Origin: Candidatus Tumulicola sp.
GTDB lineage: Bacteria > Vulcanimicrobiota > Vulcanimicrobiia > Eremiobacterales > Eremiobacteraceae
DNA length: 64,000 nt
Reading direction: 5' to 3'
Assembly: GCA_035601835.1 (NCBI GenBank)
Contig: DATNNM010000018.1
Location: 1 to 64,000, forward strand
Part shown: one piece after another, positions 1-64,000 of the stretch
How the letters are laid out: the number at the start of each line of letters is the position of its first letter
Numbering within the stretch: the stretch's first letter is position 1
Notes under the pieces: generated by a model
Told to the model about the DNA's origin: nothing
Database searches by the model: none
Seen by the model: only the letters and a program-made list of their open reading frames with translations
Translations under genes and position numbers: made by a program

Positions 1-68
1 GTACGCGTCTTGGCGTACGCTTCGAATTCCGGGTCGACGCCCTGTGGCTGCAGGGCCTGCACAGCCAT
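1..68 (-). CDS. N-terminus of an unidentified pilus-operon gene (partial)
   Basis: An ATG lies 2 bases after the pilC stop and opens a frame that runs off the window edge. It begins MAVQALQPQG and continues VDPEFEAYAKTR. The tight spacing behind pilC suggests it is co-transcribed with the type IV pilus genes. The 22 visible residues show no signal peptide and no prepilin cleavage motif. A prepilin is therefore unlikely, but the family cannot be named. The frame is inferred from position and lack of stops only. Confidence 0.45.
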   Translation of the reverse strand, partial: MAVQALQPQGVDPEFEAYAKTR

Positions 69-70
69 TG

Positions 71-1297
71 TTACTTGATGTTGCCGATGATCTGGTACAG
101 CGGCAGGAAGACTGAGATGACGATGAAGCCGACGATGAAGCCCATCACCACGATCAACATGGGCTCCAGCAGCGACGTCAGCGACGCCAACATGTACTCG
201 ACCTCGGTATCGTAGAAATCGGCGATCTTGGTCAACATGCCGTCGAGGTTACCGGTCTCCTCGCCGACCGACACCATCTGGGTGACGAGCGGCGGGAACA
301 TGCCCGACAATTGCAGCGGCACGGCGATCGATTCGCCTTCGCGCACGGACTCGCGCACTTTATTGACCGTCTCAGCCACCACTTCGTTGCCCGAAGCCTT
401 GCCGACGATCTCGAGCGCCTGCATGATCGGCACGCCTGACTGCAGCAGCGCGCCCAACGTGCGGCAGAAGCGCGAGATCGCGACCTTGCGGATCAGTTGA
501 CCGAACACGGGCAGCTTGAGCTTGAAAGCGTCGTATTGGCGCTTGCCCTTCTGCGTGGACACGTAGCGGTTGAACACGAAGTACAAGACGATCATGATCA
601 CGATCGCCGGGATGAAGACATACGGATTGCGCGCGCCGTTGGTGAAAACGATGAGGATCTTGGTCGGCACAGGCAGCTTCATCTGCATGCCTTCGAAGAG
701 CTGCACGAAGGTCGGCAAGATGAAGATGACGAGGAACAGCACGATGAGGCTCGCCATCACCAAGATGACGGCCGGGTAGGTCATCGCCGACTTGACCTTC
801 TTCTTCAGGTTGAAGTCTTTTTCGAGGAAGGTGGCCAGCCGGTTGAGCACGTCGTCGAGAATACCGCCGAGTTCACCAGCTCGCACCATGTTCGTGAACA
901 GCTGGCTGAAGACTTTCGGGAATTTCGCCAGCGCGTTCGCCAAGGTCGAGCCGCCCTCGACCTCTCGGCGCACTGAGGTGATGACCGGTTTGAGTTGACT
1001 GTCCTCGGTCTGCACGCTCAAGACGTCAAGACACCGGACCATCGCGAGGCCCGCGTTGATCATCGTCGCGAACTGACGCGCGAAGACGACCAAGGCTTGC
1101 TCGTTGACGCCGCGCAGTTTTCCGAAGATGGCACCGACGTCGCTTTGCAGGACGCCGCCGGATTTCTGCGCGATGCCGGTGACGTAATAGTTCATCTCGC
1201 GGAGCTTCGCGCGCAGCATGCGCTCGTTCTCCGCTTCGATGACCCCGTTGACCGACTTGCCGCTGGCGTCTTTGGCCTGATAGGCGAAACTTGGCAT
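71..1297 (-). CDS. pilC: Type IV pilus inner-membrane platform protein PilC
   Basis: This is a 408-residue protein of the GspF/PilC family. The family forms the inner-membrane platform that couples the assembly and retraction ATPases to pilin polymerisation. Two T2SSF-type helical domains are visible, at about residues 70-190 and 270-395. Each is followed by hydrophobic spans, near 172-196, 227-244 and 377-400, which is the usual PilC topology and length. Conserved text includes RQFATMINAGL and the repeat-domain counterpart FCRTLGALLQSGVPI. The gene lies directly downstream of pilT and a possible 22-codon ORF. The ATG is preceded by a GAGG element. Confidence 0.96.
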   Translation of the reverse strand: MPSFAYQAKDASGKSVNGVIEAENERMLRAKLREMNYYVTGIAQKSGGVLQSDVGAIFGKLRGVNEQALVVFARQFATMINAGLAMVRCLDVLSVQTEDSQLKPVITSVRREVEGGSTLANALAKFPKVFSQLFTNMVRAGELGGILDDVLNRLATFLEKDFNLKKKVKSAMTYPAVILVMASLIVLFLVIFILPTFVQLFEGMQMKLPVPTKILIVFTNGARNPYVFIPAIVIMIVLYFVFNRYVSTQKGKRQYDAFKLKLPVFGQLIRKVAISRFCRTLGALLQSGVPIMQALEIVGKASGNEVVAETVNKVRESVREGESIAVPLQLSGMFPPLVTQMVSVGEETGNLDGMLTKIADFYDTEVEYMLASLTSLLEPMLIVVMGFIVGFIVISVFLPLYQIIGNIK

Positions 1298-1310
1298 TAC
1301 TTATGCTACC

Positions 1311-1379
1311 TCAAAGTTTTGCGTTTTGTCCAACCAAGATGATGATGAGCAGTACGAGCAGCCATGCGAGTGATTGCAT
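1311..1379 (-). CDS. Possible 22-residue membrane micropeptide between pilT and pilC
   Basis: An ATG-started frame of 22 codons fills the pilT-pilC gap and stops 13 bases before the pilC ATG. It encodes MQSLAWLLVLL followed by IIILVGQNAKL: one strongly hydrophobic helix with a short polar end, enough for a single membrane span. A purine-rich GGGGGTCGG stretch lies upstream, at a less than ideal distance. No family is recognised. It could be a real small pilus-associated membrane peptide, a leader peptide coupling pilC translation, or chance. The evidence is position plus hydrophobicity only. Confidence 0.35.
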   Translation of the reverse strand: MQSLAWLLVLLIIILVGQNAKL

Positions 1380-1400
1380 TGCGTTCCGACCCCCTCTTTT

Positions 1401-1425
1401 CCGGGGCTAAAGCCCCGGCACTACA
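1401..1425 (-). repeat. REP-like repeat, family A (pilT 3' end)
   Basis: The palindrome CCGGGGCTAAAGCCCCGG with the tail CACTACA (GTAG head on the minus strand) lies 1 base beyond the pilT stop. Near-identical copies occur at 15248, 54342, 59461 and 60706, with a degenerate one at 2631. The hairpin lacks a U-tract, so intrinsic termination is uncertain. It could protect the pilT 3' end or weaken read-through. Confidence 0.85.
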
Positions 1426-1426
1426 A

Positions 1427-2515
1427 CTAGACGCCCTCGATGAGCTTGCGCAGCTCTTCGGGGTGCATCGACGCGGCAAAAGCTTCTTCTGCCGTGACCA
1501 TGTGTTTGCGTACGAGATCGCGCAGCGACATGTCGAACGTCTGCATGTGCATGCCGCGGCTGGTGACGATCGCGTTGTTGATCTGGTGAACCTTGTTCTC
1601 GCGGATCAGGTTGCGGATGGCGGGCGTGGCCACCATCACCTCGGCCGCAGGCACGCGGCCGACGCCCGACGCATGCGGCAACAGCCGCAGGCACACGACC
1701 GCCTCGATCACCGAGGCGACTTGTACGCGGATCTGCTGCTGCTGGTGCGCCGGGAAGACGTCGATGATGCGGTCGATGGTCTGCGCCGCGTCAGATGTGT
1801 GCAAGGTGGCGAACACCAAGTGACCGGTTTCCGCGATGGTCAGCGTGGTGGAGATCGTCTCCATGTCGCGCATTTCGCCGACCAGCACGACGTCCGGGTC
1901 TTCGCGCAGCGCGGCGCGCAGCGCGGTGGGAAACGTGGCCGTGTCCTGTCCGACTTCGCGCTGGTTGACGATCGACATCTTGTGGAAGTGGAGGTACTCG
2001 ATCGGGTCCTCCATCGTCATGATGTGGCGCGCCATGCTCGAGTTGATGACGTCGATCATGGAGGCGAGCGCGGTCGACTTGCCCGAGCCCGTGGGCCCGG
2101 TGACCAGTACGAGACCGTGCGGGCGGGAGACCAGGTCTGCCATCACCGCCGGCAAGTTGAGGGTGGTCAGCGCGGGCACTTGTGACGGGATCGCGCGGAA
2201 CACCGCGCCGATGACGCCGCGCTGCTTGAACGTGTTGATACGGAAACGGCCAAAGCCTTTGAGGCCGTGCGAGAAGTCGAGCTCGTTGGCCTTCTCGAAG
2301 CGTTCCTTTTGCGGATCGGTCAAGATGCTGTAGACGAGCCGCTTGGTGTCGTCCGGCGTGAGTTTCGGGAATTCGGTCGGGGTCAAGCGGCCGTCAATGC
2401 GCAAGATCGGCGGTAGCCCGACGCTCATGTGAAGGTCCGATGCGCCGCGCTCGATGGTCACGCGCATCAACTCGTCCATGCGCAGTCCGAGGAGGTCGCT
2501 TACATTTGCTGCCAC
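1427..2515 (-). CDS. pilT: Type IV pilus retraction ATPase PilT
   Basis: A 362-residue secretion ATPase that forms a hexamer at the base of the pilus and drives retraction (twitching motility). Visible motifs are Walker A GPTGSGKST (140-148), the Asp box TMEDPIEY (167-174), Walker B DPDVVLVGEMRD (206-217), the His box GHLVFATLHTSD (231-242), and the PilT-specific AIRNLIREN stretch in the C-terminal part. The last separates it from PilB. Length is typical. The start is GTG at 2515. A TTGACA-like element lies upstream, about 2543-2548, so a promoter here is possible but weakly supported. pilC follows. Confidence 0.96.
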   Translation of the reverse strand: MAANVSDLLGLRMDELMRVTIERGASDLHMSVGLPPILRIDGRLTPTEFPKLTPDDTKRLVYSILTDPQKERFEKANELDFSHGLKGFGRFRINTFKQRGVIGAVFRAIPSQVPALTTLNLPAVMADLVSRPHGLVLVTGPTGSGKSTALASMIDVINSSMARHIMTMEDPIEYLHFHKMSIVNQREVGQDTATFPTALRAALREDPDVVLVGEMRDMETISTTLTIAETGHLVFATLHTSDAAQTIDRIIDVFPAHQQQQIRVQVASVIEAVVCLRLLPHASGVGRVPAAEVMVATPAIRNLIRENKVHQINNAIVTSRGMHMQTFDMSLRDLVRKHMVTAEEAFAASMHPEELRKLIEGV

Positions 2516-2609
2516 GCTAGATATCTCGCTCTTTCCCGCTCAACTGTCAAGGGTACGTCGCCACGGCATAAGTTGCCAAGGCAAGCCCTGCCTCTTCTTC
2601 TTCTATCGG

Positions 2610-4073
2610 CTATTGCGCCCGTTCTTGTAGGCCTGAGGCTTTAGCCCCGGTCCTCATCGCTATGAACACCGGGACGGCGAATATGACCCCCGTCAAAGAA
2701 ACGAGCGCCCACGTCGACTGGATTGCCAGCCCCTCGAGGATGTACCGCAGCGGGATGAGCGCTGCGAACCACCAGGCATACACCGCCCAGCGACCGGTCG
2801 CCGACACTGCCGGCGCCAGCCACAACAGATACCAAGGATGGACGATCGGCGAAGCCCATATGAAGCCGGTCACAGTTCGCCATAGGTGCGCGAACGACTG
2901 ATCCTTGACGAAGCGGATCGCGGACCAAGCCGCGACGCAGAGAAAGCCGAACACGAGCAGGAGCTGGATCAAGCGCGGCCACGTGAGCACGCCGACCAGC
3001 GGCAAGGCCGGCACGCCGCCGAATACCGGCAAGCCCGCGGTGCCGGCCGCGAAGAACGGCCAAGACAGCAGCCAGCTCGGCGACATCGCGAGCACGTTGA
3101 TGTTGCCGGACGCGGCATGCAGCGTGCTGTCGCCCAGCCAGAACGGTCTGAAGCACAAGGACGGGATGGCGATCGCGAAGAGCCCGCACAACACACCCGC
3201 GACCGCAGACTTGCGCCAGGCGATGGCGATCAGAAACGGCAGGGCGAGAACGGAGACGTACTTGATCGCCACCGACGCGCCCAGGAGCACGCCGGCGAGC
3301 AGCGGCAGCTCGTCGACGAGCGCGAATGCCCAGGCCGCCGGCGCCAGCATGAGGATCTCGTTGTGGCCGCCGACCGCCGTTTCGTACAAGACCAGCGGAT
3401 GGAACGCGAAGAGCGCAGCTCTGCGGCAGCGTTCCTGAGGCGGCTCGCGACGCAAGACGTACAGCAAGGCCGCCAACACGAGTGCAGCCGCGGCGACCGC
3501 GAGCGCCCGGTACGACCAGGCTTGCCACCACAGGCTCGCGCCTGCTTCAAGTCGTGCGATCCCGCCCGCCATCAGCGTCCACAGCGGCCCATACGGGTCA
3601 CCGTACGGCGGATTTTTCGTGTAGCCCGCGATTTGCGCGATGACCTGGTCGCCGGCGGCGACCGGCGCCGCCCCAAGCGCGTACGGATTCAGTCCGTGCA
3701 GGCCATACAGCCGCCCGTACATGACGTAGTAGTAGAGATCGCCGGAATGCACCGTTGAAAAGGAAGTGAGGACCGCCGCCACCGCTATAAAGGAAGCGAC
3801 CACGAGAGCCGGACGGCCTGCCACGCCGAGCGCACGCGCCAATTGCCAACCGGCAAGCGCCAGACAGGCGAGCATGCCCCAAAGCGCTGCGAGCACCGGC
3901 CAGCCGGGGTAGGCCGATTGCACGAGGTGGATCGGCAGCGTGAAGGCATACGCCACGTCGTAGCTATGCGAAGGGTCGCGGAAGAACTCACTCGCCACTG
4001 CGAGCCGCTGCTCGGCCCAGCCGCCCGCGAGCGCGATGGCGATCATCGCCGCGATCCAGATCCACAGGCGCAT
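2610..4073 (-). CDS. GT-C mannosyltransferase-like membrane protein (GT87/MptB-like), copy 1
   Basis: A 487-residue polytopic membrane protein with a dozen or so hydrophobic spans. The motif SGDLYYYVMYGRLYG...HGLNPY, then NPPYGDPYGPLWTL and VGGHNEILML, match the polyprenyl-phosphate-dependent GT-C transferases of the GT87/MptB type. Such enzymes transfer a sugar from a lipid carrier on the outer face of the membrane. The ATG shares one base with the upstream stop (TGATG). The last residues (TGAKASGLQ) are encoded by a degenerate family A repeat, so the C-terminal tail appears repeat-derived. It is a paralogue of the gene at 5996. The exact sugar and acceptor cannot be read from sequence. Confidence 0.8.
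   Translation of the reverse strand: MRLWIWIAAMIAIALAGGWAEQRLAVASEFFRDPSHSYDVAYAFTLPIHLVQSAYPGWPVLAALWGMLACLALAGWQLARALGVAGRPALVVASFIAVAAVLTSFSTVHSGDLYYYVMYGRLYGLHGLNPYALGAAPVAAGDQVIAQIAGYTKNPPYGDPYGPLWTLMAGGIARLEAGASLWWQAWSYRALAVAAAALVLAALLYVLRREPPQERCRRAALFAFHPLVLYETAVGGHNEILMLAPAAWAFALVDELPLLAGVLLGASVAIKYVSVLALPFLIAIAWRKSAVAGVLCGLFAIAIPSLCFRPFWLGDSTLHAASGNINVLAMSPSWLLSWPFFAAGTAGLPVFGGVPALPLVGVLTWPRLIQLLLVFGFLCVAAWSAIRFVKDQSFAHLWRTVTGFIWASPIVHPWYLLWLAPAVSATGRWAVYAWWFAALIPLRYILEGLAIQSTWALVSLTGVIFAVPVFIAMRTGAKASGLQERAQ
2631..2650 (+). repeat. Degenerate family A repeat inside a coding end
   Basis: GCCTGAGGCTTTAGCCCCGG is an imperfect copy of the family A hairpin, preceded by a GTAG head at 2627-2630. 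It lies inside the last codons of the minus-strand GT-C gene and contributes its C-terminal residues. The mutated left arm weakens the stem. Confidence 0.6.
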
Positions 4074-5995
4074 CAACGTTTCTCTTCCAAAGCATACACG
4101 GTGACGGAATCAGCGCTGAACATCCGCCGGAGCACACCCGCGCGTTCGTCGGCCGCCAGCACACCCCAGTCGATTCCGGTGGGCGTGCGTCGCACGTACG
4201 CCGGGTGAGCGTTGACCACCATGTACGTGAAGCCTGCGTCCATAAAGTCTTGATAGCGGCGCTTGGCGGGCGCTTGCCAATCCACGTCCCAGCGCGCTTG
4301 ATAAAACGGATTCGCCCAAACAGTATTCGACCCGAAGTAGTAATCGCGCACATCGTCGAGCGCGACGATCTTCGCTCCCGGCGCCTTCGCGCCAAGCCAT
4401 TCGGCCGCGCCGTACGTCTCCAAGCGTGCCCGCAGGTACTGTGCACCGGTCTCGGCGTGTGCGAGGTACGCGAACGCCGGCGCCAGGCTGTTCGAAGCCT
4501 CGTTCTCGAGCGCAGCGAACCAATTCGAGGCCACGCCGAAGACGCACAAGCCGAGCAGCACGGCGCAAGCGACGTTGCGCAGCCGGGGCGCCGCGTCCAC
4601 TGCGCCGGCTGCGGCGATGATCGACATCAGGCTCAAGGCCGGAAGCAGAAAGCGCCACTGTTGCGTCGTGACGAACCACACGGCGGTCAGCGCCATGCCT
4701 ACGAGCGCGAGCGAGCGCGTGCGCCGCAGCAGCGCGACCGCGGCGATCGCCAAGATGCCGCCCAGACGAAGCGCGTAGCCTGGATCGCCGCAAAACGAGC
4801 GCGGATCCGCGACAAGACGCCAGGGCAGCAGGAAGGCATCGCGCAACGACGTGCCGCCGCCGCACCAGTGACGCGTCATCTCCAGATAGCGCTGCCCGAA
4901 GGCTTGCAGCTCAGGCGAAGCGCCGAAATTGGCGACGAAGAGGGGGTACAGCGGATCTCCGGCAAGCGCCCACGTGCGCGCGTACCAGCCGGCCGCCATC
5001 AGCGCGAATCCGATCCCGAAACCGCCGAGGCGCGCGCGCCACTGCGCGGGCGCTAATGCGACGGCGAAACCCGCTGCGATCGCGCCAGCCGGCAAACCCG
5101 GATACTTCGACGCCGCCGCTGCTCCCGCGAGCGCGCCGCAAAGCACGCCGAGAGAAAATCCGGACTTCGCTCGGAACGCTACATTTCTGTCGTCGTTTTT
5201 GTCGTCGCTCTTGTCGCCGGCGAACAGCGGCACGGCCAGGGCGGCGACCAGAAACAGCGCGAACGGCACGTCGATGTAAAACGTCGGCGCAAGCCACAGC
5301 CACAGCGGACTGGCGGCGAGCAGCGCTGCGGCGATCGGGCCGGAGCCCGGCGCGAGGCGTTGCGCGATAACGCCGCACAGCATCACCAGCGTGATTCCGG
5401 CGCCCAACGTCGCGAAAGCTGCTCCGGCGCTTCCCGCGATGGCGTATGCAGGCAGCGCCGCCGCTTCCGAAAGTTGCGGGAAGGCGCTTTGCACCATCTG
5501 CTGGTCGAAGCCGAAGGTTCCCCGCTCGAGCGCGCGCGCCACCAGCGGCAAGTGATAGGCGATCGGATCCCACCACACCGCGGGCAGCGCGGCGGCGACA
5601 GCCGCAGTCGTAATGGCCGCGCCGACGATCGCGTACGCGCACTTGTCGAGCGCCGTTCCGTCGCGCCAGCTCGCGCCGAGCGCCGCGAACAGGCCGGGCG
5701 TCTGAGCCATCATCCTTATATGCGCGGGAGCGCGCGCGAGCGTGAGTATCACCAGCAGCGCGATCGCAGCCAGGCTGCTCGCGAGGTGGGCCAGTCCGAG
5801 CAACGCGACCGCCGAACCGATGAGGGCGTAACCCAAAGCCGCCCCGACGAAGCGCGCGTGGCCGCCCTCGACATCGGGAAGCAGCTTGGCGATCGTCCAC
5901 GAACCAAGGTCGGCGGCGAGCGCCCACAACCACGCTGCGGCGACGACGCCGCACGCGAACCTGATCCCAAAATCTCCCGCGTCCAGCCAATGCAT
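4073..5995 (-). CDS. Large GT-C type integral membrane glycosyltransferase
   Basis: A 640-residue protein with many hydrophobic helices spread over roughly the first 500 residues and a soluble C-terminal region of about 120 residues. The layout is that of GT-C (GT39-like) transferases that use polyprenyl-phosphate sugars. The segment WWDPIAYHLPLVARALERG resembles the first extracytoplasmic loop, where a catalytic acidic residue lies in such enzymes. It sits between two GT87-like paralogues, one base overlapping the downstream gene and directly abutting the upstream stop (TAGATG). It is therefore part of the same polysaccharide operon. Sugar specificity is unknown. Confidence 0.7.
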   Translation of the reverse strand: MHWLDAGDFGIRFACGVVAAAWLWALAADLGSWTIAKLLPDVEGGHARFVGAALGYALIGSAVALLGLAHLASSLAAIALLVILTLARAPAHIRMMAQTPGLFAALGASWRDGTALDKCAYAIVGAAITTAAVAAALPAVWWDPIAYHLPLVARALERGTFGFDQQMVQSAFPQLSEAAALPAYAIAGSAGAAFATLGAGITLVMLCGVIAQRLAPGSGPIAAALLAASPLWLWLAPTFYIDVPFALFLVAALAVPLFAGDKSDDKNDDRNVAFRAKSGFSLGVLCGALAGAAAASKYPGLPAGAIAAGFAVALAPAQWRARLGGFGIGFALMAAGWYARTWALAGDPLYPLFVANFGASPELQAFGQRYLEMTRHWCGGGTSLRDAFLLPWRLVADPRSFCGDPGYALRLGGILAIAAVALLRRTRSLALVGMALTAVWFVTTQQWRFLLPALSLMSIIAAAGAVDAAPRLRNVACAVLLGLCVFGVASNWFAALENEASNSLAPAFAYLAHAETGAQYLRARLETYGAAEWLGAKAPGAKIVALDDVRDYYFGSNTVWANPFYQARWDVDWQAPAKRRYQDFMDAGFTYMVVNAHPAYVRRTPTGIDWGVLAADERAGVLRRMFSADSVTVYALEEKR

Positions 5996-7426
5996 CTAGG
6001 CGGGCTCCGAGGCAGCCCGGCGCAGCCGCGCGATCAGCACCGGCCCGAGCAAGAACGCGCAGGTGAACGCCACCTGCAGGGGCAGCGGGAAACGGTTCTG
6101 TGCCACCGTCTCGAGCGGGTAGCGCAAGAATACAAGCGCGGCGAACCACCAGGCGTAAGTCGCCCACGCGCCGCCGCCTGCCATCGCCGGTGAAAGCCAC
6201 AGCACGTACCACGGGTGGATCGCGGGCTGCGTCCAGATGAGCGCCGCGATCGTGCGCCACAGAGCGCCGGCGCGGCCGCGTTGCACATACTCCCAGATCG
6301 AGACCAGCGCGATGATCGCGAACACGATCAAGAAACCGTTGCGGATCGGGTTGACGAACTCGACCAGGCCCGCCGCGTAGTAGCGATATTCGACCGTCCA
6401 CATGGGCGACATCGCAAGCGCAGGCGGACCACCACCCGGCGCCGCGCTCTGCACATGAGCGGCGCTCCAAAACGGCACGAAGCATACGAGGGGCACGGCG
6501 AGCGCGAGCAGCGACGCGAGACCTGCGCGCAGCCAACCCGAATGGCGCGCCTTGAGGAAGAAAAACGGCAGCGCCACCAGGGAGGCATACTTTATGGAAA
6601 TCGATGCACCGAGCAGCAGCCCGGCGTACAGCGGCATCTCCTCGACCAGCGCAAACGCCCAGATGCCGAGGGCGACCATGATGACGTCGTTATGCGCGCC
6701 GACTGCCGCTTCATAAACCACGAGTGGATTGAACGCGAACGCGCCGACGCGCGAACACCGTTCGCGCCAGCTCAGACGCCGCAGGATATGCCACAGGCCG
6801 CCGGTAGCGGCCAATGCGGCGCCCACGGCGAGGATGCGCTGCGTCCACAACTGCAACCACAGCGTCGCTCCCGATTCGAGCCGTCCGATCAGACCTGCGA
6901 GCAGCGTCCAAAGCGGGCCGTATGGATCCGCATACGGCGGGTTGCTGAGCGCGGCGAGGGAAAGCTTGAGCGCGGGGTCCGACGCCAACGACAGCGGCGT
7001 GCTCAAGACGTACGGGTTGATGCCATGCACGCCGAAGATGCGCGCGTATGCCGCGTAATAGTATATGTCGGCCGATAGCGTGAGCGGAAGGAACGTCAAA
7101 GCCACGAGCAGCGCTGTTTGGATCCCGAAGAACCTGCGCCGCGACTCAGGCGAATCGGCGAGAGCGCGCGTCAGGCGCCAGCCACACAAGCCGAGCAGCA
7201 GCGCCATCGTCCACAGCGCGGCGACCATCCACCAACCCTGCGCGGCACAGTTGATCACGGGGATCGGCAGCGCGAGACCCGCCGTGCAATCCTGCGCGCC
7301 GCTATAGCCGCGGACGACGGCTTCGGCGGACAGCATCGCTGCAGCGCCCGCTGCGGCCGCGGCAAAGATCGCGACGGTCCACAACGTGGGCACAGGCTTG
7401 GCGGCGCGTGTCGGCGCGGTCGTCAA
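5996..7426 (-). CDS. GT-C mannosyltransferase-like membrane protein (GT87/MptB-like), copy 2
   Basis: The protein is about 476 residues and homologous along its length to the one at 2610. Shared signatures are DIYYYAAYARIFGVHGINPY, NPPYADPYGPLWTLLAG and AVGAHNDVIMV. It is predicted to be a multi-spanning, lipid-carrier-dependent glycosyltransferase acting outside the cytoplasm. I chose the TTG at 7426, which overlaps the upstream TGA by two bases. The open frame continues upstream to 7585, but that part lies inside the GT2 gene. Two divergent paralogues separated by another GT-C gene suggest successive sugar additions or an old duplication. Confidence 0.78.
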   Translation of the reverse strand: MTTAPTRAAKPVPTLWTVAIFAAAAAGAAAMLSAEAVVRGYSGAQDCTAGLALPIPVINCAAQGWWMVAALWTMALLLGLCGWRLTRALADSPESRRRFFGIQTALLVALTFLPLTLSADIYYYAAYARIFGVHGINPYVLSTPLSLASDPALKLSLAALSNPPYADPYGPLWTLLAGLIGRLESGATLWLQLWTQRILAVGAALAATGGLWHILRRLSWRERCSRVGAFAFNPLVVYEAAVGAHNDVIMVALGIWAFALVEEMPLYAGLLLGASISIKYASLVALPFFFLKARHSGWLRAGLASLLALAVPLVCFVPFWSAAHVQSAAPGGGPPALAMSPMWTVEYRYYAAGLVEFVNPIRNGFLIVFAIIALVSIWEYVQRGRAGALWRTIAALIWTQPAIHPWYVLWLSPAMAGGGAWATYAWWFAALVFLRYPLETVAQNRFPLPLQVAFTCAFLLGPVLIARLRRAASEPA

Positions 7427-8493
7427 TTCGCCGGCGTCTCGAGATAGCGGGAGTAAGCTTCGAGATCCGCGGCGCCATTGCGCTGCTGCGCCTGCAGCCG
7501 CTCGCGCGAGGCGCGCGCGCGCCTGCGCAGGCGCACTCCCTCCGCCCATATGAGCGCTCGATGCAACGGCGGCAGAGCGACGCACGCGGCGCGCAGCGCG
7601 AGCAATGCGCTTCCCGACACCCGCGCGTGGTAGCGGTCGCGCAGCATGAGAGCCGCGGCGCGAGAGCCTTCAGCGTCGCCGCGCACCAGCGACTTGACGC
7701 TGATCTCCAAGAGCTTGCCGCGCACCTGCGCCAAAAGGCGCCGGCGCAGTTCGGCGCGCGCGGCCGCATCGATCCGCTCGTCGCCGGCCAGAGTCCGGAT
7801 CATCTTCTCATAGCCGGGCACGACCGCGACCGTTTCGTTGACGGAGTTCGAACCGGGATGACTGACGTAGGCGGCGCACGGAGCGAATGAGACCAGCATG
7901 GGGAAGCGCGCCGCGACGCGCATAGCGTAGTCGAGGTCCGAAGCCGGACCCACTTCCCGATCCAGCACCCCGACCCGATCGATGGCCTCGCGCCGGAATA
8001 CGATACCGGTCCACGTCGGGTGGCGGTTGCCGAGCATGCGCAGCGCGCCTTCGGGAGGTTCAAAGGTGCCCTCCCGAGGCCAGTATGCCAACGGCACGTA
8101 CAGCAGCGCGCCGTCTTCGGCGAACTCGAGCGTAGAGCCCGCGAAGAGCAGCGCGTCGGGTTGCGACTCCAGCGCGGCGACCGCGGTCTCATAGAAGTTC
8201 GGGAAGAGCACGTCGTCGTCCGACAAGAACGAGAACAGCGGCGTGTCGACGGCCCGCATGCCGAAAAGGAAATTCTCGAACGCGCCGATATTCGCCGGAT
8301 GGCGATGGTAGATCACCCGCGGGTCGGCGGCGGCGATGCGCGCGACGACCGCCTCGGTTTCGTCGCCCGACGCGTTATCGAAGACGCGGACGATGATGTG
8401 ACGGTAGGTCTGCTCCAAAACGCTGCATATCGCGCGACGCAGCAGCGCCGGCCGGCGATACGTCGGGATGACGGTGGTGATGGTCGCCATCAT
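7423..8493 (-). CDS. Family 2 glycosyltransferase
   Basis: A 356-residue GT-A fold transferase. The N-terminus TTVIPTYRRPALLRRAICS, the FDNASGDET segment and the SDDDVLF metal-binding DxD (residues 92-94) are typical of family 2. These enzymes use nucleotide-activated sugars at the cytoplasmic face. The start ATG overlaps the stop of the aminotransferase gene. Its place directly after the CDP-sugar genes suggests it transfers the modified sugar made by them, but donor specificity is inferred from context only. Confidence 0.88.
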   Translation of the reverse strand: MMATITTVIPTYRRPALLRRAICSVLEQTYRHIIVRVFDNASGDETEAVVARIAAADPRVIYHRHPANIGAFENFLFGMRAVDTPLFSFLSDDDVLFPNFYETAVAALESQPDALLFAGSTLEFAEDGALLYVPLAYWPREGTFEPPEGALRMLGNRHPTWTGIVFRREAIDRVGVLDREVGPASDLDYAMRVAARFPMLVSFAPCAAYVSHPGSNSVNETVAVVPGYEKMIRTLAGDERIDAAARAELRRRLLAQVRGKLLEISVKSLVRGDAEGSRAAALMLRDRYHARVSGSALLALRAACVALPPLHRALIWAEGVRLRRRARASRERLQAQQRNGAADLEAYSRYLETPAN

Positions 8494-9527
8494 GCGAAGA
8501 AGCTGACGACGCCGTCGATGACCCGGTCCGCGAACTCCGGCTTCATGTTCGAATGCAGCGGAAGCGTGAGGACCTCCGTCACGACCTTTTCGGTCACGGG
8601 GAGCTCAGCGCGCTTGGCGTCCGCGAAATACGCGTGCCGGTGCACGGGCACGAAGTGGATGCCCACGTCGATGGCGCGCTCCCTCAGATGGGCGATCAGC
8701 GCCTCGCGCTTGCCGCCGAGCACGCGCAGGCTATAAATGAAGGGCGAGACGTCGGTGAAATCGCTTGGCGGCACCCGCACGCCCGCGAGGGCTCCAAAGG
8801 CCTGGTTGTAAGCACGGCAAACGGCTTGCCGGCTATGGATGAATTCATCGACGCGCTTGATCTGCGAGACGCCGACGCTCGCCATGATGTTGGTGAGGTG
8901 ATAGCGGTACCCGTCGCTGACTACGTCGTAATCCCAGGCCCGGCGATTCTTGTAACGTTCGGTCGTGTCGCGGTCCACGCCCAGCAGGCGGCGCCGCTGC
9001 AGACGGTCCCGTTCGTCCTCATCCCCCAGCACGACGCAGCCGCCGTCGATGGACGTGATGACCTTGACCGGATCGAAACTGAACGCGGCCAGGTCCCCGT
9101 AGCTGCCGATCTTCTTGCCTTCGATCGCCGTGCCGAAGGCGTGGCATGCATCTTCGATGACGCGCAGACCATGCTGCTCGGCCAGCCGGAACACTCCGGT
9201 CTGGTCGCACGGGATCCCCGCGAAATGCAAAGGTATGATGGCTTTCGTGCGCTTGCCGACGAGTTCGCCCGCAGATTCGCAGTCGATCCCCAGATCGTCG
9301 TCCCGAATGTCGCACATGACCACGTCGGCGCCCGTCAAGCGCACCGCTTGATGATCTGAGACGTAGTTGAACGACGGCGTTATGACTTCGTCCCCGGGGC
9401 CCACCCCGGCTGCGAGCAGCGCCAAGTGCAGCGCAGACGTGCCGGTGTTGGTGACCACGGCGTAACGTCCGTTCAGGCCCAGATACGCGGCGATCCGGTC
9501 CTCGAACTCCTTGGTCGTCGCCCCCAT
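8490..9527 (-). CDS. DegT/DnrJ/EryC1 sugar aminotransferase (start codon problematic)
   Basis: A PLP-dependent sugar aminotransferase. The motif FSFDPVKVITSIDGG carries the internal-aldimine lysine (K155 from the first ATG) and EDACHAFG the cofactor-binding aspartate. With the lysine present it should be a true aminotransferase rather than an RfbH-type dehydratase. In context it may convert the CDP-4-keto-6-deoxy sugar to a 4-amino sugar. The ATG at 9527 removes conserved N-terminal sequence: upstream codons in frame read IPVFAPHIGADTKE...DVGWLG and match the family start, yet contain no ATG, GTG or TTG before the TAA at 9621-9623. The true start may be ATC at about 9614 or ATT at about 9605, with a GAAGGA element ahead. 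Confidence 0.88.
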   Translation of the reverse strand: MGATTKEFEDRIAAYLGLNGRYAVVTNTGTSALHLALLAAGVGPGDEVITPSFNYVSDHQAVRLTGADVVMCDIRDDDLGIDCESAGELVGKRTKAIIPLHFAGIPCDQTGVFRLAEQHGLRVIEDACHAFGTAIEGKKIGSYGDLAAFSFDPVKVITSIDGGCVVLGDEDERDRLQRRRLLGVDRDTTERYKNRRAWDYDVVSDGYRYHLTNIMASVGVSQIKRVDEFIHSRQAVCRAYNQAFGALAGVRVPPSDFTDVSPFIYSLRVLGGKREALIAHLRERAIDVGIHFVPVHRHAYFADAKRAELPVTEKVVTEVLTLPLHSNMKPEFADRVIDGVVSFFA

Positions 9528-9620
9528 GCCGAGCCAACCGACATCGAGCGCGGCGTTGATGTGCTCTTTGGTGTCGGCTCCGATGTGCGGCGCGAAGACG
9601 GGAATCGTTTCGATGGCGCT

Positions 9621-10349
9621 TTAGTCCTTCACTCGACGCAAGTAGCCGCCGGGAGCGACCGTGATCAGCAGTCTCTCATCTATTCGAGCATCGGCTTCGA
9701 AGCGGTCGTCGGCCGCGAGAAACGCCTGCGTGGCCGTCATCGGGCTGTTCCCCCGGCCCCACGGCCGGTCGCCAAGCGCGCTCTCATCCATCCATTCCAC
9801 CACGGTGTCCATCACGACGAGGTAGCTGCCTTTGGTGACGAGCGGAGCGTAGAGCCGCAGCTCCTCGGACACGTGAGCATGCGTGTGGTTCGAATCCAGC
9901 ACGACCATCACCGGCGCTTTGCCCCGGGCGCGCTCTGCGACCTGCGCCGCGACGGCGGGATCGGTGGACGATCCTTCGATGAGCGCGATGCGTTTGGCAA
10001 GCGGATGCGCTTCGATAGCGGCCCGATTATGAGGCCGGATCTCGATGTCGACGCCGGCGACCATGCCGTCGCCGCCCAGCAGTTCGAGCATAGAGGCGAA
10101 GAACACCGTCAGCCCGCCGTGCGCGACGCCCGTCTCGACGATCAAGCGCGGCTTCACCTGCCAGACGATCTCCTGCAACGCGACGATGTCCTGCGGATAC
10201 TGGATGACCGGCCGGCCCAACCAGGAGAAGTTATACGAGTAGCGATGCGCATTGAGCAGATCGAAGAAGCGTCGCGTCAAGCGCCGCAGCTCTTCATCCG
10301 AGGCCATGCGCGCGATGACCTCTGGATCGCGCGGCTCAGCGCTGCTCAC
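9621..10349 (-). CDS. CmcI-like (cephalosporin hydroxylase family) methyltransferase-fold protein
   Basis: About 242 residues with a Rossmann-type SAM-binding core. Visible text includes LIVETGVAHGGLTVFFASML, VAGVDIEIRPHNR, and VMVVLDSNHTHAHVSEELRLYAPLV. This matches the CmcI/cephalosporin hydroxylase family (PF04989-like), many members of which are found in polysaccharide loci as presumed O-methyltransferases. The GTG at 10349 overlaps the upstream gene by 14 bases; the frame is open further upstream but only inside that gene. The stop lies in the same frame as the downstream aminotransferase. Confidence 0.82.
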   Translation of the reverse strand: MSSAEPRDPEVIARMASDEELRRLTRRFFDLLNAHRYSYNFSWLGRPVIQYPQDIVALQEIVWQVKPRLIVETGVAHGGLTVFFASMLELLGGDGMVAGVDIEIRPHNRAAIEAHPLAKRIALIEGSSTDPAVAAQVAERARGKAPVMVVLDSNHTHAHVSEELRLYAPLVTKGSYLVVMDTVVEWMDESALGDRPWGRGNSPMTATQAFLAADDRFEADARIDERLLITVAPGGYLRRVKD

Positions 10350-11103
10350 GAGGCCGCTCCTTGATCTCGACTCGGATTTCGAATTCCCGGCCGCCGTCCT
10401 CAAAACGCACGGCCGGGTACGGTGGAAACGTCCGCGCGCGCATCAGGTTCAGCAAGTCGCGCGCATGGTACGATCGCCCCAGCTCGATGCGCGAGATCGC
10501 GTCCATCTCAGACGCGCGATGCGCGGTCGCGCGGTCGTCGTCTTGAGCGGCTCGCGGCACCGTGCCGGCGCGGATCTGCGGCCAGTGCTTGACGAAGAGG
10601 TCGACGATCGCTTTTTGCGCTTTGTCGTAAAGGCTGCGGCCGGTGTCTTCCCACGTGGTTTCGAGTCCGGACTGGAACGCGATCGCGCCTGAATCCACTC
10701 CGTCATCGAGCCAATGGATGGTCACGCCCGCCGGCGTCTCCTCGACGATGGACCAGAAATTCGGATTCTTCCCGCGATTGTACGGCAGCAGGCTCGGGTG
10801 GAGATTCAAGAATCCCAGGCGCGCGGCTGCGATCGTTTTCTTGGACAGCAGATGGGGCCACCACGCGCATATCCCGAGCTCGAGCTGGTAGCCCGAAAGT
10901 ATCGCAGCCAAGCGATCGTTGTCGCCTTTGCCGATGACATGCGTGTCCTTCGCAGGCATTCCCAGCGCCTCGCTGATCTTGCCGTTCAAGCCATCCTCAT
11001 CGGCGGCGTCCAGGAGCAGGCATGCCGGCCGTTCGCCGGATCGCCCAAGAAACGCCGCGACCTCGAGGCCGACCTTTCTAGCCGCCAGCAAAGCGAAGTT
11101 CAC
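10336..11103 (-). CDS. Sugar N-formyltransferase-like protein
   Basis: A 255-residue member of the Met-tRNA/GART-type formyltransferase fold that uses N10-formyl-tetrahydrofolate. The key N..H..D elements are present in FLNLHPSLLPYNRGKNP and TIHWLDDGVDSGAI. The protein lacks a full Fmt C-terminal tRNA-binding domain and sits in a nucleotide-sugar operon, so formylation of an amino sugar is more likely than Met-tRNA formylation. The GTG start overlaps the upstream TGA (GTGA). With a DegT aminotransferase in the operon, it plausibly makes an N-formylamino sugar. Confidence 0.82.
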   Translation of the reverse strand: MNFALLAARKVGLEVAAFLGRSGERPACLLLDAADEDGLNGKISEALGMPAKDTHVIGKGDNDRLAAILSGYQLELGICAWWPHLLSKKTIAAARLGFLNLHPSLLPYNRGKNPNFWSIVEETPAGVTIHWLDDGVDSGAIAFQSGLETTWEDTGRSLYDKAQKAIVDLFVKHWPQIRAGTVPRAAQDDDRATAHRASEMDAISRIELGRSYHARDLLNLMRARTFPPYPAVRFEDGGREFEIRVEIKERPREQR

Positions 11104-12365
11104 GTCAGCGCGCTTTCTGCGAGAAGCTGCGGTTCCGGGATGAGCGTGGCAAAGCGCCCGTTCCATCTCGCTATGCCGCGCATTTGCGCGGTGATCTCCG
11201 CGAGGATGTTCCACGGAAACACGACCACGACGTCGGGCTTTCGTTCAAAGATCTCTTCCGGGGCGAACACGGGCACGCGCACGCCTGGGATGAAGCGCCC
11301 CTGTTTATGGGGACTTCGATCGACGGTGTATTCGATGATATCCGTGCCGATTCCGCAATAGTTGAGGATCGTCGTCGCTTTCGCCGGCGCTCCGTAGCCT
11401 GCGAGCCGCATGCCCGTTCCCACGAGTCCTTCGACGAACGCTAGAATCCTGCCGCGCACGTCTCTCGTCCGCGCGCCAAACGCTTTGTAGACCGCTAGGG
11501 ATCCCAAGCCTGCTGCGCGCTCGTGCGCCAGCAGTGACGCGACGCGCGCGGACGGCTTCGCGGCCGCGGCATGCTGCACGTGCACGCGCAGCGATCCGCC
11601 GTGCGTCGGCAATTCGTCGACGTCGCTCACCGTCAATCCGTGAGCGGCGAAGATGCGCGACGCGGTCATGAGCGAGAAATAGGAATAGTGCTCGTGGTAG
11701 ATGGTGTCGAATTCCCCGCCTTCCAGCATGCGCAGCAGGTGCGGGAATTCGAGCGTGATCGTGCCGGCGGGCTTGAGGAGCGTGGCGAGTCCGGCGACGA
11801 AGTCGTTGACGTCGGGGACGTGAGCCAAGACGTTGTTGCAGACGATCAGGTCGGCGTTCGTGCCGGCCGTTCTCATCGCACCCGCTAGCGCAGTGCCGAA
11901 GAATTCCGGAAGCGTCGGGATGCCGCTCGCTACCGCTTCTGCCGCGACGTTCTTCGCCGGCTCGACGCCGAGCACGCGCACGCCGCGCTTTTGGAAACAG
12001 CGCAGCAAGTGCCCGTCGTTGCTGGCCACCTCCACCACCAGATCTGCAGGCCCGAGAGCCAGCTGCGCGGTCATCTGATCCGCATAGCGCCGCACATGCT
12101 CGAGCCAGCTGGTCGAATACGACGAGAAGTACGCATACTCGGAGAATATCTGCTCGCGGCTCACCACCTCCGGCACTTGCATGAGCCAGCACTTCGAGCA
12201 GACGTAGGCGCGCAAGGGGTAAAGCTCGTCGGCACGGTCGAGCCGGCTCCCGTCCACGAGCGCATTGGAAAGCGGCGACAGTCCGAGATCGAGCACGGCT
12301 TCGTCAAGCGCCGCGCCGCAAAACCTGCACCGGAGAGCCGTCGCGGACGCCTCCGGCCCCGTCAT
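11100..12365 (-). CDS. Nucleotide-sugar C-methyltransferase
   Basis: A 421-residue SAM-dependent C-methyltransferase of the TylCIII/NovU type. An N-terminal zinc-binding domain shows CRFCGAAL and CSKCWLMQVPEV. It is followed by a SAM-binding core (VVEVASNDGHLLRCF) and a C-terminal domain with HGGSLRVHVQHA and GYGAPAKATTILNY. Such enzymes add a methyl to C3 of a 4-keto-6-deoxy sugar nucleotide. The ATG overlaps the upstream stop (ATGA) and the stop overlaps the next GTG. The frame continues upstream of 12365, but that part lies in the neighbour. Confidence 0.92.
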   Translation of the reverse strand: MTGPEASATALRCRFCGAALDEAVLDLGLSPLSNALVDGSRLDRADELYPLRAYVCSKCWLMQVPEVVSREQIFSEYAYFSSYSTSWLEHVRRYADQMTAQLALGPADLVVEVASNDGHLLRCFQKRGVRVLGVEPAKNVAAEAVASGIPTLPEFFGTALAGAMRTAGTNADLIVCNNVLAHVPDVNDFVAGLATLLKPAGTITLEFPHLLRMLEGGEFDTIYHEHYSYFSLMTASRIFAAHGLTVSDVDELPTHGGSLRVHVQHAAAAKPSARVASLLAHERAAGLGSLAVYKAFGARTRDVRGRILAFVEGLVGTGMRLAGYGAPAKATTILNYCGIGTDIIEYTVDRSPHKQGRFIPGVRVPVFAPEEIFERKPDVVVVFPWNILAEITAQMRGIARWNGRFATLIPEPQLLAESALT

Positions 12366-13432
12366 GGCACCGCGGCGACGCGCAGTCGCTCGATGTCGGC
12401 TTCGACCAGATCCCGCGGGTTCGCGCCGGCGCGTTGAGATTTGTGCCACTCGACGACCGAGCCCAACGCCGGCTCCAAAGGGATGTGCGCGCGCCAACCC
12501 AGCCGCTGCGCCGCCTTTGAAGAGTCCAGGCGCAACTCCGGCTCTTCCCGCAGGCCCGTTCCGCCATCATCGCTATGCTGCCAACTCGCGCCGTCACCCC
12601 AACGTTCGGCCAGAAAGTCGGCGAGCGCGCCCACCGGCCGTTCGTGATCTTCTGCCGGACCGAAGTTCCACGCCTCGGCGAATGGCGCTCCCTCTTCGCA
12701 CAAGCGCTCGGCGAGCGTCAAGTAGCCCTCCAGCGGGTCGAGGACGTGCTGCCACGGGCGCACGGCTTTCGGATTTCGCACGCGCGCGGGCTTGCGGGCG
12801 ATGAATGCGCTGATGACATCCGGCACCAAGCGATCGCGCGCCCAGTCGCCCCCGCCGATGACGTTGCCGGCGCGCGCCGTGGCCACCACCGCAACGGATG
12901 CGGCGGCTGCCAGCACACCGCGATATCCCGACGTCACGAGTTCCGCTGCCGCCTTGCTCGCCGCGTATGGGCTGTTGCCTCCCAACGCATCGTCTTCACG
13001 ATGCCGTCGAGCATCGGGCGCAGGCGCGTAACACTTGTCGCTCGTCACCATGACAGCCGCGCGCACGCCGGCATCGCCCGCAATGGCCTGCAGCACATTG
13101 CCCGTGCCGATCACGTTCGTCTCGTACGTCGCGAGCGGCTCGAGGTAAGAGGTCCTCACGAGCGACTGCGCCGCCAGATGAAAGACCACGCTCGAGCGGG
13201 CATCGCTCAGCGCCGCGGCGACTCGGCTCGCGTCGCGGACATCGCCGCTGATCGAGCGCATGCCCCGCGCTACGTCTGCAGTCTCGAACAGGTTAGGCTG
13301 CGATGGAGGCGCGAGCGAATAGCCGGTGACGTCTGCGCCGAGGCGCTGCAGCCACAGCGACAACCACGCTCCTTTGAAACCAGTGTGGCCGGTGACGAAT
13401 ACCCGCCGTCCGCGCCACCAACCAGGATTCAC
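12362..13432 (-). CDS. rfbG: CDP-glucose 4,6-dehydratase
   Basis: A 356-residue short-chain dehydrogenase-type enzyme that converts CDP-glucose to CDP-4-keto-6-deoxyglucose. Visible are the dinucleotide motif [18 protein letters not shown], the catalytic region MVTSDKCY and the YxxxK pair in [11 protein letters not shown]. The FKGAWL variant of the glycine loop is typical of RfbG. The start is GTG at 13432, overlapping the upstream TGA; the open frame further upstream is in the neighbouring gene. It works directly with the cytidylyltransferase encoded just before it. Confidence 0.95.
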
Positions 13433-14199
13433 TTCCAGACCTTCCACGGCGCCGCCCCGCGCGCCCACAAATCGTTGAGCAAGTTCTTGTCGCGCAGCGT
13501 GTCCAAAGGCTGCCAGAAGCCTCGGTGCACGAACGCGGAGAGCTGACCTTCGCGTGCCAGCCGCTCGAGCGGTTCGCGCTCCCAAACCGTGTCATCGCCT
13601 TGGATGTAGTCCATGACGCCGGGTTTGAGCACGAAGTAGCCGCCGTTGATCCAGCCGCCGTCACCCTGCGGCTTTTCATCAAAAGCTGTGATCTTGTTGC
13701 CGCTCACCGCGAGCACGCCGAATCGTCCGGGGGGCTGCGCCGCCGTCACCGTCGCCAGCGTCTTCTGTGCGCGATGAAACGCGATGAGCGCGCCGATGTC
13801 GACGTCGCTGACCCCGTCGCCGTAGGTCAAACAGAAATCTTCGTCTCCCAAGTAGCGCCGCACGCGTTTAAGGCGGCCGCCCGTTCCGGTCTGCTCGCCG
13901 GTGTCCACCACCGTCACCGACCACGGCTCCGCGGAGCTTGCGTGGACCGCGACGGAGCTTGCACGCATGTCGAACGTGACGTCCGACATGTGCAGGCCAT
14001 AGTTGGCGAAATATTCCTTGATGACGTAGCCCTTGTAGCCGCAGCAGATCACGAAATCGTTGATGCCGTGGGCGGAATAGGTCTTCATGACGTGCCATAA
14101 CACCGGCATGCCGCCGATCTCCACCATGGGCTTGGGACGCAGGTGCGTCTCCTCGCTGATACGGGTCCCTAAACCACCCGCCAGGATGACCGCTTTCAT
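13429..14199 (-). CDS. rfbF: Glucose-1-phosphate cytidylyltransferase
   Basis: A 256-residue nucleotidyltransferase that makes CDP-glucose from glucose 1-phosphate and CTP. The N-terminal [14 protein letters not shown] loop, [10 protein letters not shown] with its catalytic lysine, and [10 protein letters not shown] (metal-binding aspartate) are characteristic of RfbF. It is the first gene of the minus-strand polysaccharide operon. Its ATG faces a divergent GT2 gene across an 87-base gap, where the operon promoter probably lies. It commits glucose 1-phosphate to the CDP-sugar route. Confidence 0.96.
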
Positions 14200-14286
14200 T
14201 CTCCTTCATGTATCGGCCAAAAGGGCGCTTTCCTCCCTGACCCGGTCGCTTGCGGCGCTGTTCCAAATGCCGATGCTTAAGATAGA

Positions 14287-15252
14287 ATGATGGAACGCGG
14301 CGCGTTGCCCTCCCCATTGGATGCCGGCTCCGTCGCCATTGGGGTCATGGCATACAACGAGGAGGCCAACATCGGTCACCTCCTCGACAGTCTGCTGCGC
14401 CAAACCGCGGACGAGCGCATTTCCCGCATCGTCGTGGTGGCGAGCGGCTGCACTGACCGGACGTGCGAGATCGTGCGCGCGTATGCCGCGCGCGATTCCC
14501 GCGTGGAGCTCGCCGCCGAGGCCGAGCGCGGCGGCAAAGTGCTGGCGGTCAACGAGTTCTTCCGCCACGCAAGCGAACCGATTCTGCTGATCTCCGCAGC
14601 CGATCTCGTGTACTCCCCCCAGGCGGTCCAGAAGATCACCGACCCCTTGGTCGACGAGCGCGTCGGCATCGTGGGCTCGCACCCCGTTCCGCTCAATCGC
14701 GCCGATCACTTCATCGGCTTCGTGGTCAATCTGATGTGGAAGCTGCACCATCAAGTGTCGTTGGCGAGTCCCAAAATGGGCGAGGTGATCGCGTTTCGCA
14801 ACGTCTTCCGCGGGCTCGATCCCAACCGTCTGGCGGACGAGGTGCAGATCGAGTACGGCATCCGCGCGATCGGCTATGAAGCGGCCTATGCGCCCGAGGC
14901 GATCGTGTACAATCGCGGCCCGGGCACGGTGCGCGAGTTCGTCGCGCAACGGACCCGCTGGTATGCGTACAACTTGCAGATGCAGCGCGATTGCCGCTTC
15001 CCGGTTTCCACCAACACGATCTCCAACGTCGCGCGAGCGGCGTGGCGCGTGCTGCGCGACGACCACCCGCGGCTCGATTGGTTCGTCGGCGCCGCGCTGC
15101 TGGAAGCGTACTGTCGCGTGGCTGGTGCGTTCGCGTCTCGCGGCTTGAATAGACCGGAGCGCCGTCTATGGACGCCGCATGCCTCGACCAAAGTCCTCGT
15201 CGAAGAACCGTCTTCCACCGAACGCAGCGTTCCAAGCCAAGTTCGCATGTAG
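14287..15252 (+). CDS. Family 2 glycosyltransferase with QxxRW motif
   Basis: A 321-residue GT-A enzyme. MAYNEEANIGHLLDSLL and VVVASGCTDRTCEIV open a GT2 domain and FVAQRTRWYAYN carries the QxxRW signature of inverting, sometimes processive, GT2 enzymes. The expected DxD position reads SAADLVYS, which keeps only one aspartate. It is divergent from the CDP-sugar operon and probably belongs to the same surface-glycan function. The stop codon TAG (15250-15252) is part of a family A repeat. Confidence 0.85.
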   Translation: MMERGALPSPLDAGSVAIGVMAYNEEANIGHLLDSLLRQTADERISRIVVVASGCTDRTCEIVRAYAARDSRVELAAEAERGGKVLAVNEFFRHASEPILLISAADLVYSPQAVQKITDPLVDERVGIVGSHPVPLNRADHFIGFVVNLMWKLHHQVSLASPKMGEVIAFRNVFRGLDPNRLADEVQIEYGIRAIGYEAAYAPEAIVYNRGPGTVREFVAQRTRWYAYNLQMQRDCRFPVSTNTISNVARAAWRVLRDDHPRLDWFVGAALLEAYCRVAGAFASRGLNRPERRLWTPHASTKVLVEEPSSTERSVPSQVRM

Positions 15253-15272
15253 TGCCGGGGCTTTAGCCCCGG
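15248..15272 (+). repeat. REP-like repeat, family A, between convergent genes
   Basis: A GTAG head plus hairpin CCGGGGCTTTAGCCCCGG separates the GT2 gene (plus) from aroE (minus). It provides the GT2 stop (TAG 15250-15252) and the aroE stop (TAA, reverse of 15263-15265). Being symmetrical and between convergent genes, it could limit read-through in both directions. Confidence 0.9.
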
Positions 15273-16024
15273 TCGCAGCCGAGCGCTGCGCGCATCGCCT
15301 CGAGCGGCGCGGGCCTGCCCGTCCAGCATTCGAACGACAACACGCCTTGATGCAGCAGCAGCGGTAGACCGTCGCTGCGCTCGCCGCCCAAGTTCGGCGC
15401 TATCGAGGAATACGGCGTGCCGTAGTTGAGGTCAAAGATCTTGGTCTTGGGTCCCACAAGCGCGAGGATGGCGGGGGGGATGAAGGCGAGCGGCGGCGTG
15501 GCCTGCACCATCAGATCCATCGCTCCCTCACGCCGCGAACCCACGAGCAGACCCGAGTGACGCGACCAGGACCAGACGCCCGTTGCGCCTGCTTTATTGA
15601 GTGCCTGCGAGATGGCTCGCGCCGCGGGCCCAACCCCCAAGATCAATATCGCCGCATCGCGCGGTTCGAACGACCACAACTCCCGCAGCGCGCGCACGAA
15701 GCCGGCTCCGTCAGTGTTGTGCCCGATGAGGCGGCTGGATTCGACTTTGACGGTGTTGACCGCGCGCGCCTCGCGCACGCTGTCGTCAGATTCGTCGAGA
15801 TGCTCGAGCATCGCTTCTTTGAGCGGCGTCGTGACGTTGAAGCCGGCGAACTCGCCGGCGCGCGCGCGGGAGACAAATGCGGCCACGTCCTCGCGGGTCA
15901 CGCGCACCGCTTCGTAGGTGGCGCTGATGCCCGCGGCGGCGAAGGCCGCGGATTGCATGGCGGGCGAAAGCGAATGCGAGACGGGGTCGCCGATGACCGC
16001 GTAGCACGCGCCGCCGGCGCTCAA
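15263..16024 (-). CDS. aroE: Shikimate dehydrogenase
   Basis: A 253-residue protein that reduces 3-dehydroshikimate to shikimate with NADPH in the aromatic pathway. The substrate-binding motif SHSLSPAMQ, the catalytic lysine in NVTTPLKE and the aspartate in NTDGAGF are present. The dinucleotide loop reads GVGPAARAI instead of the usual GAGGA(A/S)RA, and the protein is about 20 residues shorter than common AroE, with a compact cofactor domain. The start is TTG overlapping the YqeG stop. The last codons and the stop come from the family A repeat. Confidence 0.88.
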   Translation of the reverse strand: MSAGGACYAVIGDPVSHSLSPAMQSAAFAAAGISATYEAVRVTREDVAAFVSRARAGEFAGFNVTTPLKEAMLEHLDESDDSVREARAVNTVKVESSRLIGHNTDGAGFVRALRELWSFEPRDAAILILGVGPAARAISQALNKAGATGVWSWSRHSGLLVGSRREGAMDLMVQATPPLAFIPPAILALVGPKTKIFDLNYGTPYSSIAPNLGGERSDGLPLLLHQGVLSFECWTGRPAPLEAMRAALGCDRG

Positions 16025-16530
16025 TGCGAAGCTGCGCCCGCCTTGCGCAGACGCGAGATGAGCGGCCGCTCGAGCCAGCGCAAGATCTTGGTGGTCGGGA
16101 ACTCGCGCGCTCCGATCGGCTGCACCAGCACCGCTCGCATCCCGACGAGCTTGCCGCCGAGCACGTCAGTGAAGAGCTGATCGCCGACGACGACGCTCCT
16201 AGCCGCCTCGGTGCCCATTGCCTCGAGCGCTCTGCGAAAGGCGAAGGGTGCGGGCTTCAGCGCGCCTGCCACGATGGGCACGTTGAGCGCTGCGGCCACG
16301 TCGCGCGCGTGCTGAGCGTAGTTGTTGGTGAGCAGGCAGACGCGCAGCCCGCTTCGCACCAGCGTCGCGACCCACGCCGCGATCGCGGGCCGCACATCAG
16401 CCGTGTGCCAGGGCACGATCGTGTTGTCGAGGTCGAGCGCGATGCCGCGCGCGCCCCAGCCGGTGAGCAGGTCGCGGGAGATATCCTCCACGCGTTCCAC
16501 CATCGCATCCGGCGTGAGAAGTTTGATCAC
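16021..16530 (-). CDS. YqeG-family HAD phosphatase
   Basis: A 169-residue HAD-superfamily (IIIA subclass) phosphatase. The nucleophile motif ALDLDNTIVPW, motif II LLTNNY, a lysine in AGALKPAPFAFRRAL and motif IV VVGDQLFTDVLGG are all present in order. This matches the YqeG family, which in many bacteria lies next to aroE as here. The substrate is unknown. The start is GTG; the stop overlaps the aroE TTG. Confidence 0.9.
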   Translation of the reverse strand: MIKLLTPDAMVERVEDISRDLLTGWGARGIALDLDNTIVPWHTADVRPAIAAWVATLVRSGLRVCLLTNNYAQHARDVAAALNVPIVAGALKPAPFAFRRALEAMGTEAARSVVVGDQLFTDVLGGKLVGMRAVLVQPIGAREFPTTKILRWLERPLISRLRKAGAASH

Positions 16531-16537
16531 GGCGTCA

Positions 16538-17494
16538 TTAGCGGGCGCGCATCCGGAACGGCTCCGCGCGCAGACGATGCACCGTTTCGATGAAACGAAC
16601 CGTCCGCGCCTCGCCGTTCATGACGATCGAATGCGTGCGCGCGCCGTTGCCGAAAAAGCGCACGCCCTTGACCAAGTCGCCGTCGGTGATACCGCTCGCC
16701 ACGAACGTCACATCGTCCGTCTTCACGAGATCGTCCATGTTGAGCACTTTGTCGACGTTGTCGAAGCCCATCGCCTTGGCTCGTTTGACCTCGTCCTCGT
16801 TGCGCGGCTTTAAACGGCCCATGAATCCGCCGCCGAGGCAGCGCAACGCCGCAGCCGCGAGGACGCCTTCCGGCGCGCCCCCGGTGCCGAGCGCCACGTG
16901 GATGCCGGTTCCATCGATCGCGGTGGCGATGGCCGCGTCAACGTCCCCGTCGGAGATCAACTTGATCTTCGCGCCGGCCCGGCGTACTTCTTCGATCAGC
17001 TCTTTATGGCGCGGACGGTCGAGGATGACGACTGTGACGTCGTCGATCGGACGCTCAAGCGCATGAGCGACGACCTGCAAGTTCTCGGTGACACTCGCAT
17101 CGATGTGCACGTACGGCGCAGCTTTGGGTCCGACCGCAAGTTTCGCCATGTAGGTGTCGGGGGCGTTGAGCAGGCCGCCCTTGGCCGTCACCGCCAGCAC
17201 GGCGATCGAATTCGGCAGGCCGTTCGCGACGAGATTCGTGCCCTCGACGGGATCCACCGCGATGTCCACCTCGACGCCGCCGCGGCCGACCATCTCACCG
17301 ATGAAGAGCATGGGAGCTTCATCGCGCTCACCTTCGCCGATGACGATCGTGCCTTTGATGTCCATCTCGTTGAGGACCTCGCGCATCTTCTCGACCGCCG
17401 CCTCATCGGCGGCGTCGCGCTCGCCGCGCCCCATCCAGCGCGACGCTGCCAACGCAGCGGCTTCCGTCACCTTGACGAAATCAAGCGTATCCAT
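16538..17494 (-). CDS. glpX: Class II fructose-1,6-bisphosphatase (GlpX type)
   Basis: A 318-residue lithium-sensitive-type phosphatase for gluconeogenesis (fructose 1,6-bisphosphate to fructose 6-phosphate; related enzymes also take sedoheptulose bisphosphate). Motifs are [11 protein letters not shown] and the metal-binding DPVEGTN, followed by [11 protein letters not shown] and [15 protein letters not shown] chose the ATG at 17494 because a GGGGGA element lies 7 bases upstream; an in-frame ATG at 17500 is too close to it. YqeG follows after 7 bases. Family length agrees. Confidence 0.95.
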
Positions 17495-17510
17495 CAGCAT
17501 TTCCCCCGTG

Positions 17511-18341
17511 TCAACTTGGCAGATCGGCCCAGCGCACGATGCTATCGTCGATCGTCTGCACATCCTGGTCGTTGCCCACCACGAGCGTGCGATTCGTGAT
17601 CTCTGAACCGGCGGCGTCACGCTCGTCGCTCGGCCACGAGCCGCGCGTGTACTTGTACTCGAGTTGCGTGCCTCCGAGCAACGTCATGGTCAAGGTCCAC
17701 TTGTTCCCGGGGAGCGGCGACATGCGCAGCGCGTTCGGAGTCCAGCTCTGCGCGTTGGTCGCGATGTACACGATGTCGTTCGGCGGCGTGTTGACCGGCA
17801 CGCGCGCGACGAGCGTGACGGCGACGCTGCGCGCGCGCTCGCCCGTTTCCGTGAGCGGCACGCTGGACGCGACCAGATCAAATGCCGCCTTGGTCTGCGG
17901 GTCGGTTCTCAAATAGACGTATGTCCCGCTTGTGAGTTTGGCGCCGGCGCGGGCTGCTGCTCCGATAAGTTTGTACACCGAGCCGTTCGTGCCGACGCCG
18001 TAGTCGTTCTTGACCAGGACGAAGCGTGTTGCCACCGGCGTAAACTCCGCATCGATCGCGTTCACCGCGCCGCCGGGCCCGACGGTCGCCGCGATCGGTT
18101 CGCCTTCCTTGAGATCCAATAAGCCGATCGCGCGCCACTGACCGCCGATCGCGCGCTCGCGCACGCTGACGTCGGCTGCCACGCGCAAGGATCGAGACGA
18201 TCCGTCGGACTGCAGCAGCGACACGCTCGCGCCCGCGACGTCGGTTTCGATGCCTGCGAATGCCCCAAGCAGCACAGTCGGCGCGGCGCTCGCCCCGAGC
18301 AGACTGATGGTGGTGAGGACCAAAACGACGAACCGCAGCAT
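17511..18341 (-). CDS. Secreted protein with C-terminal CBM20-like starch-binding module
   Basis: A 276-residue protein. A signal peptide ([19 protein letters not shown]) is followed by a middle domain of unknown family and a C-terminal module at about 180-276. There, [44 protein letters not shown] and ITNRTLVV follow the CBM20 pattern of starch-binding domains. No catalytic domain is seen. It may bind alpha-glucan or another surface glycan. The gene ends 16 bases before the glpX start and its start is divergent from the GT-C gene at 18399. Confidence 0.75.
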
Positions 18342-18398
18342 GTCCCGCCAAATTTGGCATGTCGTCGCGAATCCCTGGGATGGCATGGCGCGCCGCTC

Positions 18399-19961
18399 GT
18401 GACGGCGAATTTGACGCACCTCGTGGATTACGCCGCCGCAGAAAAAGTTTTCGACGCCCCGGCCGTCACGACGACGGGTCCCATGCCGCTGCCCGCAGGC
18501 GCGCGCTTCGGCGCGGCTCTCGCCGCTGTAGGCGGTGCGATCACCGGGCTCTTCGTATGGTACGTGCTCGCGACGCACGGCGCGCACAGCCTGCTCATCT
18601 CCAATGCGCTGCTGCTCGTGTTGCTGGTCGCCGGAGTGGCCGGCGCGCTGGGCTTATGGATCGCGTATTCGTATTACGTCTCGCGCTGGGCGGGGATCCC
18701 GTACGAGTCGCTGCTGCGCGCCGACGCGTACGCCTACGTGCCGGTGCTGGCGCTGTTGCTCTACGTCATCCAATTGCCGATGTCGGTTGGCTCAGCGTCG
18801 CTGCTCCTCACGCTCGTGGCGCTGGCCTGGGCAGCGGTGAAAGTCGGCGTGCTGGCGTACTTCGTGCGCTCCGTGCGCATGGTGGTCGGTGTTTTCCTGG
18901 CCACGCGCATACCGCTGATCTTGATCTCGTCGCTTGCCGCGATCGTCATCGGTCAGCGCGCGGGCCAGCACTGGACGCCCGGCCGCGGCTTGCTGTTGGA
19001 CGTTTGGGGCCGATGGGACGCGCAACACTACCTCGCGATCGCGACGCAAGGCTATCACGGCAGCGACTTCGCCTTCTTCCCGCTCTACCCGCTGCTGATC
19101 CATGGGCTAGGCGCTCTCATCGGCGATCACCTCATCGCCGCGCTCATCATCTCCAACTTGGCTTTTTTGGTCGCGCTCGCGTATCTGTACGCGCTGATGA
19201 AGCTCGAGTTCGGGGAAGAGTCGACCGCATTCCATGCCGTCTTCTACATCGCGGTCTTTCCGACGGCGATCTTTTTCTCAGCCGCGTACACCGAGTCGCT
19301 CTTCCTCGCGCTGACCGTCGCGAGCGTCTACTACGCCCGGCACGGGAACTTCATCACCGCGGGGGTGTGCGGCGCGCTTGCTTCGATGACGCGCCCGTAC
19401 GGCGTGCTGCTCTTGCTGCCGCTGGCCTACGAGATCTGGCGCGCATTCCGCGAACGCCGCGGCACGGTGCTGGCGCGCGGCGTCATCGGCCTCGCGCTCG
19501 TGCCTTCGGGATTGCTCGCGTACATGCTGTATCTCTACGCCCTGGTCGGCGACCCGCTTTACTTCCTCAAGGTGCAGGCGAATTGGAACCGGCACCTCGC
19601 CGCGCCATGGGTGAGCATCGGCAACACGTTCAAGGAGATCGCCCACTCGCTCTCGTCTGCGGCGATCGCCAACCACGTGATTGAGCTTAGTTTCACCGTC
19701 GCCTTCTTAGCGCTGCTCGTCGTCGCGATCAGGATCTTGCGGCCATCCTACTGGCTGTACTTCGCAGCGGCGATGCTTATCCCGATGTCGACCGCCAGCC
19801 TGATGAGCTTCCCCCGCTTCGACCTGGTCGTGTTTCCCGCGTTCATGGTCCTCGCGTTGTGGGGCCGGCGGCCGCTCGTCAACTCGGCCATCCTCGCCCT
19901 GTTCTTGCCGCTGCTCGGACTGTTCACGGTCTTCTTCGCCGATTGGTACTGGCTCGCGTGA
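18399..19961 (+). CDS. PIG-V/Gpi18-like mannosyltransferase-type membrane protein
   Basis: A GT-C type protein of about 520 residues with roughly a dozen membrane spans. WGRWDAQHYLAIATQGYH followed by FFPLYPLLIH is the signature of the Gpi18/PIG-V-like family (catalytic aspartate region WDxxxY), and AYTESLFLALTVASVYYAR is a second conserved block. It likely transfers a sugar from a polyprenyl phosphate. The start is uncertain: GTG 18399 was chosen, while TTG 18354 and ATG 18483 are alternatives. The stop overlaps the next gene's GTG. Confidence 0.8.
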   Translation: MTANLTHLVDYAAAEKVFDAPAVTTTGPMPLPAGARFGAALAAVGGAITGLFVWYVLATHGAHSLLISNALLLVLLVAGVAGALGLWIAYSYYVSRWAGIPYESLLRADAYAYVPVLALLLYVIQLPMSVGSASLLLTLVALAWAAVKVGVLAYFVRSVRMVVGVFLATRIPLILISSLAAIVIGQRAGQHWTPGRGLLLDVWGRWDAQHYLAIATQGYHGSDFAFFPLYPLLIHGLGALIGDHLIAALIISNLAFLVALAYLYALMKLEFGEESTAFHAVFYIAVFPTAIFFSAAYTESLFLALTVASVYYARHGNFITAGVCGALASMTRPYGVLLLLPLAYEIWRAFRERRGTVLARGVIGLALVPSGLLAYMLYLYALVGDPLYFLKVQANWNRHLAAPWVSIGNTFKEIAHSLSSAAIANHVIELSFTVAFLALLVVAIRILRPSYWLYFAAAMLIPMSTASLMSFPRFDLVVFPAFMVLALWGRRPLVNSAILALFLPLLGLFTVFFADWYWLA

Positions 19962-20401
19962 GCGTCGCGCAGCGCCTCGTAGCCCGGCGCGGTGTCAGGC
20001 AGTTCGTGAAGTTCGGCATCGTCGGGCTCTCCGGAACGCTGGTCAACTTCGTCACCTACCACGCCTTGCTGCATTTCGCGTTTGACACGCGCATCGCGTA
20101 CGCGGTCGGTTTCATCCTTGGCGGCGTGAACAACTATTGGTGGAACCGCAACTGGACGTTCCGTTCCAAGGGGCATGCGGGCCGGGAATTGGCCCAGTTC
20201 ATCACCGTGTCGGCGGTGGCGCTGGTCATCTCGGAAGTGGTGCTGTGGCTCGCGCTCGGGCGGCTGCCTCAGGCCACCCCGTTCCGGAACTCGGTGGCGT
20301 GGCTGTTCGCGACGATCGTCGGCATGGGCTGGAATTTCTTCATCAACAAGTATTGGACGTTTCGGCACACGCACGAGCCGCCGGCGCCCGAAGAACCGTG
20401 A
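19958..20401 (+). CDS. GtrA-family membrane protein
   Basis: A 147-residue protein with four hydrophobic helices. FVKFGIVGLSGTLVNFVTYH and NYWWNRNWTFRSKG...NKYWTFR are typical GtrA-family motifs. GtrA proteins are proposed to flip or present undecaprenyl-phosphate-linked sugars for cell-surface glycosylation. The GTG overlaps the preceding TGA (GTGA) and its own stop overlaps the next GTG. It is thus tightly coupled between two GT-C genes that could use the flipped lipid-sugar. Confidence 0.92.
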   Translation: MSVAQRLVARRGVRQFVKFGIVGLSGTLVNFVTYHALLHFAFDTRIAYAVGFILGGVNNYWWNRNWTFRSKGHAGRELAQFITVSAVALVISEVVLWLALGRLPQATPFRNSVAWLFATIVGMGWNFFINKYWTFRHTHEPPAPEEP

Positions 20402-21900
20402 GCGAGGCAGCACCCGCGAGCGCCGGGAACCGCGTTTGGCTCTTTGGGCTCCTTGCGATCGTGCTGCTGGGCCTTTGCCTGCGTCTGTATAGCATCCACG
20501 CTCCGATCCTGGACCATCCCGGATGGCGCCAGGGCGACGGAGCGGCGATCGCTCGGAACTTCGCGCTGCTCCAAAACAACATCTTCTACCCGCAGACCGA
20601 CTACAACGGCCCGCCGCCCCATTACGTCGAGCTCGAGCTGCAGCTGGCGCCGTTCGCAGCGGCCCAATTGTATCGGGTGTTCGGCATCCACGAGACCTTC
20701 ATCCGCCTCATCGTGGTCGCGTTCAGCGTCGCGACCATTGTGCTGCTCTTCTTCTTCGCGGGCGAACTGCGCTCGCCGCGGGCCGGTCTGATCGCCGCGC
20801 TGCTCTACGCGATCGCTCCAGGAGCCGTCTATTACGGACGCACGCTGACGCCGGACAGCCTCATGATCTTCTTCTCGACCGGCACGCTGTTCTTTTGGTG
20901 GCGCTGGTGCAAAACGCGCCGCCTGCCCGACTTCTTCTGGGCCACGGGTTTCGGCGCGCTCGCATGGCTGGCCAAGCCGCCGGCGCTGCTGGTCCTCGTA
21001 CCGCTGTTGGCGATGTCGCTGGCGCGCTTGCGGTGGCGGGCGTTTGCCGACTGGTCGCTGTACGCGTTCGCGGCCCTGACGCTGACGCCGTTCTTCCTTT
21101 ACTTCGCGCACGTGCACGCCATCGCGGAATGGCACTGGTTCACGGGCATCACACAAAAGCATGTCTTACCGACGTTGTGGGCCGAGTTGTCTTCGCTCGG
21201 CGCCTTCATCTCGGGTCTGCAAGGTACGTTCGCGCTCTTGCGCATGCTCGCGGAGACGGTGCTCGGCCCGCTGCTTTTGACGTTGGCCCTCATCGGCGCG
21301 CTGCTGCAGCCGCGCGATGACGGTGCGCGAGCGCGCGCATGGCTCTTCGGGTCGTGGGGCGCGGTGCTGTGCTTGTATGCGTTCGTGGTCGTCAACGTCG
21401 AGCGGGTGGACTACTACCTGCTGCCGTGGCTGCCGCTGGCGGCGCTGGTCGCGGCGCTGGGCGTCGACGCGGTGTGGGAGCGCTTAGAGCCGCAACGCTT
21501 GCGGGCCGTCGCGTGCGCTGCTTTGGCGGTCGCGACGTTTGTGGCCGTCTACGTGAACATGCTGGAGATCCATCCTTATTATACGTGGAGCCGGCCGGTC
21601 TATCGCGCGGCCGCGGAACTCAAGGCGACGCTTCTTCCTGACACGCTGATCGTCATGGGTCACAAGGACCCTTCGGTGCTGTATCTCATCGGGCGCAAGG
21701 GCTGGGAGGAGGACCCGCTCGACTGGACGGTCTTCGACATGCAGAGCGCGATCGCCAAAGGCGCGCGCTACTTTGTGGCCATTGAGGTCAACCGCTTTCA
21801 CGCGAACAAGCAGCTTTATCGCTACATGCAGCGCTTCGCGCGCGTACGCGTGCAGTCGAACTGGGAGGTCTTCGACCTCGCAACCGCCAGCCCGCTCTGA
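20398..21900 (+). CDS. GT39-like (PMT/ArnT fold) glycosyltransferase
   Basis: A 500-residue polytopic protein. After the first membrane helix, HPGWRQGDGAAIARNFAL corresponds to the first outer loop with the catalytic acidic residue of the PMT/ArnT superfamily. GRTLTPDSLMIFFSTGTLFFWWRW and WLAKPPALLVLVPLLA are typical later helices. It forms a three-gene coupled set with a GtrA protein and a Gpi18-like transferase, suggesting lipid-carrier-dependent glycosylation outside the membrane. Acceptor unknown. The GTG start overlaps the upstream stop. Confidence 0.85.
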   Translation: MSEAAPASAGNRVWLFGLLAIVLLGLCLRLYSIHAPILDHPGWRQGDGAAIARNFALLQNNIFYPQTDYNGPPPHYVELELQLAPFAAAQLYRVFGIHETFIRLIVVAFSVATIVLLFFFAGELRSPRAGLIAALLYAIAPGAVYYGRTLTPDSLMIFFSTGTLFFWWRWCKTRRLPDFFWATGFGALAWLAKPPALLVLVPLLAMSLARLRWRAFADWSLYAFAALTLTPFFLYFAHVHAIAEWHWFTGITQKHVLPTLWAELSSLGAFISGLQGTFALLRMLAETVLGPLLLTLALIGALLQPRDDGARARAWLFGSWGAVLCLYAFVVVNVERVDYYLLPWLPLAALVAALGVDAVWERLEPQRLRAVACAALAVATFVAVYVNMLEIHPYYTWSRPVYRAAAELKATLLPDTLIVMGHKDPSVLYLIGRKGWEEDPLDWTVFDMQSAIAKGARYFVAIEVNRFHANKQLYRYMQRFARVRVQSNWEVFDLATASPL

Positions 21901-21910
21901 CGCGCCACTA

Positions 21911-21936
21911 TGCAGCGTTCCGAGCGCTAGCTCGGA
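21911..21936 (+). repeat. REP-like repeat, family D (mutated head and loop)
   Basis: GCAG head followed by CGTTCCGAGCGCTAGCTCGGA. Compared with the copies at 39076 and 54317, the loop differs. It lies between convergent genes. The loop holds the stop codon TAG (reverse of 21927-21929) of the diguanylate cyclase gene. Confidence 0.7.
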
Positions 21937-24227
21937 AGAGCGGACCTCGGGTCTGTGGCGTCGGTGAAAAAGCGGTAGGCGCCCCGGCCAGCCGCCTTCG
22001 CTCGATACAGCGCCTCATCCGCATGCGCCAGCAGCGTCTCGGCGTCGGGTGATTCCGGCCCATAGATATCGATGCCGATGCTCGCGCCCGAATGGACGGC
22101 ATGGCCGTTGATGTCGAATGGTTCGCCGATGACCTTTAGAAGCTTGGCCGCGAGAACGGCGGCGTCCGCCGGCCCTCGAATGTCGGTTGCGATGACGGCG
22201 AACTCATCGCCGCCGAACCGTGCGGCCGTGTCGACCTCGCGAATGTTGCGCCGGACCCGCTCGGCCAACCCCTGAAGCAGCAAGTCGCCGGCGGGATGGC
22301 CGAGCGTGTCGTTCACGTCCTTGAATCGATCGAGATCGAAATACAGGATCGCAAAGCCCTTGGCGCCCCGGCGCACCCGAGCTATCGCATTCCGCACTTC
22401 CTTCAGGAACGACGTCCGGTTCGGCAGGTCGGTGAGTTCGTCGTAAGCCGCCATGTGTTCGACCTGCTGCTGCGCGCGCTTCCGCAGCGAGATGTCGCGG
22501 ACCGCCGCCAGCACGACGTCCCCGGTCCCGAACGCGACGATGCTAAGGGATATCTCCGTCCAGAACAGACGGTTTCCGCTGGCTCTTGAGTACCACTCGA
22601 ATGTCTGCGGTCCGCTCGTCATCACCTTCTTCAGCATTTCAAAGACTTCCGTCATCGTATAGGGCGGCACGCCGGCTGATACGAACTCGATATCGCGGCC
22701 GATGATCTCGTCGCGCGAATAACCGTACATTTCGCAGCCGCTCCGATTGACGTCGATGAATTTCCCCGTTGCCTGGTCGCTCACGAAGATCCCGTCGTTG
22801 ACGGAACTGAAGATGGTCTGGAATCGCTCCTCGCTTGCTCGAAGCCGCTTCTCGGCCTCTTGGGCCTCGACCATGTCGCGCTGCAAGCGTTCTTGCAGGG
22901 ACTTCAATTCGGAGATATCCGACTGCGAGCCGACCATCCGGATCGCTCTTCCTGACTCGTCGCGCACAGCTTGCCCGCGGCTCAGCATCCATCGGTAGGC
23001 GCCGTCGCGGTGCTTCATCCGCACTTCTGTCGAAAAGCTGGGAATCGCGCCTTTGTAGTGACCCATCAGCAATGCCATCGCGCCTTCCCGGTCGTCGGGA
23101 TGCACCAGCTCTGCGAATGCGCGCGGCGAATCAATCGTTTCGCTCTCAGGCAGTCCAAGCATCGCCTTCCAGCGGGGTGAGCAATACATTTTTCCGCTCG
23201 CCAGATCGAGGTCGAGGATGCCGCTTTCCGACCCTTCTGCGGCGAGGGCAAAGCGCTGCTCGCTGTCCGCCAAACGTTCTGTCGCCTCGTGGAGGTCCGA
23301 AGTACGTTCGGCGACTTGGCGTTCGACGTCCGCCAAGTGCGAGCGAAGCTGTTCCTGCAACCGATCGCGTGTCGCCTCGGTGCGGAACAGAAAGCGCGAG
23401 TTGATGACGATCAGCAGCGCAAGTGCGACGACATTTGATGTGGCAAGAAGGCCCACTCCCATCGTCGCGTCAAAGAGGCCGCGCGATTGTCCGAGCAAGC
23501 AGAGCCATCCAAGAACGACCGGCAAGACGACGACCCATGGCAGCAGCCGTCGGATCAGGAAGCCGGCTGCGTTGCGCCCCATGACGATGCGCATGAATCC
23601 AAGCCCACGCGAAACACCGAACACGGCTGCCGCGAGCGCGAAGACGACGATCGCCGTCTCCGTCGCCATTTCCTCGGACTGCATCTCGTAGAAGCCGGAA
23701 ATGCCGTAGACATAACCTATGATGCCTAAGAGCGCGATGATCGCTGACGCCACGGCAAGAAGCTGCGCGATGACGGCCTTGGTATCGCTACGGCGCGCTA
23801 CCAGAGCGATTGCCAGCCCAAGCATGATAAGTGCGGCGGCCGAATTGGGAGCCATTCTGCCAGGATGTGTCTCACCGCTCGCATCGGGCAAGAGCGCTTG
23901 ATCGATGCCGAAATTTATTCCAAAGATATATTCCGCCAGGGTGGCAGCGCTGATCAACACTGCCAGAATGACGAGAGCGTCGATGACCCAACGGGTCGCC
24001 GGCGTCCGTCGTTCGTAGGAAAGCATGAAGACCGCCGCGCTGAGAAGGGCAAGACAAACAGAAGCGTTCGCCTTCGTCGCTTCATATCCGGGGAACGGAC
24101 CGGTTACCCAGCCTACATGCCAGGCCCACCCGCCGAACGAGATGATAGCCGCGACGCCTGTAAGGGCCGCGATGAATCGCGAGTATCGTGCCCATGCGTC
24201 CGCATGCGAGACGATAGGGGTGTCCAT
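21927..24227 (-). CDS. Membrane-bound diguanylate cyclase (PAS-PAS-GGDEF)
   Basis: A 766-residue sensor that makes cyclic di-GMP. About eight membrane helices occupy the first 270 residues, followed by a short coiled segment, two PAS domains (GILDLDLASGKMYCSPRW and GIFVSDQATGKFIDVNRSG) and a GGDEF domain. The active site RFGGDEF is intact and an RxxD inhibitory site (REVD) lies five residues upstream, so product inhibition is expected. YDELTDLPNR starts the GGDEF domain. No EAL domain follows. I chose the ATG at 24227; the upstream neighbour ends at 24230. The signal sensed is unknown. Its stop codon lies inside a family D repeat. Confidence 0.93.
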   Translation of the reverse strand: MDTPIVSHADAWARYSRFIAALTGVAAIISFGGWAWHVGWVTGPFPGYEATKANASVCLALLSAAVFMLSYERRTPATRWVIDALVILAVLISAATLAEYIFGINFGIDQALLPDASGETHPGRMAPNSAAALIMLGLAIALVARRSDTKAVIAQLLAVASAIIALLGIIGYVYGISGFYEMQSEEMATETAIVVFALAAAVFGVSRGLGFMRIVMGRNAAGFLIRRLLPWVVVLPVVLGWLCLLGQSRGLFDATMGVGLLATSNVVALALLIVINSRFLFRTEATRDRLQEQLRSHLADVERQVAERTSDLHEATERLADSEQRFALAAEGSESGILDLDLASGKMYCSPRWKAMLGLPESETIDSPRAFAELVHPDDREGAMALLMGHYKGAIPSFSTEVRMKHRDGAYRWMLSRGQAVRDESGRAIRMVGSQSDISELKSLQERLQRDMVEAQEAEKRLRASEERFQTIFSSVNDGIFVSDQATGKFIDVNRSGCEMYGYSRDEIIGRDIEFVSAGVPPYTMTEVFEMLKKVMTSGPQTFEWYSRASGNRLFWTEISLSIVAFGTGDVVLAAVRDISLRKRAQQQVEHMAAYDELTDLPNRTSFLKEVRNAIARVRRGAKGFAILYFDLDRFKDVNDTLGHPAGDLLLQGLAERVRRNIREVDTAARFGGDEFAVIATDIRGPADAAVLAAKLLKVIGEPFDINGHAVHSGASIGIDIYGPESPDAETLLAHADEALYRAKAAGRGAYRFFTDATDPRSALPS

Positions 24228-24229
24228 AT

Positions 24230-24763
24230 TCAGTGGCAGCGGGCGGTGTCGTGCGGCTCGCCGGAACGGTCGTTGAACTGTTTGATCCAGCAGCGTCCGA
24301 GCAGCGAGCAGTAGCACACCGAAAGATTGACGTGCGGTGCTTCCTCGAGCAGGGCTTGCGTCGCTTGCGCTCCCTGTATCCGAACGAGCGTCACGCGTTC
24401 GTGCGCTGCCAGAACCGATCCGGCGTCGATAGAGGCGATCGTAGAACGGGTAGCGCCCTTGTGCGCCTGCGTCGCCTTCGCGACGATAGGATCGATCACC
24501 GCATCCAGCGATTGGGCCCGCTTGCCCTCATACGTGACGTCGACCGTGCGGATCAACGCCGGCCCGATTCCGTCGTTTCGCAGGACGACTGTGAGGTGCG
24601 ACGGATCCCGAGTCACCTCAAACGATAGATACGGCCAGACGGTGGCGGAGAATTGCTCGGAGATGACGTGCGTCTGATACACGACTGCAACCGAAGCGAT
24701 CGCGCTGATGAGCAGCGCGCTGACCGCGATGATGATGTCGTAGCGGATGGCCTTTTCGTTCAT
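24230..24763 (-). CDS. Small membrane-anchored protein of unknown function
   Basis: A 177-residue protein beginning MNEKAIRYDIIIAVSALLIS. One N-terminal membrane helix (about 10-30) is followed by a predicted extracytoplasmic beta-rich domain: WPYLSFEVTRDPSHLTVVLR, NDGIGPALIRTVDVTYEG. The domain resembles the generic fold often found in membrane-anchored DUF proteins next to signalling genes. No specific family is recognised. It lies between the diguanylate cyclase and a secreted helical protein, with 2-base gaps, so it could be part of the same signalling unit. Confidence 0.75.
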   Translation of the reverse strand: MNEKAIRYDIIIAVSALLISAIASVAVVYQTHVISEQFSATVWPYLSFEVTRDPSHLTVVLRNDGIGPALIRTVDVTYEGKRAQSLDAVIDPIVAKATQAHKGATRSTIASIDAGSVLAAHERVTLVRIQGAQATQALLEEAPHVNLSVCYCSLLGRCWIKQFNDRSGEPHDTARCH

Positions 24764-24765
24764 GG

Positions 24766-25443
24766 CTACGGTATCGGGAGCAGGCTCGGCGTTTCGCTCT
24801 GCGCGGGCGGCGCCTTGGGGCCCGGAGCGCCTGACTCGACAAGGCCGCGATACGCGATCAAGCGCTGCGTGATGCGATGCGTTTGCGCCTCCAAATCGTA
24901 GCTGAGCTCGATCGCCTTGCGCAGGTGCGCGATGTCGAAGTCGTAGCGAAATGCCTTGAGCTGCTTTTGGACGTCTTTGTTCGCCAGATCGGCCGCCTTG
25001 AGCGCGTCCACAAGACTCGCGGCCATGGCTTGGTAGGACGGGTAGTTGGCGATGACGATGTCGCGGCGTATCTTCGCCTGTTCGATCTCCCCCGCGAGGT
25101 CGAGCGTTGCCGAGTCCTTCGGTGCATAGGTGAGCGCCTTTTGCACCTCGGCGCCGGCCGCATCGAGTTTGCTGGCGAGAAAGTTCGCCTGAGCATGCAG
25201 GTAGAGCACGTGCGCAAGGCCGTCGCGCGCGTGCGTGTCGTTGGGCGCCATCGCGAGCGCCAATGCATACTCTTTTTCCGCCTCGAGGACGTTGCCGTTT
25301 TCGAGCGCTGCGTCGCCCTGAGCGTTGCGCAGATTCACGATCGACTGCGACAGCTGGCCGGCGCACGCCGTGCCCGCGAGGGCGGCGACGACGGCGCACA
25401 GCGCGAGCGCTTGCCTCAACCTAGTGCAACTGCAGATGAACAT
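24766..25443 (-). CDS. Secreted TPR-like helical protein
   Basis: A 225-residue protein with an N-terminal signal peptide ending near TACA/GQ. LRNAQGDAALENGNVLEAEKEYALALAMAPND and the following helices form two or three TPR-like repeats (about 30-125). The C-terminal half is helical and charged, ending in a Pro-rich tail (PGPKAPPAQSETPSLLPIP). No family is identified. It overlaps the Amj-like gene by 23 bases and precedes the small membrane protein by 2 bases. Envelope location inferred. Confidence 0.78.
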   Translation of the reverse strand: MFICSCTRLRQALALCAVVAALAGTACAGQLSQSIVNLRNAQGDAALENGNVLEAEKEYALALAMAPNDTHARDGLAHVLYLHAQANFLASKLDAAGAEVQKALTYAPKDSATLDLAGEIEQAKIRRDIVIANYPSYQAMAASLVDALKAADLANKDVQKQLKAFRYDFDIAHLRKAIELSYDLEAQTHRITQRLIAYRGLVESGAPGPKAPPAQSETPSLLPIP

Positions 25444-26236
25444 TGTGGATCACCCCCGCGGCGTAGGAGATCAGATGCGCGGCCGGATCGAGCAGCGCTT
25501 GCGCAAGGAGCGTGCCGACGGCCGTCGTCACGACCATGTAGAGGATCGCGGCTTTCAGGTCGGATTCCGGGCGCGCCCCGGTAGCCACCTGGTCCGTGAT
25601 GAGCGCGGCTGTCGGGTCGACGATGTAGGTCAGCGTGAGCGTGGAAACGCCCGTGATCAGGCCGGACAGCGACACGGCGGTGAGCTGCAAGCTCGGCGTC
25701 AGCACACCCGCATAGTATGACGAGAGCGGTCCCGCGACCCAAAAGGCCATCACCACGATGTTCCACCAGAGAAACGCTTTCGGCAACCGGGCTGGGCTAT
25801 AGCGCAGCATCGCCGGTCTCGGCGCCCGGAAATCGCGGAACAGCGAGACGAAGGTGCGCGGCTTGAACACCTGCAGCACTGCCGCAAGCAGCGAACCGCG
25901 CCGTTCGAACGATACGATACCGCGCTCGAGGAGCCGCGTCGCCCATGGTATGGCCAGCCCGCCGAGCAAAGTGCCGGCGGTGGCCGCCAGCATGGTCGCG
26001 CGCAGGTCCCCGGCGAACCGGCTGAGATCCGAAGCGTTGCGCGCCTGGTCTGCCAGCGCGCCGATCAGCGGCATATAGATGAAGGCGAGAAAGCGGCCTG
26101 TCGTCCCGAACAAGTTGAAAAGCGTCAGGCCGGTGGCCACGCGCTTGGTGCGGACGCCGGCGAGTCGAGCCGCGTGCGTTCCCATCTGGAGCGCCGTGGC
26201 GAACGCGTACGCCACGACGATGACGGCGAGCAGCAC
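25421..26236 (-). CDS. amj: Amj-type lipid II flippase (DUF2837 family)
   Basis: A 271-residue polytopic membrane protein. [40 protein letters not shown] and the overall length match the Amj/YdaH family. In Bacillus subtilis Amj is an alternative to MurJ for flipping the peptidoglycan precursor lipid II. The start is ambiguous: a strong AGGAGG abuts the GTG at 26236 with no spacing, so initiation could be a few codons downstream. It is close to an M16 peptidase gene. Family assignment is from memory of the motif pattern, and function in this organism is inferred. Confidence 0.8.
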   Translation of the reverse strand: MLLAVIVVAYAFATALQMGTHAARLAGVRTKRVATGLTLFNLFGTTGRFLAFIYMPLIGALADQARNASDLSRFAGDLRATMLAATAGTLLGGLAIPWATRLLERGIVSFERRGSLLAAVLQVFKPRTFVSLFRDFRAPRPAMLRYSPARLPKAFLWWNIVVMAFWVAGPLSSYYAGVLTPSLQLTAVSLSGLITGVSTLTLTYIVDPTAALITDQVATGARPESDLKAAILYMVVTTAVGTLLAQALLDPAAHLISYAAGVIHNVHLQLH

Positions 26237-26251
26237 CCTCCTAGGAATCAG

Positions 26252-27529
26252 TCATGCGGATTGCGCCAACGCGTGGTTCGCCGCGAAATCCTCACTGACC
26301 GGACCCACGACCGTCAGCGCGGTGCGGCCGGGAGCGAAAAGCATTCGCGCGAGGTTGTTGACGTCGTCGAGCGTCACCGCGTCGACGCGCTCGATCACTT
26401 CCGAGATGGCCAAATAGCGGCCCAGACTCAACTCGCTGCGCCCAAGGCGCAGCATGCGCGTGCTCGTGCTTTCCAGCGACAGCAGCAAGCCGCCCTTGAG
26501 GTGTTCCTTCGCGCGCGCGACTTCGGCTTCGAGGGCGCCGTCTTGCACGATGCGCGCGAGCTCGTTCCGCACGAGCGTCACCACCTCGGCGGCGTTATCC
26601 GGACCCGTCGTGGCTGAAATCGTGAACAAGCCCGCCGTGCGATACGGCGTGTGGGACGAATACACGCTGTAGGCGAGGCCGCGCTTCTCGCGGATCTCGT
26701 GGAAGAGCCGCGATGCCATGCCGCTTCCAAGAATCGTGTCGAGCACCGACACCGCATAACGCCGGTCATCGCGCGCGCTGAACCCCTCCGCGCCGAACAA
26801 CAGATACACTTGCTCGCAGTCTTTGGGCTGAACGACCGTGACCGCTTGGAACTCCGGCTTGGCTGGATCCTCCGGCGGACCGCCGCCGCGCATGCCGCCG
26901 AAGAGCGTTTCGATCTGCTTCGCGAACGCGGTATGGTCGACGTTGCCCGCGGCGCAGATCACGACCGCATTGGGCGAGTAGCGCGATGCCTTATAGCGCA
27001 CGATGGACTCTTTGGTGATCGCCCTGACCGTCTGCTCGTATCCGATGGTCGGTTCACCCAGCGGGCTGCCCGCCCACACCGAACGGATGAACAGATCGTG
27101 GCTCACCTCGTCCGGCGAATCGTCGTACATCCGTATCTCTTCGAGAATGACCTGCTGCTCTTTGCGCAGCTCGGCGGGGTCGAAATTGCTGTGGAGGAAC
27201 ATGTCCGCGAGCACGTCCATCGTCAGGGGCGCGTGCACGTCCACGACCCGCGCGTGATAGCAGGTCGATTCCTTGTCGGTGAACGCGTTGAGATGGCCGC
27301 CGACCGAGTCCATCAATTCGGCGATCTGCTGCGCGTCGCGCGTCGGCGTTCCTTTGAAGAGCATGTGCTCGATGCAGTGGCTGATGCCGCGCGCCGCCGG
27401 CTCCTCGTGCGCCGAACCTACCCCGACCCATAGCCCGACGCTCGCGCTGCGCACGTGGGGGATGCGCTCGCTGAGCACGCGGATGCCATTCGGGAGGACC
27501 GTCTTGGCGTGGTCGAAGTCGTCGCCCAT
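26252..27529 (-). CDS. M16-family (insulinase-type) zinc peptidase
   Basis: A 425-residue M16 peptidase. The inverted zinc motif HCIEH (residues 51-55) and the downstream glutamate region in EQQVILEEIRMYDD are present, so the enzyme should be active. The C-terminal half is the second, inactive M16 domain with the conserved GLAYSVYSSHTPYRTAG block. Single-chain proteins of this length usually dimerise and degrade peptides. An ATG start with no signal peptide implies a cytoplasmic enzyme. It follows the deacetylase gene by 5 bases. Confidence 0.94.
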   Translation of the reverse strand: MGDDFDHAKTVLPNGIRVLSERIPHVRSASVGLWVGVGSAHEEPAARGISHCIEHMLFKGTPTRDAQQIAELMDSVGGHLNAFTDKESTCYHARVVDVHAPLTMDVLADMFLHSNFDPAELRKEQQVILEEIRMYDDSPDEVSHDLFIRSVWAGSPLGEPTIGYEQTVRAITKESIVRYKASRYSPNAVVICAAGNVDHTAFAKQIETLFGGMRGGGPPEDPAKPEFQAVTVVQPKDCEQVYLLFGAEGFSARDDRRYAVSVLDTILGSGMASRLFHEIREKRGLAYSVYSSHTPYRTAGLFTISATTGPDNAAEVVTLVRNELARIVQDGALEAEVARAKEHLKGGLLLSLESTSTRMLRLGRSELSLGRYLAISEVIERVDAVTLDDVNNLARMLFAPGRTALTVVGPVSEDFAANHALAQSA

Positions 27530-27534
27530 CTACC

Positions 27535-28788
27535 TTATGCTTCTCTCAACCAACTCGGGTCGAAGTAGGTCGCTTGCAGCATGGCTGCCCGCGATGCGGC
27601 GGTTTCGCGCTGCCCTCGCGTGACTGCCGCTGAGAACACCGTGCGCACGCTCGGCTCGGCGAGATCGCCGCTCGCCATCTTCTGCTGCACCGGGAGCGGC
27701 TTGCTGGCCCACACATCGACCTCGGCGATAGCGGGGCTCGCCGCAAAGGCCCGGTCGATCATGCCGGCGACGTCGGAAAGCACCGAAGCCCGGGTCAGCG
27801 CGCCGTGCGGTTTTTCGGCGGAGAGCACGATGCCCACGACGATTGCGCTCGAAGTGCGCAGCACCCGGACCTTGAGCAATTGCTCAGGATAGGATGCATC
27901 CAGCAGCGCGGCGCCGATGCGTTCGGCGAGCGGCGCATCATTCCCCTCGACGCGCTTGCGCGCGATGCTTCGCGACTCTGCCGCGCCCCGCAGAGGCTTG
28001 TATTTCGCACCTCCCACGATTCGCTGCAGAACGCTCATGCCCGTATCGCGTTCGATGCGATAGCGCGGCAGCGCGTAGAGATCCTGAAGCGCTCCCGGCG
28101 CGGTCAGCGTTCCCGGCTGGGTCGACGTCGCGTTGCGCAAGCCGGCAGCCTTCACGAGGCGCTCGACTCGGGCGTCGAGCTGCCCGGATGGGTAGGCGAA
28201 GGTCGACACGCTTGCGCCGGTCAGCTCTTTCAGGACCTGGCCGGAGGCGCCGATCTGATGCGCGGCCTCGGCATCGCCGAGCGCCGTGAGATCGAGGTGA
28301 TCGATCGTGTGCGCGCCGATCTCCATGCCTGCATCCGCCAAGCGTTTCACCTGCGAGCCGCTGAGGTGTCCGGGGTCGTTCAAAAACCCGCTCGTCACGT
28401 AGAACGTCGCGACGGCGCCGAATTGCCTCAGCAGCGGGAGCGCGTGCGCAGCGGCGTCATCGTACCCGTCATCAATCGTGATGGCCACCTCGCAGCCGCG
28501 CACGCTGTGCGAAACCGCGTCGTTCACGATCGTGTTCACGGTGACGGCCTCGCAGCCGTGCGCGCGCAGCCATGCCAGGTGTCGAGCGAATTCTTGCGGC
28601 GTGACGGTCAAGGCGCGCGCGTACGGACCTGGCTGGACCGTGTCGGCGACGTGGTGATACATCAAGATGAAGGCCAGCGGCTGCGCCTCCGGCTGCGCAA
28701 GCGCTGGTTGTGGTATGCCGGACTTCAGTCCGGCGATGAGAAGCCAGACTAAAGTCTGGCATACCACATTTCTAATACGATCTGGCAA
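27535..28788 (-). CDS. Secreted polysaccharide deacetylase
   Basis: A CE4-type (NodB homology) deacetylase of about 417 residues. MYHHVADTVQ, the catalytic TIDDGYDD, the zinc-binding HTIDH and FAYPSGQ are in canonical order, followed by a C-terminal region of unknown family. It should remove acetyl groups from peptidoglycan or a surface glycan. The TTG start at 28788 overlaps the proS stop; a GTG at 28767 is an alternative. The signal peptide core (TLVWLLIAGL) and part of its cleavage region are encoded by two inverted copies of family B repeats, so the export signal looks repeat-derived. Confidence 0.87.
   Translation of the reverse strand: MPDRIRNVVCQTLVWLLIAGLKSGIPQPALAQPEAQPLAFILMYHHVADTVQPGPYARALTVTPQEFARHLAWLRAHGCEAVTVNTIVNDAVSHSVRGCEVAITIDDGYDDAAAHALPLLRQFGAVATFYVTSGFLNDPGHLSGSQVKRLADAGMEIGAHTIDHLDLTALGDAEAAHQIGASGQVLKELTGASVSTFAYPSGQLDARVERLVKAAGLRNATSTQPGTLTAPGALQDLYALPRYRIERDTGMSVLQRIVGGAKYKPLRGAAESRSIARKRVEGNDAPLAERIGAALLDASYPEQLLKVRVLRTSSAIVVGIVLSAEKPHGALTRASVLSDVAGMIDRAFAASPAIAEVDVWASKPLPVQQKMASGDLAEPSVRTVFSAAVTRGQRETAASRAAMLQATYFDPSWLREA
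28709..28734 (+). repeat. REP-like repeat, family B, plus-oriented copy
   Basis: TGTGG head, then ATGCCGGACTTCAGTCCGGC. It is paired head-out with the copy at 28741 to form a BIME-like inverted pair of about 60 bases. It lies inside the signal-peptide codons of the polysaccharide deacetylase gene. Confidence 0.8.
28741..28768 (-). repeat. REP-like repeat, family B, minus-oriented copy
   Basis: Second member of the inverted pair. Its palindrome reads GCCAGACTAAAGTCTGGC, with compensating changes in both arms relative to the copy at 59431. The minus-strand GTGG head provides a possible GTG start (28765-28767) for the deacetylase. Confidence 0.8.
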
Positions 28789-30217
28789 AATACGCCTTGA
28801 CGCGCGCCGGCTGCCCGCAATACACGCAGGTGGTTCCCTCCGGCGCGGGTCCTTGCATGACGCGGGTGACCGCGCCTGATTCGGCCTTGATGTCGAGTTC
28901 GCACTCGGCGCGCCCGCACCAAAGCGCCAGCGCGAATCCTTCCTGCCGCTTCAATGCCTCGATGAACGCCGCGCGCTCGGTCTGCTCGGCGGTGTGCTCC
29001 TGCAAGTATGCTTGGGCGCGCGCGTAGAGCGCGTTTTGGACCTCCGCGAGCATGCCCGCGATGCGCGCAGCGGCCTCGCCCATCGGGACCGCTGATTTCT
29101 CGAACGTGTCGCGCCGCGCAATCATCACCTTGCCTTCGGCGACGTCGCGCGGCCCGATCTCCACCCGCAGCGGCACGCCGCGCATCTCCCATTCGTTGAA
29201 CTTCCAGGGCGCCGTCTGCTCGGCGCGATCGTCGAGTTTCACGCGCACGCCGGTGCGCAGCTCGTCCAAGAGGCGTTGCGCTGCCGGCAGCACGCTCTCG
29301 TCGCCCTTCTTGATGATGGGCACGATGACGACTTGGATCGGCGCGATCGCAGGCGGCAGCACCAAACCGCGGTCGTCGCCGTGCGCCATGATCAAGCCGC
29401 CCAGAATCCGCCACGACACGCCCCACGACGTGGTCCAGGCGTGCTTCACCTTTTCGTCGACGTCGGTGAACTTGATGTCGTACGCTTTGGCGAAATGCTG
29501 GCCCAATTCGTGCGACGTGCCCGCCTGCAGCGCTTTGCCATCCGGCATCAGGGCTTCGATCGCGTACGTCGCGACCGCGCCCGCAAATTTTTCGTTGTCG
29601 CTCTTGCGGCCCTTGATGACGGGCAGCGCCAACACGTCCTCGGCGACCTCGCGATAGACCTCGAGCATGCGTTGCACTTCTTGCGCCGCCTCAGCCTCGG
29701 TCGCGTGCGCGGTGTGGCCCTCCTGCCATAGGAATTCGAGCGTACGCAAGAACGGCCGCGTGGCTTTCTCCCAGCGCACGACGTTGCACCACTGGTTGAT
29801 GAGCACCGGCAGGTCGCGATGCGACTGCACCCATTTCGCATACATGGTGCCGATGATGACTTCGGAAGTGGGGCGGATCGCAAGGCGCTCCGTCAGCTTT
29901 TCCCCGCCGCCTTCGGTGACCCAGGCGACTTCGGGCGCGAAGCCTTCGACATGATCCGCTTCTCTCATCAGCAGACTCTCGGGGATGAAGAGCGGGAAGT
30001 AGGCGTTCTGATGACCCGTGGCCTTGAAGCGCTTGTCGAACTCGGACTGGATCATCTCCCAGATCGCCATGCCGTAGGGGCGAAGCGCGATGCACCCGCG
30101 CACGGGCGTGTAGTCCACGAGCTGTGCGCGCAGGCAGACTTGCGTGTACCATTCGGAAAGATCCGCGCCCTTGGGCGGGATCGTCTTGACCTCTTTTTTC
30201 GGCTCGACTTTTTGCAT
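28772..30217 (-). CDS. proS: Prolyl-tRNA synthetase, archaeal/eukaryotic type
   Basis: A 481-residue class II aminoacyl-tRNA synthetase charging tRNA-Pro. Motif 1 text YGMAIWEMIQ, motif 2 (RWEKATRPFLRTLEFLWQEGH) and motif 3-adjacent GGLIMAHGDDRGLVLPP are present. The short length without an editing insertion, the CVYCGQPA zinc-like pair and the C-terminal tyrosine mark the archaeal-type ProS found in some bacteria. The start is ATG 30217; the upstream gene stops at 30252. It is part of the rpsB-to-proS cluster. Confidence 0.96.
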   Translation of the reverse strand: MQKVEPKKEVKTIPPKGADLSEWYTQVCLRAQLVDYTPVRGCIALRPYGMAIWEMIQSEFDKRFKATGHQNAYFPLFIPESLLMREADHVEGFAPEVAWVTEGGGEKLTERLAIRPTSEVIIGTMYAKWVQSHRDLPVLINQWCNVVRWEKATRPFLRTLEFLWQEGHTAHATEAEAAQEVQRMLEVYREVAEDVLALPVIKGRKSDNEKFAGAVATYAIEALMPDGKALQAGTSHELGQHFAKAYDIKFTDVDEKVKHAWTTSWGVSWRILGGLIMAHGDDRGLVLPPAIAPIQVVIVPIIKKGDESVLPAAQRLLDELRTGVRVKLDDRAEQTAPWKFNEWEMRGVPLRVEIGPRDVAEGKVMIARRDTFEKSAVPMGEAAARIAGMLAEVQNALYARAQAYLQEHTAEQTERAAFIEALKRQEGFALALWCGRAECELDIKAESGAVTRVMQGPAPEGTTCVYCGQPARVKAYFARSY

Positions 30218-30251
30218 GACTAAGCTGGTTTTCCGCGCGCCTGCTGTGAGT

Positions 30252-31676
30252 TCATTTCTCGAACAATGTGATGTCGACGTTTTCCGCGGGCAGCTCGCGG
30301 CGCAATGCCCATACGCCTGCCACATGGCGGCCTGCCGCGAGGCTTGTGTAGACGGCGTTCGTGGGGTCGACCGGATCGGATTGGTAGCTCACGTAGAGGA
30401 CGCGTCGATGCTTGGGGATTTCTCGCAGCGCGATCGGGATGTCGCGCGCCGCGAAAACCGTGAGCGCGGAGCGGTTCGCAAATGCGCCCATCCTTTGCAG
30501 CGGATGGATCGAGCTGCCTTGCTCGAGCACGACCAGATCCTGCGGCTGCGTCGCCGTCGCGATGATCCGGGCGACGCTGGGCCACGAAGCCGTGTAAAAC
30601 GCCGGTACGAGCGCAAATGCTGCGGAGAACGAGACGAGCACGATCAGCGCCGCTGCGGCGCAAGCCATCGCCCATTCCCGCTTGGCATTCCACAGCGCCG
30701 CAACGCCGACCCCGGTGAGCGCGGCGAGCCCGTCGGCGGCGAGCAGGTGGTAGCGCTCGAAATAGAGCGCTTTGTGGAAGGCGAGACTATAGACGACGAG
30801 CAGGATGGACGGCGCGAGCAGCCATGGTAAGAGCGTGGATCGGCTCGATCGCCATGCCACGAACGCGGCGAGCGCGAGCCAGCTCCAGGCCACGACCGCG
30901 GCGTACACCCGCAGCCGCTCGCCGGCATACTGCGGATCCAGCGTCGCCCCACCCGGTATTTCCAGCAGCGCCGTCAGCGGGTGAGCCAGCCCCCATGGCC
31001 AGGCGACGCCGCCGTTGGGCAGTTGCGTCACGAAGGTTGCGAGCTGGGGCAGCCAGAGCAGCGCGGCGATCCCGGCAGCGCCTATCGCGTAGACGAGCGA
31101 ACTGCGCCGCAACGCGATGACGAACAGCAACTGGCCCGCCGTGACCACCAATCCGAGGTACAGCGTGTACCACATGAGCGCGGTGCAAATGGCCCATGCG
31201 AACCACAGCGCAAACCGCCCGCCTGGATTTTTTACCGCAAGCGACAACAGAACGAAGCTGCCGAGCGCCAAAAACTCAAAGGGCGCGTACATCCGGATCC
31301 AGCTGTCGTAGAACAGCAGGCTGGGCATGAACGCCGCGCAGACGGCCGCAATCGATGCGGCTGTCACGTCCGCCCACAAGCGCACGAGGTAATACAACAG
31401 CGCGACGGAAGCGAGGCCGATGAGAGCCATCGCCATGCGCACCGCGATATCCGGCACATGCCAGGCCTCAACCATATGCAGCGCATAGGTGAGCAGCGGC
31501 GGGTGCACGTCCTCGGTGCGCAGATAGACCAGCGCATCGCGCAAAGGGGCGTCGGCGAGATTCAGCGTCAACGCTTCGTCGACTTGCAGCGGCCGCCGAT
31601 ACGCTTCGACCAGGCGCAGCACGGCGCCGAGGCCGAGCAGGGCGATGAGAACGAAACGGGATCTAAAGGTAGTCAA
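30252..31676 (-). CDS. GT39-like membrane glycosyltransferase
   Basis: A 474-residue polytopic protein. RPLQVDEALTLNLA after the first helix holds the acidic catalytic position of the PMT/ArnT superfamily. HPPLLTYALHM and YDSWIRMYAPFEFLALGSF are further conserved blocks. It should use a polyprenyl-phosphate sugar. The start is TTG at 31676. It interrupts the usual ispG-proS order of this housekeeping cluster, so it is probably a later insertion that now shares the operon. Confidence 0.83.
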   Translation of the reverse strand: MTTFRSRFVLIALLGLGAVLRLVEAYRRPLQVDEALTLNLADAPLRDALVYLRTEDVHPPLLTYALHMVEAWHVPDIAVRMAMALIGLASVALLYYLVRLWADVTAASIAAVCAAFMPSLLFYDSWIRMYAPFEFLALGSFVLLSLAVKNPGGRFALWFAWAICTALMWYTLYLGLVVTAGQLLFVIALRRSSLVYAIGAAGIAALLWLPQLATFVTQLPNGGVAWPWGLAHPLTALLEIPGGATLDPQYAGERLRVYAAVVAWSWLALAAFVAWRSSRSTLLPWLLAPSILLVVYSLAFHKALYFERYHLLAADGLAALTGVGVAALWNAKREWAMACAAAALIVLVSFSAAFALVPAFYTASWPSVARIIATATQPQDLVVLEQGSSIHPLQRMGAFANRSALTVFAARDIPIALREIPKHRRVLYVSYQSDPVDPTNAVYTSLAAGRHVAGVWALRRELPAENVDITLFEK

Positions 31677-31700
31677 CTGGGTCTAGAAGATCCAGTTCCA

Positions 31701-32855
31701 CTACCGATACTCAGGGTAGCGCTCCGCGATGACCTTTTCGATCTCTTCGCGCAGACCGGCCAGCAATTGCGCCTCCGGAAGCGAGCGCACTTTCACGCCG
31801 TCGCGATAGATGAGCCCCATGCCCTTGCCCCCGGCGATGCCGACGTCGGCCATCGATGCCTCGCCCGGTCCGTTCACGGCACAGCCCATCACGGCGACCT
31901 TCACCGGCGCGCGATACTCAGCCGTGATCTTCTCCACCGCTTCAGCCAGATTCAAGATGTCGACCTGCACGCGCCCGCACGACGGGCAGGCGGTGATCTC
32001 CACGCCGCGCTCCCGTATGCCGAGCGACTTGAGGATCTCCCAGCACACCGGCACTTCTTCTACCGGATCGGCGGCGAGCGAGACGCGGATCGTGTCGCCC
32101 AAGCCTTCGGCCAGCAGCATGCCGAGGCCGACGCTGCTCTTCACCGTGCCGGTGCGCAGCGTGCCCGCCTCAGTGATGCCGAGGTGGAACGGATAGTCGA
32201 CTGCGGTCGCCATGAGGCGGTATGCCGCCACCGTGGTGCGCACGTCGTGCGCTTTGAGCGACACGACGATGTCGCGGAAATCGAGTTCCTCGAGAATGCG
32301 GATGTGACGCATGCCTGACTCCACCATGCCCGCAGGCGTGCGTCCGTATTTTTCGACGATGTCGGGAGCCAATGATCCGAGGTTGACGCCGATGCGGATC
32401 GGCATGCTGCGCTCCTGCGCGGCGCGCACGACCTCGCGCACCTTTTGCGGATCGCGGATGTTGCCCGGATTGAGGCGCAGCTTGTCCCAGCCTGCCTCGA
32501 TGGCCGCCAGCGCGTAGCGATGATCGAAATGGATGTCCGCCACCAGCGGCACGCGCGCGCCTTCCTTTATCTTCTTGCACGCGGCGGCGGCTTTCGCATC
32601 GGGCACCGAGATGCGCACGATCTCACAGCCCGCTTCCGCGAGCTGGTGGACCTGATCGAGCGTCGCCGCCCAGTCGTCGGTCTTCGTCGTGGTCATCGAC
32701 TGCACCGACACGGGCGCGCCGCCGCCGATGACGATGGCGCCGACCTTCACCGGCCGGGTCTTGCGGCGCGGCGGCAGCGGCGGGGGCGCGGGGCTCCGCC
32801 CCTGGACGCCTGACCATTCGGGAACCGGCGGCAGTCCGGGCTGCGCGGTGCTCAT
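31701..32855 (-). CDS. ispG: 4-hydroxy-3-methylbut-2-enyl diphosphate synthase IspG
   Basis: A 384-residue MEP-pathway enzyme with an N-terminal TIM barrel and a C-terminal 4Fe-4S domain. VQSMTTTKTDD, LVADIHFDHRYAL and the cluster-binding CPSCGR plus CAVNGPGEA are all present. It converts MEcPP to HMBPP. I placed the start at the ATG 32855, five bases after the rseP stop; the frame is open further upstream only within rseP. It lies with dxr, another MEP gene, in the same operon. Confidence 0.97.
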   Translation of the reverse strand: MSTAQPGLPPVPEWSGVQGRSPAPPPLPPRRKTRPVKVGAIVIGGGAPVSVQSMTTTKTDDWAATLDQVHQLAEAGCEIVRISVPDAKAAAACKKIKEGARVPLVADIHFDHRYALAAIEAGWDKLRLNPGNIRDPQKVREVVRAAQERSMPIRIGVNLGSLAPDIVEKYGRTPAGMVESGMRHIRILEELDFRDIVVSLKAHDVRTTVAAYRLMATAVDYPFHLGITEAGTLRTGTVKSSVGLGMLLAEGLGDTIRVSLAADPVEEVPVCWEILKSLGIRERGVEITACPSCGRVQVDILNLAEAVEKITAEYRAPVKVAVMGCAVNGPGEASMADVGIAGGKGMGLIYRDGVKVRSLPEAQLLAGLREEIEKVIAERYPEYR

Positions 32856-32859
32856 GGAT

Positions 32860-33948
32860 CTACAGACCCCGCCCGCTGACCCACTGCGCGATGTCGTGAT
32901 AGGTGATGAAGATGAACAACACCATGAGCAGCGCAAAGCCGGTGAGGTGCACGAGCCCTTCTTTTTCTGGGTCGACCGGCCGTCCGCGGATGCCTTCGAC
33001 GACCAGGAAAGCCAAGCGCCCGCCATCCAGCGCCGGGATCGGCAGCAGATTGAACAACCCGAGCACGACCGAAAGCAGCCCGGCGAGTTCGAGCACCGAT
33101 TCGGCGCCGCGTTGTTCGGCTGCGATCACGTTGCGCGCGATGCCCACGGGTCCTGACACCGCCGACGCATCGCGTTGCCACAGCGCTTGGGTGAGGCCGG
33201 CGAACTGCGTGTAGATCGTCAGACCGACGGTTTGAAAACCCCACGTCACGCCGCGCAATATCCCGACGCGCTCGAAGCGCTGCCGTGGGATGAAGCCGAT
33301 GGCGCCGAACGTCCTGCCGAACAAAGTTTGCGACACGGTCTTGATATTGAGGTGGCGGATGGTGCCGTCGTGCTGGACGTCGACCGCGATCGTCTGATCG
33401 GCGTGGCCGTGGATGTACGTCACCATCTCCTCGGCGCTGCGAAAGGCTTGGCCGTCGATCGCGAGGATCTGGTCACCCGGCACGATCCCGGCGCGATCGG
33501 CCGGCTTGCCGGGCTGCACGATGTCGACCACATTGGTGGCGGCGATCGGGATGCCGTACGACGTCGCGATCGTCGCGAAGATGATGGCGCCGAGCAAGAA
33601 GTTGAACACGGGGCCGGCGGCGATGATCAGGAAGCGCGACCACAGCGGTTTATGCTGGAAGTTTCCGGGATCGGCGCTGCCGTCGTCTTTCTCGTCCTCG
33701 CCGACCATCTTGCAGTAGCCGCCGAGCGGCAGCAGATTGAGGCGGTACGTCGTGTCGCCGCGCTTGAACGCGACGATGGACGGCCCGAAGCCGATCGCGA
33801 AGTCGGTCACCCTCACGCCGGCCCGTTTGGCGAGCACGAAGTGGCCGAACTCGTGGAAGATGATCAGCGCGCCCAAGATGAGCAAGAAGATCGCTAGCTG
33901 ACCGATCGTCAGGAGGTTGGGCAGCCCGATGAGGAGGAGCGTCGGCAT
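32860..33948 (-). CDS. rseP: Site-2 intramembrane protease RseP
   Basis: A 362-residue RIP metalloprotease. The zinc motif HEFGH lies in the first membrane helix, and the third zinc ligand is in NLLPIPALDGGRL. A single PDZ domain lies between (GKPADRAGIVPGDQIL). It cleaves membrane-embedded anti-sigma factors or signal-peptide remnants. The N-terminus MPTLLLIGLPNLLTIGQLAIF precedes the active-site helix. The gene lies between dxr and ispG, the common bacterial order. Confidence 0.96.
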   Translation of the reverse strand: MPTLLLIGLPNLLTIGQLAIFLLILGALIIFHEFGHFVLAKRAGVRVTDFAIGFGPSIVAFKRGDTTYRLNLLPLGGYCKMVGEDEKDDGSADPGNFQHKPLWSRFLIIAAGPVFNFLLGAIIFATIATSYGIPIAATNVVDIVQPGKPADRAGIVPGDQILAIDGQAFRSAEEMVTYIHGHADQTIAVDVQHDGTIRHLNIKTVSQTLFGRTFGAIGFIPRQRFERVGILRGVTWGFQTVGLTIYTQFAGLTQALWQRDASAVSGPVGIARNVIAAEQRGAESVLELAGLLSVVLGLFNLLPIPALDGGRLAFLVVEGIRGRPVDPEKEGLVHLTGFALLMVLFIFITYHDIAQWVSGRGL

Positions 33949-33955
33949 TCGTATC

Positions 33956-35134
33956 CTAGGCGATTGCGGCGATGAGGTCGTTCGTCGCGGCGCGCGACCA
34001 ACGGTCGGCTTCTTCTACTGCCTCAAGCGTCATGTTCGAGGCCTGGTGCCGTTCGAGCGCGCGCTCGACCAGCGCGCATATGTCCGTGAATTTGACTTTC
34101 CCTTGCAGAAAGGCGCGTCCTGCCTCTTCGTTGGCTGCGGACAGCACGGCGGGATACGTCTGCCCTCGCTCGAGTGTCCGATAGCACAGTTTGAGCGAAG
34201 GAAAGCGACTTTCGTCGACCGGTTCGAACGAGAGCGTCGCCTTTTTGCCGTCCAAGCCGAGACTGCGGCGCGTCTCTTCCTGCCCCCGGCCCGAAGCGGG
34301 CAATCGCTCCGGATAGGAGAGCGCGTACCCGATCGGCACGCGCATGTCGGGCCACGCGAGCTGCGCCTTGACGCTGCCGTCGCCGAAGAACACGAATGCG
34401 TGCGCGATGCTTTGGCGATGGACGACCACCTCGATCTTCGCTCCGGGCAATCCGAAGAAATGGCTCGCCTCGATGACCTCCAGGCCCTTGTTCATGAGCG
34501 TCGCCGAATCGATCGTGTTTTTCGGCCCCATGCGCCACGTCGGGTGGCGCAGCGCCTGCTCGGGCGTCACGCGCTCCAGTTCCTCAAGCGACAGGTCCCA
34601 AAACGGCCCGCCGCTCGCGGTCAGGACGATCGACGTGACGTCGGCGAGCCGTTCACCCGCCAGACATTGGAAAACCGCGCTGTGCTCGGAGTCCACCGGC
34701 ACGAGGCGCGCGCCGCTGCGCTGCGCGGCGGCGAAGAGCAGCTCGCCCGCCGCGACCGCGAGCTCTTTGTTGGACAAGGCGACATCGATGCCGCGCTCCA
34801 GCGCGCCGAGCACCGGGCCGAGCCCGGCCATGCCGTCGGTCGACGCGAGCACTTGCTGCGCGCCGGAATCCAGCGCCGCGGCGCGCAAGCCATCGGCGCC
34901 GTACGCCACGCGCTCGGGCTTGTAGTCCAGACGCGCGCGCAGCGATTCCGCCAATTCCTTCGAACCGGCCGACACAACCCGCGGTCGGAAGATATTCGCC
35001 TGCTTCGCAAGCAAGACGATCGATGTGCTCGCCGCAAGCGCGGTCACAGAGAAGCGCTCGGGATGCGCGGCGATCACCTCAAGCGCCTGAGAGCCGATCG
35101 AACCGGTCGATCCTAAAATGGCGACGCGCCGCAT
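33956..35134 (-). CDS. dxr: 1-deoxy-D-xylulose 5-phosphate reductoisomerase
   Basis: A 392-residue enzyme for the second step of the MEP isoprenoid pathway, using NADPH and a divalent metal. VAILGSTGSIGSQALEVI is the nucleotide-binding start. NKELAVAAGE and PVDSEHSAVFQCL form the metal and substrate site. LTASGGPF, HPTWRMGPKNTIDSATLMNK follow in order. The ATG at 35134 was chosen; the frame upstream overlaps cdsA and is not protein-like. Length is standard. Confidence 0.97.
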   Translation of the reverse strand: MRRVAILGSTGSIGSQALEVIAAHPERFSVTALAASTSIVLLAKQANIFRPRVVSAGSKELAESLRARLDYKPERVAYGADGLRAAALDSGAQQVLASTDGMAGLGPVLGALERGIDVALSNKELAVAAGELLFAAAQRSGARLVPVDSEHSAVFQCLAGERLADVTSIVLTASGGPFWDLSLEELERVTPEQALRHPTWRMGPKNTIDSATLMNKGLEVIEASHFFGLPGAKIEVVVHRQSIAHAFVFFGDGSVKAQLAWPDMRVPIGYALSYPERLPASGRGQEETRRSLGLDGKKATLSFEPVDESRFPSLKLCYRTLERGQTYPAVLSAANEEAGRAFLQGKVKFTDICALVERALERHQASNMTLEAVEEADRWSRAATNDLIAAIA

Positions 35135-35148
35135 GCCGATTCGGGCGC

Positions 35149-35997
35149 TTACGCGCGCCCGGCGAAGAAGAGCACGGCGTAGGCGACGACGCCGGCCACG
35201 AAATACGAGTCGAAGCGATCGAGCACGCCGCCGTGACCGGCGATCAATTGGCCTGAGTCCTTCACTTGGGCGTTGCGTTTGAGAGCGGATTCCGCGAGGT
35301 CGCCCATTTGCGCGGCTATCGAAACGCTGGCGGAGAATATCAGGCCGAGCCACCACGGCACCCCGAGGCGCGGCACGAACCCAAGCGCCGTGCCGGCGAT
35401 GGTCGCCACGATGAACGCCCCGACGGCGCCCTCCCACGTCTTGCCGGGAGAGAACTTGGGCGCAAGCGGCGTGCGCCCGAAGCGCAAGCCGACGAGCATC
35501 CCGACCACGTCGGTCAACGCGACGATGATGATGAACCACAGCGTGAACGCGCCGCCGTTGTGCGCCTGGCGCAGCGCCACCAGATACGCCGGCAGCTTGC
35601 CCAAGTACAGCGCGGCCATCATCGTCATGCCCCAGCGCACGGTGAAGCGGTCCACGCCCGCCGCGAACGCCGCCATCATGGCGCCCAGCACGATGATGGC
35701 GATCAGACCCGATTCGAAGCGATCGATGAGATGGAAGTACGAAAGCACGATGTAGAGGAAGATCGCGGGAATGACCACCGACAGCGATGCCGCCGCGCCC
35801 GCGCGCTGCGTGAGGCGCGCGAATTCGAACGCGCTCAGGAGCGCGATTGACAAGACCAGCAGTCCGTAGAGCGGCGCCGCGAAGACCGTGCCGATGGAGA
35901 AGGCCGCCAGCAGCAGGCCTATGACGATGCGTTTGATGGATAGCTCCTGGCGCACGCGCTGTTCGACCCCGGCTTGCATGGCCTGCGTCGCGCTCAT
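35149..35997 (-). CDS. cdsA: Phosphatidate cytidylyltransferase
   Basis: A 282-residue integral membrane enzyme that makes CDP-diacylglycerol from phosphatidate and CTP. The CDS signature is complete near the C-terminus: SALKRNAQVKDSGQL followed by GHGGVLDRFDS. About eight membrane helices precede it. The ATG overlaps the stop of the 78-residue gene (ATGA). It supplies the phospholipid precursor and sits in the conserved frr-cdsA-dxr neighbourhood. Confidence 0.96.
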   Translation of the reverse strand: MSATQAMQAGVEQRVRQELSIKRIVIGLLLAAFSIGTVFAAPLYGLLVLSIALLSAFEFARLTQRAGAAASLSVVIPAIFLYIVLSYFHLIDRFESGLIAIIVLGAMMAAFAAGVDRFTVRWGMTMMAALYLGKLPAYLVALRQAHNGGAFTLWFIIIVALTDVVGMLVGLRFGRTPLAPKFSPGKTWEGAVGAFIVATIAGTALGFVPRLGVPWWLGLIFSASVSIAAQMGDLAESALKRNAQVKDSGQLIAGHGGVLDRFDSYFVAGVVAYAVLFFAGRA

Positions 35998-36226
35998 CGT
36001 CCCTTCGATCCTGTCCGGCGCAGCTGGAAGCGTTCGTAGGTCACCTCAAGCGCTATCGCGTCGGCCTGCTCCGCTACGCGCACCACGCGCAGTGCACCGG
36101 CGCCCGCGGATGCGTACGGCGGCGTGAGCACCCGCACGCGCACGGTGCGCTCGCGGAGGCGCGGCAGCGCGTCCGTCATGGGGACGAGGAGCAGATCGAC
36201 ATGAGGCGGTGCTGCGAGCGTGGCGC

Positions 36227-36230
<4 letters not shown>
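35994..36230 (-). CDS. 78-residue protein of unknown function in the uppS position
   Basis: A short gene exactly coupled to both neighbours: the GTG start overlaps the frr stop (GTGA) and the stop overlaps the cdsA ATG (ATGA). The product begins MSATLAAPPHVDLLLVPMTD and ends YERFQLRRTGSKGR. Alternating hydrophobic residues (VRVRVLTPPYA, ALRVVRVAEQADAIALEV) suggest beta strands. No signal peptide or membrane helix is seen and no family is recognised. It occupies the place normally held by uppS (undecaprenyl diphosphate synthase) but is far too short and lacks its motifs. Confidence 0.75.
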
Positions 36231-37523
<1,293 letters not shown>

Positions 37524-38081
37524 CTACGACTCGCCGATATCGAAACGCGCGAAGCGCCGCACTTTGATGTTCTCGCCCACGACGCCGATGACCGAGTTGA
37601 CGAGCTCGGCGATCGTCTTGCTCTCATCGCGCACGTAGGCTTGGTCGAGCAGCACGGATTCCTCATAGAATTTTTCCAGTTTGCCGTTCAATTCCGACGC
37701 TTTGCTGACGCGCACGGCCTCCGGAACTTCTTCGCGGCTGACGTAGGCCGGCCGAGACGCGCAGATATGCAACGCTAGATCGTGCGCGAGTTTTTGGAAC
37801 TGCTCGTTCTTCGCGACGAAATCCGTCTCGCACGCCAGCTCGACGAGGACCCCCATCTTGCCGCCCTGGTGGATGTAGTGGCCGATGTAGCCTTCTCGAA
37901 CTTCCCGGTCGCCCTTTTTCGCAGCGATCTGTTGGCCGCGCTCGGCGACGAGCTGTCTCGCCCGCTCGAGGTCACCGTTGCTCTCGGCAAGCGCCCGCCG
38001 GCAGTCCATGACCGGCGCGTTCGTCGCTTCGCGCAAAGCCTTCACTTCGGCCGCGCTCGGGTGGTAAGAAGTATTCGCCAT
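37524..38081 (-). CDS. tsf: Elongation factor Ts
   Basis: A 185-residue nucleotide-exchange factor for EF-Tu. ALREATNAPVMDCRRALAES is the N-terminal signature, and ETDFVAKNEQFQKLAHDLALHI the core signature. It is the short form common outside Proteobacteria. I chose the ATG at 38081 (MANTSYHPS); the frame is open upstream only through repeat sequence. It lies between rpsB and pyrH. Confidence 0.97.
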   Translation of the reverse strand: MANTSYHPSAAEVKALREATNAPVMDCRRALAESNGDLERARQLVAERGQQIAAKKGDREVREGYIGHYIHQGGKMGVLVELACETDFVAKNEQFQKLAHDLALHICASRPAYVSREEVPEAVRVSKASELNGKLEKFYEESVLLDQAYVRDESKTIAELVNSVIGVVGENIKVRRFARFDIGES

Positions 38082-38107
38082 GTTCGCTTGTCCCGTTTTC
38101 CTCATAT

Positions 38108-38167
38108 GTAGCCACGGACCCTGTGGAACAGGACCCTTTAGTGTAGCCACGGACTTTTAAGTCCGTG
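38108..38167. repeat. Family C repeat pair between rpsB and tsf
   Basis: Two GTAGCCACGGAC units lie in tandem. The second forms a perfect 20-base palindrome CACGGACTTTTAAGTCCGTG (38148-38167) just after the rpsB stop. The first is imperfect. It would form a stable hairpin in the rpsB-tsf message. This could adjust relative expression, as is common between these two genes. Confidence 0.75.
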
Positions 38168-38169
38168 TG

Positions 38170-38988
38170 TTAAGTCGCGCTCGCCGGCGCTTCAGGTGCG
38201 GCCGCCGTCGCCGCTTCCGCCACCACGGGCTCGCTCGCTTCGGGCGCGGGCGACGCCGCCGCCGCCGGCGGTGCGCTGCCTTCCATATACTGTGCGGACT
38301 CCGCCTCGGTCTTGCCCTCGACGATCGCGTCCGCGATCTTGCCCGTCATCAGTTTGACCGCGCGGATCGCGTCGTCGTTGCCCGGTATGGCGTAGTCGAT
38401 CTCATCCGGATCGCAGTTGGTGTCGATCACGGCGATGATCGGGATCTTCAGCTTGCGCGCTTCCAAGACCGCGATGCGTTCCTTGCGCGGATCCACGATG
38501 AAGAGCGCGTCAGGAAGTTTGGGCATGTCCTTGATGCCCGCCAAAAAGCGGTCGAGTTTGCGCAGCTCGTCTTCGAGCCGGCCGACTTCTTTTTTGGTCA
38601 GCACTTCGAAGACGCCGGAGTCGCGCTGCCGCTCGAGTTCGCGCAGGCGCGCGACGCGCTTTTGGATCGTTTGGAAATTCGTGAGCGTGCCGCCGAGCCA
38701 GCGCTGGTTCACGTAGAACATGCCGCAGCGGTCGGCCTCTTCTTTCACCGCCTCTTGGGCCTGCTTTTTCGTGCCGACGAACAAGAACGTCTTGCCCTGA
38801 CGCGCCATCTCTTTGACGGCGCCGTACACTTCGCGCAGCTTGAGAACGGTCTTTTGAAGATCGATGATATAGATGCCGTTGCGCTCCTGGAAGATGAACC
38901 TCGCCATCTTCGGGTTCCAACGGCGCGTCTGATGCCCGAAGTGGACGCCCGCTTCGAGCAGTTGCTTCATGGAGATGATGGAAGACAC
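38170..38988 (-). CDS. rpsB: 30S ribosomal protein S2
   Basis: A 272-residue S2 protein. [36 protein letters not shown] and [13 protein letters not shown] are diagnostic, and [19 protein letters not shown] follows. The C-terminus carries an Ala/Pro/Glu-rich tail of about 40 residues after the conserved core. The GTG at 38988 is preceded by AAAGAGG at good spacing. A promoter at 39134-39163 and a structured leader lie upstream. It opens the translation gene cluster. Confidence 0.97.
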
Positions 38989-39075
38989 GGTGAAGAAGCC
39001 TCTTTCTAGACGGTGACCGCGGGTCATCCGTCACAACAGCCGCATGGGAGCGGCCGTTCACTAGGGCCAAGCTAA

Positions 39076-39100
39076 TGTAGCGTTCCGAGCGAAGCTCGGA
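39076..39100 (+). repeat. REP-like repeat, family D, in the rpsB leader
   Basis: GTAG head followed by CGTTCCGAGCGAAGCTCGGA. It lies in the predicted 5' untranslated region of rpsB, downstream of the promoter. An identical unit is at 54317. In the transcript it forms an 8-base-pair stem. Confidence 0.85.
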
Positions 39101-39133
39101 GGGTGCTTTTAGGCCCTAAATTTGCACCGCGTA

Positions 39134-39163
39134 AGTATACCACACGCCCGCGCGCTGCCGCAA
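39134..39163 (-). promoter_or_regulatory. Predicted rpsB operon promoter
   Basis: On the minus strand, TTGCGG (39158-39163) and TATACT (39134-39139) are separated by 18 bases. TGG just before the -10 makes an extended -10 element. The expected start site is near 39127, leaving a leader of about 140 bases before the rpsB GTG. This is the clearest sigma-70-type promoter in the window and fits a strongly expressed ribosomal operon. Confidence 0.7.
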
Positions 39164-39173
39164 CCCTCGTTCC

Positions 39174-41591
39174 CTAAGGGCTTGCGAAGTACTGGACCTC
39201 CAACTTGAAGTCGGAGAGGTAGGAACGGCAGCTACCGTTGTGGTTCTTGGGACTTTCGTCCTCGCTGCGTATCACGAAGCCGAAGTTGTTGCCGTACGAC
39301 TGCCAGTCTCTGAGCGCCTTCGTGACGTCGACGGCGAAGTGGTCGCCGGTCATCGTCATGGGCAAATACTCGAATAGGTCGCCCGGCGGTGTGTACGAAT
39401 TGTGATCCTTGCCCGTCCAGTCCTCACTGGCGGTGAGAAGCTGCGACGCGCACGTTGGCGGATCGCCGGCGGCGCTGTACGTCAAGGTAGCTTTGTCCAC
39501 ATACTTTCCTTTGAAGGCATCGAGATTGAACAGCAGCGCCGCGCGCGACACACCGAAGCTATACTCCCAACATGGAAATGGTTCGGTGCCCGCATCCCAG
39601 CGGTGCGAGTTGCCGACCTGTACCGGCAAATCCACCGCGGGTGGTACCACAGCGACCCCACTGCCGCTGCCCGATTTGTCCAGCGTGGCAAACGGGGCAC
39701 CGGTGCAATACCAGTCGTTTGCTTCGTGGTAGATGCTGCGCGAATAGCTCTGCGCTCGCACGAGCGGTGACGTCGTCGTGACCACGGCTGGGCCGCCGGC
39801 GGGAGGCAGGCAGAACTCGTTGCTGTTGGCGGATTCTAGCGAGCGGTAGTATGCCCGCACGACATAGCAGTCCCCGGCTGCGAACGTAAACGCGCGCGCT
39901 TTTTGATCTTGGTCGTCAATCGTCGCCACTTTGACCAAACCTGATGAACCGCTTGACTTGAACGCGTGATAACCGTCAATGCGCTTGTAACAGCTCTTGC
40001 CCTCGGGGCAGAATATCTCCGCCGGCCATTCCCACACCAGCACGACTTTGCTAGGATCCTTGATCGCTCCGGGGCAGAACAGACTGCCGAACACCGAGGA
40101 GTGTTTGCCGCATTCGGTCGGATCAACCGTTTTGCGCAGACTGCCCGGCGTGCCGATGTAATCGACCAAGCCTGATGGTCCGGGGGTCGCGGTCGGTGGC
40201 GCCCCGCCACAGCTGACGGTGAAGTCGACCTTGTTGCCGTAGACGTCGGGCTGGGTGGGCGTGATATTGTGCACCCAGATCTGATCGAAGGTCAACACGC
40301 TCGCCGACGCGCCCACGGAGATGCTGTCGCTCACCGCGAGACTGCCGGTTGCGGGCATCGTGAACGAACCTTTGTCCACGATCGTTTGCACGCCGTTGAC
40401 AAAGCGATTGAAACTCAGCGTGAATTTCGTACCGGCTGTGCCCAACACCGTGCCATTGAACGACATGGTCGCCGGACACGGCCCGGCATACGAGGTGGAC
40501 GAGCTGGAAAGCGTCGCGCCAAGAATGCCCGTGCCGGGACCCATCACGTGCAGGACCGGCGGCGGCGTCGAGAGCACGTGTGCGCGCGCGTACTTCTTGA
40601 TGTCTCGGATGGTCGGATAGAGCATGGCGTTGCTGCGCACGATCACGCGCTTGGGATGACAGAAGTCCGCCGGAATGGTGAGGCTTGCCGGCTCAAAAGC
40701 GTTGTTGGCGAAATTCGATTCATCGACCGTGCGGTTCTTGTTCACGACGATCCGGAACTGGCGCGTGCCCGCGACGGCATCCAAGTTCTTGCCGGTGTAG
40801 AAAATCGGAAAACTCACTGGGACGGAGCGTCCGCCGTCCAGCGACGGCAAGCCCATGGATCCGATGTAGTTGGCGTCAACCGAGTCCCGCGCGATGATGA
40901 AGTCGTTGCGGCGATCGGTGGCGCGATAGGACCCGCCGCCGTTCGCGATGATCGCATACGCCCTCGCGATGGGCAGACCGCGGCGACAATACGGCTCGAG
41001 ACGCACGCCGGCTCGGAGGATGGAAAAGTCCGGCTTGGTCGTCGTGACGGGGCGCACGGTGGCAGGCGGCGGTGTGTTCACCGGCTGGCTGCCGCGGCAC
41101 AGATTGGCGGGGATCAAAACGCTGATCGGCCCGAAACCGTTGTTGGCATAGTCCGATTCGGCGATCGCATGTTGTTCGTTCACGGCCACGAAGAGTTGAC
41201 GACCGCCCGCGAATTGGCTCGGATTCCCCTGAGCATAAATCGCAACCGTGACGTTCGCAGAACCCCCTGGGCCGATTTGAGGCAGCGTGGCGCTGCCGGA
41301 GAGGGGCCCGTTGGGCTCGCGGACGATCACGCCGCCGTCGAGCACGTTGCTGCCGGCCGAACCCGCGTTGCCGATCGTCACGCTCACGACGATCAACGCT
41401 CCGCCCTGTTGGCACGGTTGGCCGACCTGAGCATGCGCTTCTCGCACCATGAGGTCAGGCAGGTTCTGCCCTTGCTGCAAGTTGTCTTGAGGGTTGGCCG
41501 AGGCCGGGCCGTTCACACCCGACGAAAGCATGGCACAAATGCAGAAGGCGACGGCGCTGCCCAGCGCAAAGCGAAAAGCGGCCACACGCAT
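39174..41591 (-). CDS. Large secreted protein: two CARDB-like domains, novel module, FN3-like and DNRLRE-like domains
   Basis: An 805-residue exported protein with an N-terminal signal peptide. Two CARDB-like adhesion domains (about 43-165 and 187-311) end in the parallel motifs ESDYANNGF and ESNFANNAF. A cysteine-flanked module follows (358-471: GPCPAT ... SFNRFVNGVQ ... FDQIWVHNI ... FTVSC), then an FN3-like region (about 500-597) and a C-terminal DNRLRE-like domain (about 625-805, VDVTKALRDWQSYGNNFGFVIR). The module and the C-terminal domain recur in the protein at 56132. The ATG at 41591 has GAGGAG 7 bases upstream. Probably a cell-surface or matrix binding protein. Confidence 0.82.
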   Translation of the reverse strand: MRVAAFRFALGSAVAFCICAMLSSGVNGPASANPQDNLQQGQNLPDLMVREAHAQVGQPCQQGGALIVVSVTIGNAGSAGSNVLDGGVIVREPNGPLSGSATLPQIGPGGSANVTVAIYAQGNPSQFAGGRQLFVAVNEQHAIAESDYANNGFGPISVLIPANLCRGSQPVNTPPPATVRPVTTTKPDFSILRAGVRLEPYCRRGLPIARAYAIIANGGGSYRATDRRNDFIIARDSVDANYIGSMGLPSLDGGRSVPVSFPIFYTGKNLDAVAGTRQFRIVVNKNRTVDESNFANNAFEPASLTIPADFCHPKRVIVRSNAMLYPTIRDIKKYARAHVLSTPPPVLHVMGPGTGILGATLSSSSTSYAGPCPATMSFNGTVLGTAGTKFTLSFNRFVNGVQTIVDKGSFTMPATGSLAVSDSISVGASASVLTFDQIWVHNITPTQPDVYGNKVDFTVSCGGAPPTATPGPSGLVDYIGTPGSLRKTVDPTECGKHSSVFGSLFCPGAIKDPSKVVLVWEWPAEIFCPEGKSCYKRIDGYHAFKSSGSSGLVKVATIDDQDQKARAFTFAAGDCYVVRAYYRSLESANSNEFCLPPAGGPAVVTTTSPLVRAQSYSRSIYHEANDWYCTGAPFATLDKSGSGSGVAVVPPAVDLPVQVGNSHRWDAGTEPFPCWEYSFGVSRAALLFNLDAFKGKYVDKATLTYSAAGDPPTCASQLLTASEDWTGKDHNSYTPPGDLFEYLPMTMTGDHFAVDVTKALRDWQSYGNNFGFVIRSEDESPKNHNGSCRSYLSDFKLEVQYFASP

Positions 41592-41605
41592 AATGTTGCT
41601 CCTCA

Positions 41606-41625
41606 AGCACGGTCCCTACCGTGCT
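41606..41625. promoter_or_regulatory. Perfect palindrome ahead of the CARDB protein gene
   Basis: AGCACGGTCCCTACCGTGCT has 8-base arms and a 4-base loop. It lies a few bases upstream of the Shine-Dalgarno element of the gene starting at 41591. It could be an operator or a 5' hairpin controlling translation. No second copy was seen. Confidence 0.45.
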
Positions 41626-41670
41626 GATGCTCTAACGCAACGAGGTTCTGTTTTGTTGCCGGGTACGCAC

Positions 41671-41775
41671 CTGATAACGGGAATTCACGCTCTGCTCTAT
41701 ACGAAAGATGCGAAGCGCGTCCGCACATTCTTTCGCGACGTGCTCGGATTCCCCCATGTCGACGCCGGGCGTGGA
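41671..41775 (+). pseudogene. Remnant of a VOC/glyoxalase-family gene
   Basis: The frame reads LITGIHALLYTKDAKRVRTF then FRDVLGFPHVDAGRG, the first 35 residues of a vicinal-oxygen-chelate (glyoxalase/bleomycin-resistance) domain, including the first beta strand and helix. After GRG the family similarity stops, and no ATG/GTG sits at the expected start. The downstream sequence belongs to the leader of the ATPase gene. It looks like a truncated relic of a small metalloenzyme gene. Confidence 0.55.
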
Positions 41776-41872
41776 TACCCTACCTCCGGAAAGGGCGGCC
41801 CGCTCACCTCGATCCGCTTGCCTGGCGGCGGCACTCTCGCCAGGGTCCATCGGAAACGCAATTGAACACCCG

Positions 41873-42793
41873 ATGATGCTGCGCGAGGCCTTCGGGCTGC
41901 GACGCGATCCCTTCATGGACACGGCCGATCCGGCGTTCTACTTCGAGACGATGGCGACGGCGAACGGCCGGCGCCGCCTTTATGAGTGCCTTGCCGGCGG
42001 CCGCGGTCTTGCGGCAGTGGTGGGACCGGTCGGCGCCGGCAAGACGTCGTTGTGCAACGCCGTCACCGCGCAACTGCTGGCTGATCCGGGCTTCCTCGTC
42101 GCGCTGATACTCGATCCGACGTTTGCCGACGAATCAGAGCTGCTGCAAGCGATCGCCTCGAGCTTCGGCTTCGACGCGCACGCCGGCGCTTCGCCGCGCC
42201 TTGCGCGCGAGCATCTGAAGCGCGATCTTTTCGAGGCGACCACCAGCATGCGCACGCGTCAGGGCGTCCTCATCATCGACGAGGCGCAATTGCTGCCCGA
42301 GCATCTGCTCGAAACGCTGCGCGCGCTGCTCAATTTCCAACTCGACGAGCGTAAGCTGCTCTCGATCGGACTCTCCGGACAGATGGAGCTTGCGGGCGCG
42401 ATCGCCCGGCGACCGAATTTGAGCGATCGGGTCGCGCTGTGGCTCGAGTTGCGTCCGCTCAGCGAGGCTGAAGCCGCGGGTCTCATCGATCATCGCTTGC
42501 GCTGCGCGGGTTACTCCGCGCCGCAATCGCCATTTGAATCAGCCGCCATCCATGCGGTGTGGCGAGCTTCGGGTGGACTGCCCCGACGGATCGGGTCGCG
42601 CGCGCGCGCCGCGATGGAAGTGGCGGCGGAGCGAGGCAGCCGTACGGTGACCGCGCGCGACGTCGAAGATGCCGAGCCGCGCATCGCGCCCGATCGCGCG
42701 CTTGACCCGAGTCCGGATACGCCGGCGATCGCGGCGCAGCAGGCGGGAGCCAAAGCCAAGAATTGGTGGACGTGGTGGCGCCGAGCATCGTAG
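41873..42793 (+). CDS. ExeA/GspA-like AAA ATPase
   Basis: A 306-residue P-loop ATPase. It begins MMLREAFGLRRDPFMDTADP, the typical FGLxxxPF start of ExeA/GspA-type proteins. Walker A GPVGAGKTS (51-59), Walker B GVLIIDEAQ (132-140), and a sensor-like region LLSIGLSGQMEL follow. ExeA helps place secretin rings through the cell wall; TniB transposition ATPases share the core. No transposase is near, so a secretion or envelope role is more likely. It is directly followed by a Pro-rich partner gene with no gap. Confidence 0.85.
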   Translation: MMLREAFGLRRDPFMDTADPAFYFETMATANGRRRLYECLAGGRGLAAVVGPVGAGKTSLCNAVTAQLLADPGFLVALILDPTFADESELLQAIASSFGFDAHAGASPRLAREHLKRDLFEATTSMRTRQGVLIIDEAQLLPEHLLETLRALLNFQLDERKLLSIGLSGQMELAGAIARRPNLSDRVALWLELRPLSEAEAAGLIDHRLRCAGYSAPQSPFESAAIHAVWRASGGLPRRIGSRARAAMEVAAERGSRTVTARDVEDAEPRIAPDRALDPSPDTPAIAAQQAGAKAKNWWTWWRRAS

Positions 42794-43573
42794 ATGGCTG
42801 ACGAATCCAAGAGCCTGCCTGCGGACATGCTGCTGCTGCAGGAACGGCGCCGCCGCCAAGCCGGTCAGGCGCAGGCTGTGCCGACCGTGCCAACCGTGCC
42901 GGCCGCCCCTGCCGCGCCGTCGCCACAACCGCCGCAGCACGAAGCGCCGCAGCACGAAGCGCCGCCGCGCGAAACATTCGAAGACAACGAAGAGGACCAA
43001 CTGCTCGACGTCTCCGACGTGGCGGACGAAGATTCCGTCGCGGAGTCAGAGACCGCTACGCCCGGCGCCGCGGCCGTCGCGCTGTTCCGTCCGCTCGATC
43101 AGGTCAGCGTGGCCTCTTTGCCGTGGGCCGGCGCCGTCGACCACGATTCGTTGCAGGCCGCGATCGTGTGCTGCCCCATCGGCCCGGTTCGGCGGGGAGC
43201 AGGCTTCTTTGAACGAACGTTGCCGGCGGTGGTGCCCCTCACGCTGGACGGCGTGCCGCACGGTGAGCCCGCCTTGTCGGTGAGCGTCGGGGCGGACGAA
43301 ATCGCGGCGCTCGAGCTTGCTTCACGCCGCGCCTCGCGCCAAGCCGGCTTGCGCTTGGTGCGCGCTGCGGCGCTGCCGAACTCGATCGTGGGAGCGGAAC
43401 GAGCCGCCGCGGGCGCGGCAGCACCTGCGCTTGCCGCCTATCGAGCCGCCGCGCTCGTGCAGGCGTGGCACGCGGCGTTGAGCGCATCGCCGTCCCCGGA
43501 ACTCGATCGCGAACGCGATGCTGCCGCGGTTCGCTTGCTTTCGACCCTGCGAGCCCTGCTGGGCGAAGCGTAG
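42794..43573 (+). CDS. Pro/Ala-rich protein of unknown function, coupled to ExeA-like ATPase
   Basis: A 259-residue protein whose ATG immediately follows the ATPase stop. Residues 1-30 are charged (LLLQERRRRQAGQ). About 28-58 are Pro-rich with a direct repeat QHEAPQHEAPP. An acidic patch (FEDNEEDQLLDVSDVADED) leads into a globular C-terminal half rich in Ala. No membrane helix or signal peptide is seen. In Aeromonas ExeA pairs with Pro-rich ExeB; the arrangement is similar, but no sequence match can be claimed. Function unknown. Confidence 0.7.
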   Translation: MADESKSLPADMLLLQERRRRQAGQAQAVPTVPTVPAAPAAPSPQPPQHEAPQHEAPPRETFEDNEEDQLLDVSDVADEDSVAESETATPGAAAVALFRPLDQVSVASLPWAGAVDHDSLQAAIVCCPIGPVRRGAGFFERTLPAVVPLTLDGVPHGEPALSVSVGADEIAALELASRRASRQAGLRLVRAAALPNSIVGAERAAAGAAAPALAAYRAAALVQAWHAALSASPSPELDRERDAAAVRLLSTLRALLGEA

Positions 43574-43589
43574 CTGCTAGGAGTCAAGC

Positions 43590-45185
43590 ATGAAGACGCC
43601 GATGGTCGTCGCCGATTTTCTCAACCGGGCGCGCCTGCTGTACGGAGATTCCGTCGGCGCGGTGTGCGGGGGGCAGCGCTACACGTACGGCCAGATCGGC
43701 GAGCGTGTGGACCGTTTTTCGGCGGCGCTGGCGGCCGGCGGGGTCCGCAAGGGAGACGTCGTCGCGTACGTCTCCTTCAACTGCCACCGCCTGCTCGAGG
43801 GCTATTACGCGGTGCCGCAAATCGGCGGGATCCTGCTGCCGATCAATATCCGGCTGACGCCGGCCGACATCGCGTACATCCTCAATGATTCGGGAGCCAG
43901 CACGGTGGTCGTCGATCGCGCGCTCGCAGGCTTGATCGCACCGATCGCTTCGCAACTGCCGAACGTGAAGCGCTGCGTGCTGATGGGCGGCGATCCGAAA
44001 GCCGAAGCGCCGCTGCCGGGCGACGACTACGAGGGGCTGATCGGGTCCGCCAAAGAGGCGCCGACGCCGGTCGACATCGATGAGGACGACGTCGCCGAGC
44101 TCTTCTACACGAGCGGCACGACCGCCCGGCCGAAAGGCGTCATGCTGACGCACCGCAACCTCTATCTCCACAGCTTGGTGACGGCGCTGATCAACCAGTC
44201 AAACGACGCAGACGTGGTATTGCACTCGATTCCCCTTTTCCACGTCAACGGCTGGGGCACACCGCATTCCCTGACGATGCTCGGCGGGCGCCACGTCATG
44301 GTGCCGCGATTTGATCCGGAACTCGTGCTCGAGACGATCGAGCGCGAACGCTGCACGGCGGCGTTCTTCGTGCCGACGATGGCCATAGGGCTCATGGCCG
44401 CTCCTTCATGGCCCACTCGCGACTTGACCTCATTGCGCGTCTTGATGCTCGGCGGCGCTGCGACGCCTCCGAGCCTTATGCGCGCGCTCGACCAGCGTCT
44501 GCCCGGCTGCACGCTCCGTTGCGGCTACGGTCTTTCGGAGACCACGCCCGTCATGTCGATCGCGTGCCTCAAATCAGGGCGGCAGCTCGACGTCGAGCAG
44601 TCGCTCGCGGTGCGTACCACCGCCGGCATGCCGCTCCCCAGCGTAGAGGTGGCGATCCTCGACGACGAAGGCAAGCCGCTACCGCACGACGGCACGTCGG
44701 TCGGCGAGATCTGCACGCGCGGCAACACCGTATTCAAAGGATACTGGAGGCAGCCCGAAGAGACCGCCAAGTTCATCGTGGACGGCTGGTTCCACACCGG
44801 CGACATGGGATACATGGACTCTGAGGGGTATATCTCCATCGTCGACCGCAAGAAAGACATCATCATCACCGGCGGCGAGAACGTCGCGTCGATCGAGATC
44901 GAAAAGGCGATCTACGAGCACCCGGCCGTGCTCGAGTGCGCGGTGATCGGCGTGCCCGACGAACGTTGGGGCGAAATACCGGCCGCGATCATCGTGCTCA
45001 AACCCGGCCAAGCGCTCGACGAGGCGGGCGTCATCGAACATTGCCGGACGCGCCTTGCGGGATTCAAGATGCCCAAGGCCGTGCGTTTCGTCGACGCGCT
45101 GCCGAAGGGCGGTACGGGCAAGATCCTCAAGCGCGAGTTGCGGGCCGGGTTCGTGAAAGAACCTTCCGCCGCTCCGGCCAGCTGA
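43590..45185 (+). CDS. Long-chain acyl-CoA synthetase-like enzyme
   Basis: A 531-residue ANL-superfamily adenylate-forming ligase. The P-loop LFYTSGTTARPKGVML, CGYGLSETTPVMS, GDMGYMDSEGYISIVDRKKD and the C-terminal catalytic lysine in PKGGTGKILKREL are all present. It should activate a fatty or other carboxylic acid as acyl-CoA via acyl-AMP. TAGGAG lies upstream of the ATG. It may feed the acyl-CoA dehydrogenase/HBD/crotonase genes further along the window. Chain-length preference is not readable. Confidence 0.9.
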   Translation: MKTPMVVADFLNRARLLYGDSVGAVCGGQRYTYGQIGERVDRFSAALAAGGVRKGDVVAYVSFNCHRLLEGYYAVPQIGGILLPINIRLTPADIAYILNDSGASTVVVDRALAGLIAPIASQLPNVKRCVLMGGDPKAEAPLPGDDYEGLIGSAKEAPTPVDIDEDDVAELFYTSGTTARPKGVMLTHRNLYLHSLVTALINQSNDADVVLHSIPLFHVNGWGTPHSLTMLGGRHVMVPRFDPELVLETIERERCTAAFFVPTMAIGLMAAPSWPTRDLTSLRVLMLGGAATPPSLMRALDQRLPGCTLRCGYGLSETTPVMSIACLKSGRQLDVEQSLAVRTTAGMPLPSVEVAILDDEGKPLPHDGTSVGEICTRGNTVFKGYWRQPEETAKFIVDGWFHTGDMGYMDSEGYISIVDRKKDIIITGGENVASIEIEKAIYEHPAVLECAVIGVPDERWGEIPAAIIVLKPGQALDEAGVIEHCRTRLAGFKMPKAVRFVDALPKGGTGKILKRELRAGFVKEPSAAPAS

Positions 45186-45193
45186 CGAAGCCG

Positions 45194-45721
45194 TTGGAAA
45201 TCCTCAGCGCCGTCGCATCGGTCGGCACGTTTGTGGTCATCCTCGTCACGGCGTTCGCCGCATTGATCCAATTGCGGCACATGCGGAGCGGCAACCAGAT
45301 CGCGGCATTGACCGAATGCCGCGAGATCATCGAATCCCGGGACTTCTTCGCGGCGCGCCGTTTCGTGCAAGACGACCTGCCTCTTCTCTTGCAAGATCCG
45401 GCCGTCGTGGCGCGGTTGGAACGCAGGGTGCTCGATGATCAACTGCAGCCGATCAACTACATCGGAAATTTCTTTGAGAACTTGGGCGCCTTCGTCAAAT
45501 ACGGCATCATCGATCGAGGGATCGCGCTCGACCTCTGGAGCGGCGTCGTCTTGACCGCGTGGACGGCGCTGCTCCCGGTCACGCGCATCAGGCGCAAGGT
45601 CATGAAGACGCAAGCCCTGCTCGAGAATTTCGAATACCTGGCAGTGTTATGCGATGATTACATCGCGCGCCACCCGGATGGCACCTACCCGAGCGGCATG
45701 CGACGGATGCCCGACAGCTAG
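45194..45721 (+). CDS. DUF4760-like membrane-anchored protein
   Basis: About 175 residues. The N-terminal helix (LEILSAVASVGTFVVILVTA) anchors it in the membrane. The cytoplasmic part QLRHMRSGNQIAALTECREI, FFAARRFVQDDLP, NYIGNFFENLGAFVKYGIID and YIARHPDGTYPSG follows the DUF4760 pattern. Function unknown. The start is TTG at 45194 by choice; no better codon is present after the acyl-CoA synthetase stop. Confidence 0.7.
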   Translation: MEILSAVASVGTFVVILVTAFAALIQLRHMRSGNQIAALTECREIIESRDFFAARRFVQDDLPLLLQDPAVVARLERRVLDDQLQPINYIGNFFENLGAFVKYGIIDRGIALDLWSGVVLTAWTALLPVTRIRRKVMKTQALLENFEYLAVLCDDYIARHPDGTYPSGMRRMPDS

Positions 45722-45725
45722 TCCT

Positions 45726-46499
45726 TTAGCGCGCGAGTTTGTTCTGCAAAAACCGGACCGGCAGGTACGAGAACAGACCGATCGCGACCAGCAGCCAAGC
45801 GAGATCGCCGGCCAGGTTCCACGAGAATTGCCCCAGCACCAATCCGCGGAAGATGTTCACCGAATGATAGAGCGGCGTGCACCACGCCACCGCCTTCAGC
45901 CAGTACGGCACCTTGTCGAGCGGGAAGAACACGCCGCTGATCATGACCATCGGCGTGGCCACGAGCGAGAAATAATAGAACAGGTGCTCCTGGAACTTCA
46001 CGGCCATCGCCACCGCGAAGCCCGGCATCGCGAAGACGATGCCGGTCAGACCGAGCAGCGGCAAGCTCAACAGCGACCACCACGAGTGCACGAGTCCAAA
46101 ACTCGCGATGACCACGAGAAAGATCCCGCCGTACAGCATCGCGCGAAACGCCTGCCATAAGTATTCGCCCGCCGCGATCTCCAGCGGGTCGACGGGCGCG
46201 GTGACCATGGACTCGTACACGCCGCTGAAGTTGAGCCGCTCGAAGGCGCCCCAGCAGGCGTCGAAGGTCGCGGCGTTCATCGCCGCCAGACCCAGCATGC
46301 CGGGCGCGATGAACTGGACGAGCGAACTCGATCCCAGCGTCAGGTATGCCCCGAGGCCGAACCCGATGGCGAGAAAATATGCCAACGGTTCGAAGATGTT
46401 GATGGCGACGCTCGAGAACGCGTATTTGCGCCAGGCGTCGAAGTTGCGGCGGAACACGTTCCACGCATTGCGGTGGAAGAGCGCTGCGAGCGGCTTCAT
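45726..46499 (-). CDS. ABC-2 type exporter permease (NodJ-like)
   Basis: A 257-residue integral membrane protein with six hydrophobic helices. FIAPGMLGLAAMNAATFD, YESMVTAPVDPLEIAAGEYLW and VFFPLDKVPYWLKAVAWCTPLYHSV are typical of the NodJ/ABC-2 permease family. It works with the ATPase encoded just upstream; the ATG overlaps that gene's stop. NodIJ-like systems export lipo-oligosaccharides or drugs. The substrate here is unknown. Confidence 0.92.
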   Translation of the reverse strand: MKPLAALFHRNAWNVFRRNFDAWRKYAFSSVAINIFEPLAYFLAIGFGLGAYLTLGSSSLVQFIAPGMLGLAAMNAATFDACWGAFERLNFSGVYESMVTAPVDPLEIAAGEYLWQAFRAMLYGGIFLVVIASFGLVHSWWSLLSLPLLGLTGIVFAMPGFAVAMAVKFQEHLFYYFSLVATPMVMISGVFFPLDKVPYWLKAVAWCTPLYHSVNIFRGLVLGQFSWNLAGDLAWLLVAIGLFSYLPVRFLQNKLAR

Positions 46500-47428
46500 T
46501 CCGCCAGCTCCCGCCCGGTGAGGTTCAAGAAGACGTCTTCGAGCGTCGCGGCGCGCGCGACATGGCGCGGCGTTTCGACGCCGCTTTCGGCCAGCCGGCG
46601 CAGCAAGACGCGGTTGTCGTCGTTGTAGAGATACGTCGTTTCGCCATGCTGCTCGCGCCGGCGCACGATGCCATCCAGCGGCACGCGGATGCGCTCGAAA
46701 TCGACGCCGATCAACTCGAGCACGTCGGCCGCGGCGAAGCGCTCGACCAATGCGCGCGGCGAACCCTCCGCGAGGATCCGGCCCTCGTCCATGATGACCA
46801 GCCGGTCGCACAAGCGCGCCGCTTCTTCCATATAGTGCGTGGTCAGGACGAGCGTGATGCCGCGCGCGCGCAGATCCAGCAGCAGCTGCCACACCAGCAG
46901 GCGCGCTTGCGGGTCGAGCCCGGTGGTGGGCTCGTCGAGGATGAGCATTTCCGGATCGTTGACGAGCGCACGCGCGATCGAAAGGCGCCGCTTCATGCCG
47001 CCCGAGAGTTCGGGCACGCGCGAATGCGCTTTGGCGTCGAGGCTCATCAGGCGCAGCAGCGTGTCGCATTTCGCCTGCGCTCGCGTGCCGCCGATCCCGA
47101 AGAACGATGCATAGCGAAGGACGTTCTCGGTGACCGTGAGTTCCGGATCGAGCGCGCTCTCCTGCGCGGCGACTCCGATGCGCTGCTTGATCTGCAGCGG
47201 GGCGCGTTCGGCGTCGAGGCCGAGCACGCGCAGCTCGCCCGCGCTCCTGGCGATGCGGCAGTAGATCATCTTCATGGTCGTCGTCTTCCCGGCGCCGTTG
47301 ACGCCGAGAAAACCGAAGCACTCCTGCGGCGCGATCGCGAAGTCGATCGCGCGCACGGCTTCGAGCGCACCGTAGCGCTTCGACAAACCCGAAGCGAAGA
47401 CAGCGGGGTCGGGCATAGCCCGAGCCAT
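46496..47428 (-). CDS. ABC exporter ATPase (NodI-like)
   Basis: A 310-residue ABC ATPase. Walker A GVNGAGKTTT, signature LSGGMKRRL, Walker B LILDEPTTGLDP and switch histidine LTTHYMEEA are present, followed by a C-terminal DUF4162-type region. AAAGG lies at good distance from the ATG at 47428. The upstream frame runs through repeats and is unlikely to be coding. The stop overlaps the permease start (ATGA). Confidence 0.93.
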   Translation of the reverse strand: MARAMPDPAVFASGLSKRYGALEAVRAIDFAIAPQECFGFLGVNGAGKTTTMKMIYCRIARSAGELRVLGLDAERAPLQIKQRIGVAAQESALDPELTVTENVLRYASFFGIGGTRAQAKCDTLLRLMSLDAKAHSRVPELSGGMKRRLSIARALVNDPEMLILDEPTTGLDPQARLLVWQLLLDLRARGITLVLTTHYMEEAARLCDRLVIMDEGRILAEGSPRALVERFAAADVLELIGVDFERIRVPLDGIVRRREQHGETTYLYNDDNRVLLRRLAESGVETPRHVARAATLEDVFLNLTGRELAE

Positions 47429-47443
47429 TGGAACCTTTGCAGC

Positions 47444-47519
47444 AACGGACCTTGTGGAGCGGGACCTTTCAGGTCCCGCTGACTCCACTCCGTTCCTCGC
47501 AGCCACGAAGGTCCGTCGC
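47444..47519. repeat. Nested inverted repeat (family C-like) ahead of the ABC ATPase gene
   Basis: Outer arms ACGGACCTT and AAGGTCCGT enclose an inner perfect hairpin GCGGGACCTTTCAGGTCCCGC (47459-47479). The outer arms resemble the GTAGCCACGGACC units at 38108. The whole forms a long stem-loop in the 5' region of the ABC ATPase gene. Confidence 0.65.
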
Positions 47520-47564
47520 TGTACGAAAGATAAACTTCTCGGACTTTGATCAGCCATTGTCGGT

Positions 47565-47603
47565 GCTGTAGCGAGCTACAGCCACGAGGCCGCACGGCTC
47601 GTG
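47565..47603. repeat. Two adjacent small palindromes
   Basis: GCTGTAGCGAGCTACAGC (47565-47582) and CACGAG...CTCGTG (47583-47603) form adjacent hairpins. The first contains a GTAG head like the REP-like families. They lie in the divergent gap between the ABC genes and the ATP-grasp-like gene. Confidence 0.6.
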
Positions 47604-47639
47604 CCCTGTAGCGCAAGAGTGCTCGAATCTCGCACGCCG

Positions 47640-49049
47640 GTGCAGCGAGCGCATTACATCGCAGACCACCTCACACCGCACTTGTTTCGCGGTGTCGCAG
47701 GCCAGCCCGCCGCCGAAGCGCCGCAAGTCGCGTGGCGCGTCACCCCAGAACCGTTCCCGCTCTCCCCATCGACGGTCGCGTCGCTGCAGTCCCTTGGCGC
47801 CGACCTGTTCAAATTTTACCGCGGGCTCAACAAACTGTATTTCCAAAGCGTGCGCGGCACCGCCCCGGACTTCGTCCGCGAATATCTCGAACTGGGCAAA
47901 CCCGAGCAGATCGTGCGCTTGCAGCGCCAGAACCGCTTCAACCGCGACGTAGCGGCCGTCATCCGTCCGGACATCATCCTGACCGACGCCGGCATGATCA
48001 TCTCTGAACTCGACTCGGTCCCGGGCGGCATGGGTCTGGTCGGAGCGATGGGCGAGACGTATTGCGAGTTGGGATACGACCAGGTCGGCGAGTTCGATGG
48101 CATGATCCGCGGCTTCGCGCGCATGGCCCAAGCGCGCACGGGCAAACAGCATCCGGTCGTCGCGGTCGTCGTCTCCAAGGAATCTGAAGACTACCGCGGC
48201 GAGATGACATGGCTCAGCGAGGCGCTTTCGCGCTCCGGCCTCGTCGAAGCGGTCACCATCAAGCCAGAAGAGATCGGTTTCACCGAGGAAGCGCTGGTCG
48301 TGGACACGCCGGAGGGGCGGCGCACCGTCGACCTGCTCTACCGCTTTTTCGAACTCTTCGACATGCTCAACATCCCCAAACACGAATTGATGATGTACTC
48401 GGCGCGGCACAAGCGCGTGGCCGTGCTGCCGGCGCCGAAATCGTTCCTCGAAGAGAAACTCACCTTCGCGCTCTTGCAGCATCCATCGCTTGAAGAGCGA
48501 TGGCGCCGTGAGCTCGGCGATGAGACCTTCGCCCGCCTTTTCCGGCTCTTCCCGCAGACGTGGATCCTCGATCCTCGGCCGCTGCCGCCGCAAGCAGTGA
48601 TCCAGGGCTTGGTCGTGGACGGGCGGCCGCTGCACGCATGGAGCCAACTGTACGGTTTGTCCAAATCCGAGCGCCAGTTCGTGGTGAAGCCGTCCGGTTT
48701 TTCGGAGCTTGCGTGGGGCAGTCGAGGCGTGTACGTCGCCGATGATCTGTCGCGCAACGAGTGGATGGCCGTGCTCGACGGCGGTCTTGCGGTGTTCGAC
48801 CGCACCCCGCACATCCTGCAGCGCTTCCACAAAGGCCGGCACGTGCGAGCCGATTACCTCGATCGTGAAAGCGATGCGATCGCGAACATGGACGGCCGCA
48901 TCCGGCTCTGTCCGTACTACTTCGTCGCCGGCGACGATGCGCTGCTCTCCGGCGTGCTCGCCACCATCGTGCCGGCGGATAAGCGCATCATCCACGGCAT
49001 GTCCACCGCGATCATGGCGCCGTGCATGGTTTCGGAGAGCGGCTACTGA
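47640..49049 (+). CDS. ATP-grasp-like protein of unknown function
   Basis: About 469 residues. The C-terminal half shows FVVKPSGFSELAWGSRGVYV, HILQRFHKGRHV and RIRLCPYYFVAGDDALLSGV. The lysine, glycine-rich loop and later charged residues resemble an ATP-grasp fold. The N-terminal half (VIRPDIILTDAGMIISELDS) is conserved-looking but not assigned. It could ligate an amino acid or carboxylate, but no specific family is claimed. The start is uncertain: the frame is open from GTG 47601, which lies in a hairpin, so GTG 47640 was chosen. Its end overlaps the next gene. Confidence 0.7.
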   Translation: MQRAHYIADHLTPHLFRGVAGQPAAEAPQVAWRVTPEPFPLSPSTVASLQSLGADLFKFYRGLNKLYFQSVRGTAPDFVREYLELGKPEQIVRLQRQNRFNRDVAAVIRPDIILTDAGMIISELDSVPGGMGLVGAMGETYCELGYDQVGEFDGMIRGFARMAQARTGKQHPVVAVVVSKESEDYRGEMTWLSEALSRSGLVEAVTIKPEEIGFTEEALVVDTPEGRRTVDLLYRFFELFDMLNIPKHELMMYSARHKRVAVLPAPKSFLEEKLTFALLQHPSLEERWRRELGDETFARLFRLFPQTWILDPRPLPPQAVIQGLVVDGRPLHAWSQLYGLSKSERQFVVKPSGFSELAWGSRGVYVADDLSRNEWMAVLDGGLAVFDRTPHILQRFHKGRHVRADYLDRESDAIANMDGRIRLCPYYFVAGDDALLSGVLATIVPADKRIIHGMSTAIMAPCMVSESGY

Positions 49050-49717
49050 CGAAGCCCAACGAGCGCGACGAGACAATCGGCCGGCAAACGGAATCGCGCT
49101 TACCGCCGGCTGCCGCGGTGATAGCGGCGCTCGCGCTGTACGTCTTGTTGCCGCCGCATCTGACGCTAGGACCGCCGTGGCTCATGCCGGTGCTCGTCTT
49201 GGCTTTGCTCGTACCCCTCGTGGTGGTTGGACCCATGCGACTCGGCCAGCCGCCGCGGGTATGGCGTACCGTTGGGATAATGGTGATCGCGCTCGTCAAC
49301 GCGGCCAACGTCGCATCGCTCGCGCTGCTCGTCCGTACGCTCTTGGCTCCGGGCAACAAGGAGACCGGCTGGGGCCTGCTCGTGTCGGCCACCGCCATTT
49401 GGTTGACCAATATGCTCGTGTTCGGGCTGTGGTTCTGGGAGCTGGATGGCGGTGGTCCGTACTCCCGTTTAAGCGCGTCGCGACGCCATGCCGATTTCCA
49501 GTTCCCGCAGATGGTCACGCCGAGCTGCGCCCCGGTCGGTTGGAGGCCGTCATTCATCGACTACCTGTATCTGGCGTTCACCAATTCGACGGCGTTCAGC
49601 CCGGCCGATACGATGCCGCTCACCGGTTGGGCGAAGGCCTTGATGGCAGTCGAGGCCTTGATCTCGCTCCTCACCGTGCTCTTGGTCGCCGCGCGAGCCG
49701 TGGGCATCCTCACGTAA
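49022..49717 (+). CDS. DUF1345-like/channel-like membrane protein
   Basis: A 231-residue protein with about six membrane helices. FIDYLYLAFTNSTAFSPADT followed by MPLTGWAKALMAVEALISLL resembles the C-terminal pore-helix pair of ion-channel-like DUF1345 proteins, but no TVGYG filter is present. The ATG overlaps the ATP-grasp-like gene by 28 bases; a CTG at 49046 would overlap only its stop. The two are probably translated together. Function unknown. Confidence 0.78.
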   Translation: MHGFGERLLTKPNERDETIGRQTESRLPPAAAVIAALALYVLLPPHLTLGPPWLMPVLVLALLVPLVVVGPMRLGQPPRVWRTVGIMVIALVNAANVASLALLVRTLLAPGNKETGWGLLVSATAIWLTNMLVFGLWFWELDGGGPYSRLSASRRHADFQFPQMVTPSCAPVGWRPSFIDYLYLAFTNSTAFSPADTMPLTGWAKALMAVEALISLLTVLLVAARAVGILT

Positions 49718-50867
49718 GCACGGCCATCACTCTCGCGATATCCGATTCATCGTTGTAGCCGTGCGGCGAAATGCGGACGCCGACAGGACGCGCGGTCAAT
49801 CCGACCTTGGCCAGTTGCGCCGCGTTGTTGAGCTTATCGGGATCGCGCCCGCCGAGCCCGAACAGCACAATGCCCGAGCGCGTGCCCGGCGCGCGCGAAC
49901 TTTTCACGTCGATGCCGCGGGCTTGGGCCTGCTCGATCAGCGAGTCGATGAGCGCCAACACGTGCCGCTCGATGTTCTCGAGCCCCGTCGCGGTGAGCAA
50001 TCCGAGACTGACGCTGAAGCCCAACATCCCCGGATAGTTGAGCGTGCCGCCGTCAAAGCGCTCGGCGGAATCTTTGAGCGGCTGATCGTAGTCGAGGAAG
50101 TTCATCGGATCCCGCACCGAGCGCCATGACGCCAGCGCAGGGCGCAATTTCTCGATAAGGGAGCGGCGCACGAACACGACACTGAAGCCTTGCGGCGAAA
50201 GCAGCCACTTGCCGGCCGCGAAGTACGCGAAGTCGGCGCCGCAAGCGCGCACGTCCAGCGGCAGGTGCCCAAAGCCCTGCATCGCGTCGAGCGCGAAGTA
50301 CACGCCGCGCTCGTTGCACCATCGGCCGATCGCCGCGATGTCGTTGCGATAGCCGTCGCTGAAGCCGACTTGTGACACGGCCACAAGCCGCGTGCGCGAG
50401 GACGCCAAGCGCTCGAGCGTTTCAACGGTCAGGCGTTCGCGAGGCGAGCGAGCCAGGCGGATCGACACGCCGCGCTCCCGCAGGTTGAGCCACGGATACG
50501 CGTTGGCGCCGAATTCATCGTCCGGCATGATGATCTCATCACCCGGACGCCAGTCGATGCCGTTGGCCGCGACGAGCGCGCCGTCCGACGTGTTGCGCAT
50601 GAACGCGATCTCGGAGGGGTCCGCGTTGATCGCCTTAGCGACTTGGCGGCGCACCTCGTCGCGCCTTTGCTCTATTTTCTGCACGCCGGTCTTGCCTTGG
50701 CGCATCTGCGCATCGAGCATCGCGGCGACCGCCTCAAAGGTCGGCCGCGGCAGCGGGCCCACCGATGCATGATCGCAATACGCCCACTGCTCCGCGATCG
50801 GAAAGAGCGAACGGTCAAGCGGGGGCGCAAGCGCCGGCGGGCGGTCGACCTTCAATGACTCCTCCAT
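49710..50867 (-). CDS. Class V aminotransferase (cysteine desulfurase-like fold)
   Basis: A 385-residue PLP enzyme of fold type I class V. FMRNTSDGALVAANGIDW binds the cofactor phosphate, YFALDAMQGFGHLPLDVRA holds the aspartate, and FAAGKWLLSPQG the PLP lysine. No catalytic cysteine loop typical of NifS/SufS is apparent, so it may be an isopenicillin-N epimerase-like or amino-acid lyase enzyme. The ATG is 50867; the frame is open upstream but divergent from the CAP gene there. Substrate unknown. Confidence 0.86.
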   Translation of the reverse strand: MEESLKVDRPPALAPPLDRSLFPIAEQWAYCDHASVGPLPRPTFEAVAAMLDAQMRQGKTGVQKIEQRRDEVRRQVAKAINADPSEIAFMRNTSDGALVAANGIDWRPGDEIIMPDDEFGANAYPWLNLRERGVSIRLARSPRERLTVETLERLASSRTRLVAVSQVGFSDGYRNDIAAIGRWCNERGVYFALDAMQGFGHLPLDVRACGADFAYFAAGKWLLSPQGFSVVFVRRSLIEKLRPALASWRSVRDPMNFLDYDQPLKDSAERFDGGTLNYPGMLGFSVSLGLLTATGLENIERHVLALIDSLIEQAQARGIDVKSSRAPGTRSGIVLFGLGGRDPDKLNNAAQLAKVGLTARPVGVRISPHGYNDESDIARVMAVLT

Positions 50868-50903
50868 GTGCGCACCGAACTTCCTCTCGAGGTCTTCCAC
50901 TCC

Positions 50904-51485
50904 ATGCTGCTTAGCGCGCTCGCGCTCGCCCTCGCCCTGAACCTCGGACCCGCCCTTCCTGCTGAAGGCGCGCCGCCGCCCACCACGCTTGCGCTCATGC
51001 GGCAGAAATTGCTCGACGAACTCAACCGCCATCGCGCTGGCCTTTCGGTGTCGCCGTTGCACGTGGACGCGCTCGCCCAGCAGGCCGCGCAGATGCACTC
51101 CGTCGAGATGGAGCGCGCGGCGAAGCTGCGGCATGAAGACTCCTCCGGCCATTCGCCCTTGTGGCGCTACACGTCGTTGGGCGGCTCCGCGCAGGCGTAC
51201 GGCGAGAACGTCGGCTACTTCAGTCGCGGCGTGGTGAATCCCGATCTGCTGTGGTCCTCGATCGCGGAACTGGACCGCCGAATGATGGCCGAGCAACCGC
51301 CCAATGACGGCCACCGCAAGAACATCTTGTCAGTGCGCTATTCAGCGGTCGGCATCGGCGTCGCCGTGGGCCCCAACGGCGTGTACATCACGGAAGATTT
51401 CGTCGGCTACCCGCGCGCGCGGCTCTACGGCACGGACCACTCCGTCATATTCCAGTTGGCCATGATGGAGCGCGACGGCTTGTAG
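50904..51485 (+). CDS. Secreted CAP/SCP-domain protein
   Basis: A 193-residue protein with a signal peptide (MLLSALALALALNLGPALPA) and a single CAP domain. LLDELNRHRAGLSVSPLHVD, the HSVEME and GENVGYF segments and GHRKNILSVRYSAVGIGV correspond to the conserved helices and the cavity histidines and glutamate of the superfamily. Bacterial CAP proteins are secreted with largely unknown roles. The last 61 bases overlap the oppositely oriented lipoprotein gene. Confidence 0.87.
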   Translation: MLLSALALALALNLGPALPAEGAPPPTTLALMRQKLLDELNRHRAGLSVSPLHVDALAQQAAQMHSVEMERAAKLRHEDSSGHSPLWRYTSLGGSAQAYGENVGYFSRGVVNPDLLWSSIAELDRRMMAEQPPNDGHRKNILSVRYSAVGIGVAVGPNGVYITEDFVGYPRARLYGTDHSVIFQLAMMERDGL

Positions 51486-53062
51486 CCGTGCACGTCGACG
51501 CTCAACACGCCCACGCGGTCGCGGAACCACATCGGAATCACTGCGATATCCTCCATGCGCCGGCGCTCGATGTCGGCGTATATCGTCTTGCGCTCGGCGC
51601 GAGCGCTGATGATCAGCGCGCGCCGCTCCTGCCGGTCCACCTCCGGATCGCATAGGCGCGAATCGTTGGAGCCCGCCGGCGAGAACTGATCGCAGCCGTC
51701 GTCTTTGAGCGCGGCCGGGTCGTAGTTGACGCTATAGCTGTAGCTCACCAGATTGAATTTCCCCTGACGGATCGGGCCGCTGACGTCGAAGATCAGGCCG
51801 TACGGGTAGTTCTTGATCGTGATGTCGATGCCGGCCGCCCGCAGATATTGCTGGGTGAGCTCCGCGAAGTGCTTGCTGGAATCGCTTCCGGCGATGGAAA
51901 GGAACAACAGCGACAGCCGCTGCCCGTCTTTATAACGATAGCCGTCCTGCCCCGTCTTCCAACCCGCTTCGTCGAGCAACGCTTTTGCTCGGGTGAGATC
52001 GTGATCGTAGCGGGGCACGTCATTGGTGAACGCCCACGACCAGTTGGGGAGAAACTCTGCGGCCAGGTAGCCGGCGCCGTGGGAGATGCGCTGCAGCAGC
52101 TCGGCGCGATCCAAAGAATAGGCGATGGCCCGGCGCAGGCGCACGTCGTGCAGCGGCCCGCTCTGCGTGAACATCGAGAGCACGCTCAAGCGCAGGCTCG
52201 GCGTGACGACCACGTTCATGTCTTTGAGCTGGCGAAACGACGGAAGATCGTTGGTGGTCGCGTCGATGTCGGCGTCGAGTTCGTGGGTCTGAAAGTTCAC
52301 GATCTCGGTGTTGTCGGTGCGCGCTTGGAAAATGATCTTCTTGATCTTCGGCGCGCCGCCCCAATAGTGCATGTTGGCGACGAAGACCATCTGGCCGTTC
52401 TTCTCCCAAGACTGGAGCATGAAAGGCCCGGTCCCCACCGGCTTGTTGTTGAGCGGCGAACGCACGAGATCTTTGGCCCCTGCGATGATGTGCGCGGGCA
52501 GAGGCGCGACCGGTCCCTCCTGGATGCCGGCAAAAAAGCGCGTGGGGAAGGGCGCGTACGGACGCTTGAGATGCACGACCACGGTGTAGCGATCGGGTGC
52601 GTCGATGCTGCCGACGACGTCGTAGCCTTCGCGGATCTCCACCGGGTTGTCCGGATTCATCACCTGTTTCCAAGTCTCGATGACGTCCTGCGCGCCGAAC
52701 GGCTGCCCGTCGGACCACGTCACCCCGTGCCGCAAGTGGTAGGTCACGGTGAGGCCGTCTTTGCTGATGCCGCCGTTCTCGAGCGTCGGGACCTGCGTGA
52801 TCAACACCGGCACGAGCTCGCCCTTGTCATCCAGGCGCACGAAGTACTCCAACACGTACCCCGAGAGTTGATACGCGATGTCGGCGCCCGTGAGCATCGG
52901 GTTGAGGGTCGACGGATCCGAGATGTCCGAGATGCGCAGCACGCCGGGTTGCGTCCAGGAATGCGCGCCGCTCGGGCCGAGTCCGGTCGACGTCGAGACC
53001 TTCGTGCACCCGGCAAGCCCGGCGAGCGCGATCGCCAAGAACACGCATGCGTGCATTTTCAT
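51425..53062 (-). CDS. Oligopeptide-type ABC transporter substrate-binding lipoprotein
   Basis: A 545-residue SBP family 5 (DppA/OppA-like) protein. A lipoprotein signal with LAGC (Cys19) anchors it to the membrane. DPSTLNPMLTGADIAYQLSG and HLRHGVTWSDGQPFGAQDVIETW, then AIAYSLDRAELLQ, are family signatures. It binds peptides or other solutes for an ABC importer whose permease and ATPase genes are not adjacent. Its 3' end overlaps the CAP gene by 61 bases. Confidence 0.93.
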   Translation of the reverse strand: MKMHACVFLAIALAGLAGCTKVSTSTGLGPSGAHSWTQPGVLRISDISDPSTLNPMLTGADIAYQLSGYVLEYFVRLDDKGELVPVLITQVPTLENGGISKDGLTVTYHLRHGVTWSDGQPFGAQDVIETWKQVMNPDNPVEIREGYDVVGSIDAPDRYTVVVHLKRPYAPFPTRFFAGIQEGPVAPLPAHIIAGAKDLVRSPLNNKPVGTGPFMLQSWEKNGQMVFVANMHYWGGAPKIKKIIFQARTDNTEIVNFQTHELDADIDATTNDLPSFRQLKDMNVVVTPSLRLSVLSMFTQSGPLHDVRLRRAIAYSLDRAELLQRISHGAGYLAAEFLPNWSWAFTNDVPRYDHDLTRAKALLDEAGWKTGQDGYRYKDGQRLSLLFLSIAGSDSSKHFAELTQQYLRAAGIDITIKNYPYGLIFDVSGPIRQGKFNLVSYSYSVNYDPAALKDDGCDQFSPAGSNDSRLCDPEVDRQERRALIISARAERKTIYADIERRRMEDIAVIPMWFRDRVGVLSVDVHGYKPSRSIMANWNMTEWSVP

Positions 53063-53124
53063 GGGGTCGGGCCGTTCTGCGAAGCCGCGGAGGGCGCCTG
53101 TCGGCGGTGACGGAAACGGCATGC

Positions 53125-54321
53125 ATGATCGACTTCGAACTGACGGCGGAGCAGTTGATGCTCGCGCATACGGTCCGCGCGTTTTTGGCCGACCAGATCT
53201 CGCCAGACGTGCAGGCTTGTGATAGCGCCGGGACGCCGCTGCCCGGCGCGTTCGCGAAGCTCGCTAAACTTGGTATCGTAGGCTTGCCTTTCCCCGAAAC
53301 CTACGGCGGCGGCGGGATGGACTACGTGACCCTCGGCCTCGTGTGCGAAGAGCTCGAATACTGCGACACTTCGTTGCGCACCATGATGTCGGTGCACATC
53401 GGTCTCGCCGGCTGCGGCATCTATCAGTGGGGCACGGAGGAGCAAAAGCAGCGGCTGCTGCGACCGCTTGCCATGGGCACGAAGCTGGGGGCCTTCGCTC
53501 TCACCGAACCCGACGCGGGCTCGGACGTCGCGGCGCTGAAATCCAGCGCGCGCCGTGAAGGTGACGGCTACGTCTTGAACGGCAGCAAGATCTGGATCTC
53601 GTGCGCGACCCAAGCCGACATCTTTCTCGTCTTTGCGAAGACCGATCCGGCCAAAGGTGCGCACGGCATCAGCGCGTTTGTCGTCGAGCGCGAGTCGGCC
53701 GGCGCGGCGCTGCACACGTTTTCGCTGCACGACAAATACGGCGTGCGCGCGGGCGACACCGGTGGCTTGTCGTTCCACGACCTTCGCGTTCCGGTGGCCA
53801 ATCGGCTCGGCGAGGAAGGCGAAGGCTTTTATGTCGCGATGACGTGTCTTGAGACCGGGCGCTTCACGGTAGCCGCCGGAGCGAGCGGGCTCATCCGCGC
53901 CTGCCTCGATGCATCCGTCAAGTACGCGCACGAACGGCACGCCTTCGGCGTCGAGATCGGGCGCCACCAACTGGTCCAGGAGATGATCGCGCAAATGGCG
54001 CTTGGCTATGACGCTGCGCGCCTCTTGTATCTGCGCGCCGGCTGGATGAAGAACAAAGGCATGCGCAACACGCGCGAGACGGCGTTGGCGAAATGGTACG
54101 CCACCGACGCGGCCAACCGCGCGGCGGACGACACCATGCAGATCCACGGCGCGTACGGGTTTTCAGACGAATATCCGGCGGCGCGCTTTCTGCGCAACTC
54201 GCGCGGCAGCATCATCTATGAAGGCACGCGCGAAATCCAAAAGGTGATGCAGGGGGAGTACGCCCTGGGGTATCGCAAAGACAAGCCGCCGCGGTGCGAA
54301 CTCCCGCCCTACAAGATGTAG
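53125..54321 (+). CDS. Acyl-CoA dehydrogenase
   Basis: A 398-residue FAD-dependent enzyme that introduces the 2,3 double bond in acyl-CoA. GAFALTEPDAGSDVAALKS and GYVLNGSKIWISCA form the FAD/substrate site, and IIYEGTREIQKVMQG carries the catalytic glutamate. The YGGGGMDYVTLGLVCEELEY block is like short-chain or glutaryl-type dehydrogenases. The stop TAG is formed by the head of a family D repeat. It leads a run of genes with HBD and crotonase. Confidence 0.95.
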   Translation: MIDFELTAEQLMLAHTVRAFLADQISPDVQACDSAGTPLPGAFAKLAKLGIVGLPFPETYGGGGMDYVTLGLVCEELEYCDTSLRTMMSVHIGLAGCGIYQWGTEEQKQRLLRPLAMGTKLGAFALTEPDAGSDVAALKSSARREGDGYVLNGSKIWISCATQADIFLVFAKTDPAKGAHGISAFVVERESAGAALHTFSLHDKYGVRAGDTGGLSFHDLRVPVANRLGEEGEGFYVAMTCLETGRFTVAAGASGLIRACLDASVKYAHERHAFGVEIGRHQLVQEMIAQMALGYDAARLLYLRAGWMKNKGMRNTRETALAKWYATDAANRAADDTMQIHGAYGFSDEYPAARFLRNSRGSIIYEGTREIQKVMQGEYALGYRKDKPPRCELPPYKM

Positions 54322-54341
54322 CGTTCCGAGCGAAGCTCGGA
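54317..54341 (+). repeat. REP-like repeat, family D (acyl-CoA dehydrogenase 3' end)
   Basis: GTAG head plus CGTTCCGAGCGAAGCTCGGA, identical to the copy at 39076. The TAG of the head is the stop codon of the acyl-CoA dehydrogenase gene. A family A copy follows directly at 54342. Confidence 0.88.
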
Positions 54342-54366
54342 TGTAGTGCCGGGGCTTTAGCCCCGG
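54342..54366 (+). repeat. REP-like repeat, family A, in tandem with family D
   Basis: GTAG head and hairpin CCGGGGCTTTAGCCCCGG, immediately following the family D copy. The pair fills most of the 62-base gap to the 3-hydroxybutyryl-CoA dehydrogenase gene. Confidence 0.9.
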
Positions 54367-54383
54367 AAGAAAGGCTTTCATAG

Positions 54384-55247
54384 ATGCCAGAAATCAAACG
54401 CGTCGGTGTCTGCGGCTCCGGGCTCATGGGGTCGGGCATCGCCCAAGTGGCGGCGGCGGCAGGCTACGACGTCGTCGTGCTCGAGGCCGTGCAGGCGGCG
54501 CTCGAAAAAGGCCTGGCCGGCATCAAGAAATCGCTGGAGAGGTTCGTCGAAAAGGGAACGCTCAAAGCCGACGATCGCGACGCGACGCTAGGCCGCATCA
54601 AGACCACGATCCGCGTCGAGGACCTCAAGGACTGCGACCTCGTCATCGAAGCGATCATCGAGAACATGCCTGCCAAACGCGAGCTGTTCGCAAAACTCGA
54701 CGCGCTGCTCGCGCCGCATGCCATCATCTGCTCCAACACGTCGAGCTTGTGCGTGGTCGAGATGGCCGTCGCGACCAAGCGGCCCAAACAAGTCGCCGGC
54801 CTGCACTTCTTCAATCCCGTTCCGCTGATGAAACTGGTCGAAGTGGTCAAGACGATCCTCACGAGCAAGGAGACGATCGACACGCTGTATGCCTTTGCGA
54901 AGAAGCTCGCCAAGACGCCGATCCTCGCGCAAGACACGCCGGGCTTCATCGTCAATCGCCTGCTCGTGCCCTACCTTCTGTATGCGATTCGCGTCTACGA
55001 GCAAGGCTTGGCTTCGCGCGAAGATATCGACGAGGGCATGCGCCTCGGTTGCGGCCATCCGATGGGACCGCTCACGCTGCTGGATTTCGTCGGTTTGGAC
55101 ACCACGTATTATATCGCCGAGATCATGTTCGACGAATTCAAGGACCCGATGTTCGCGCCGCCGCCGCTACTGAAGCGCATGGTGCTCGCCGGAATGCACG
55201 GTAAGAAGTCCGGCAAAGGCTTCTACGACTATAAAGGAACGCCATGA
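54384..55247 (+). CDS. 3-hydroxybutyryl-CoA dehydrogenase
   Basis: A 287-residue 3-hydroxyacyl-CoA dehydrogenase. The NAD loop GVCGSGLMGSGIAQVAAAAG, the catalytic histidine region GLHFFNPVPLMKLVEVV and DTPGFIVNRLLVPYLLYAI are diagnostic. Its single-domain length fits HbdA/PaaH. It oxidises 3-hydroxyacyl-CoA, or reduces acetoacetyl-CoA in synthesis. The stop overlaps the crotonase ATG (ATGA). Confidence 0.95.
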   Translation: MPEIKRVGVCGSGLMGSGIAQVAAAAGYDVVVLEAVQAALEKGLAGIKKSLERFVEKGTLKADDRDATLGRIKTTIRVEDLKDCDLVIEAIIENMPAKRELFAKLDALLAPHAIICSNTSSLCVVEMAVATKRPKQVAGLHFFNPVPLMKLVEVVKTILTSKETIDTLYAFAKKLAKTPILAQDTPGFIVNRLLVPYLLYAIRVYEQGLASREDIDEGMRLGCGHPMGPLTLLDFVGLDTTYYIAEIMFDEFKDPMFAPPPLLKRMVLAGMHGKKSGKGFYDYKGTP

Positions 55248-56029
55248 CCTACGAAACGCTTCTCATCGATCGCGACGGACCGGTCGCCATCATCACCATC
55301 AACCGCCCGAAGGTGCTCAATGCGCTCAACGAGACCGTGCTCTCGGAATTGAGCAAGGCCTTCGACGAACTCGAGGCCGACACGAGCGTGCGCGCCGTCA
55401 TCATCACGGGCGCCGGCGATCGCGCGTTCGTGGCAGGCGCCGACATCGGCGAATTGGCGGCGCTGCCCGACGAAAAGGCCGGGGCCGCGAAGGCGCGTCA
55501 AGGCCACGCGGTCACGCACAAGATGGAACATTCGCGATTGCCGGTCATCATGGCGATCAACGGCTTCGCGCTGGGCGGCGGCCTCGAACTGGCGATGGCC
55601 GGCGACATGCGCATCGCTTCGTCAAACGCCAAACTCGGTCAGCCCGAAGTCAATCTCGGAATCATCGCGGGCTTCGGCGGCTCGCAGCGCTTGCCGCGGC
55701 TTGTTGGCCCAGGCATGGCTTCCTATCTGCTTCTCACCGGCGAGATGATCGGCGCCGAGGAAGCCAAGCACGCCAATCTTGTCGAGAAGGTCGTGCCGCC
55801 GGAAGAATTGCTCAACGAGGCCAAGCGCATCGCCCACGTCATCGCCTCGAAAGGGCCGCTCGCGATCGCCGCGACGAAAAAGGTCATCCACAAAGGCCTG
55901 CAGACCGATCTCCACGCGGGTTTGGAGCTCGAAGCGGAGCACTTCGGCAAAGTCGTGGCCACCGCCGACGCTAAAGAAGGCACGAAGGCGTTCCTTGAAA
56001 AGCGCCCCGCCAAGTTCCAGGGCAAATAG
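55244..56029 (+). CDS. Enoyl-CoA hydratase (crotonase family)
   Basis: A 261-residue crotonase-fold protein. ITINRPKVLNALN, FVAGADIGELAALP, ALGGGLELAMAGDMRIAS (oxyanion hole) and LGQPEVNLGIIAGFGGSQRLP are canonical. It hydrates the double bond formed by the acyl-CoA dehydrogenase. With HBD and the thiolase at 59499, it gives a nearly complete beta-oxidation or butyrate-type pathway. The start is coupled to the HBD stop. Confidence 0.95.
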   Translation: MTYETLLIDRDGPVAIITINRPKVLNALNETVLSELSKAFDELEADTSVRAVIITGAGDRAFVAGADIGELAALPDEKAGAAKARQGHAVTHKMEHSRLPVIMAINGFALGGGLELAMAGDMRIASSNAKLGQPEVNLGIIAGFGGSQRLPRLVGPGMASYLLLTGEMIGAEEAKHANLVEKVVPPEELLNEAKRIAHVIASKGPLAIAATKKVIHKGLQTDLHAGLELEAEHFGKVVATADAKEGTKAFLEKRPAKFQGK

Positions 56030-56131
56030 CCACCGTTTCCACGCGCGGGACGCAAAGGACACGGTTCGGACGCCTTGCTGGTATCCTGACGATGGGTGCG
56101 TGAGAGAACAAACTTAAAAGGGAGGCACCTT

Positions 56132-57190
56132 ATGTATCGCAAGGTCTCATCTGCCGCAGGGCTCCTCGCCGCGGCGCTTTTGATCATCGTAGCGCGGCCC
56201 GCTGCGGCTAGCGTGACCACCGCGACGCTGACCGCAACCACGCCTTCCTATAGCGGCAAGTGCCCTGTAACCGAAGCATTCACAGGCGCGATCTCGGGCA
56301 CGCCCGGCACGACGTTCCAGTACAGTTTCAACCGGTACATCAACGGTGTGCAACAAGTTCAAAACGTGGGAGCGGGGACGATACCGTCGAACGGCACCTT
56401 CTCCCCGGTCAACGACTCGTTTAGCATAGCGTCGAGCAGCACGGGCACGAACTTCGATCAGATCTGGGTTCACAATATTGCCGGTGGTCAGGCCGACGTG
56501 TATTCGAACAAGGCCTCATTCACCGCCACGTGCGTCCTCATCCTCTTGTCCACCATGCCGCCCATTCCGGTGGCGTCGCCGCCCTTCTCATCGAAGAATC
56601 AAGTTACTCAACCGCTTTCCTCGAATGCAACGCTAGTGCTGCACCCTGGCGCCTCGGCGATCCGAAGCAAAGTTCTCCTCAACCAAGGCCAGGCCGATTT
56701 CTTTTTCGGCCCATACTGCACGCATTCTGGAGCTCAACTTTGTGTCGGCTACGATCACGTCCTAGACACTGGCGTCTTCGGCGAAAAGAAAATCGGAATA
56801 ATCCGAAGCTATTTCATGTTTGCTATCCCGCACGGCCTCAATGTCGTCAAGGCCCTGCTCGGGTTCCATCAGATCTTCGACGGCACCGATCAGACTTCGT
56901 TTCAATGCTTCGGCGGCATCGCGCCGGCGGTTTCCCCCTGGACGACGAACAACGATTTCGTCGACGGAGATTTTGGGTTTCCCGCACCCGCGCATTATAT
57001 TGGGCCGGATGGGACGATTGATGTCACTTCCATCGTTAAAGCATGGACCGGGAAGATGGCCAACAATGGATTCGTGATGCGGGGGAGCGACGAACAGACG
57101 TTTATAGGAAAAAACGAAACCTGTCACTTCATATTCAGCCCGATTGAGCTCAAAATTACGGTGTCTTCCCCGATTCTAAAGGTGCCGTGA
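56132..57190 (+). CDS. Secreted protein with the shared novel module and a DNRLRE-like domain
   Basis: A 352-residue exported protein. The signal peptide is MYRKVSSAAGLLAAALLIIV plus RPAAA. Residues 29-134 (GKCPVT ... SFNRYINGVQ ... FDQIWVHNI ... FTATC) match the module at 358-471 of the protein at 39174. The C-terminal half ends with IDVTSIVKAWTGKMANNGFV, matching that protein's DNRLRE-like domain. GGGAGG lies 7 bases before the ATG. The two proteins thus share two domains in the same order. Function is probably extracellular binding; not recognised further. Confidence 0.8.
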   Translation: MYRKVSSAAGLLAAALLIIVARPAAASVTTATLTATTPSYSGKCPVTEAFTGAISGTPGTTFQYSFNRYINGVQQVQNVGAGTIPSNGTFSPVNDSFSIASSSTGTNFDQIWVHNIAGGQADVYSNKASFTATCVLILLSTMPPIPVASPPFSSKNQVTQPLSSNATLVLHPGASAIRSKVLLNQGQADFFFGPYCTHSGAQLCVGYDHVLDTGVFGEKKIGIIRSYFMFAIPHGLNVVKALLGFHQIFDGTDQTSFQCFGGIAPAVSPWTTNNDFVDGDFGFPAPAHYIGPDGTIDVTSIVKAWTGKMANNGFVMRGSDEQTFIGKNETCHFIFSPIELKITVSSPILKVP

Positions 57191-57222
57191 ACCCACTCCA
57201 AGACACCGGAACGCGCTGGCTA

Positions 57223-58272
57223 CTAACGAGCCTCTAGTATCGTGAACGGCGAGTGCGTGCGGCGCACGCGCGCGAGCCGGAGCCCGGCGCTTTCCAAGAG
57301 CGCGCGGTATTGATCGATCGTGCGCTCGCGGCCGCCGGTGAGCGCAAGCATCTCGAGATCGCTCAGCGCCGCCATCGCGCCCGCCGCGCTCTCGTCGATG
57401 ACGAGCTCGATGATGAGCAGCCGCGCGCCCGGCCCCATCGCGGCCCGGCAGTTGCGCAGGATCTGGGTCGCGCGCTCGTCATCCCAATCGTGCAGAACCT
57501 GCTTTAGCAGATACACATCCGCGCCGGAAGGCACGCGCTCGAAAAAACTCCCGGCGGTGAACGCATATCGTTCGGTCGCCCCCTCGCCGCTTGCCGCGGC
57601 ACGCGCCCGCTCCACCACCGGCGGCAGATCGTACACGGTACCCCGAAGGTGCGGATACGCCTCGACGATCGCGCGGATCAAGCGCCCATCGCCGCCTCCG
57701 ATGTCGACGACCGAGCTCGCATCGTGCAACGCGAGCGACGAGATCAGCGCGCGGCTGCGCACGTTCGAAAGCGAAGCCATCGCCGCATCGAAGGCTGCGG
57801 CCGCGTCTGCGTGCGAGGCAAGGTAGTCGAACAGGCCTGCACCGGGCGCGCGCGCTATGCCTGGCTCGCCCGTGCGCACGCTCTGAGCAAGCTCGCCCCA
57901 AGCCCGCCAGTGCCAGCCTTCGCCGTTGTACGCCGCCCACGCGCGCAGCGAGTCGGGATGATCGCTTTGCAACAGTCTGCCGAGTGGCGTTATGCTGAAC
58001 TGGCGCGGGCGGCGCTCATTGAAGAAACCTTGTCCGGCAAGCGCGCGCAACAACCGGTAGATGCCGTCCTCGGTCGCGCCGACCGCGCGCGCGATGTCGG
58101 CCGCGGACCGGGATGAGTCACCGATCGCATCGGCCAGGCCCAAAATCGCCGCGGTCGACACGGCTTGGCCGACCCACGAACCCGTGATCAGCCGATGGAG
58201 ATGCACTTGACGCCGCAGACCCGCAGGCATGAGCCGCTCGAGCAGTCTCGCCCAGAGGCTTGCGAAGGACAA
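57223..58272 (-). CDS. SAM-dependent O-methyltransferase (COMT/acetylserotonin type)
   Basis: A 349-residue two-domain enzyme. The N-terminal dimerisation winged helix (about 25-110, QAVSTAAILGLADAIGDSS) is followed by a SAM domain with VVDIGGGDGRLIRAI and the catalytic-histidine region LKQVLHDWDDERA. This family methylates small phenolic or natural-product hydroxyls. It is isolated from biosynthetic genes here, so the substrate is unknown. Confidence 0.9.
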   Translation of the reverse strand: MSFASLWARLLERLMPAGLRRQVHLHRLITGSWVGQAVSTAAILGLADAIGDSSRSAADIARAVGATEDGIYRLLRALAGQGFFNERRPRQFSITPLGRLLQSDHPDSLRAWAAYNGEGWHWRAWGELAQSVRTGEPGIARAPGAGLFDYLASHADAAAAFDAAMASLSNVRSRALISSLALHDASSVVDIGGGDGRLIRAIVEAYPHLRGTVYDLPPVVERARAAASGEGATERYAFTAGSFFERVPSGADVYLLKQVLHDWDDERATQILRNCRAAMGPGARLLIIELVIDESAAGAMAALSDLEMLALTGGRERTIDQYRALLESAGLRLARVRRTHSPFTILEAR

Positions 58273-58277
58273 AAGAC

Positions 58278-59426
58278 TTACGTCGGTGTCGCGATCGGTC
58301 CGGGAGTCGGCGTAGTTCCGGCAGCCGGCGTCGCCGTAGGAGACGCGCCCGGGCCCACCGTCGGTGTCGCGGCCCCGCCCGTCGCGGCTTCGGTCGGCGT
58401 GGCAACCGGCGTAGGCGCGATCGTCGGGACCGTTATCGGCTGTTCGGTCGGCACCGCGGTGCGCTCCGGGATGGGCGGCACCGGCGACGGCGTCGCTTGA
58501 CCGAGGAACAGCGACGGACCGTACAACTGCGCGTTATCTGAAACATTTTGCGCGGACTTCCAGCCGTCTGCATAGGCATAGTCAAGGAAGCCCAGCCCGC
58601 CCAAGACGACGATCGCGATGATCGGGGAGAGCGCGCCGAGCCGCGAGTTGATCACAGCGGTGCCGGCGATGAGATCGCCCAGGCGCCGCCGGCGGTGCGT
58701 GACGACGGCGAGCACGAAGCCGACGATCAGCAGATCGAACGGGAGGAAGAGATTTCGCAGCAGCGAGGCGACCACGCCGACGCGGCCGCCGTGCATGTTG
58801 AGCACGGCTAGGCCGAAGAGCGCTTTGCCCAGCGTCGAGCTGAACCACCATTCGGAAAGCCACAGGTACACGAACAGGCCGATTCCGGTGAACAGCATGG
58901 TCCGGAAGAACGTGACCCACGCGTGCGCGTCGAGATGCCCGAAGTGTATCAAAGCGAATTGGATAGACGTCGCGAGCAGCGCGGTGACGCCGACGAGATC
59001 GACGATCAACGCGAGTAGCCGACGCGCGATGTACAGACCCACGTCGCCGATCTCTTCGTGCTCGGGCAATTCCGGCGGAGGCACCGGGCGCGGTTTCGGT
59101 TTCGGCGGGGGCGGCGGCGGAGGCTTCGGCGGCGGAGCTTGGACTGATGACGTCACCGGCTGCGGCTGCAAAATCTCCGGTTGCGGGGTGGGCGGTGGCG
59201 GAGGCGGCGGAGGTGGCGGCGGAGGCTTCGGTGGCGGCGTCGCGGCTGCGGCGCCGGGCGGCTGCGCTTGAATCGTGAATTGGATCGGCTCGGGCGGTGT
59301 AGCCGGTTTCGCCGCGTCAGTGCTATTCGGCCGATCGAGCACCGCTCCGCAGTTAGGGCAAAACGCAGATGAGCCGGTGAGTTCGGCGTGACACGAAGGA
59401 CAAGTCGGCACTAAGGCATCCCCCAT
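58278..59426 (-). CDS. Zinc-ribbon/Pro-rich/RDD-family membrane protein
   Basis: A 382-residue protein in four parts: an N-terminal zinc ribbon (CPSCHAEL ... CPNCGAVL), a Pro-rich linker (about 65-125) containing runs of 12 and 7 prolines, an RDD domain with several membrane helices (about 128-280, YIARRLLALIVDLVGVTALL and RRRRLGDLIAGTAVI), and a Thr/Pro-rich low-complexity tail of about 80 residues. RDD proteins are often transport-associated, but the function is unknown. The ATG at 59426 lies 4 bases from the family B repeat, so no normal ribosome-binding site is seen. Confidence 0.85.
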   Translation of the reverse strand: MGDALVPTCPSCHAELTGSSAFCPNCGAVLDRPNSTDAAKPATPPEPIQFTIQAQPPGAAAATPPPKPPPPPPPPPPPPTPQPEILQPQPVTSSVQAPPPKPPPPPPPKPKPRPVPPPELPEHEEIGDVGLYIARRLLALIVDLVGVTALLATSIQFALIHFGHLDAHAWVTFFRTMLFTGIGLFVYLWLSEWWFSSTLGKALFGLAVLNMHGGRVGVVASLLRNLFLPFDLLIVGFVLAVVTHRRRRLGDLIAGTAVINSRLGALSPIIAIVVLGGLGFLDYAYADGWKSAQNVSDNAQLYGPSLFLGQATPSPVPPIPERTAVPTEQPITVPTIAPTPVATPTEAATGGAATPTVGPGASPTATPAAGTTPTPGPIATPT

Positions 59427-59430
59427 GGAC

Positions 59431-59458
59431 AAGCCGGACTAAAGTCCGGCATACCACA
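59431..59458 (-). repeat. REP-like repeat, family B
   Basis: Palindrome GCCGGACTAAAGTCCGGC with ATACCACA tail (GTGG head on the minus strand). It abuts the start region of the RDD gene and a family A copy follows at 59461. The two fill the thiolase-RDD gap. Confidence 0.85.
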
Positions 59459-59460
59459 TT

Positions 59461-59485
59461 CCGGGGCTAAAGCCCCGGCACTACA
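59461..59485 (-). repeat. REP-like repeat, family A
   Basis: CCGGGGCTAAAGCCCCGG with CACTACA tail, in the 72-base gap downstream of the thiolase gene and adjacent to the family B copy. Confidence 0.9.
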
Positions 59486-59498
59486 TTGCTACATTAAA

Positions 59499-60689
59499 TT
59501 ACAAAGCTTCGACGATACTTGCTATGCCTTGGCCTCCGCCGATGCAAGCGCTCGCCGCGCCGTACTTCTTATGTTTTCGGCGCAATTCGTGTAGGAGCGT
59601 ATACGCCAGGCGCGCCCCGCTGGCCCCCAGCGGATGGCCCAGCGAAATGGCCCCGCCGTTGGGGTTGAGCTTGTACTCGTCCAGATGCAGGGCATGCACG
59701 CATGCCAGCACCTGCGGAGCGAATGCTTCGTTGATCTCGACCACGTCGAGTTGATCGATCGACATCCCCGCGCGCTCCGCCGCCTGCGGTATCGCGAAGG
59801 CAGGCCCAATGCCCATGATGTCGGGATCGACCCCGACCACGCCCCACGACACCAGCCGGCCCAGCGGAGACAACCCATCCTTTTCCGCTTGCCGCGCGGT
59901 AGTGAGCACGACCGCGGCCGCGCCGTCCGTGATGCCGCTGGCGCTGCCCGGCGTCACGATGCCGTCCTTCTTGAAGCGCGCCGGCAGCTTCGCAAGCTGC
60001 TCTAGCGTCACGTCCGGGCGCGGGCCTTCATCTTTGTCCACCACGACCGGGCCTTTGCGCCCCGGAGCTTCCACCGGCACGATCTCTTCCTTGAAGAACC
60101 CCTCTCCCGTCGCTTTGGCAGCGCGTTGCTGCGAACGCAGGCTGAACTCATCGGATTCCTTGCGCGTGATCTCGTAGCGCTCCGCGAGATTCTCCGCGGT
60201 GATCGCCATCGGCATGTTGTTGTAGCTGTCCGTCAAGCCTTCCCACAGCGAATCTTCCAGCTTCCCTTGACCGAGCGCAAGTCCCCAGCGCGCGCCGCGG
60301 ATGAGGTGGGGCGCTTGGCTCATATTCTCCATGCCGCCCGCGAGCACGTACGTCGCCTCGCCGAGCAGCAGCTGCTGCGCACCGCTGATGATGGCTTGCA
60401 AGCCCGAGCCGCACAGCCGATTCACGGTCAGCGCCGGCACGTCCACGCGGCAGCCCGATTTCAACCCGACATGGCGCGCGCCGTAGATCCCATCGGCGCT
60501 GGTCTGCATGACGTTGCCGAAGATGACTTGATCGATCTTCTCGGGCGCGACGCCGCTGCGTTCCATCGCAGCCTTGGAGGCGACGACCGCCAGATCGATG
60601 GCGCTGACGTCGCGCAGCGCACCGCCGAAGTTGCCGAACGGCGTTCGCGCGCCGTTGACGATCACGATTTCCGCTTTTCCGTTTTTCAT
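59499..60689 (-). CDS. Acetyl-CoA C-acetyltransferase (thiolase)
   Basis: A 396-residue thiolase. The nucleophile is Cys93 in NRLCGSGLQAI, with NGGAISLGHPLGASGAR (catalytic His) and SACIGGGQGIA (second Cys). The VNGARTPFGNFGGALRD start is standard. It cleaves 3-ketoacyl-CoA or condenses two acetyl-CoA. It completes the HBD/crotonase/dehydrogenase set, though on the other strand. Family A repeats flank it on both sides. Confidence 0.96.
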   Translation of the reverse strand: MKNGKAEIVIVNGARTPFGNFGGALRDVSAIDLAVVASKAAMERSGVAPEKIDQVIFGNVMQTSADGIYGARHVGLKSGCRVDVPALTVNRLCGSGLQAIISGAQQLLLGEATYVLAGGMENMSQAPHLIRGARWGLALGQGKLEDSLWEGLTDSYNNMPMAITAENLAERYEITRKESDEFSLRSQQRAAKATGEGFFKEEIVPVEAPGRKGPVVVDKDEGPRPDVTLEQLAKLPARFKKDGIVTPGSASGITDGAAAVVLTTARQAEKDGLSPLGRLVSWGVVGVDPDIMGIGPAFAIPQAAERAGMSIDQLDVVEINEAFAPQVLACVHALHLDEYKLNPNGGAISLGHPLGASGARLAYTLLHELRRKHKKYGAASACIGGGQGIASIVEAL

Positions 60690-60705
60690 TGGTTCTCCAG
60701 GACTA

Positions 60706-60730
60706 CCGGGGCTAAAGCCCCGGCACTACA
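60706..60730 (-). repeat. REP-like repeat, family A (leuB 3' end)
   Basis: CCGGGGCTAAAGCCCCGG with CACTACA tail. The TAG stop (reverse of 60726-60728) of the downstream-reading leuB gene is formed by the GTAG head. It lies in the leuB-thiolase gap. Confidence 0.9.
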
Positions 60731-61817
60731 CTTTTGTCGGTTGTTTAACTCGTGCGGGCTGCGCCAGCGCGGCGCATACCATGTCGCCGATCTGCGACGT
60801 CGAAAGCCCGCTGCTCGCGTCGAGCGAGGCGATGCGCTTGCTGGCCAGCAACTCGCCGATGGTCGCATCGATGGCGTTGGCCGCCGCCGTCTCGCCTAAG
60901 TAGTCCAGCATCATGCCGACCGCGCCGATCGCCGCGATGGGACTCACCACGTTCTTTCCTTTATACTTAGGCGCGGAACCGTGGATAGGTTCGAACAGCG
61001 AGACCTTACCCGGGTGGATGTTGCCCGACGCGGCCACACCCATGCCACCCTGCACCATGGCGCCGAGATCGGTGATGATGTCGCCGAATAGATTCGGCGT
61101 CACCATGACGTCGAACGACTCCGGGTTCTTGATCATCCACATGCACGCGGCGTCGATGTAGGCGAACTCGTACTCGATGCCCGGATAATCGGGCGAGACC
61201 TCCTCGACGGTGCGGCGCCAGATCTGCTGCACTTCGATGGCGTTGGCCTTGTCGACGAGCGTCAGCTTCTTCTTCTTAGCGCGCTTGACGGCGAGATCGA
61301 ACGCGTAGCGCACCGCGCGCTCGCAACCCTTGCGGGTGAAGATCTGATTGGCGATGACCACCTCGTCAGGCGTGCCCTTCTTGAAATGTCCACCCATGCC
61401 GGTGTACAGATCCTCGGTGTTCTCGCGCACCACGACCATGTCGACGTCGGCCGGCGTCTTGCCTTTGATGGGGCACAGGTGCTCGGCATACAGCTTGATC
61501 GGGCGAAGATTGATGTACAGGTCCAACCCGAAGCGCGTGGCGGCGATGACGCCGCGCTCCACCAGACCCGGCGGCAGGCGCGGATCGCCGATCGCGCCGA
61601 GCAGGATCGCGTCCATTTTTCGGAACTCGTCGAGCTGACCGGGCGGCATGAACTCGTTAGTCGCCAGATAGTGATCGGCGCCGAACGGGTATGTCTTGGT
61701 CTGATACGCGAAGTCGTATAACTTGGAGGCGCGCTCCAGGACCTTGAGCCCTTCAGCCGTGACTTCGGGCCCGACGCCGTCACCAGGGATGACGGCGATC
61801 GTGTAGCGTTTGGGCAT
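60726..61817 (-). CDS. leuB: 3-isopropylmalate dehydrogenase
   Basis: A 363-residue isocitrate/isopropylmalate-type decarboxylating dehydrogenase. VIPGDGVGPEVTAEGL starts it and VTPNLFGDIITDLGAMVQGG is the NAD/Mg signature; SLFEPIHGSAPKYKGK follows. IPM and tartrate/isocitrate dehydrogenases are hard to separate by motif alone, but coupling to leuD (TGATG) and a nearby leuC support leucine synthesis. Its stop codon comes from the repeat at 60706. Confidence 0.93.
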   Translation of the reverse strand: MPKRYTIAVIPGDGVGPEVTAEGLKVLERASKLYDFAYQTKTYPFGADHYLATNEFMPPGQLDEFRKMDAILLGAIGDPRLPPGLVERGVIAATRFGLDLYINLRPIKLYAEHLCPIKGKTPADVDMVVVRENTEDLYTGMGGHFKKGTPDEVVIANQIFTRKGCERAVRYAFDLAVKRAKKKKLTLVDKANAIEVQQIWRRTVEEVSPDYPGIEYEFAYIDAACMWMIKNPESFDVMVTPNLFGDIITDLGAMVQGGMGVAASGNIHPGKVSLFEPIHGSAPKYKGKNVVSPIAAIGAVGMMLDYLGETAAANAIDATIGELLASKRIASLDASSGLSTSQIGDMVCAALAQPARVKQPTKV

Positions 61818-62335
61818 CAGGCCTTGGCCTTGGCCGCGCGCTTTTCTGCAAGGCGTTGCTCCGCGTAGCGCAAGAGCCCGCCTTTGGCGATGAGATCCTG
61901 CATGAACTGCGGGAACTGGGTGGCCTTGAACTGCTTGCCGGTGGTCTCATTGGAGATGACGCCGTTGCCCGCGTCGACCGAAATCGCGTCGCCGTCGCTG
62001 ATGCCGTCGACGCCGGCCGGGCACTCGAAGATCGGCAATCCGGTGTTGATGCAATTGCGGTAAAAAATGCGCGCGAATGATTTGGCGACCACGCCGGAGA
62101 CTCCCGCTCCTTTGAGCGCCACCGCCGCCACTTCGCGCGAGGATCCGCACCCGAAATTCGTATCCGCCACGATGAGGTCGCCGAGCTTCACCTTCTTGAC
62201 GAAGTTCGCATCGAGATCTTCCAAGGCGTGTTTGCCCAGTTCCACCGGGTCGATCAGGTTGCAATAGCGGCCGGGAATGATGACGTCGGTGTCGACGTTC
62301 TTGCCGTATTTGTGCGCGGTGCCCTTGAGTATCAT
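61817..62335 (-). CDS. leuD: 3-isopropylmalate dehydratase small subunit
   Basis: A 172-residue LeuD of the short, archaeal-like type. GTAHKYGKNVDTDVIIPGRY and NFGCGSSREVAAVALKGAGV are diagnostic, with IFYRNCINTGLPIFE. It pairs with LeuC to isomerise isopropylmalate. leuC is not adjacent: a Uma2 gene and an aquaporin lie between (63171 and 62415). The stop overlaps the leuB ATG by one base. Confidence 0.96.
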   Translation of the reverse strand: MILKGTAHKYGKNVDTDVIIPGRYCNLIDPVELGKHALEDLDANFVKKVKLGDLIVADTNFGCGSSREVAAVALKGAGVSGVVAKSFARIFYRNCINTGLPIFECPAGVDGISDGDAISVDAGNGVISNETTGKQFKATQFPQFMQDLIAKGGLLRYAEQRLAEKRAAKAKA

Positions 62336-62414
62336 TGCGGTGACTTATCCTCCGGCCCTTAGGCTTCTCCAGCCTCGCGAGGCTCGCCTTGAGTAGCCCG
62401 CGAACGTCGCGGAC

Positions 62415-63152
62415 GTGAACGAGGTCGAACAGCCGGTCCGCCCGGAGCCGGAACGGCGAATCCGCCACCCGCTCCACCGCTGTCTTTTGGCGGAGTGCAC
62501 TGGCACCTTCGTGCTGACCACCGTCGCCGCGGGCGGCGACGTCATTGACGTCGTCAGCGGTGGGCAAATCGGACACGTCGGAAAATATCTCGCGTCCGGA
62601 CTCATCCTCACCGGGCTCATCTATTCGCTCAGCGGGATGTCGGGCGCTCATTTCAATCCGGCGGTAACGCTGGCGTTTGCGCTGCGTGGCTCATTCCCGT
62701 GGGGAAGGGCGGCTGCGTACTGGCTGAGTCAACTCGTCGGCGCGATTCTTGCGGGCGGCCTATTAGCAGCTTTTTTCTCCGTCGCAAATCTTGCGAAAGG
62801 CGCGAGCGCGCCCACGCTGCTGTCGCCGCTCGGGATGACGCTGTGGGAGGCGGTGCTCGCGTTCATCTTGGTGTCCGTGATCTTGGCCACGACCGATGAG
62901 CGGGCAGTGGTGGGGAAAAACGCCGCCATCGCGATCGGATTCACGATCGCCGTGCTCGGACTGTTCTCAAGTCCGGTGAGCGGAGCGTCCATGAACCCGG
63001 CCCGCTCCTTAGGCCCGATGATCGTCGCCTTTTCTTTCGACCGCTGGTGGTGTTACGTGTTGGGTCCGCTGCTCGGCGCGATTGTAGCGGCCGGTGTAGT
63101 GCGACTGATCCATGGCCAGTCGGCGGAAAACGCAGCATTGCCCGGAGAGTGA
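62415..63152 (+). CDS. Aquaporin/MIP-family channel
   Basis: A 245-residue major intrinsic protein with six helices. Both NPA boxes are present: SGAHFNPAVTLAF and SGASMNPARSLGP. LLAECTGTFVL is the family start. Narrow-pore residues cannot be judged by eye, so water versus glycerol selectivity is open. The start is GTG at 62415, divergent from leuD. It lies within the leucine locus but has no obvious role there. Confidence 0.93.
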   Translation: MNEVEQPVRPEPERRIRHPLHRCLLAECTGTFVLTTVAAGGDVIDVVSGGQIGHVGKYLASGLILTGLIYSLSGMSGAHFNPAVTLAFALRGSFPWGRAAAYWLSQLVGAILAGGLLAAFFSVANLAKGASAPTLLSPLGMTLWEAVLAFILVSVILATTDERAVVGKNAAIAIGFTIAVLGLFSSPVSGASMNPARSLGPMIVAFSFDRWWCYVLGPLLGAIVAAGVVRLIHGQSAENAALPGE

Positions 63153-63170
63153 AGCCAGGCCAAACCGTCG

Positions 63171-63710
63171 TTACCGTTTCGGTCGAAAAAGCGAATCGAC
63201 GGGAAGGCGGAAGCCGGGCAGGGCAGGATGCTCGAACCACTCACCCGCGTGCCATGTCTTTTCGCCGTGCACATCATGCGCTCTGACGAATCGACGCCGC
63301 AGATCGACCTCGACGACGACCTCGCAGCCCGCCGCCAGGTACACGCCGATCTTGTGCTCGACATCCGCACGCAAATCGCCCGGCGATAGAATTTCAACCG
63401 CCGCGTTCGGAGCGCAGCGCGGAAAATCGGTGCGGTCCTGTTCTTCTTGCGACAGTCGCGCGAATGCGAGAAAAGCGACGTCCGGTACCAAGGGCCGCGC
63501 GGCCTCGCCAGGCGGGGCGATTCGAAAATCCCACTCGCTGCCGACATAGCCGAGACCGCTACGCTCAGCCCAAGCGTCCAACGCGACGACGAACTTCGTC
63601 TGCGCGTATGCATGCGCCGTTCGCGGGCTCATCTTTTGGAGCGCGCGGCCACGCACCCATTCGGTGGCGGGCTTGGTTTCGGGAACGGTGATGTCGAGAA
63701 CTTTAGACAT
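63171..63710 (-). CDS. Uma2-family PD-(D/E)XK protein
   Basis: A 179-residue DUF820/Uma2 protein. LVPDVAFL, AAVEILSPGD and the K plus E/D triad in KIGVYLAAGCEVVVEVD form the PD-(D/E)XK nuclease-like core. Such proteins are common in cyanobacteria and other phyla in many copies, possibly as restriction or toxin-like nucleases. The cellular role is unproven. It lies between leuC and leuD, probably co-transcribed with leuC, 13 bases after its stop. Confidence 0.9.
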   Translation of the reverse strand: MSKVLDITVPETKPATEWVRGRALQKMSPRTAHAYAQTKFVVALDAWAERSGLGYVGSEWDFRIAPPGEAARPLVPDVAFLAFARLSQEEQDRTDFPRCAPNAAVEILSPGDLRADVEHKIGVYLAAGCEVVVEVDLRRRFVRAHDVHGEKTWHAGEWFEHPALPGFRLPVDSLFRPKR

Positions 63711-63723
63711 GCGCGTCTAGCGT

Positions 63724-64000
63724 TTAGGCGGGGATCGCCTCGCTGACCTGCTCGGGGCCGCAGATGTAGCCCATGATCGCTGACGATGCCGCGACGTACG
63801 GACCGGTGAGATACACTTCGCTCTTCACGTGGCCCATGCGGCCGCGGAAATTTCTGTTCGTCGTCGAGATGCAGCGCTCGCCGTCGCTGAGCACGCCCAT
63901 GTGTCCGCCGACGCACGGACCGCAGGTGGGCGTCGAGACCACGCAGCCGGCATCGATGAAGATCTCCGCCAATCCCTCGATGATGCACTGCTTGTAGACT
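63724..64000 (-). CDS. leuC: 3-isopropylmalate dehydratase large subunit (C-terminal part)
   Basis: The frame is open to the right edge and ends at 63724. It reads [17 protein letters not shown], then [20 protein letters not shown] and [12 protein letters not shown], the C-terminal 4Fe-4S ligand and substrate loops of Leu[16 protein letters not shown] is the end. The N-terminal part lies outside the window. It works with LeuD encoded at 61817. Confidence 0.95.

Follow-up and report, generated by a model that had tools for sequence, protein, structure and literature searches.

What sugar is built by an operon that joins the first two enzymes of CDP-deoxysugar synthesis to a C-methyltransferase, an aminotransferase and an N-formyltransferase, and on which nucleotide carrier would the amine be capped? 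The question is raised by a locus of Candidatus Tumulicola sp., which lies within the 64,000-nucleotide stretch of DNA analysed here (the window) and belongs to a genome that is 97.9% complete. Judging from the sequence, we consider it likely that the operon encodes a single assembly line, whose product would be a CDP-linked, O-methylated 4-formamido-3-C-methyl-4,6-dideoxyhexose that is passed to a family 2 glycosyltransferase (GT2).

Organization of the operon

The operon runs along the minus strand from 14199 to 7423 and consists of seven tightly packed genes with intact catalytic residues, in the order RfbF, RfbG, C-methyltransferase, formyltransferase, CmcI-type methyltransferase, DegT aminotransferase and GT2; neighboring genes abut or share 4–14 bases. 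The original prediction gave its extent as 8490–14199, which coincides exactly with the stop of the aminotransferase gene and the start of RfbF and holds for the genes then named, but omits the final GT2 gene (7423–8493, minus strand; PF00535), which also belongs. The position of the GT2 gene is conserved in nine further genomes of the family. A recent genomic island is unsupported: the formyltransferase gene resembles its neighbors in GC and GC3, and the genes flanking the operon are syntenic in two other genomes (L048 and L038).

Entry into the pathway

The first two genes encode RfbF (13429–14199, minus strand), a glucose-1-phosphate cytidylyltransferase that yields CDP-glucose, and RfbG (12362–13432, minus strand), the CDP-glucose 4,6-dehydratase, so that the assembly line would set out from CDP-4-keto-6-deoxyglucose. 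Both identities, as first proposed, lie above the NCBI curated equivalog cut-offs (453 bits against 300 for TIGR02623; 412 bits against 278 for TIGR02622). The RfbG gene begins with a GTG that overlaps the RfbF stop, and its product carries GHTGFKG and Tyr156-x3-Lys.

This beginning is shared with the CDP-3,6-dideoxyhexose and yersiniose pathways (RfbF, RfbG, RfbH), from which the operon departs in the absence of the C3-dehydratase RfbH. That absence, predicted for the operon, extends to the whole genome, because a search at E ≤ 1e-4 finds no DegT protein there besides the operon aminotransferase, and an RfbH hidden elsewhere is thereby ruled out. The aminotransferase itself fails the RfbH family (NF011936, 135 bits against a cut-off of 423) and has Lys, not the RfbH/ColD-type His. 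Because RfbH is absent, the C3 oxygen would be kept, and amination and N-formylation would follow instead.

C-methylation, amination and O-methylation

The third gene (11100–12365, minus strand) encodes a sugar 3-C-methyltransferase of the TylC3/MtmC/TcaB9 type, in agreement with its initial assignment to the TylCIII type: it combines a zinc-binding Methyltransf_13 domain (PF08421, 72.9 bits) with a C-terminal Methyltransf_14 domain (PF08484, 186.5 bits), and its best PDB match is the D-mycarose 3-C-methyltransferase 4rv9 (E 5e-79). The four zinc cysteines (residues 13, 16, 56 and 59) and a YHEH motif starting at residue 223 are features in common with the antibiotic-deoxysugar enzymes, whose substrates are dTDP sugars that have no C2 hydroxyl; the proposed substrate here, by contrast, would be a CDP sugar with a C2 oxygen. 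The methyl group would be placed on C3, adjoining the 4-ketone, with the C3 oxygen retained.

The DegT aminotransferase (8490–9620, minus strand; PF01041) would then convert the 4-ketone to a 4-amine. Its predicted lysine is indeed intact, Lys186 in SFDPVK aligning with the lysine of SFHAIK in ArnB, and its closest families are the C4 enzymes PseC and ArnB. A feature overlooked in the original prediction concerns its start. Compared with sister genera, the conserved N-terminus extends back to the CmcI stop, yet there is no ATG, GTG or TTG between that stop and the conserved N-terminus, and the first ATG of the frame, at 9527, comes too late. The start is probably a non-canonical ATC (9614–9612) or ATT (9605–9603). 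The same observation could be read to mean that the gene has no usable start codon, the more so as close relatives begin with GTG at that place, and that the strain does not run the pathway, leaving a 4-keto or neutral sugar. Such a loss would be highly improbable, considering that the frame is unbroken over 376 codons, shares 68–73% identity with its orthologues, and has a GC3 of 0.83, similar to neighboring genes. Initiation at ATC or ATT coupled to the upstream stop is possible, and a one-base assembly error could also account for the missing start.

The CmcI-like assignment of the fifth gene (9621–10349, minus strand) is borne out by PF04989 (283 bits, cut-off 23), which places the product in the CmcI/rhamnosyl-O-methyltransferase family, under the cut-off of the rhamnosyl equivalog NF045824. 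The enzyme probably methylates a sugar hydroxyl. Its gene is retained in loci that have no aminotransferase, and the target would be a hydroxyl that the neutral sugar also possesses, with O-2 the likeliest candidate; methylation could precede or follow transfer.

The N-formyltransferase

In the proposed scheme, the 4-amine would be capped with a formyl group from N10-formyl-tetrahydrofolate, giving CDP-4-formamido-3-C-methyl-4,6-dideoxyhexose, the finished CDP-activated sugar that GT2 would receive. The responsible gene (10336–11103, minus strand) begins with a GTG that overlaps the preceding C-methyltransferase stop and encodes a sugar N-formyltransferase with Formyl_trans_N (PF00551, 73.6 bits) and the N-formyltransferase dimerization C-terminal domain (PF18216, 29.7 bits), both above gathering. 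The N/H/D triad noted at the outset, N100/H102/D137, is unchanged across 32 aligned sequences. The predicted structure (pLDDT 94.4) finds its nearest folds among sugar N-formyltransferases, several of them dTDP-linked 4-N enzymes, with a TM of about 0.8 to 4nv1 and 6v2t and about 18–26% identity in the fold matches.

A methionyl-tRNA formyltransferase is ruled out. The enzyme scores 67.7 bits against TIGR00460, far under the cut-off of 201.5, and a separate Fmt-like gene, with TIGR00460 as the best family of the partial stretch scanned, is present elsewhere in the genome (L002, contig C7). The modelled sugar N-formyltransferase fold and the acetyltransferase found in the same slot in sister genera likewise speak against action on tRNA.

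FTT_1447c, VioF, Rv3404c, WbkC, ArnA and PseJ share the two-domain fold, the N/H/D triad and the pairing with a DegT aminotransferase, and they use dTDP-, GDP- or UDP-linked sugars, as their PDB titles also indicate; the operon instead makes CDP-4-keto-6-deoxyglucose. A point against a CDP-linked substrate is that the next relatives of the enzyme belong to nonulosonate or GDP-heptose settings, so that a nucleotide pocket for CDP is putative. Its sister, from a Pseudomonadota genome (L232), is 41% identical and forms a single clade with it (support 100/99). On balance, we favor the view that these two enzymes constitute a separate CDP-sugar N-formyltransferase subfamily, the first known users of CDP sugars, within a module that swaps formyl and acetyl caps to diversify a branched cell-surface sugar.

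Exchange and co-occurrence across genomes

The locus is modular: the 4-ketone would undergo either reduction or amination, and interchangeable genes would then add an acetyl or a formyl group to the amine. Five genomes of the same family (G016, G017, G018, G019 and G023) hold, in the formyltransferase slot, a NeuD/PglD/VioB-family N-acetyltransferase that exceeds the TIGR03570 cut-off and whose best PDB match is perosamine N-acetyltransferase, a 4-amino-sugar enzyme. Four more (G020, G021, G022 and G026) have the same locus with a reductase-type gene instead of the aminotransferase and N-acyltransferase. The GDP-perosamine and bacillosamine modules, which couple an aminotransferase to a PerB, PglD or VioB N-acetyltransferase, follow the same logic from 4-ketone to 4-amine to N-acyl group; the operon differs in being CDP-linked and C-methylated and in having a formyltransferase as its cap gene.

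These comparisons bear on the position of the amine. TcaB9 and a related sugar 3-C-methyltransferase, both relatives of the operon enzyme, act on 3-amino sugars, and if amination at C3 preceded C-methylation here, the product would be a 3-amino-3-C-methyl sugar like those of the vancosamine and tetronitrose pathways. We think this unlikely, since the operon has neither a 2,3-dehydratase nor a 3,4-ketoisomerase, and both the aminotransferase and the exchangeable acetyltransferase resemble C4 enzymes, in the latter case PerB, PglD and VioB.

Whether every step occurs on CDP can be weighed similarly. The genome encodes RmlB (TIGR01181 above cut-off) and RmlC elsewhere, which could supply a dTDP-4-keto sugar, and several of the nearest formyltransferase folds act on dTDP-Qui4N; the aminotransferase and formyltransferase could then use the RmlB-derived dTDP-4-keto-6-deoxy sugar, and a neutral sugar on CDP would be the separate product of RfbF, RfbG and the C-methyltransferase. 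This division of labor is very unlikely in light of gene distribution. Across the phylum, the distribution of aminotransferase orthologues follows that of the C-methyltransferase and RfbG, and in 17 of 19 genomes the orthologue and the C-methyltransferase are no more than 5 kb apart; the C-methyltransferase is found in 18 of the 19 genomes with an aminotransferase orthologue, compared to 41 of 149 overall, which argues against separate pathways for the two. Moreover, loci with the aminotransferase mostly lack the reductase that would be expected if the CDP sugar were neutral. Among 71 C-methyltransferase loci from three phyla, this reductase occurs in 3 of 30 with the aminotransferase and 31 of 41 without, and an N-acyltransferase in 18/30 and 0/41, respectively, with Fisher tests that count related genomes as independent; the CmcI-type gene is found on both sides (21/30 and 21/41). 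A single line running on CDP throughout thus remains our preferred reading.

The full gene set with its formyltransferase recurs in the Pseudomonadota genome, and two Acidobacteriota genomes (L220 and L223) carry the same set with a formyltransferase of another lineage. None of the other genomes among the 149 of the phylum has this formyltransferase at E ≤ 1e-30, and none of the best 80 other relatives from the genome scan adjoins RfbF/RfbG; plasmid, phage and viral collections yielded, where the neighborhood was read, only formyltransferases outside this setting. Six Chloroflexota RfbG matches and 14 others fall outside the neighborhood comparison.

Relation to known sugars and biological significance

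A CDP-linked branched N-formylamino sugar was originally expected to be new, and this holds for the carrier, which would be new, but not for the sugar type, because the glycopeptidolipid of Mycobacterium avium serovar 14 carries these substituents. As cited in PMC6268951, it contains N-formyl-kansosamine, or 4,6-dideoxy-4-formamido-3-C-methyl-2-O-methyl-L-mannose (Bajza et al., 1998), which would share its 4-formamido, 3-C-methyl, 2-O-methyl, and 6-deoxy groups with the predicted product. The operon differs in having no RmlC, and the comparison covers substituents rather than configuration. In the literature searched, to which most subscription papers did not belong, nothing relevant was found on CDP-linked N-formyl sugars or CDP-4-keto C-methylation, and neither the genes that make the mycobacterial sugar nor the nucleotide that carries it came to light; kansosamine was met there only as a sugar mentioned for M. 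kansasii. What would be new is the synthesis on CDP, together with a module in which acetyl and formyl caps can be exchanged.

Because the known sugar N-formyltransferases with solved structures that match this enzyme act on dTDP, GDP or UDP sugars, a CDP-dependent enzyme would, if real, widen this class and provide a model in which the choice of carrier could be tested. For kansosamine-type sugars, whose biosynthesis is not described in the literature searched, the operon would also supply a candidate set of enzymes. The locus further shows bacteria altering one sugar both in its cap (formyl or acetyl) and in an entire branch (amine or hydroxyl) through single-gene exchange at a fixed position.

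Organization of the operon

The seven minus-strand genes running from 14199 to 7423 are proposed to make one CDP-activated sugar. They encode RfbF (14199-13429) and RfbG (13432-12362), both above their curated equivalog cut-offs; a TylC3/MtmC/TcaB9-type C-methyltransferase (12365-11100) with four zinc cysteines and the pair of Pfam domains that defines such enzymes; a formyltransferase (11103-10336) bearing N100/H102/D137 and the N-formyltransferase dimerisation domain; a CmcI-family methyltransferase (PF04989; 10349-9621); a DegT aminotransferase (ending at 8490); and a GT2 glycosyltransferase (8493-7423). Among the six junctions, four are 4-base overlaps, one is a 14-base overlap, and the sixth abuts. 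The original prediction of a CDP-sugar operon is confirmed as an observation, its families, cut-offs and catalytic residues all being borne out. The closest solved relative of the C-methyltransferase is the D-mycarose 3-C-methyltransferase. In contrast to RfbH-type enzymes, the aminotransferase retains the PLP lysine. Since a search of the genome (2.57 Mb, 97.9% complete) at E ≤ 1e-4 finds no further DegT protein, the lack of RfbH noted in the operon holds genome-wide, and this enzyme is the sole sugar aminotransferase of the DegT class found.

The aminotransferase start region (9527-9623) is unusual: the stretch from the CmcI stop (TAA, 9623-9621) to the conserved N-terminus (IETIPVFAPHIGAD) contains no ATG, GTG or TTG, and starting at ATG 9527 would cost about 30 conserved residues. 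Sister-genus relatives (loci L046 and L048) have GTG at the corresponding position. The window's start is likely a rare ATC or ATT codon, or else reflects an assembly error.

Downstream, 2610-7585 encodes three large proteins, two without a Pfam match and one matching GT87, that are probably membrane glycosyltransferases and may use the operon's sugar. Genes that look PilT/PilC-like from their sequence occupy the window edge (71-2515).

Exchange of the acyltransferase slot

The C-methyltransferase is present in 41 of the 149 Vulcanimicrobiota genomes, and 40 of its neighborhoods were read. Within the Eremiobacteraceae, the locus takes three forms. The first, that of the window, is RfbF-RfbG-C-methyltransferase-formyltransferase-CmcI-aminotransferase-GT2. 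The second (five genomes: G016-G019, and G023, whose contig stops within RfbG) preserves this order with a NeuD/PglD/VioB-family acetyltransferase replacing the formyltransferase; among solved proteins, this acetyltransferase is closest to perosamine N-acetyltransferase and then to PglD-type and VioB enzymes, all of which act on 4-amino sugars. The third (G020, G021, G022 and G026) has neither aminotransferase nor acyltransferase and carries an SDR gene of reductase type, RmlD-like or other. The genes on either side of the locus keep their synteny in L048 and L038, so the exchange is at one locus. The window's formyltransferase has few orthologues: a search of the 148 remaining genomes at E ≤ 1e-30 detected none. 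In five loci (L042, L043, L049, L051, L075), an orthologue of the aminotransferase lies next to or close by the C-methyltransferase, with no recognized N-acyltransferase nearby.

In the phylum, 19 genomes have an aminotransferase orthologue (68-73% identity), accompanied by RfbG in 17 and by the C-methyltransferase in 18 (Fisher p ~5e-11, which, like the values below, overstates independence, the genomes being related). RfbG neighborhoods were also read in Acidobacteriota (40) and Pseudomonadota (60), giving 71 C-methyltransferase loci across three phyla. Within 6 kb, an N-acyltransferase accompanies 18 of 30 loci with the aminotransferase versus 0 of 41 without (p ~3e-9), and a reductase 3 of 30 versus 31 of 41 (p ~4e-8); the window's phylum, taken alone, and the two other phyla, pooled, show the trend in the same direction. 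Thus, the 4-ketone would be either reduced, or aminated and N-acylated. CmcI-type genes are common to both groups (21/30 and 21/41), which argues that their target is not the amine.

Recurrence in other phyla

The same gene set, whose search the original prediction had proposed, was found in L232 (genome G918, Pseudomonadota set) as consecutive RfbF-RfbG-RmlC-C-methyltransferase-aminotransferase-formyltransferase-CmcI, the formyltransferase being 41% identical to the window's across 249 positions. Two Acidobacteriota-set loci, L220 and L223, read RfbF-RfbG-C-methyltransferase-RmlC-aminotransferase-formyltransferase-CmcI; their aminotransferase is 50% identical to the window's, and their formyltransferase (12967-13788 and 5245-6066, respectively) belongs to another lineage (PF00551, 51 bits); in the L220 enzyme, Pfam detects no N-formyltransferase C-terminal domain. 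The tree groups the window and L232 enzymes as sisters (100/99), far from those of L220/L223. Among the best 80 formyltransferase relatives from the genome scan, none adjoins RfbF or RfbG, and most with a recognized setting adjoin PseB/NeuB or HddA/HddC genes; RfbG is present in one of 11 whole-searched genomes holding such relatives. Recurrence and tree together indicate that formyltransferases joined the CDP module at least twice.

A candidate-phylum bacterium (L089, 1738-12280) clusters HddA and HddC (GDP-heptose), C-methyltransferase, RmlC, CmcI, formyltransferase and aminotransferase, possibly a GDP-heptose counterpart. Sugar formyltransferases also occur on viral contigs (L285, L287-L289, L291) and in Pseudomonas phage Y5 (OQ572407.1), several adjoining DegT aminotransferases, which suggests phage-borne N-formyl sugar genes.

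Proposed pathway and product

The predicted formyltransferase model (mean pLDDT 94.4) most resembles sugar N-formyltransferases (Shewanella 6v2t, Francisella 4-N-formyltransferase 4nv1, Rv3404c and ArnA); CDP-dependence is described for none of the solved matches listed. Domain, triad and fold place it among the sugar N-formyltransferases, its nucleotide preference being a prediction. An Fmt-like gene lies apart from the operon (L002; best family TIGR00460 over the 138-residue stretch scanned). RmlB, RmlC and GMD are encoded elsewhere in the genome, so the cell could contain a dTDP-4-keto sugar.

The sequence itself establishes the gene families, the residues, the operon, the exchange at the slot and the recurrence. 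CDP-4-keto-6-deoxyglucose would first be methylated at C3, ahead of amination, because this C-methyltransferase type requires an adjacent ketone. The amine would then be placed at C4, as the aminotransferase and exchangeable caps resemble C4 enzymes and C3 pathway enzymes are absent; formylation would follow, and O-methylation is most likely at O-2. RmlC is missing from the window's operon, yet present in most loci outside the family, which suggests that the window's sugar may retain the D configuration, although the genome encodes one RmlC elsewhere.

The Mycobacterium avium serovar 14 antigen contains 4,6-dideoxy-4-formamido-3-C-methyl-2-O-methyl-L-mannose, according to a title cited in PMC6268951, and the M. 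kansasii lipooligosaccharide contains N-acyl kansosamine (PMC4403928). The sugar type therefore already exists in nature, and the expectation of a new sugar stands for the activated form and route, not for the type. The interpretation of the operon as a route to a CDP-linked, branched N-formylamino sugar finds support at the level of sequence, and its recurrence elsewhere and the slot exchange strengthen it further.

Follow-up and report, generated by a model that had tools for sequence, protein, structure and literature searches.

REP and REPIN elements are short imperfect palindromes with a conserved head, which occur in many copies and in inverted pairs forming hairpins (PMC3116915; PMC3733652). 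REPs lie preferentially behind stop codons, some copies are found inside open reading frames, and the intragenic REPs described by Di Nocera et al. (2013) are not reported as signal peptides (PMC3733652). Rickettsia palindromic elements (105–146 bp) are in-frame insertions in protein-coding genes (Ogata et al. 2000, reviewed in PMC2229807). In Yersinia, the 168-bp element RU-2 (RU-2/YPAL) forms part of the signal peptide of YPO1552, other genera having unrelated signals; this is one clear case accompanied by a weaker one (Delihas 2007, PMC2759123). In the literature on REPs or Rickettsia palindromic elements with signal peptides, no precedent closer than the Yersinia case was found. Since the latter and the Rickettsia elements have been described, the kind of event considered here is already known; its recurrence within one genome, the sorting by reading frame and the parallel occupancy of sites in two genera are new.

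The window analyzed here is a 64,000-nucleotide stretch of a Candidatus Tumulicola genome. On its minus strand, a gene for polysaccharide deacetylase (NodB-type, PF01522) follows proS (prolyl-tRNA synthetase, named from the sequence; 28772–30217), and the same order is conserved in 12 relatives, in which the deacetylase lies directly behind proS. The assignment is based on the PF01522 profile (E = 1.6e-25, 89.9 bits at a cut-off of 23.1); the closest named match belongs to a Candidatus Eremiobacterota MAG. The enzyme was found in all examined genomes of the family except one, in which only a fragment was found. The initial annotation placed two family B repeats in opposite orientation and in frame at the 5' end of this gene, and both are present. 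They occupy 28709–28734 (plus strand) and 28743–28768 (minus strand), 26 nt each and 88% complementary, and the 8-nt spacer between them (28735–28742) completes a REPIN-like hairpin. The first copy is composed of the head GTGGTATG and the stem GCCGGACT/AGTCCGGC and is read in the gene frame as AGLKSGIP; the second one is read as VVCQTLVW. The pair begins 4 nt behind the proS stop codon (28774–28772).

In the 2.57-Mb genome, the pattern GTGGTATGCCRGACTTHAGTCYGGC was matched at 59 places when up to 3 mismatches were allowed, the reversed control pattern gave none in the same genome, no copies were found in 30 relatives, and shuffled controls had no matches in the window. These counts establish the repeat as real, abundant and, as sampled, confined to this lineage. 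Its copies are near-identical and hence probably recent. About half of them begin within approximately 14 nt behind a stop codon. A third copy in the window (59433–59457, minus strand) is extragenic and adjoins a copy of family A. The positions of families A and C in the window are 1393–1425, 15248–15274, 39075–39100, 54316–54374, 59459–59485 and 60704–60730.

Family B shares with REPs and REPINs the short imperfect palindrome, the conserved head, the high copy number and the location just behind stop codons and, in some cases, inside open reading frames. The pair at the deacetylase is an inverted doublet as in REPINs, but most family B copies are single or lie beside family A or C. Family B also differs from REPs in that its head is GTGG, not GTAG as in families A and C; it is therefore termed REP-like rather than a GTAG REP. 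The genome encodes a single REP-associated tyrosine transposase (RAYT, Y1_Tnp, PF01797; L089, 2817–3389) with the sister family A on both sides, i.e., a REPtron, which indicates that REP machinery is at home here. Family B copies do not adjoin this gene (the nearest one is approximately 1.4 kb away), and as the mover of family B the transposase is only a candidate. Family B may be considered a mobile palindrome, and its restriction to one of 31 genomes is consistent with recent spread.

Copies of family A (TGTAGTGCCGGGGCTTTAGCCCCGG, 229 in the genome) and family C (TGTAGCGTTCCGAGCGAAGCTCGGA, 84) are often found beside B. No signal-peptide case was found among 31 sampled loci of family A, and one clear case (L191) was found among 30 loci of family C. 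At about position 1501 of L191, the n-region of a signal-like leader contains a family A and a family C repeat (SSAGALAPENVAFRAKLGFLAALIAAMCGPAIALA). In-frame family A copies also occur at about position 1501 of L179 and L176, where, with the proteins named by eye, they appear to lie in an acyltransferase E2 subunit (Ala/Pro linker) and in an ImuB-like protein.

The deacetylase frame is as initially annotated. It could be translated from TTG (28788–28786), located within the last proS codons, to give the leader MPDRIRN VVCQTLVW LLI AGLKSGIP QPALA / QPEAQPLAFILMYHHV. The predicted signal peptide MPDRIRNVVCQTLVWLLIAGLKSGIPQPALA (31 aa, 28696–28788) has the features of a Sec signal, namely a basic n-region, an uncharged hydrophobic core and an AxA motif, with the cleavage site ALA/Q placed by motif only; thus, the annotation of a credible signal peptide appears justified. 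Calls of this type rest on Kyte-Doolittle hydropathy and motif in place of a predictor. The predicted c-region is long and contains a lysine. The best 11-residue uncharged core, VVCQTLVWLLI, has a mean hydropathy of 2.35, an ordinary value close to the threshold used, which is reached or exceeded in 27% of the called genes of a 243-kb sample. With the repeat removed the mean falls to 0.53, and the leader is left without a core. The predicted mature deacetylase (27535–28695) begins its first strand, FILMYHHV, directly after the leader. Since the solved deacetylases (4v33, 6go1) align from residue 40, at this strand, the leader lies outside the fold.

As an alternative start, GTG in the repeat head (28765–28767) was also suggested. 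It is possible, but less likely than TTG, because the latter is in frame and open in four relatives and is preceded at 6 nt by AAGG (28795–28798), which by eye resembles a Shine-Dalgarno sequence.

These four relatives are the genomes of genus g5 (G006–G008), to which the present genome is sister with support of 1.0, and the more distant G013. Started from the same TTG, their leaders are signal-like (MPDRIKPLLASALALISVGRVNST..., MPAPTRWSGALAVALAMSAGATSAQ..., MRDPIRLFALVGLTLLALPAATPA... and MRVPISAVVGAAALALVAACVAQA...), and the number of residues before MYHHV, 42 here, is 40 in G008, 40 in G007, 36 in G006 and 32 in G013. In G001, TTG is also in frame, but 172 nt further off. Relatives lacking family B thus carry other leader sequences, the outcome which the initial annotation had named as supporting its proposal of a repeat exapted into an export signal. 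The repeat does encode the core; creation of a signal by it, however, is at variance with the signal-like leaders of g5, which indicate that the repeat overwrote part of an existing signal and did not invent one. A signal starting at this TTG was probably present already in the ancestor shared with g5, and comparison of the leaders suggests that the repeat probably replaced its core with little change in length.

The G008 deacetylase leader contains GGTCGAGTAAACTCGACC, a palindrome found at 44 places in that genome, so that the same leader is occupied by two unrelated palindromes in two genera. The G008 palindrome recurs in the signal-like leaders of L111 and L228, and as GGTCGAGTNNACTCGACC it lies in frame inside the coding sequences of L230, L232, L234, L215 and L249, where it reads GRVNST or SSLLDR. 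Systematic sharing of orthologous sites between this genome and G008 was considered and rejected: only two junctions (window/L036 and L005/L227) share flanking genes, which is about the chance level (for 54 x 44 loci and ~2400 junctions we calculate an expectation of approximately 1, with the G008 loci taken from a pattern-search list).

Besides the deacetylase, eight loci have an in-frame, head-first family B copy in a leader: an ArsP-like permease (L003, below the Pfam cut-off), an M1 peptidase (L013), GSDH (L023), the S13 peptidase DacB (L024), a Vgb lyase (L028), a TPR protein (L031) and two proteins of no named family (L030, L101). Thus, about nine exported or membrane proteins are predicted to carry the repeat in a signal-peptide or membrane leader, and the named Pfam families, the deacetylase included, are those of secreted or membrane proteins; the gene caller was home-made, and the signal itself partly guided the choice of start at these loci. 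DacB has a signal made mostly of repeats, family C supplying the n-region NVAFRAKLGS and family B the greater part of the core VVCQTLVWLVL; its relatives have ordinary leaders without family B. In L101, GTG of the repeat is the sole start codon within 120 nt upstream. Clear dependence of the core on the repeat is limited to the window deacetylase and DacB. In L003, L013, L023, L028, L030 and L031 the hydrophobic core lies mostly outside the repeat, which there appears to be tolerated, not needed. In G008, the GSDH orthologue likewise begins with SPMVKS and contains a copy of that genome's own repeat family, ATGGAGCGGTCGAATTCATTCGACCG, at the site of family B (L251, 1410 of the reverse complement, minus strand). 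Vgb-lyase orthologues were left out of the leader comparison as too paralogous.

Six in-frame copies lie in soluble coding sequence (L004, L010, L014, L016, L029 and L100), and all of them are reversed. In L004, which encodes PurD, a reversed double repeat (B and A) is located at about position 1501 in the linker between GARS_A and GARS_C. With nine head-first copies and one reversed in leaders against none and six in soluble coding sequence, the Fisher test gives p = 0.0009; this pattern was noticed before testing, and the p-value counts copies which are not proven to be independent events. The head-first bias of leaders taken alone (8/8, p = 0.02) is weakened by a lean in the same direction among extragenic copies behind genes (17 head-first and 12 reversed by our own count).

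Densities were estimated in a sample of 243 kb with 199 genes and 11% noncoding DNA, 75 nt being assumed per signal; signal- or membrane-like N-termini make up a background of 29–33% of these genes. Per 100 kb, about 17 family B copies fall in signal-peptide DNA, 15 in noncoding DNA and 0.27 in other coding DNA, and signal-peptide DNA is, by a rough estimate, about 60 times denser in the repeat than other coding DNA. Nine copies in signals exceed the expectation for a uniform genome (p = 3e-6), but show no excess over the noncoding density (p = 0.70). The lack of excess over noncoding DNA fits a tolerance filter, and adaptive recruitment is not called for. As in Rickettsia, a palindrome is inserted in frame in genes and appears to be tolerated; in contrast to the elements of 105–146 bp, however, the repeat is of 25 bp and its hydrophobic or hydrophilic reading is sorted by protein context. 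Compared with RU-2/YPAL, about nine loci in one genome are involved, the element is a 25-bp REP-like sequence, and orientation and density statistics are available.

Overall, the observations are best explained by a REP-like palindrome which is tolerated in signal-peptide DNA and has replaced part of the deacetylase signal, and this explanation is considered fairly probable. Family B, like other REPs, would prefer sites a few bases behind stop codons, which would bring insertions into the leader of any gene that starts shortly afterwards. If what follows at once on the same strand is a gene for an exported or membrane protein, its signal-peptide coding region would receive the repeat. A copy would survive if the frame is open and the reading suits the place. 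Signal peptides tolerate almost any hydrophobic sequence. The head-first readings, VVCQTLVWL (hydrophobic) or CGMPDFSLA, would be tolerated in them, and the reversed ones, AGLKSGIPH or QTKVWHTT, would persist almost only in soluble stretches. The repeat pair would have landed behind proS and would now make up, in a deacetylase signal that already existed, the hydrophobic core and the greater part of the c-region. Translation would begin at TTG 28788, and the precursor would be exported and cut at ALA/Q.

Alternatively, the repeat-encoded signal could be an adaptive exaptation, selected because it created export or made it better. The repeat-made cores of the deacetylase and DacB and the start codon of L101 speak for it. 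However, in relatives these proteins have ordinary signal-like leaders, the near-identical copies are probably recent, and the equal density in signal and noncoding DNA is what tolerance predicts, so that adaptive exaptation is highly improbable. In a bolder reading, family B could act as a portable start-codon-plus-signal cassette: its head contains a GTG and an ATG, and since the sequence after either one reads open and signal-compatible, transposition behind a stop codon could equip the following open frame with an export signal that works. Signal-peptide DNA would then be a general landing zone, with export signals continually rewritten by mobile palindromes. This idea is rather doubtful; if true, it would be exemplified by DacB, with most of its signal made by families C and B, and by L101.

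It could also be supposed that the repeat pair is extragenic, occupying the gap behind proS, and its open frame accidental, the deacetylase being started without a cleavable signal at CTG 28677 (MAFILMYHHV) or ATG 28662. The sequence GGAGG lies 8 nt ahead of CTG 28677, which is a possible start of a short form as in genera g4 and g8, whose short leaders (e.g., MRIFVGAVAAAFMYHHV) leave no room for a long signal; the gene caller picked 28662, and many REPs at the N-termini of open reading frames may be extragenic (Di Nocera et al. 2013, PMC3733652). Yet CTG is a rare start codon, and the ATG start would delete the first strand of the fold. Moreover, open signal-like leaders begin at the same TTG in three genomes of the sister genus, the same pattern recurs at eight other family B loci, and among stop-free random 60-mers of the genome in the same slot a hydropathy of 2.2 is reached in just 1.8% (noncoding) or 1.6% (all), which makes an extragenic repeat an unlikely explanation. 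Finally, the repeat could be kept for an RNA hairpin acting in proS mRNA decay or deacetylase translation, the encoded peptide being a by-product. The fold of 28690–28805 (minus strand) is strong (−57.4 kcal/mol, z = −7.7), and REPs to which an RNA function is ascribed typically lie right behind a stop codon (PMC3733652); an Rfam search with the hairpin gave zero matches. Since this role leaves unexplained both the head-first leaders as opposed to reversed soluble copies and the copies that lie within coding sequence, that of PurD among others, it is very improbable as the reason for retention, although compatible with tolerance of the palindrome in the signal.

Tolerated insertion of family B would provide a natural experiment on tolerance, in which one 25-bp repeat is kept head-first in signals and reversed in soluble proteins, and the fitness filter acting on mobile-element insertions becomes measurable by reading frame. 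It is also a warning, since sequence masked as a noncoding repeat may form a functional N-terminus.
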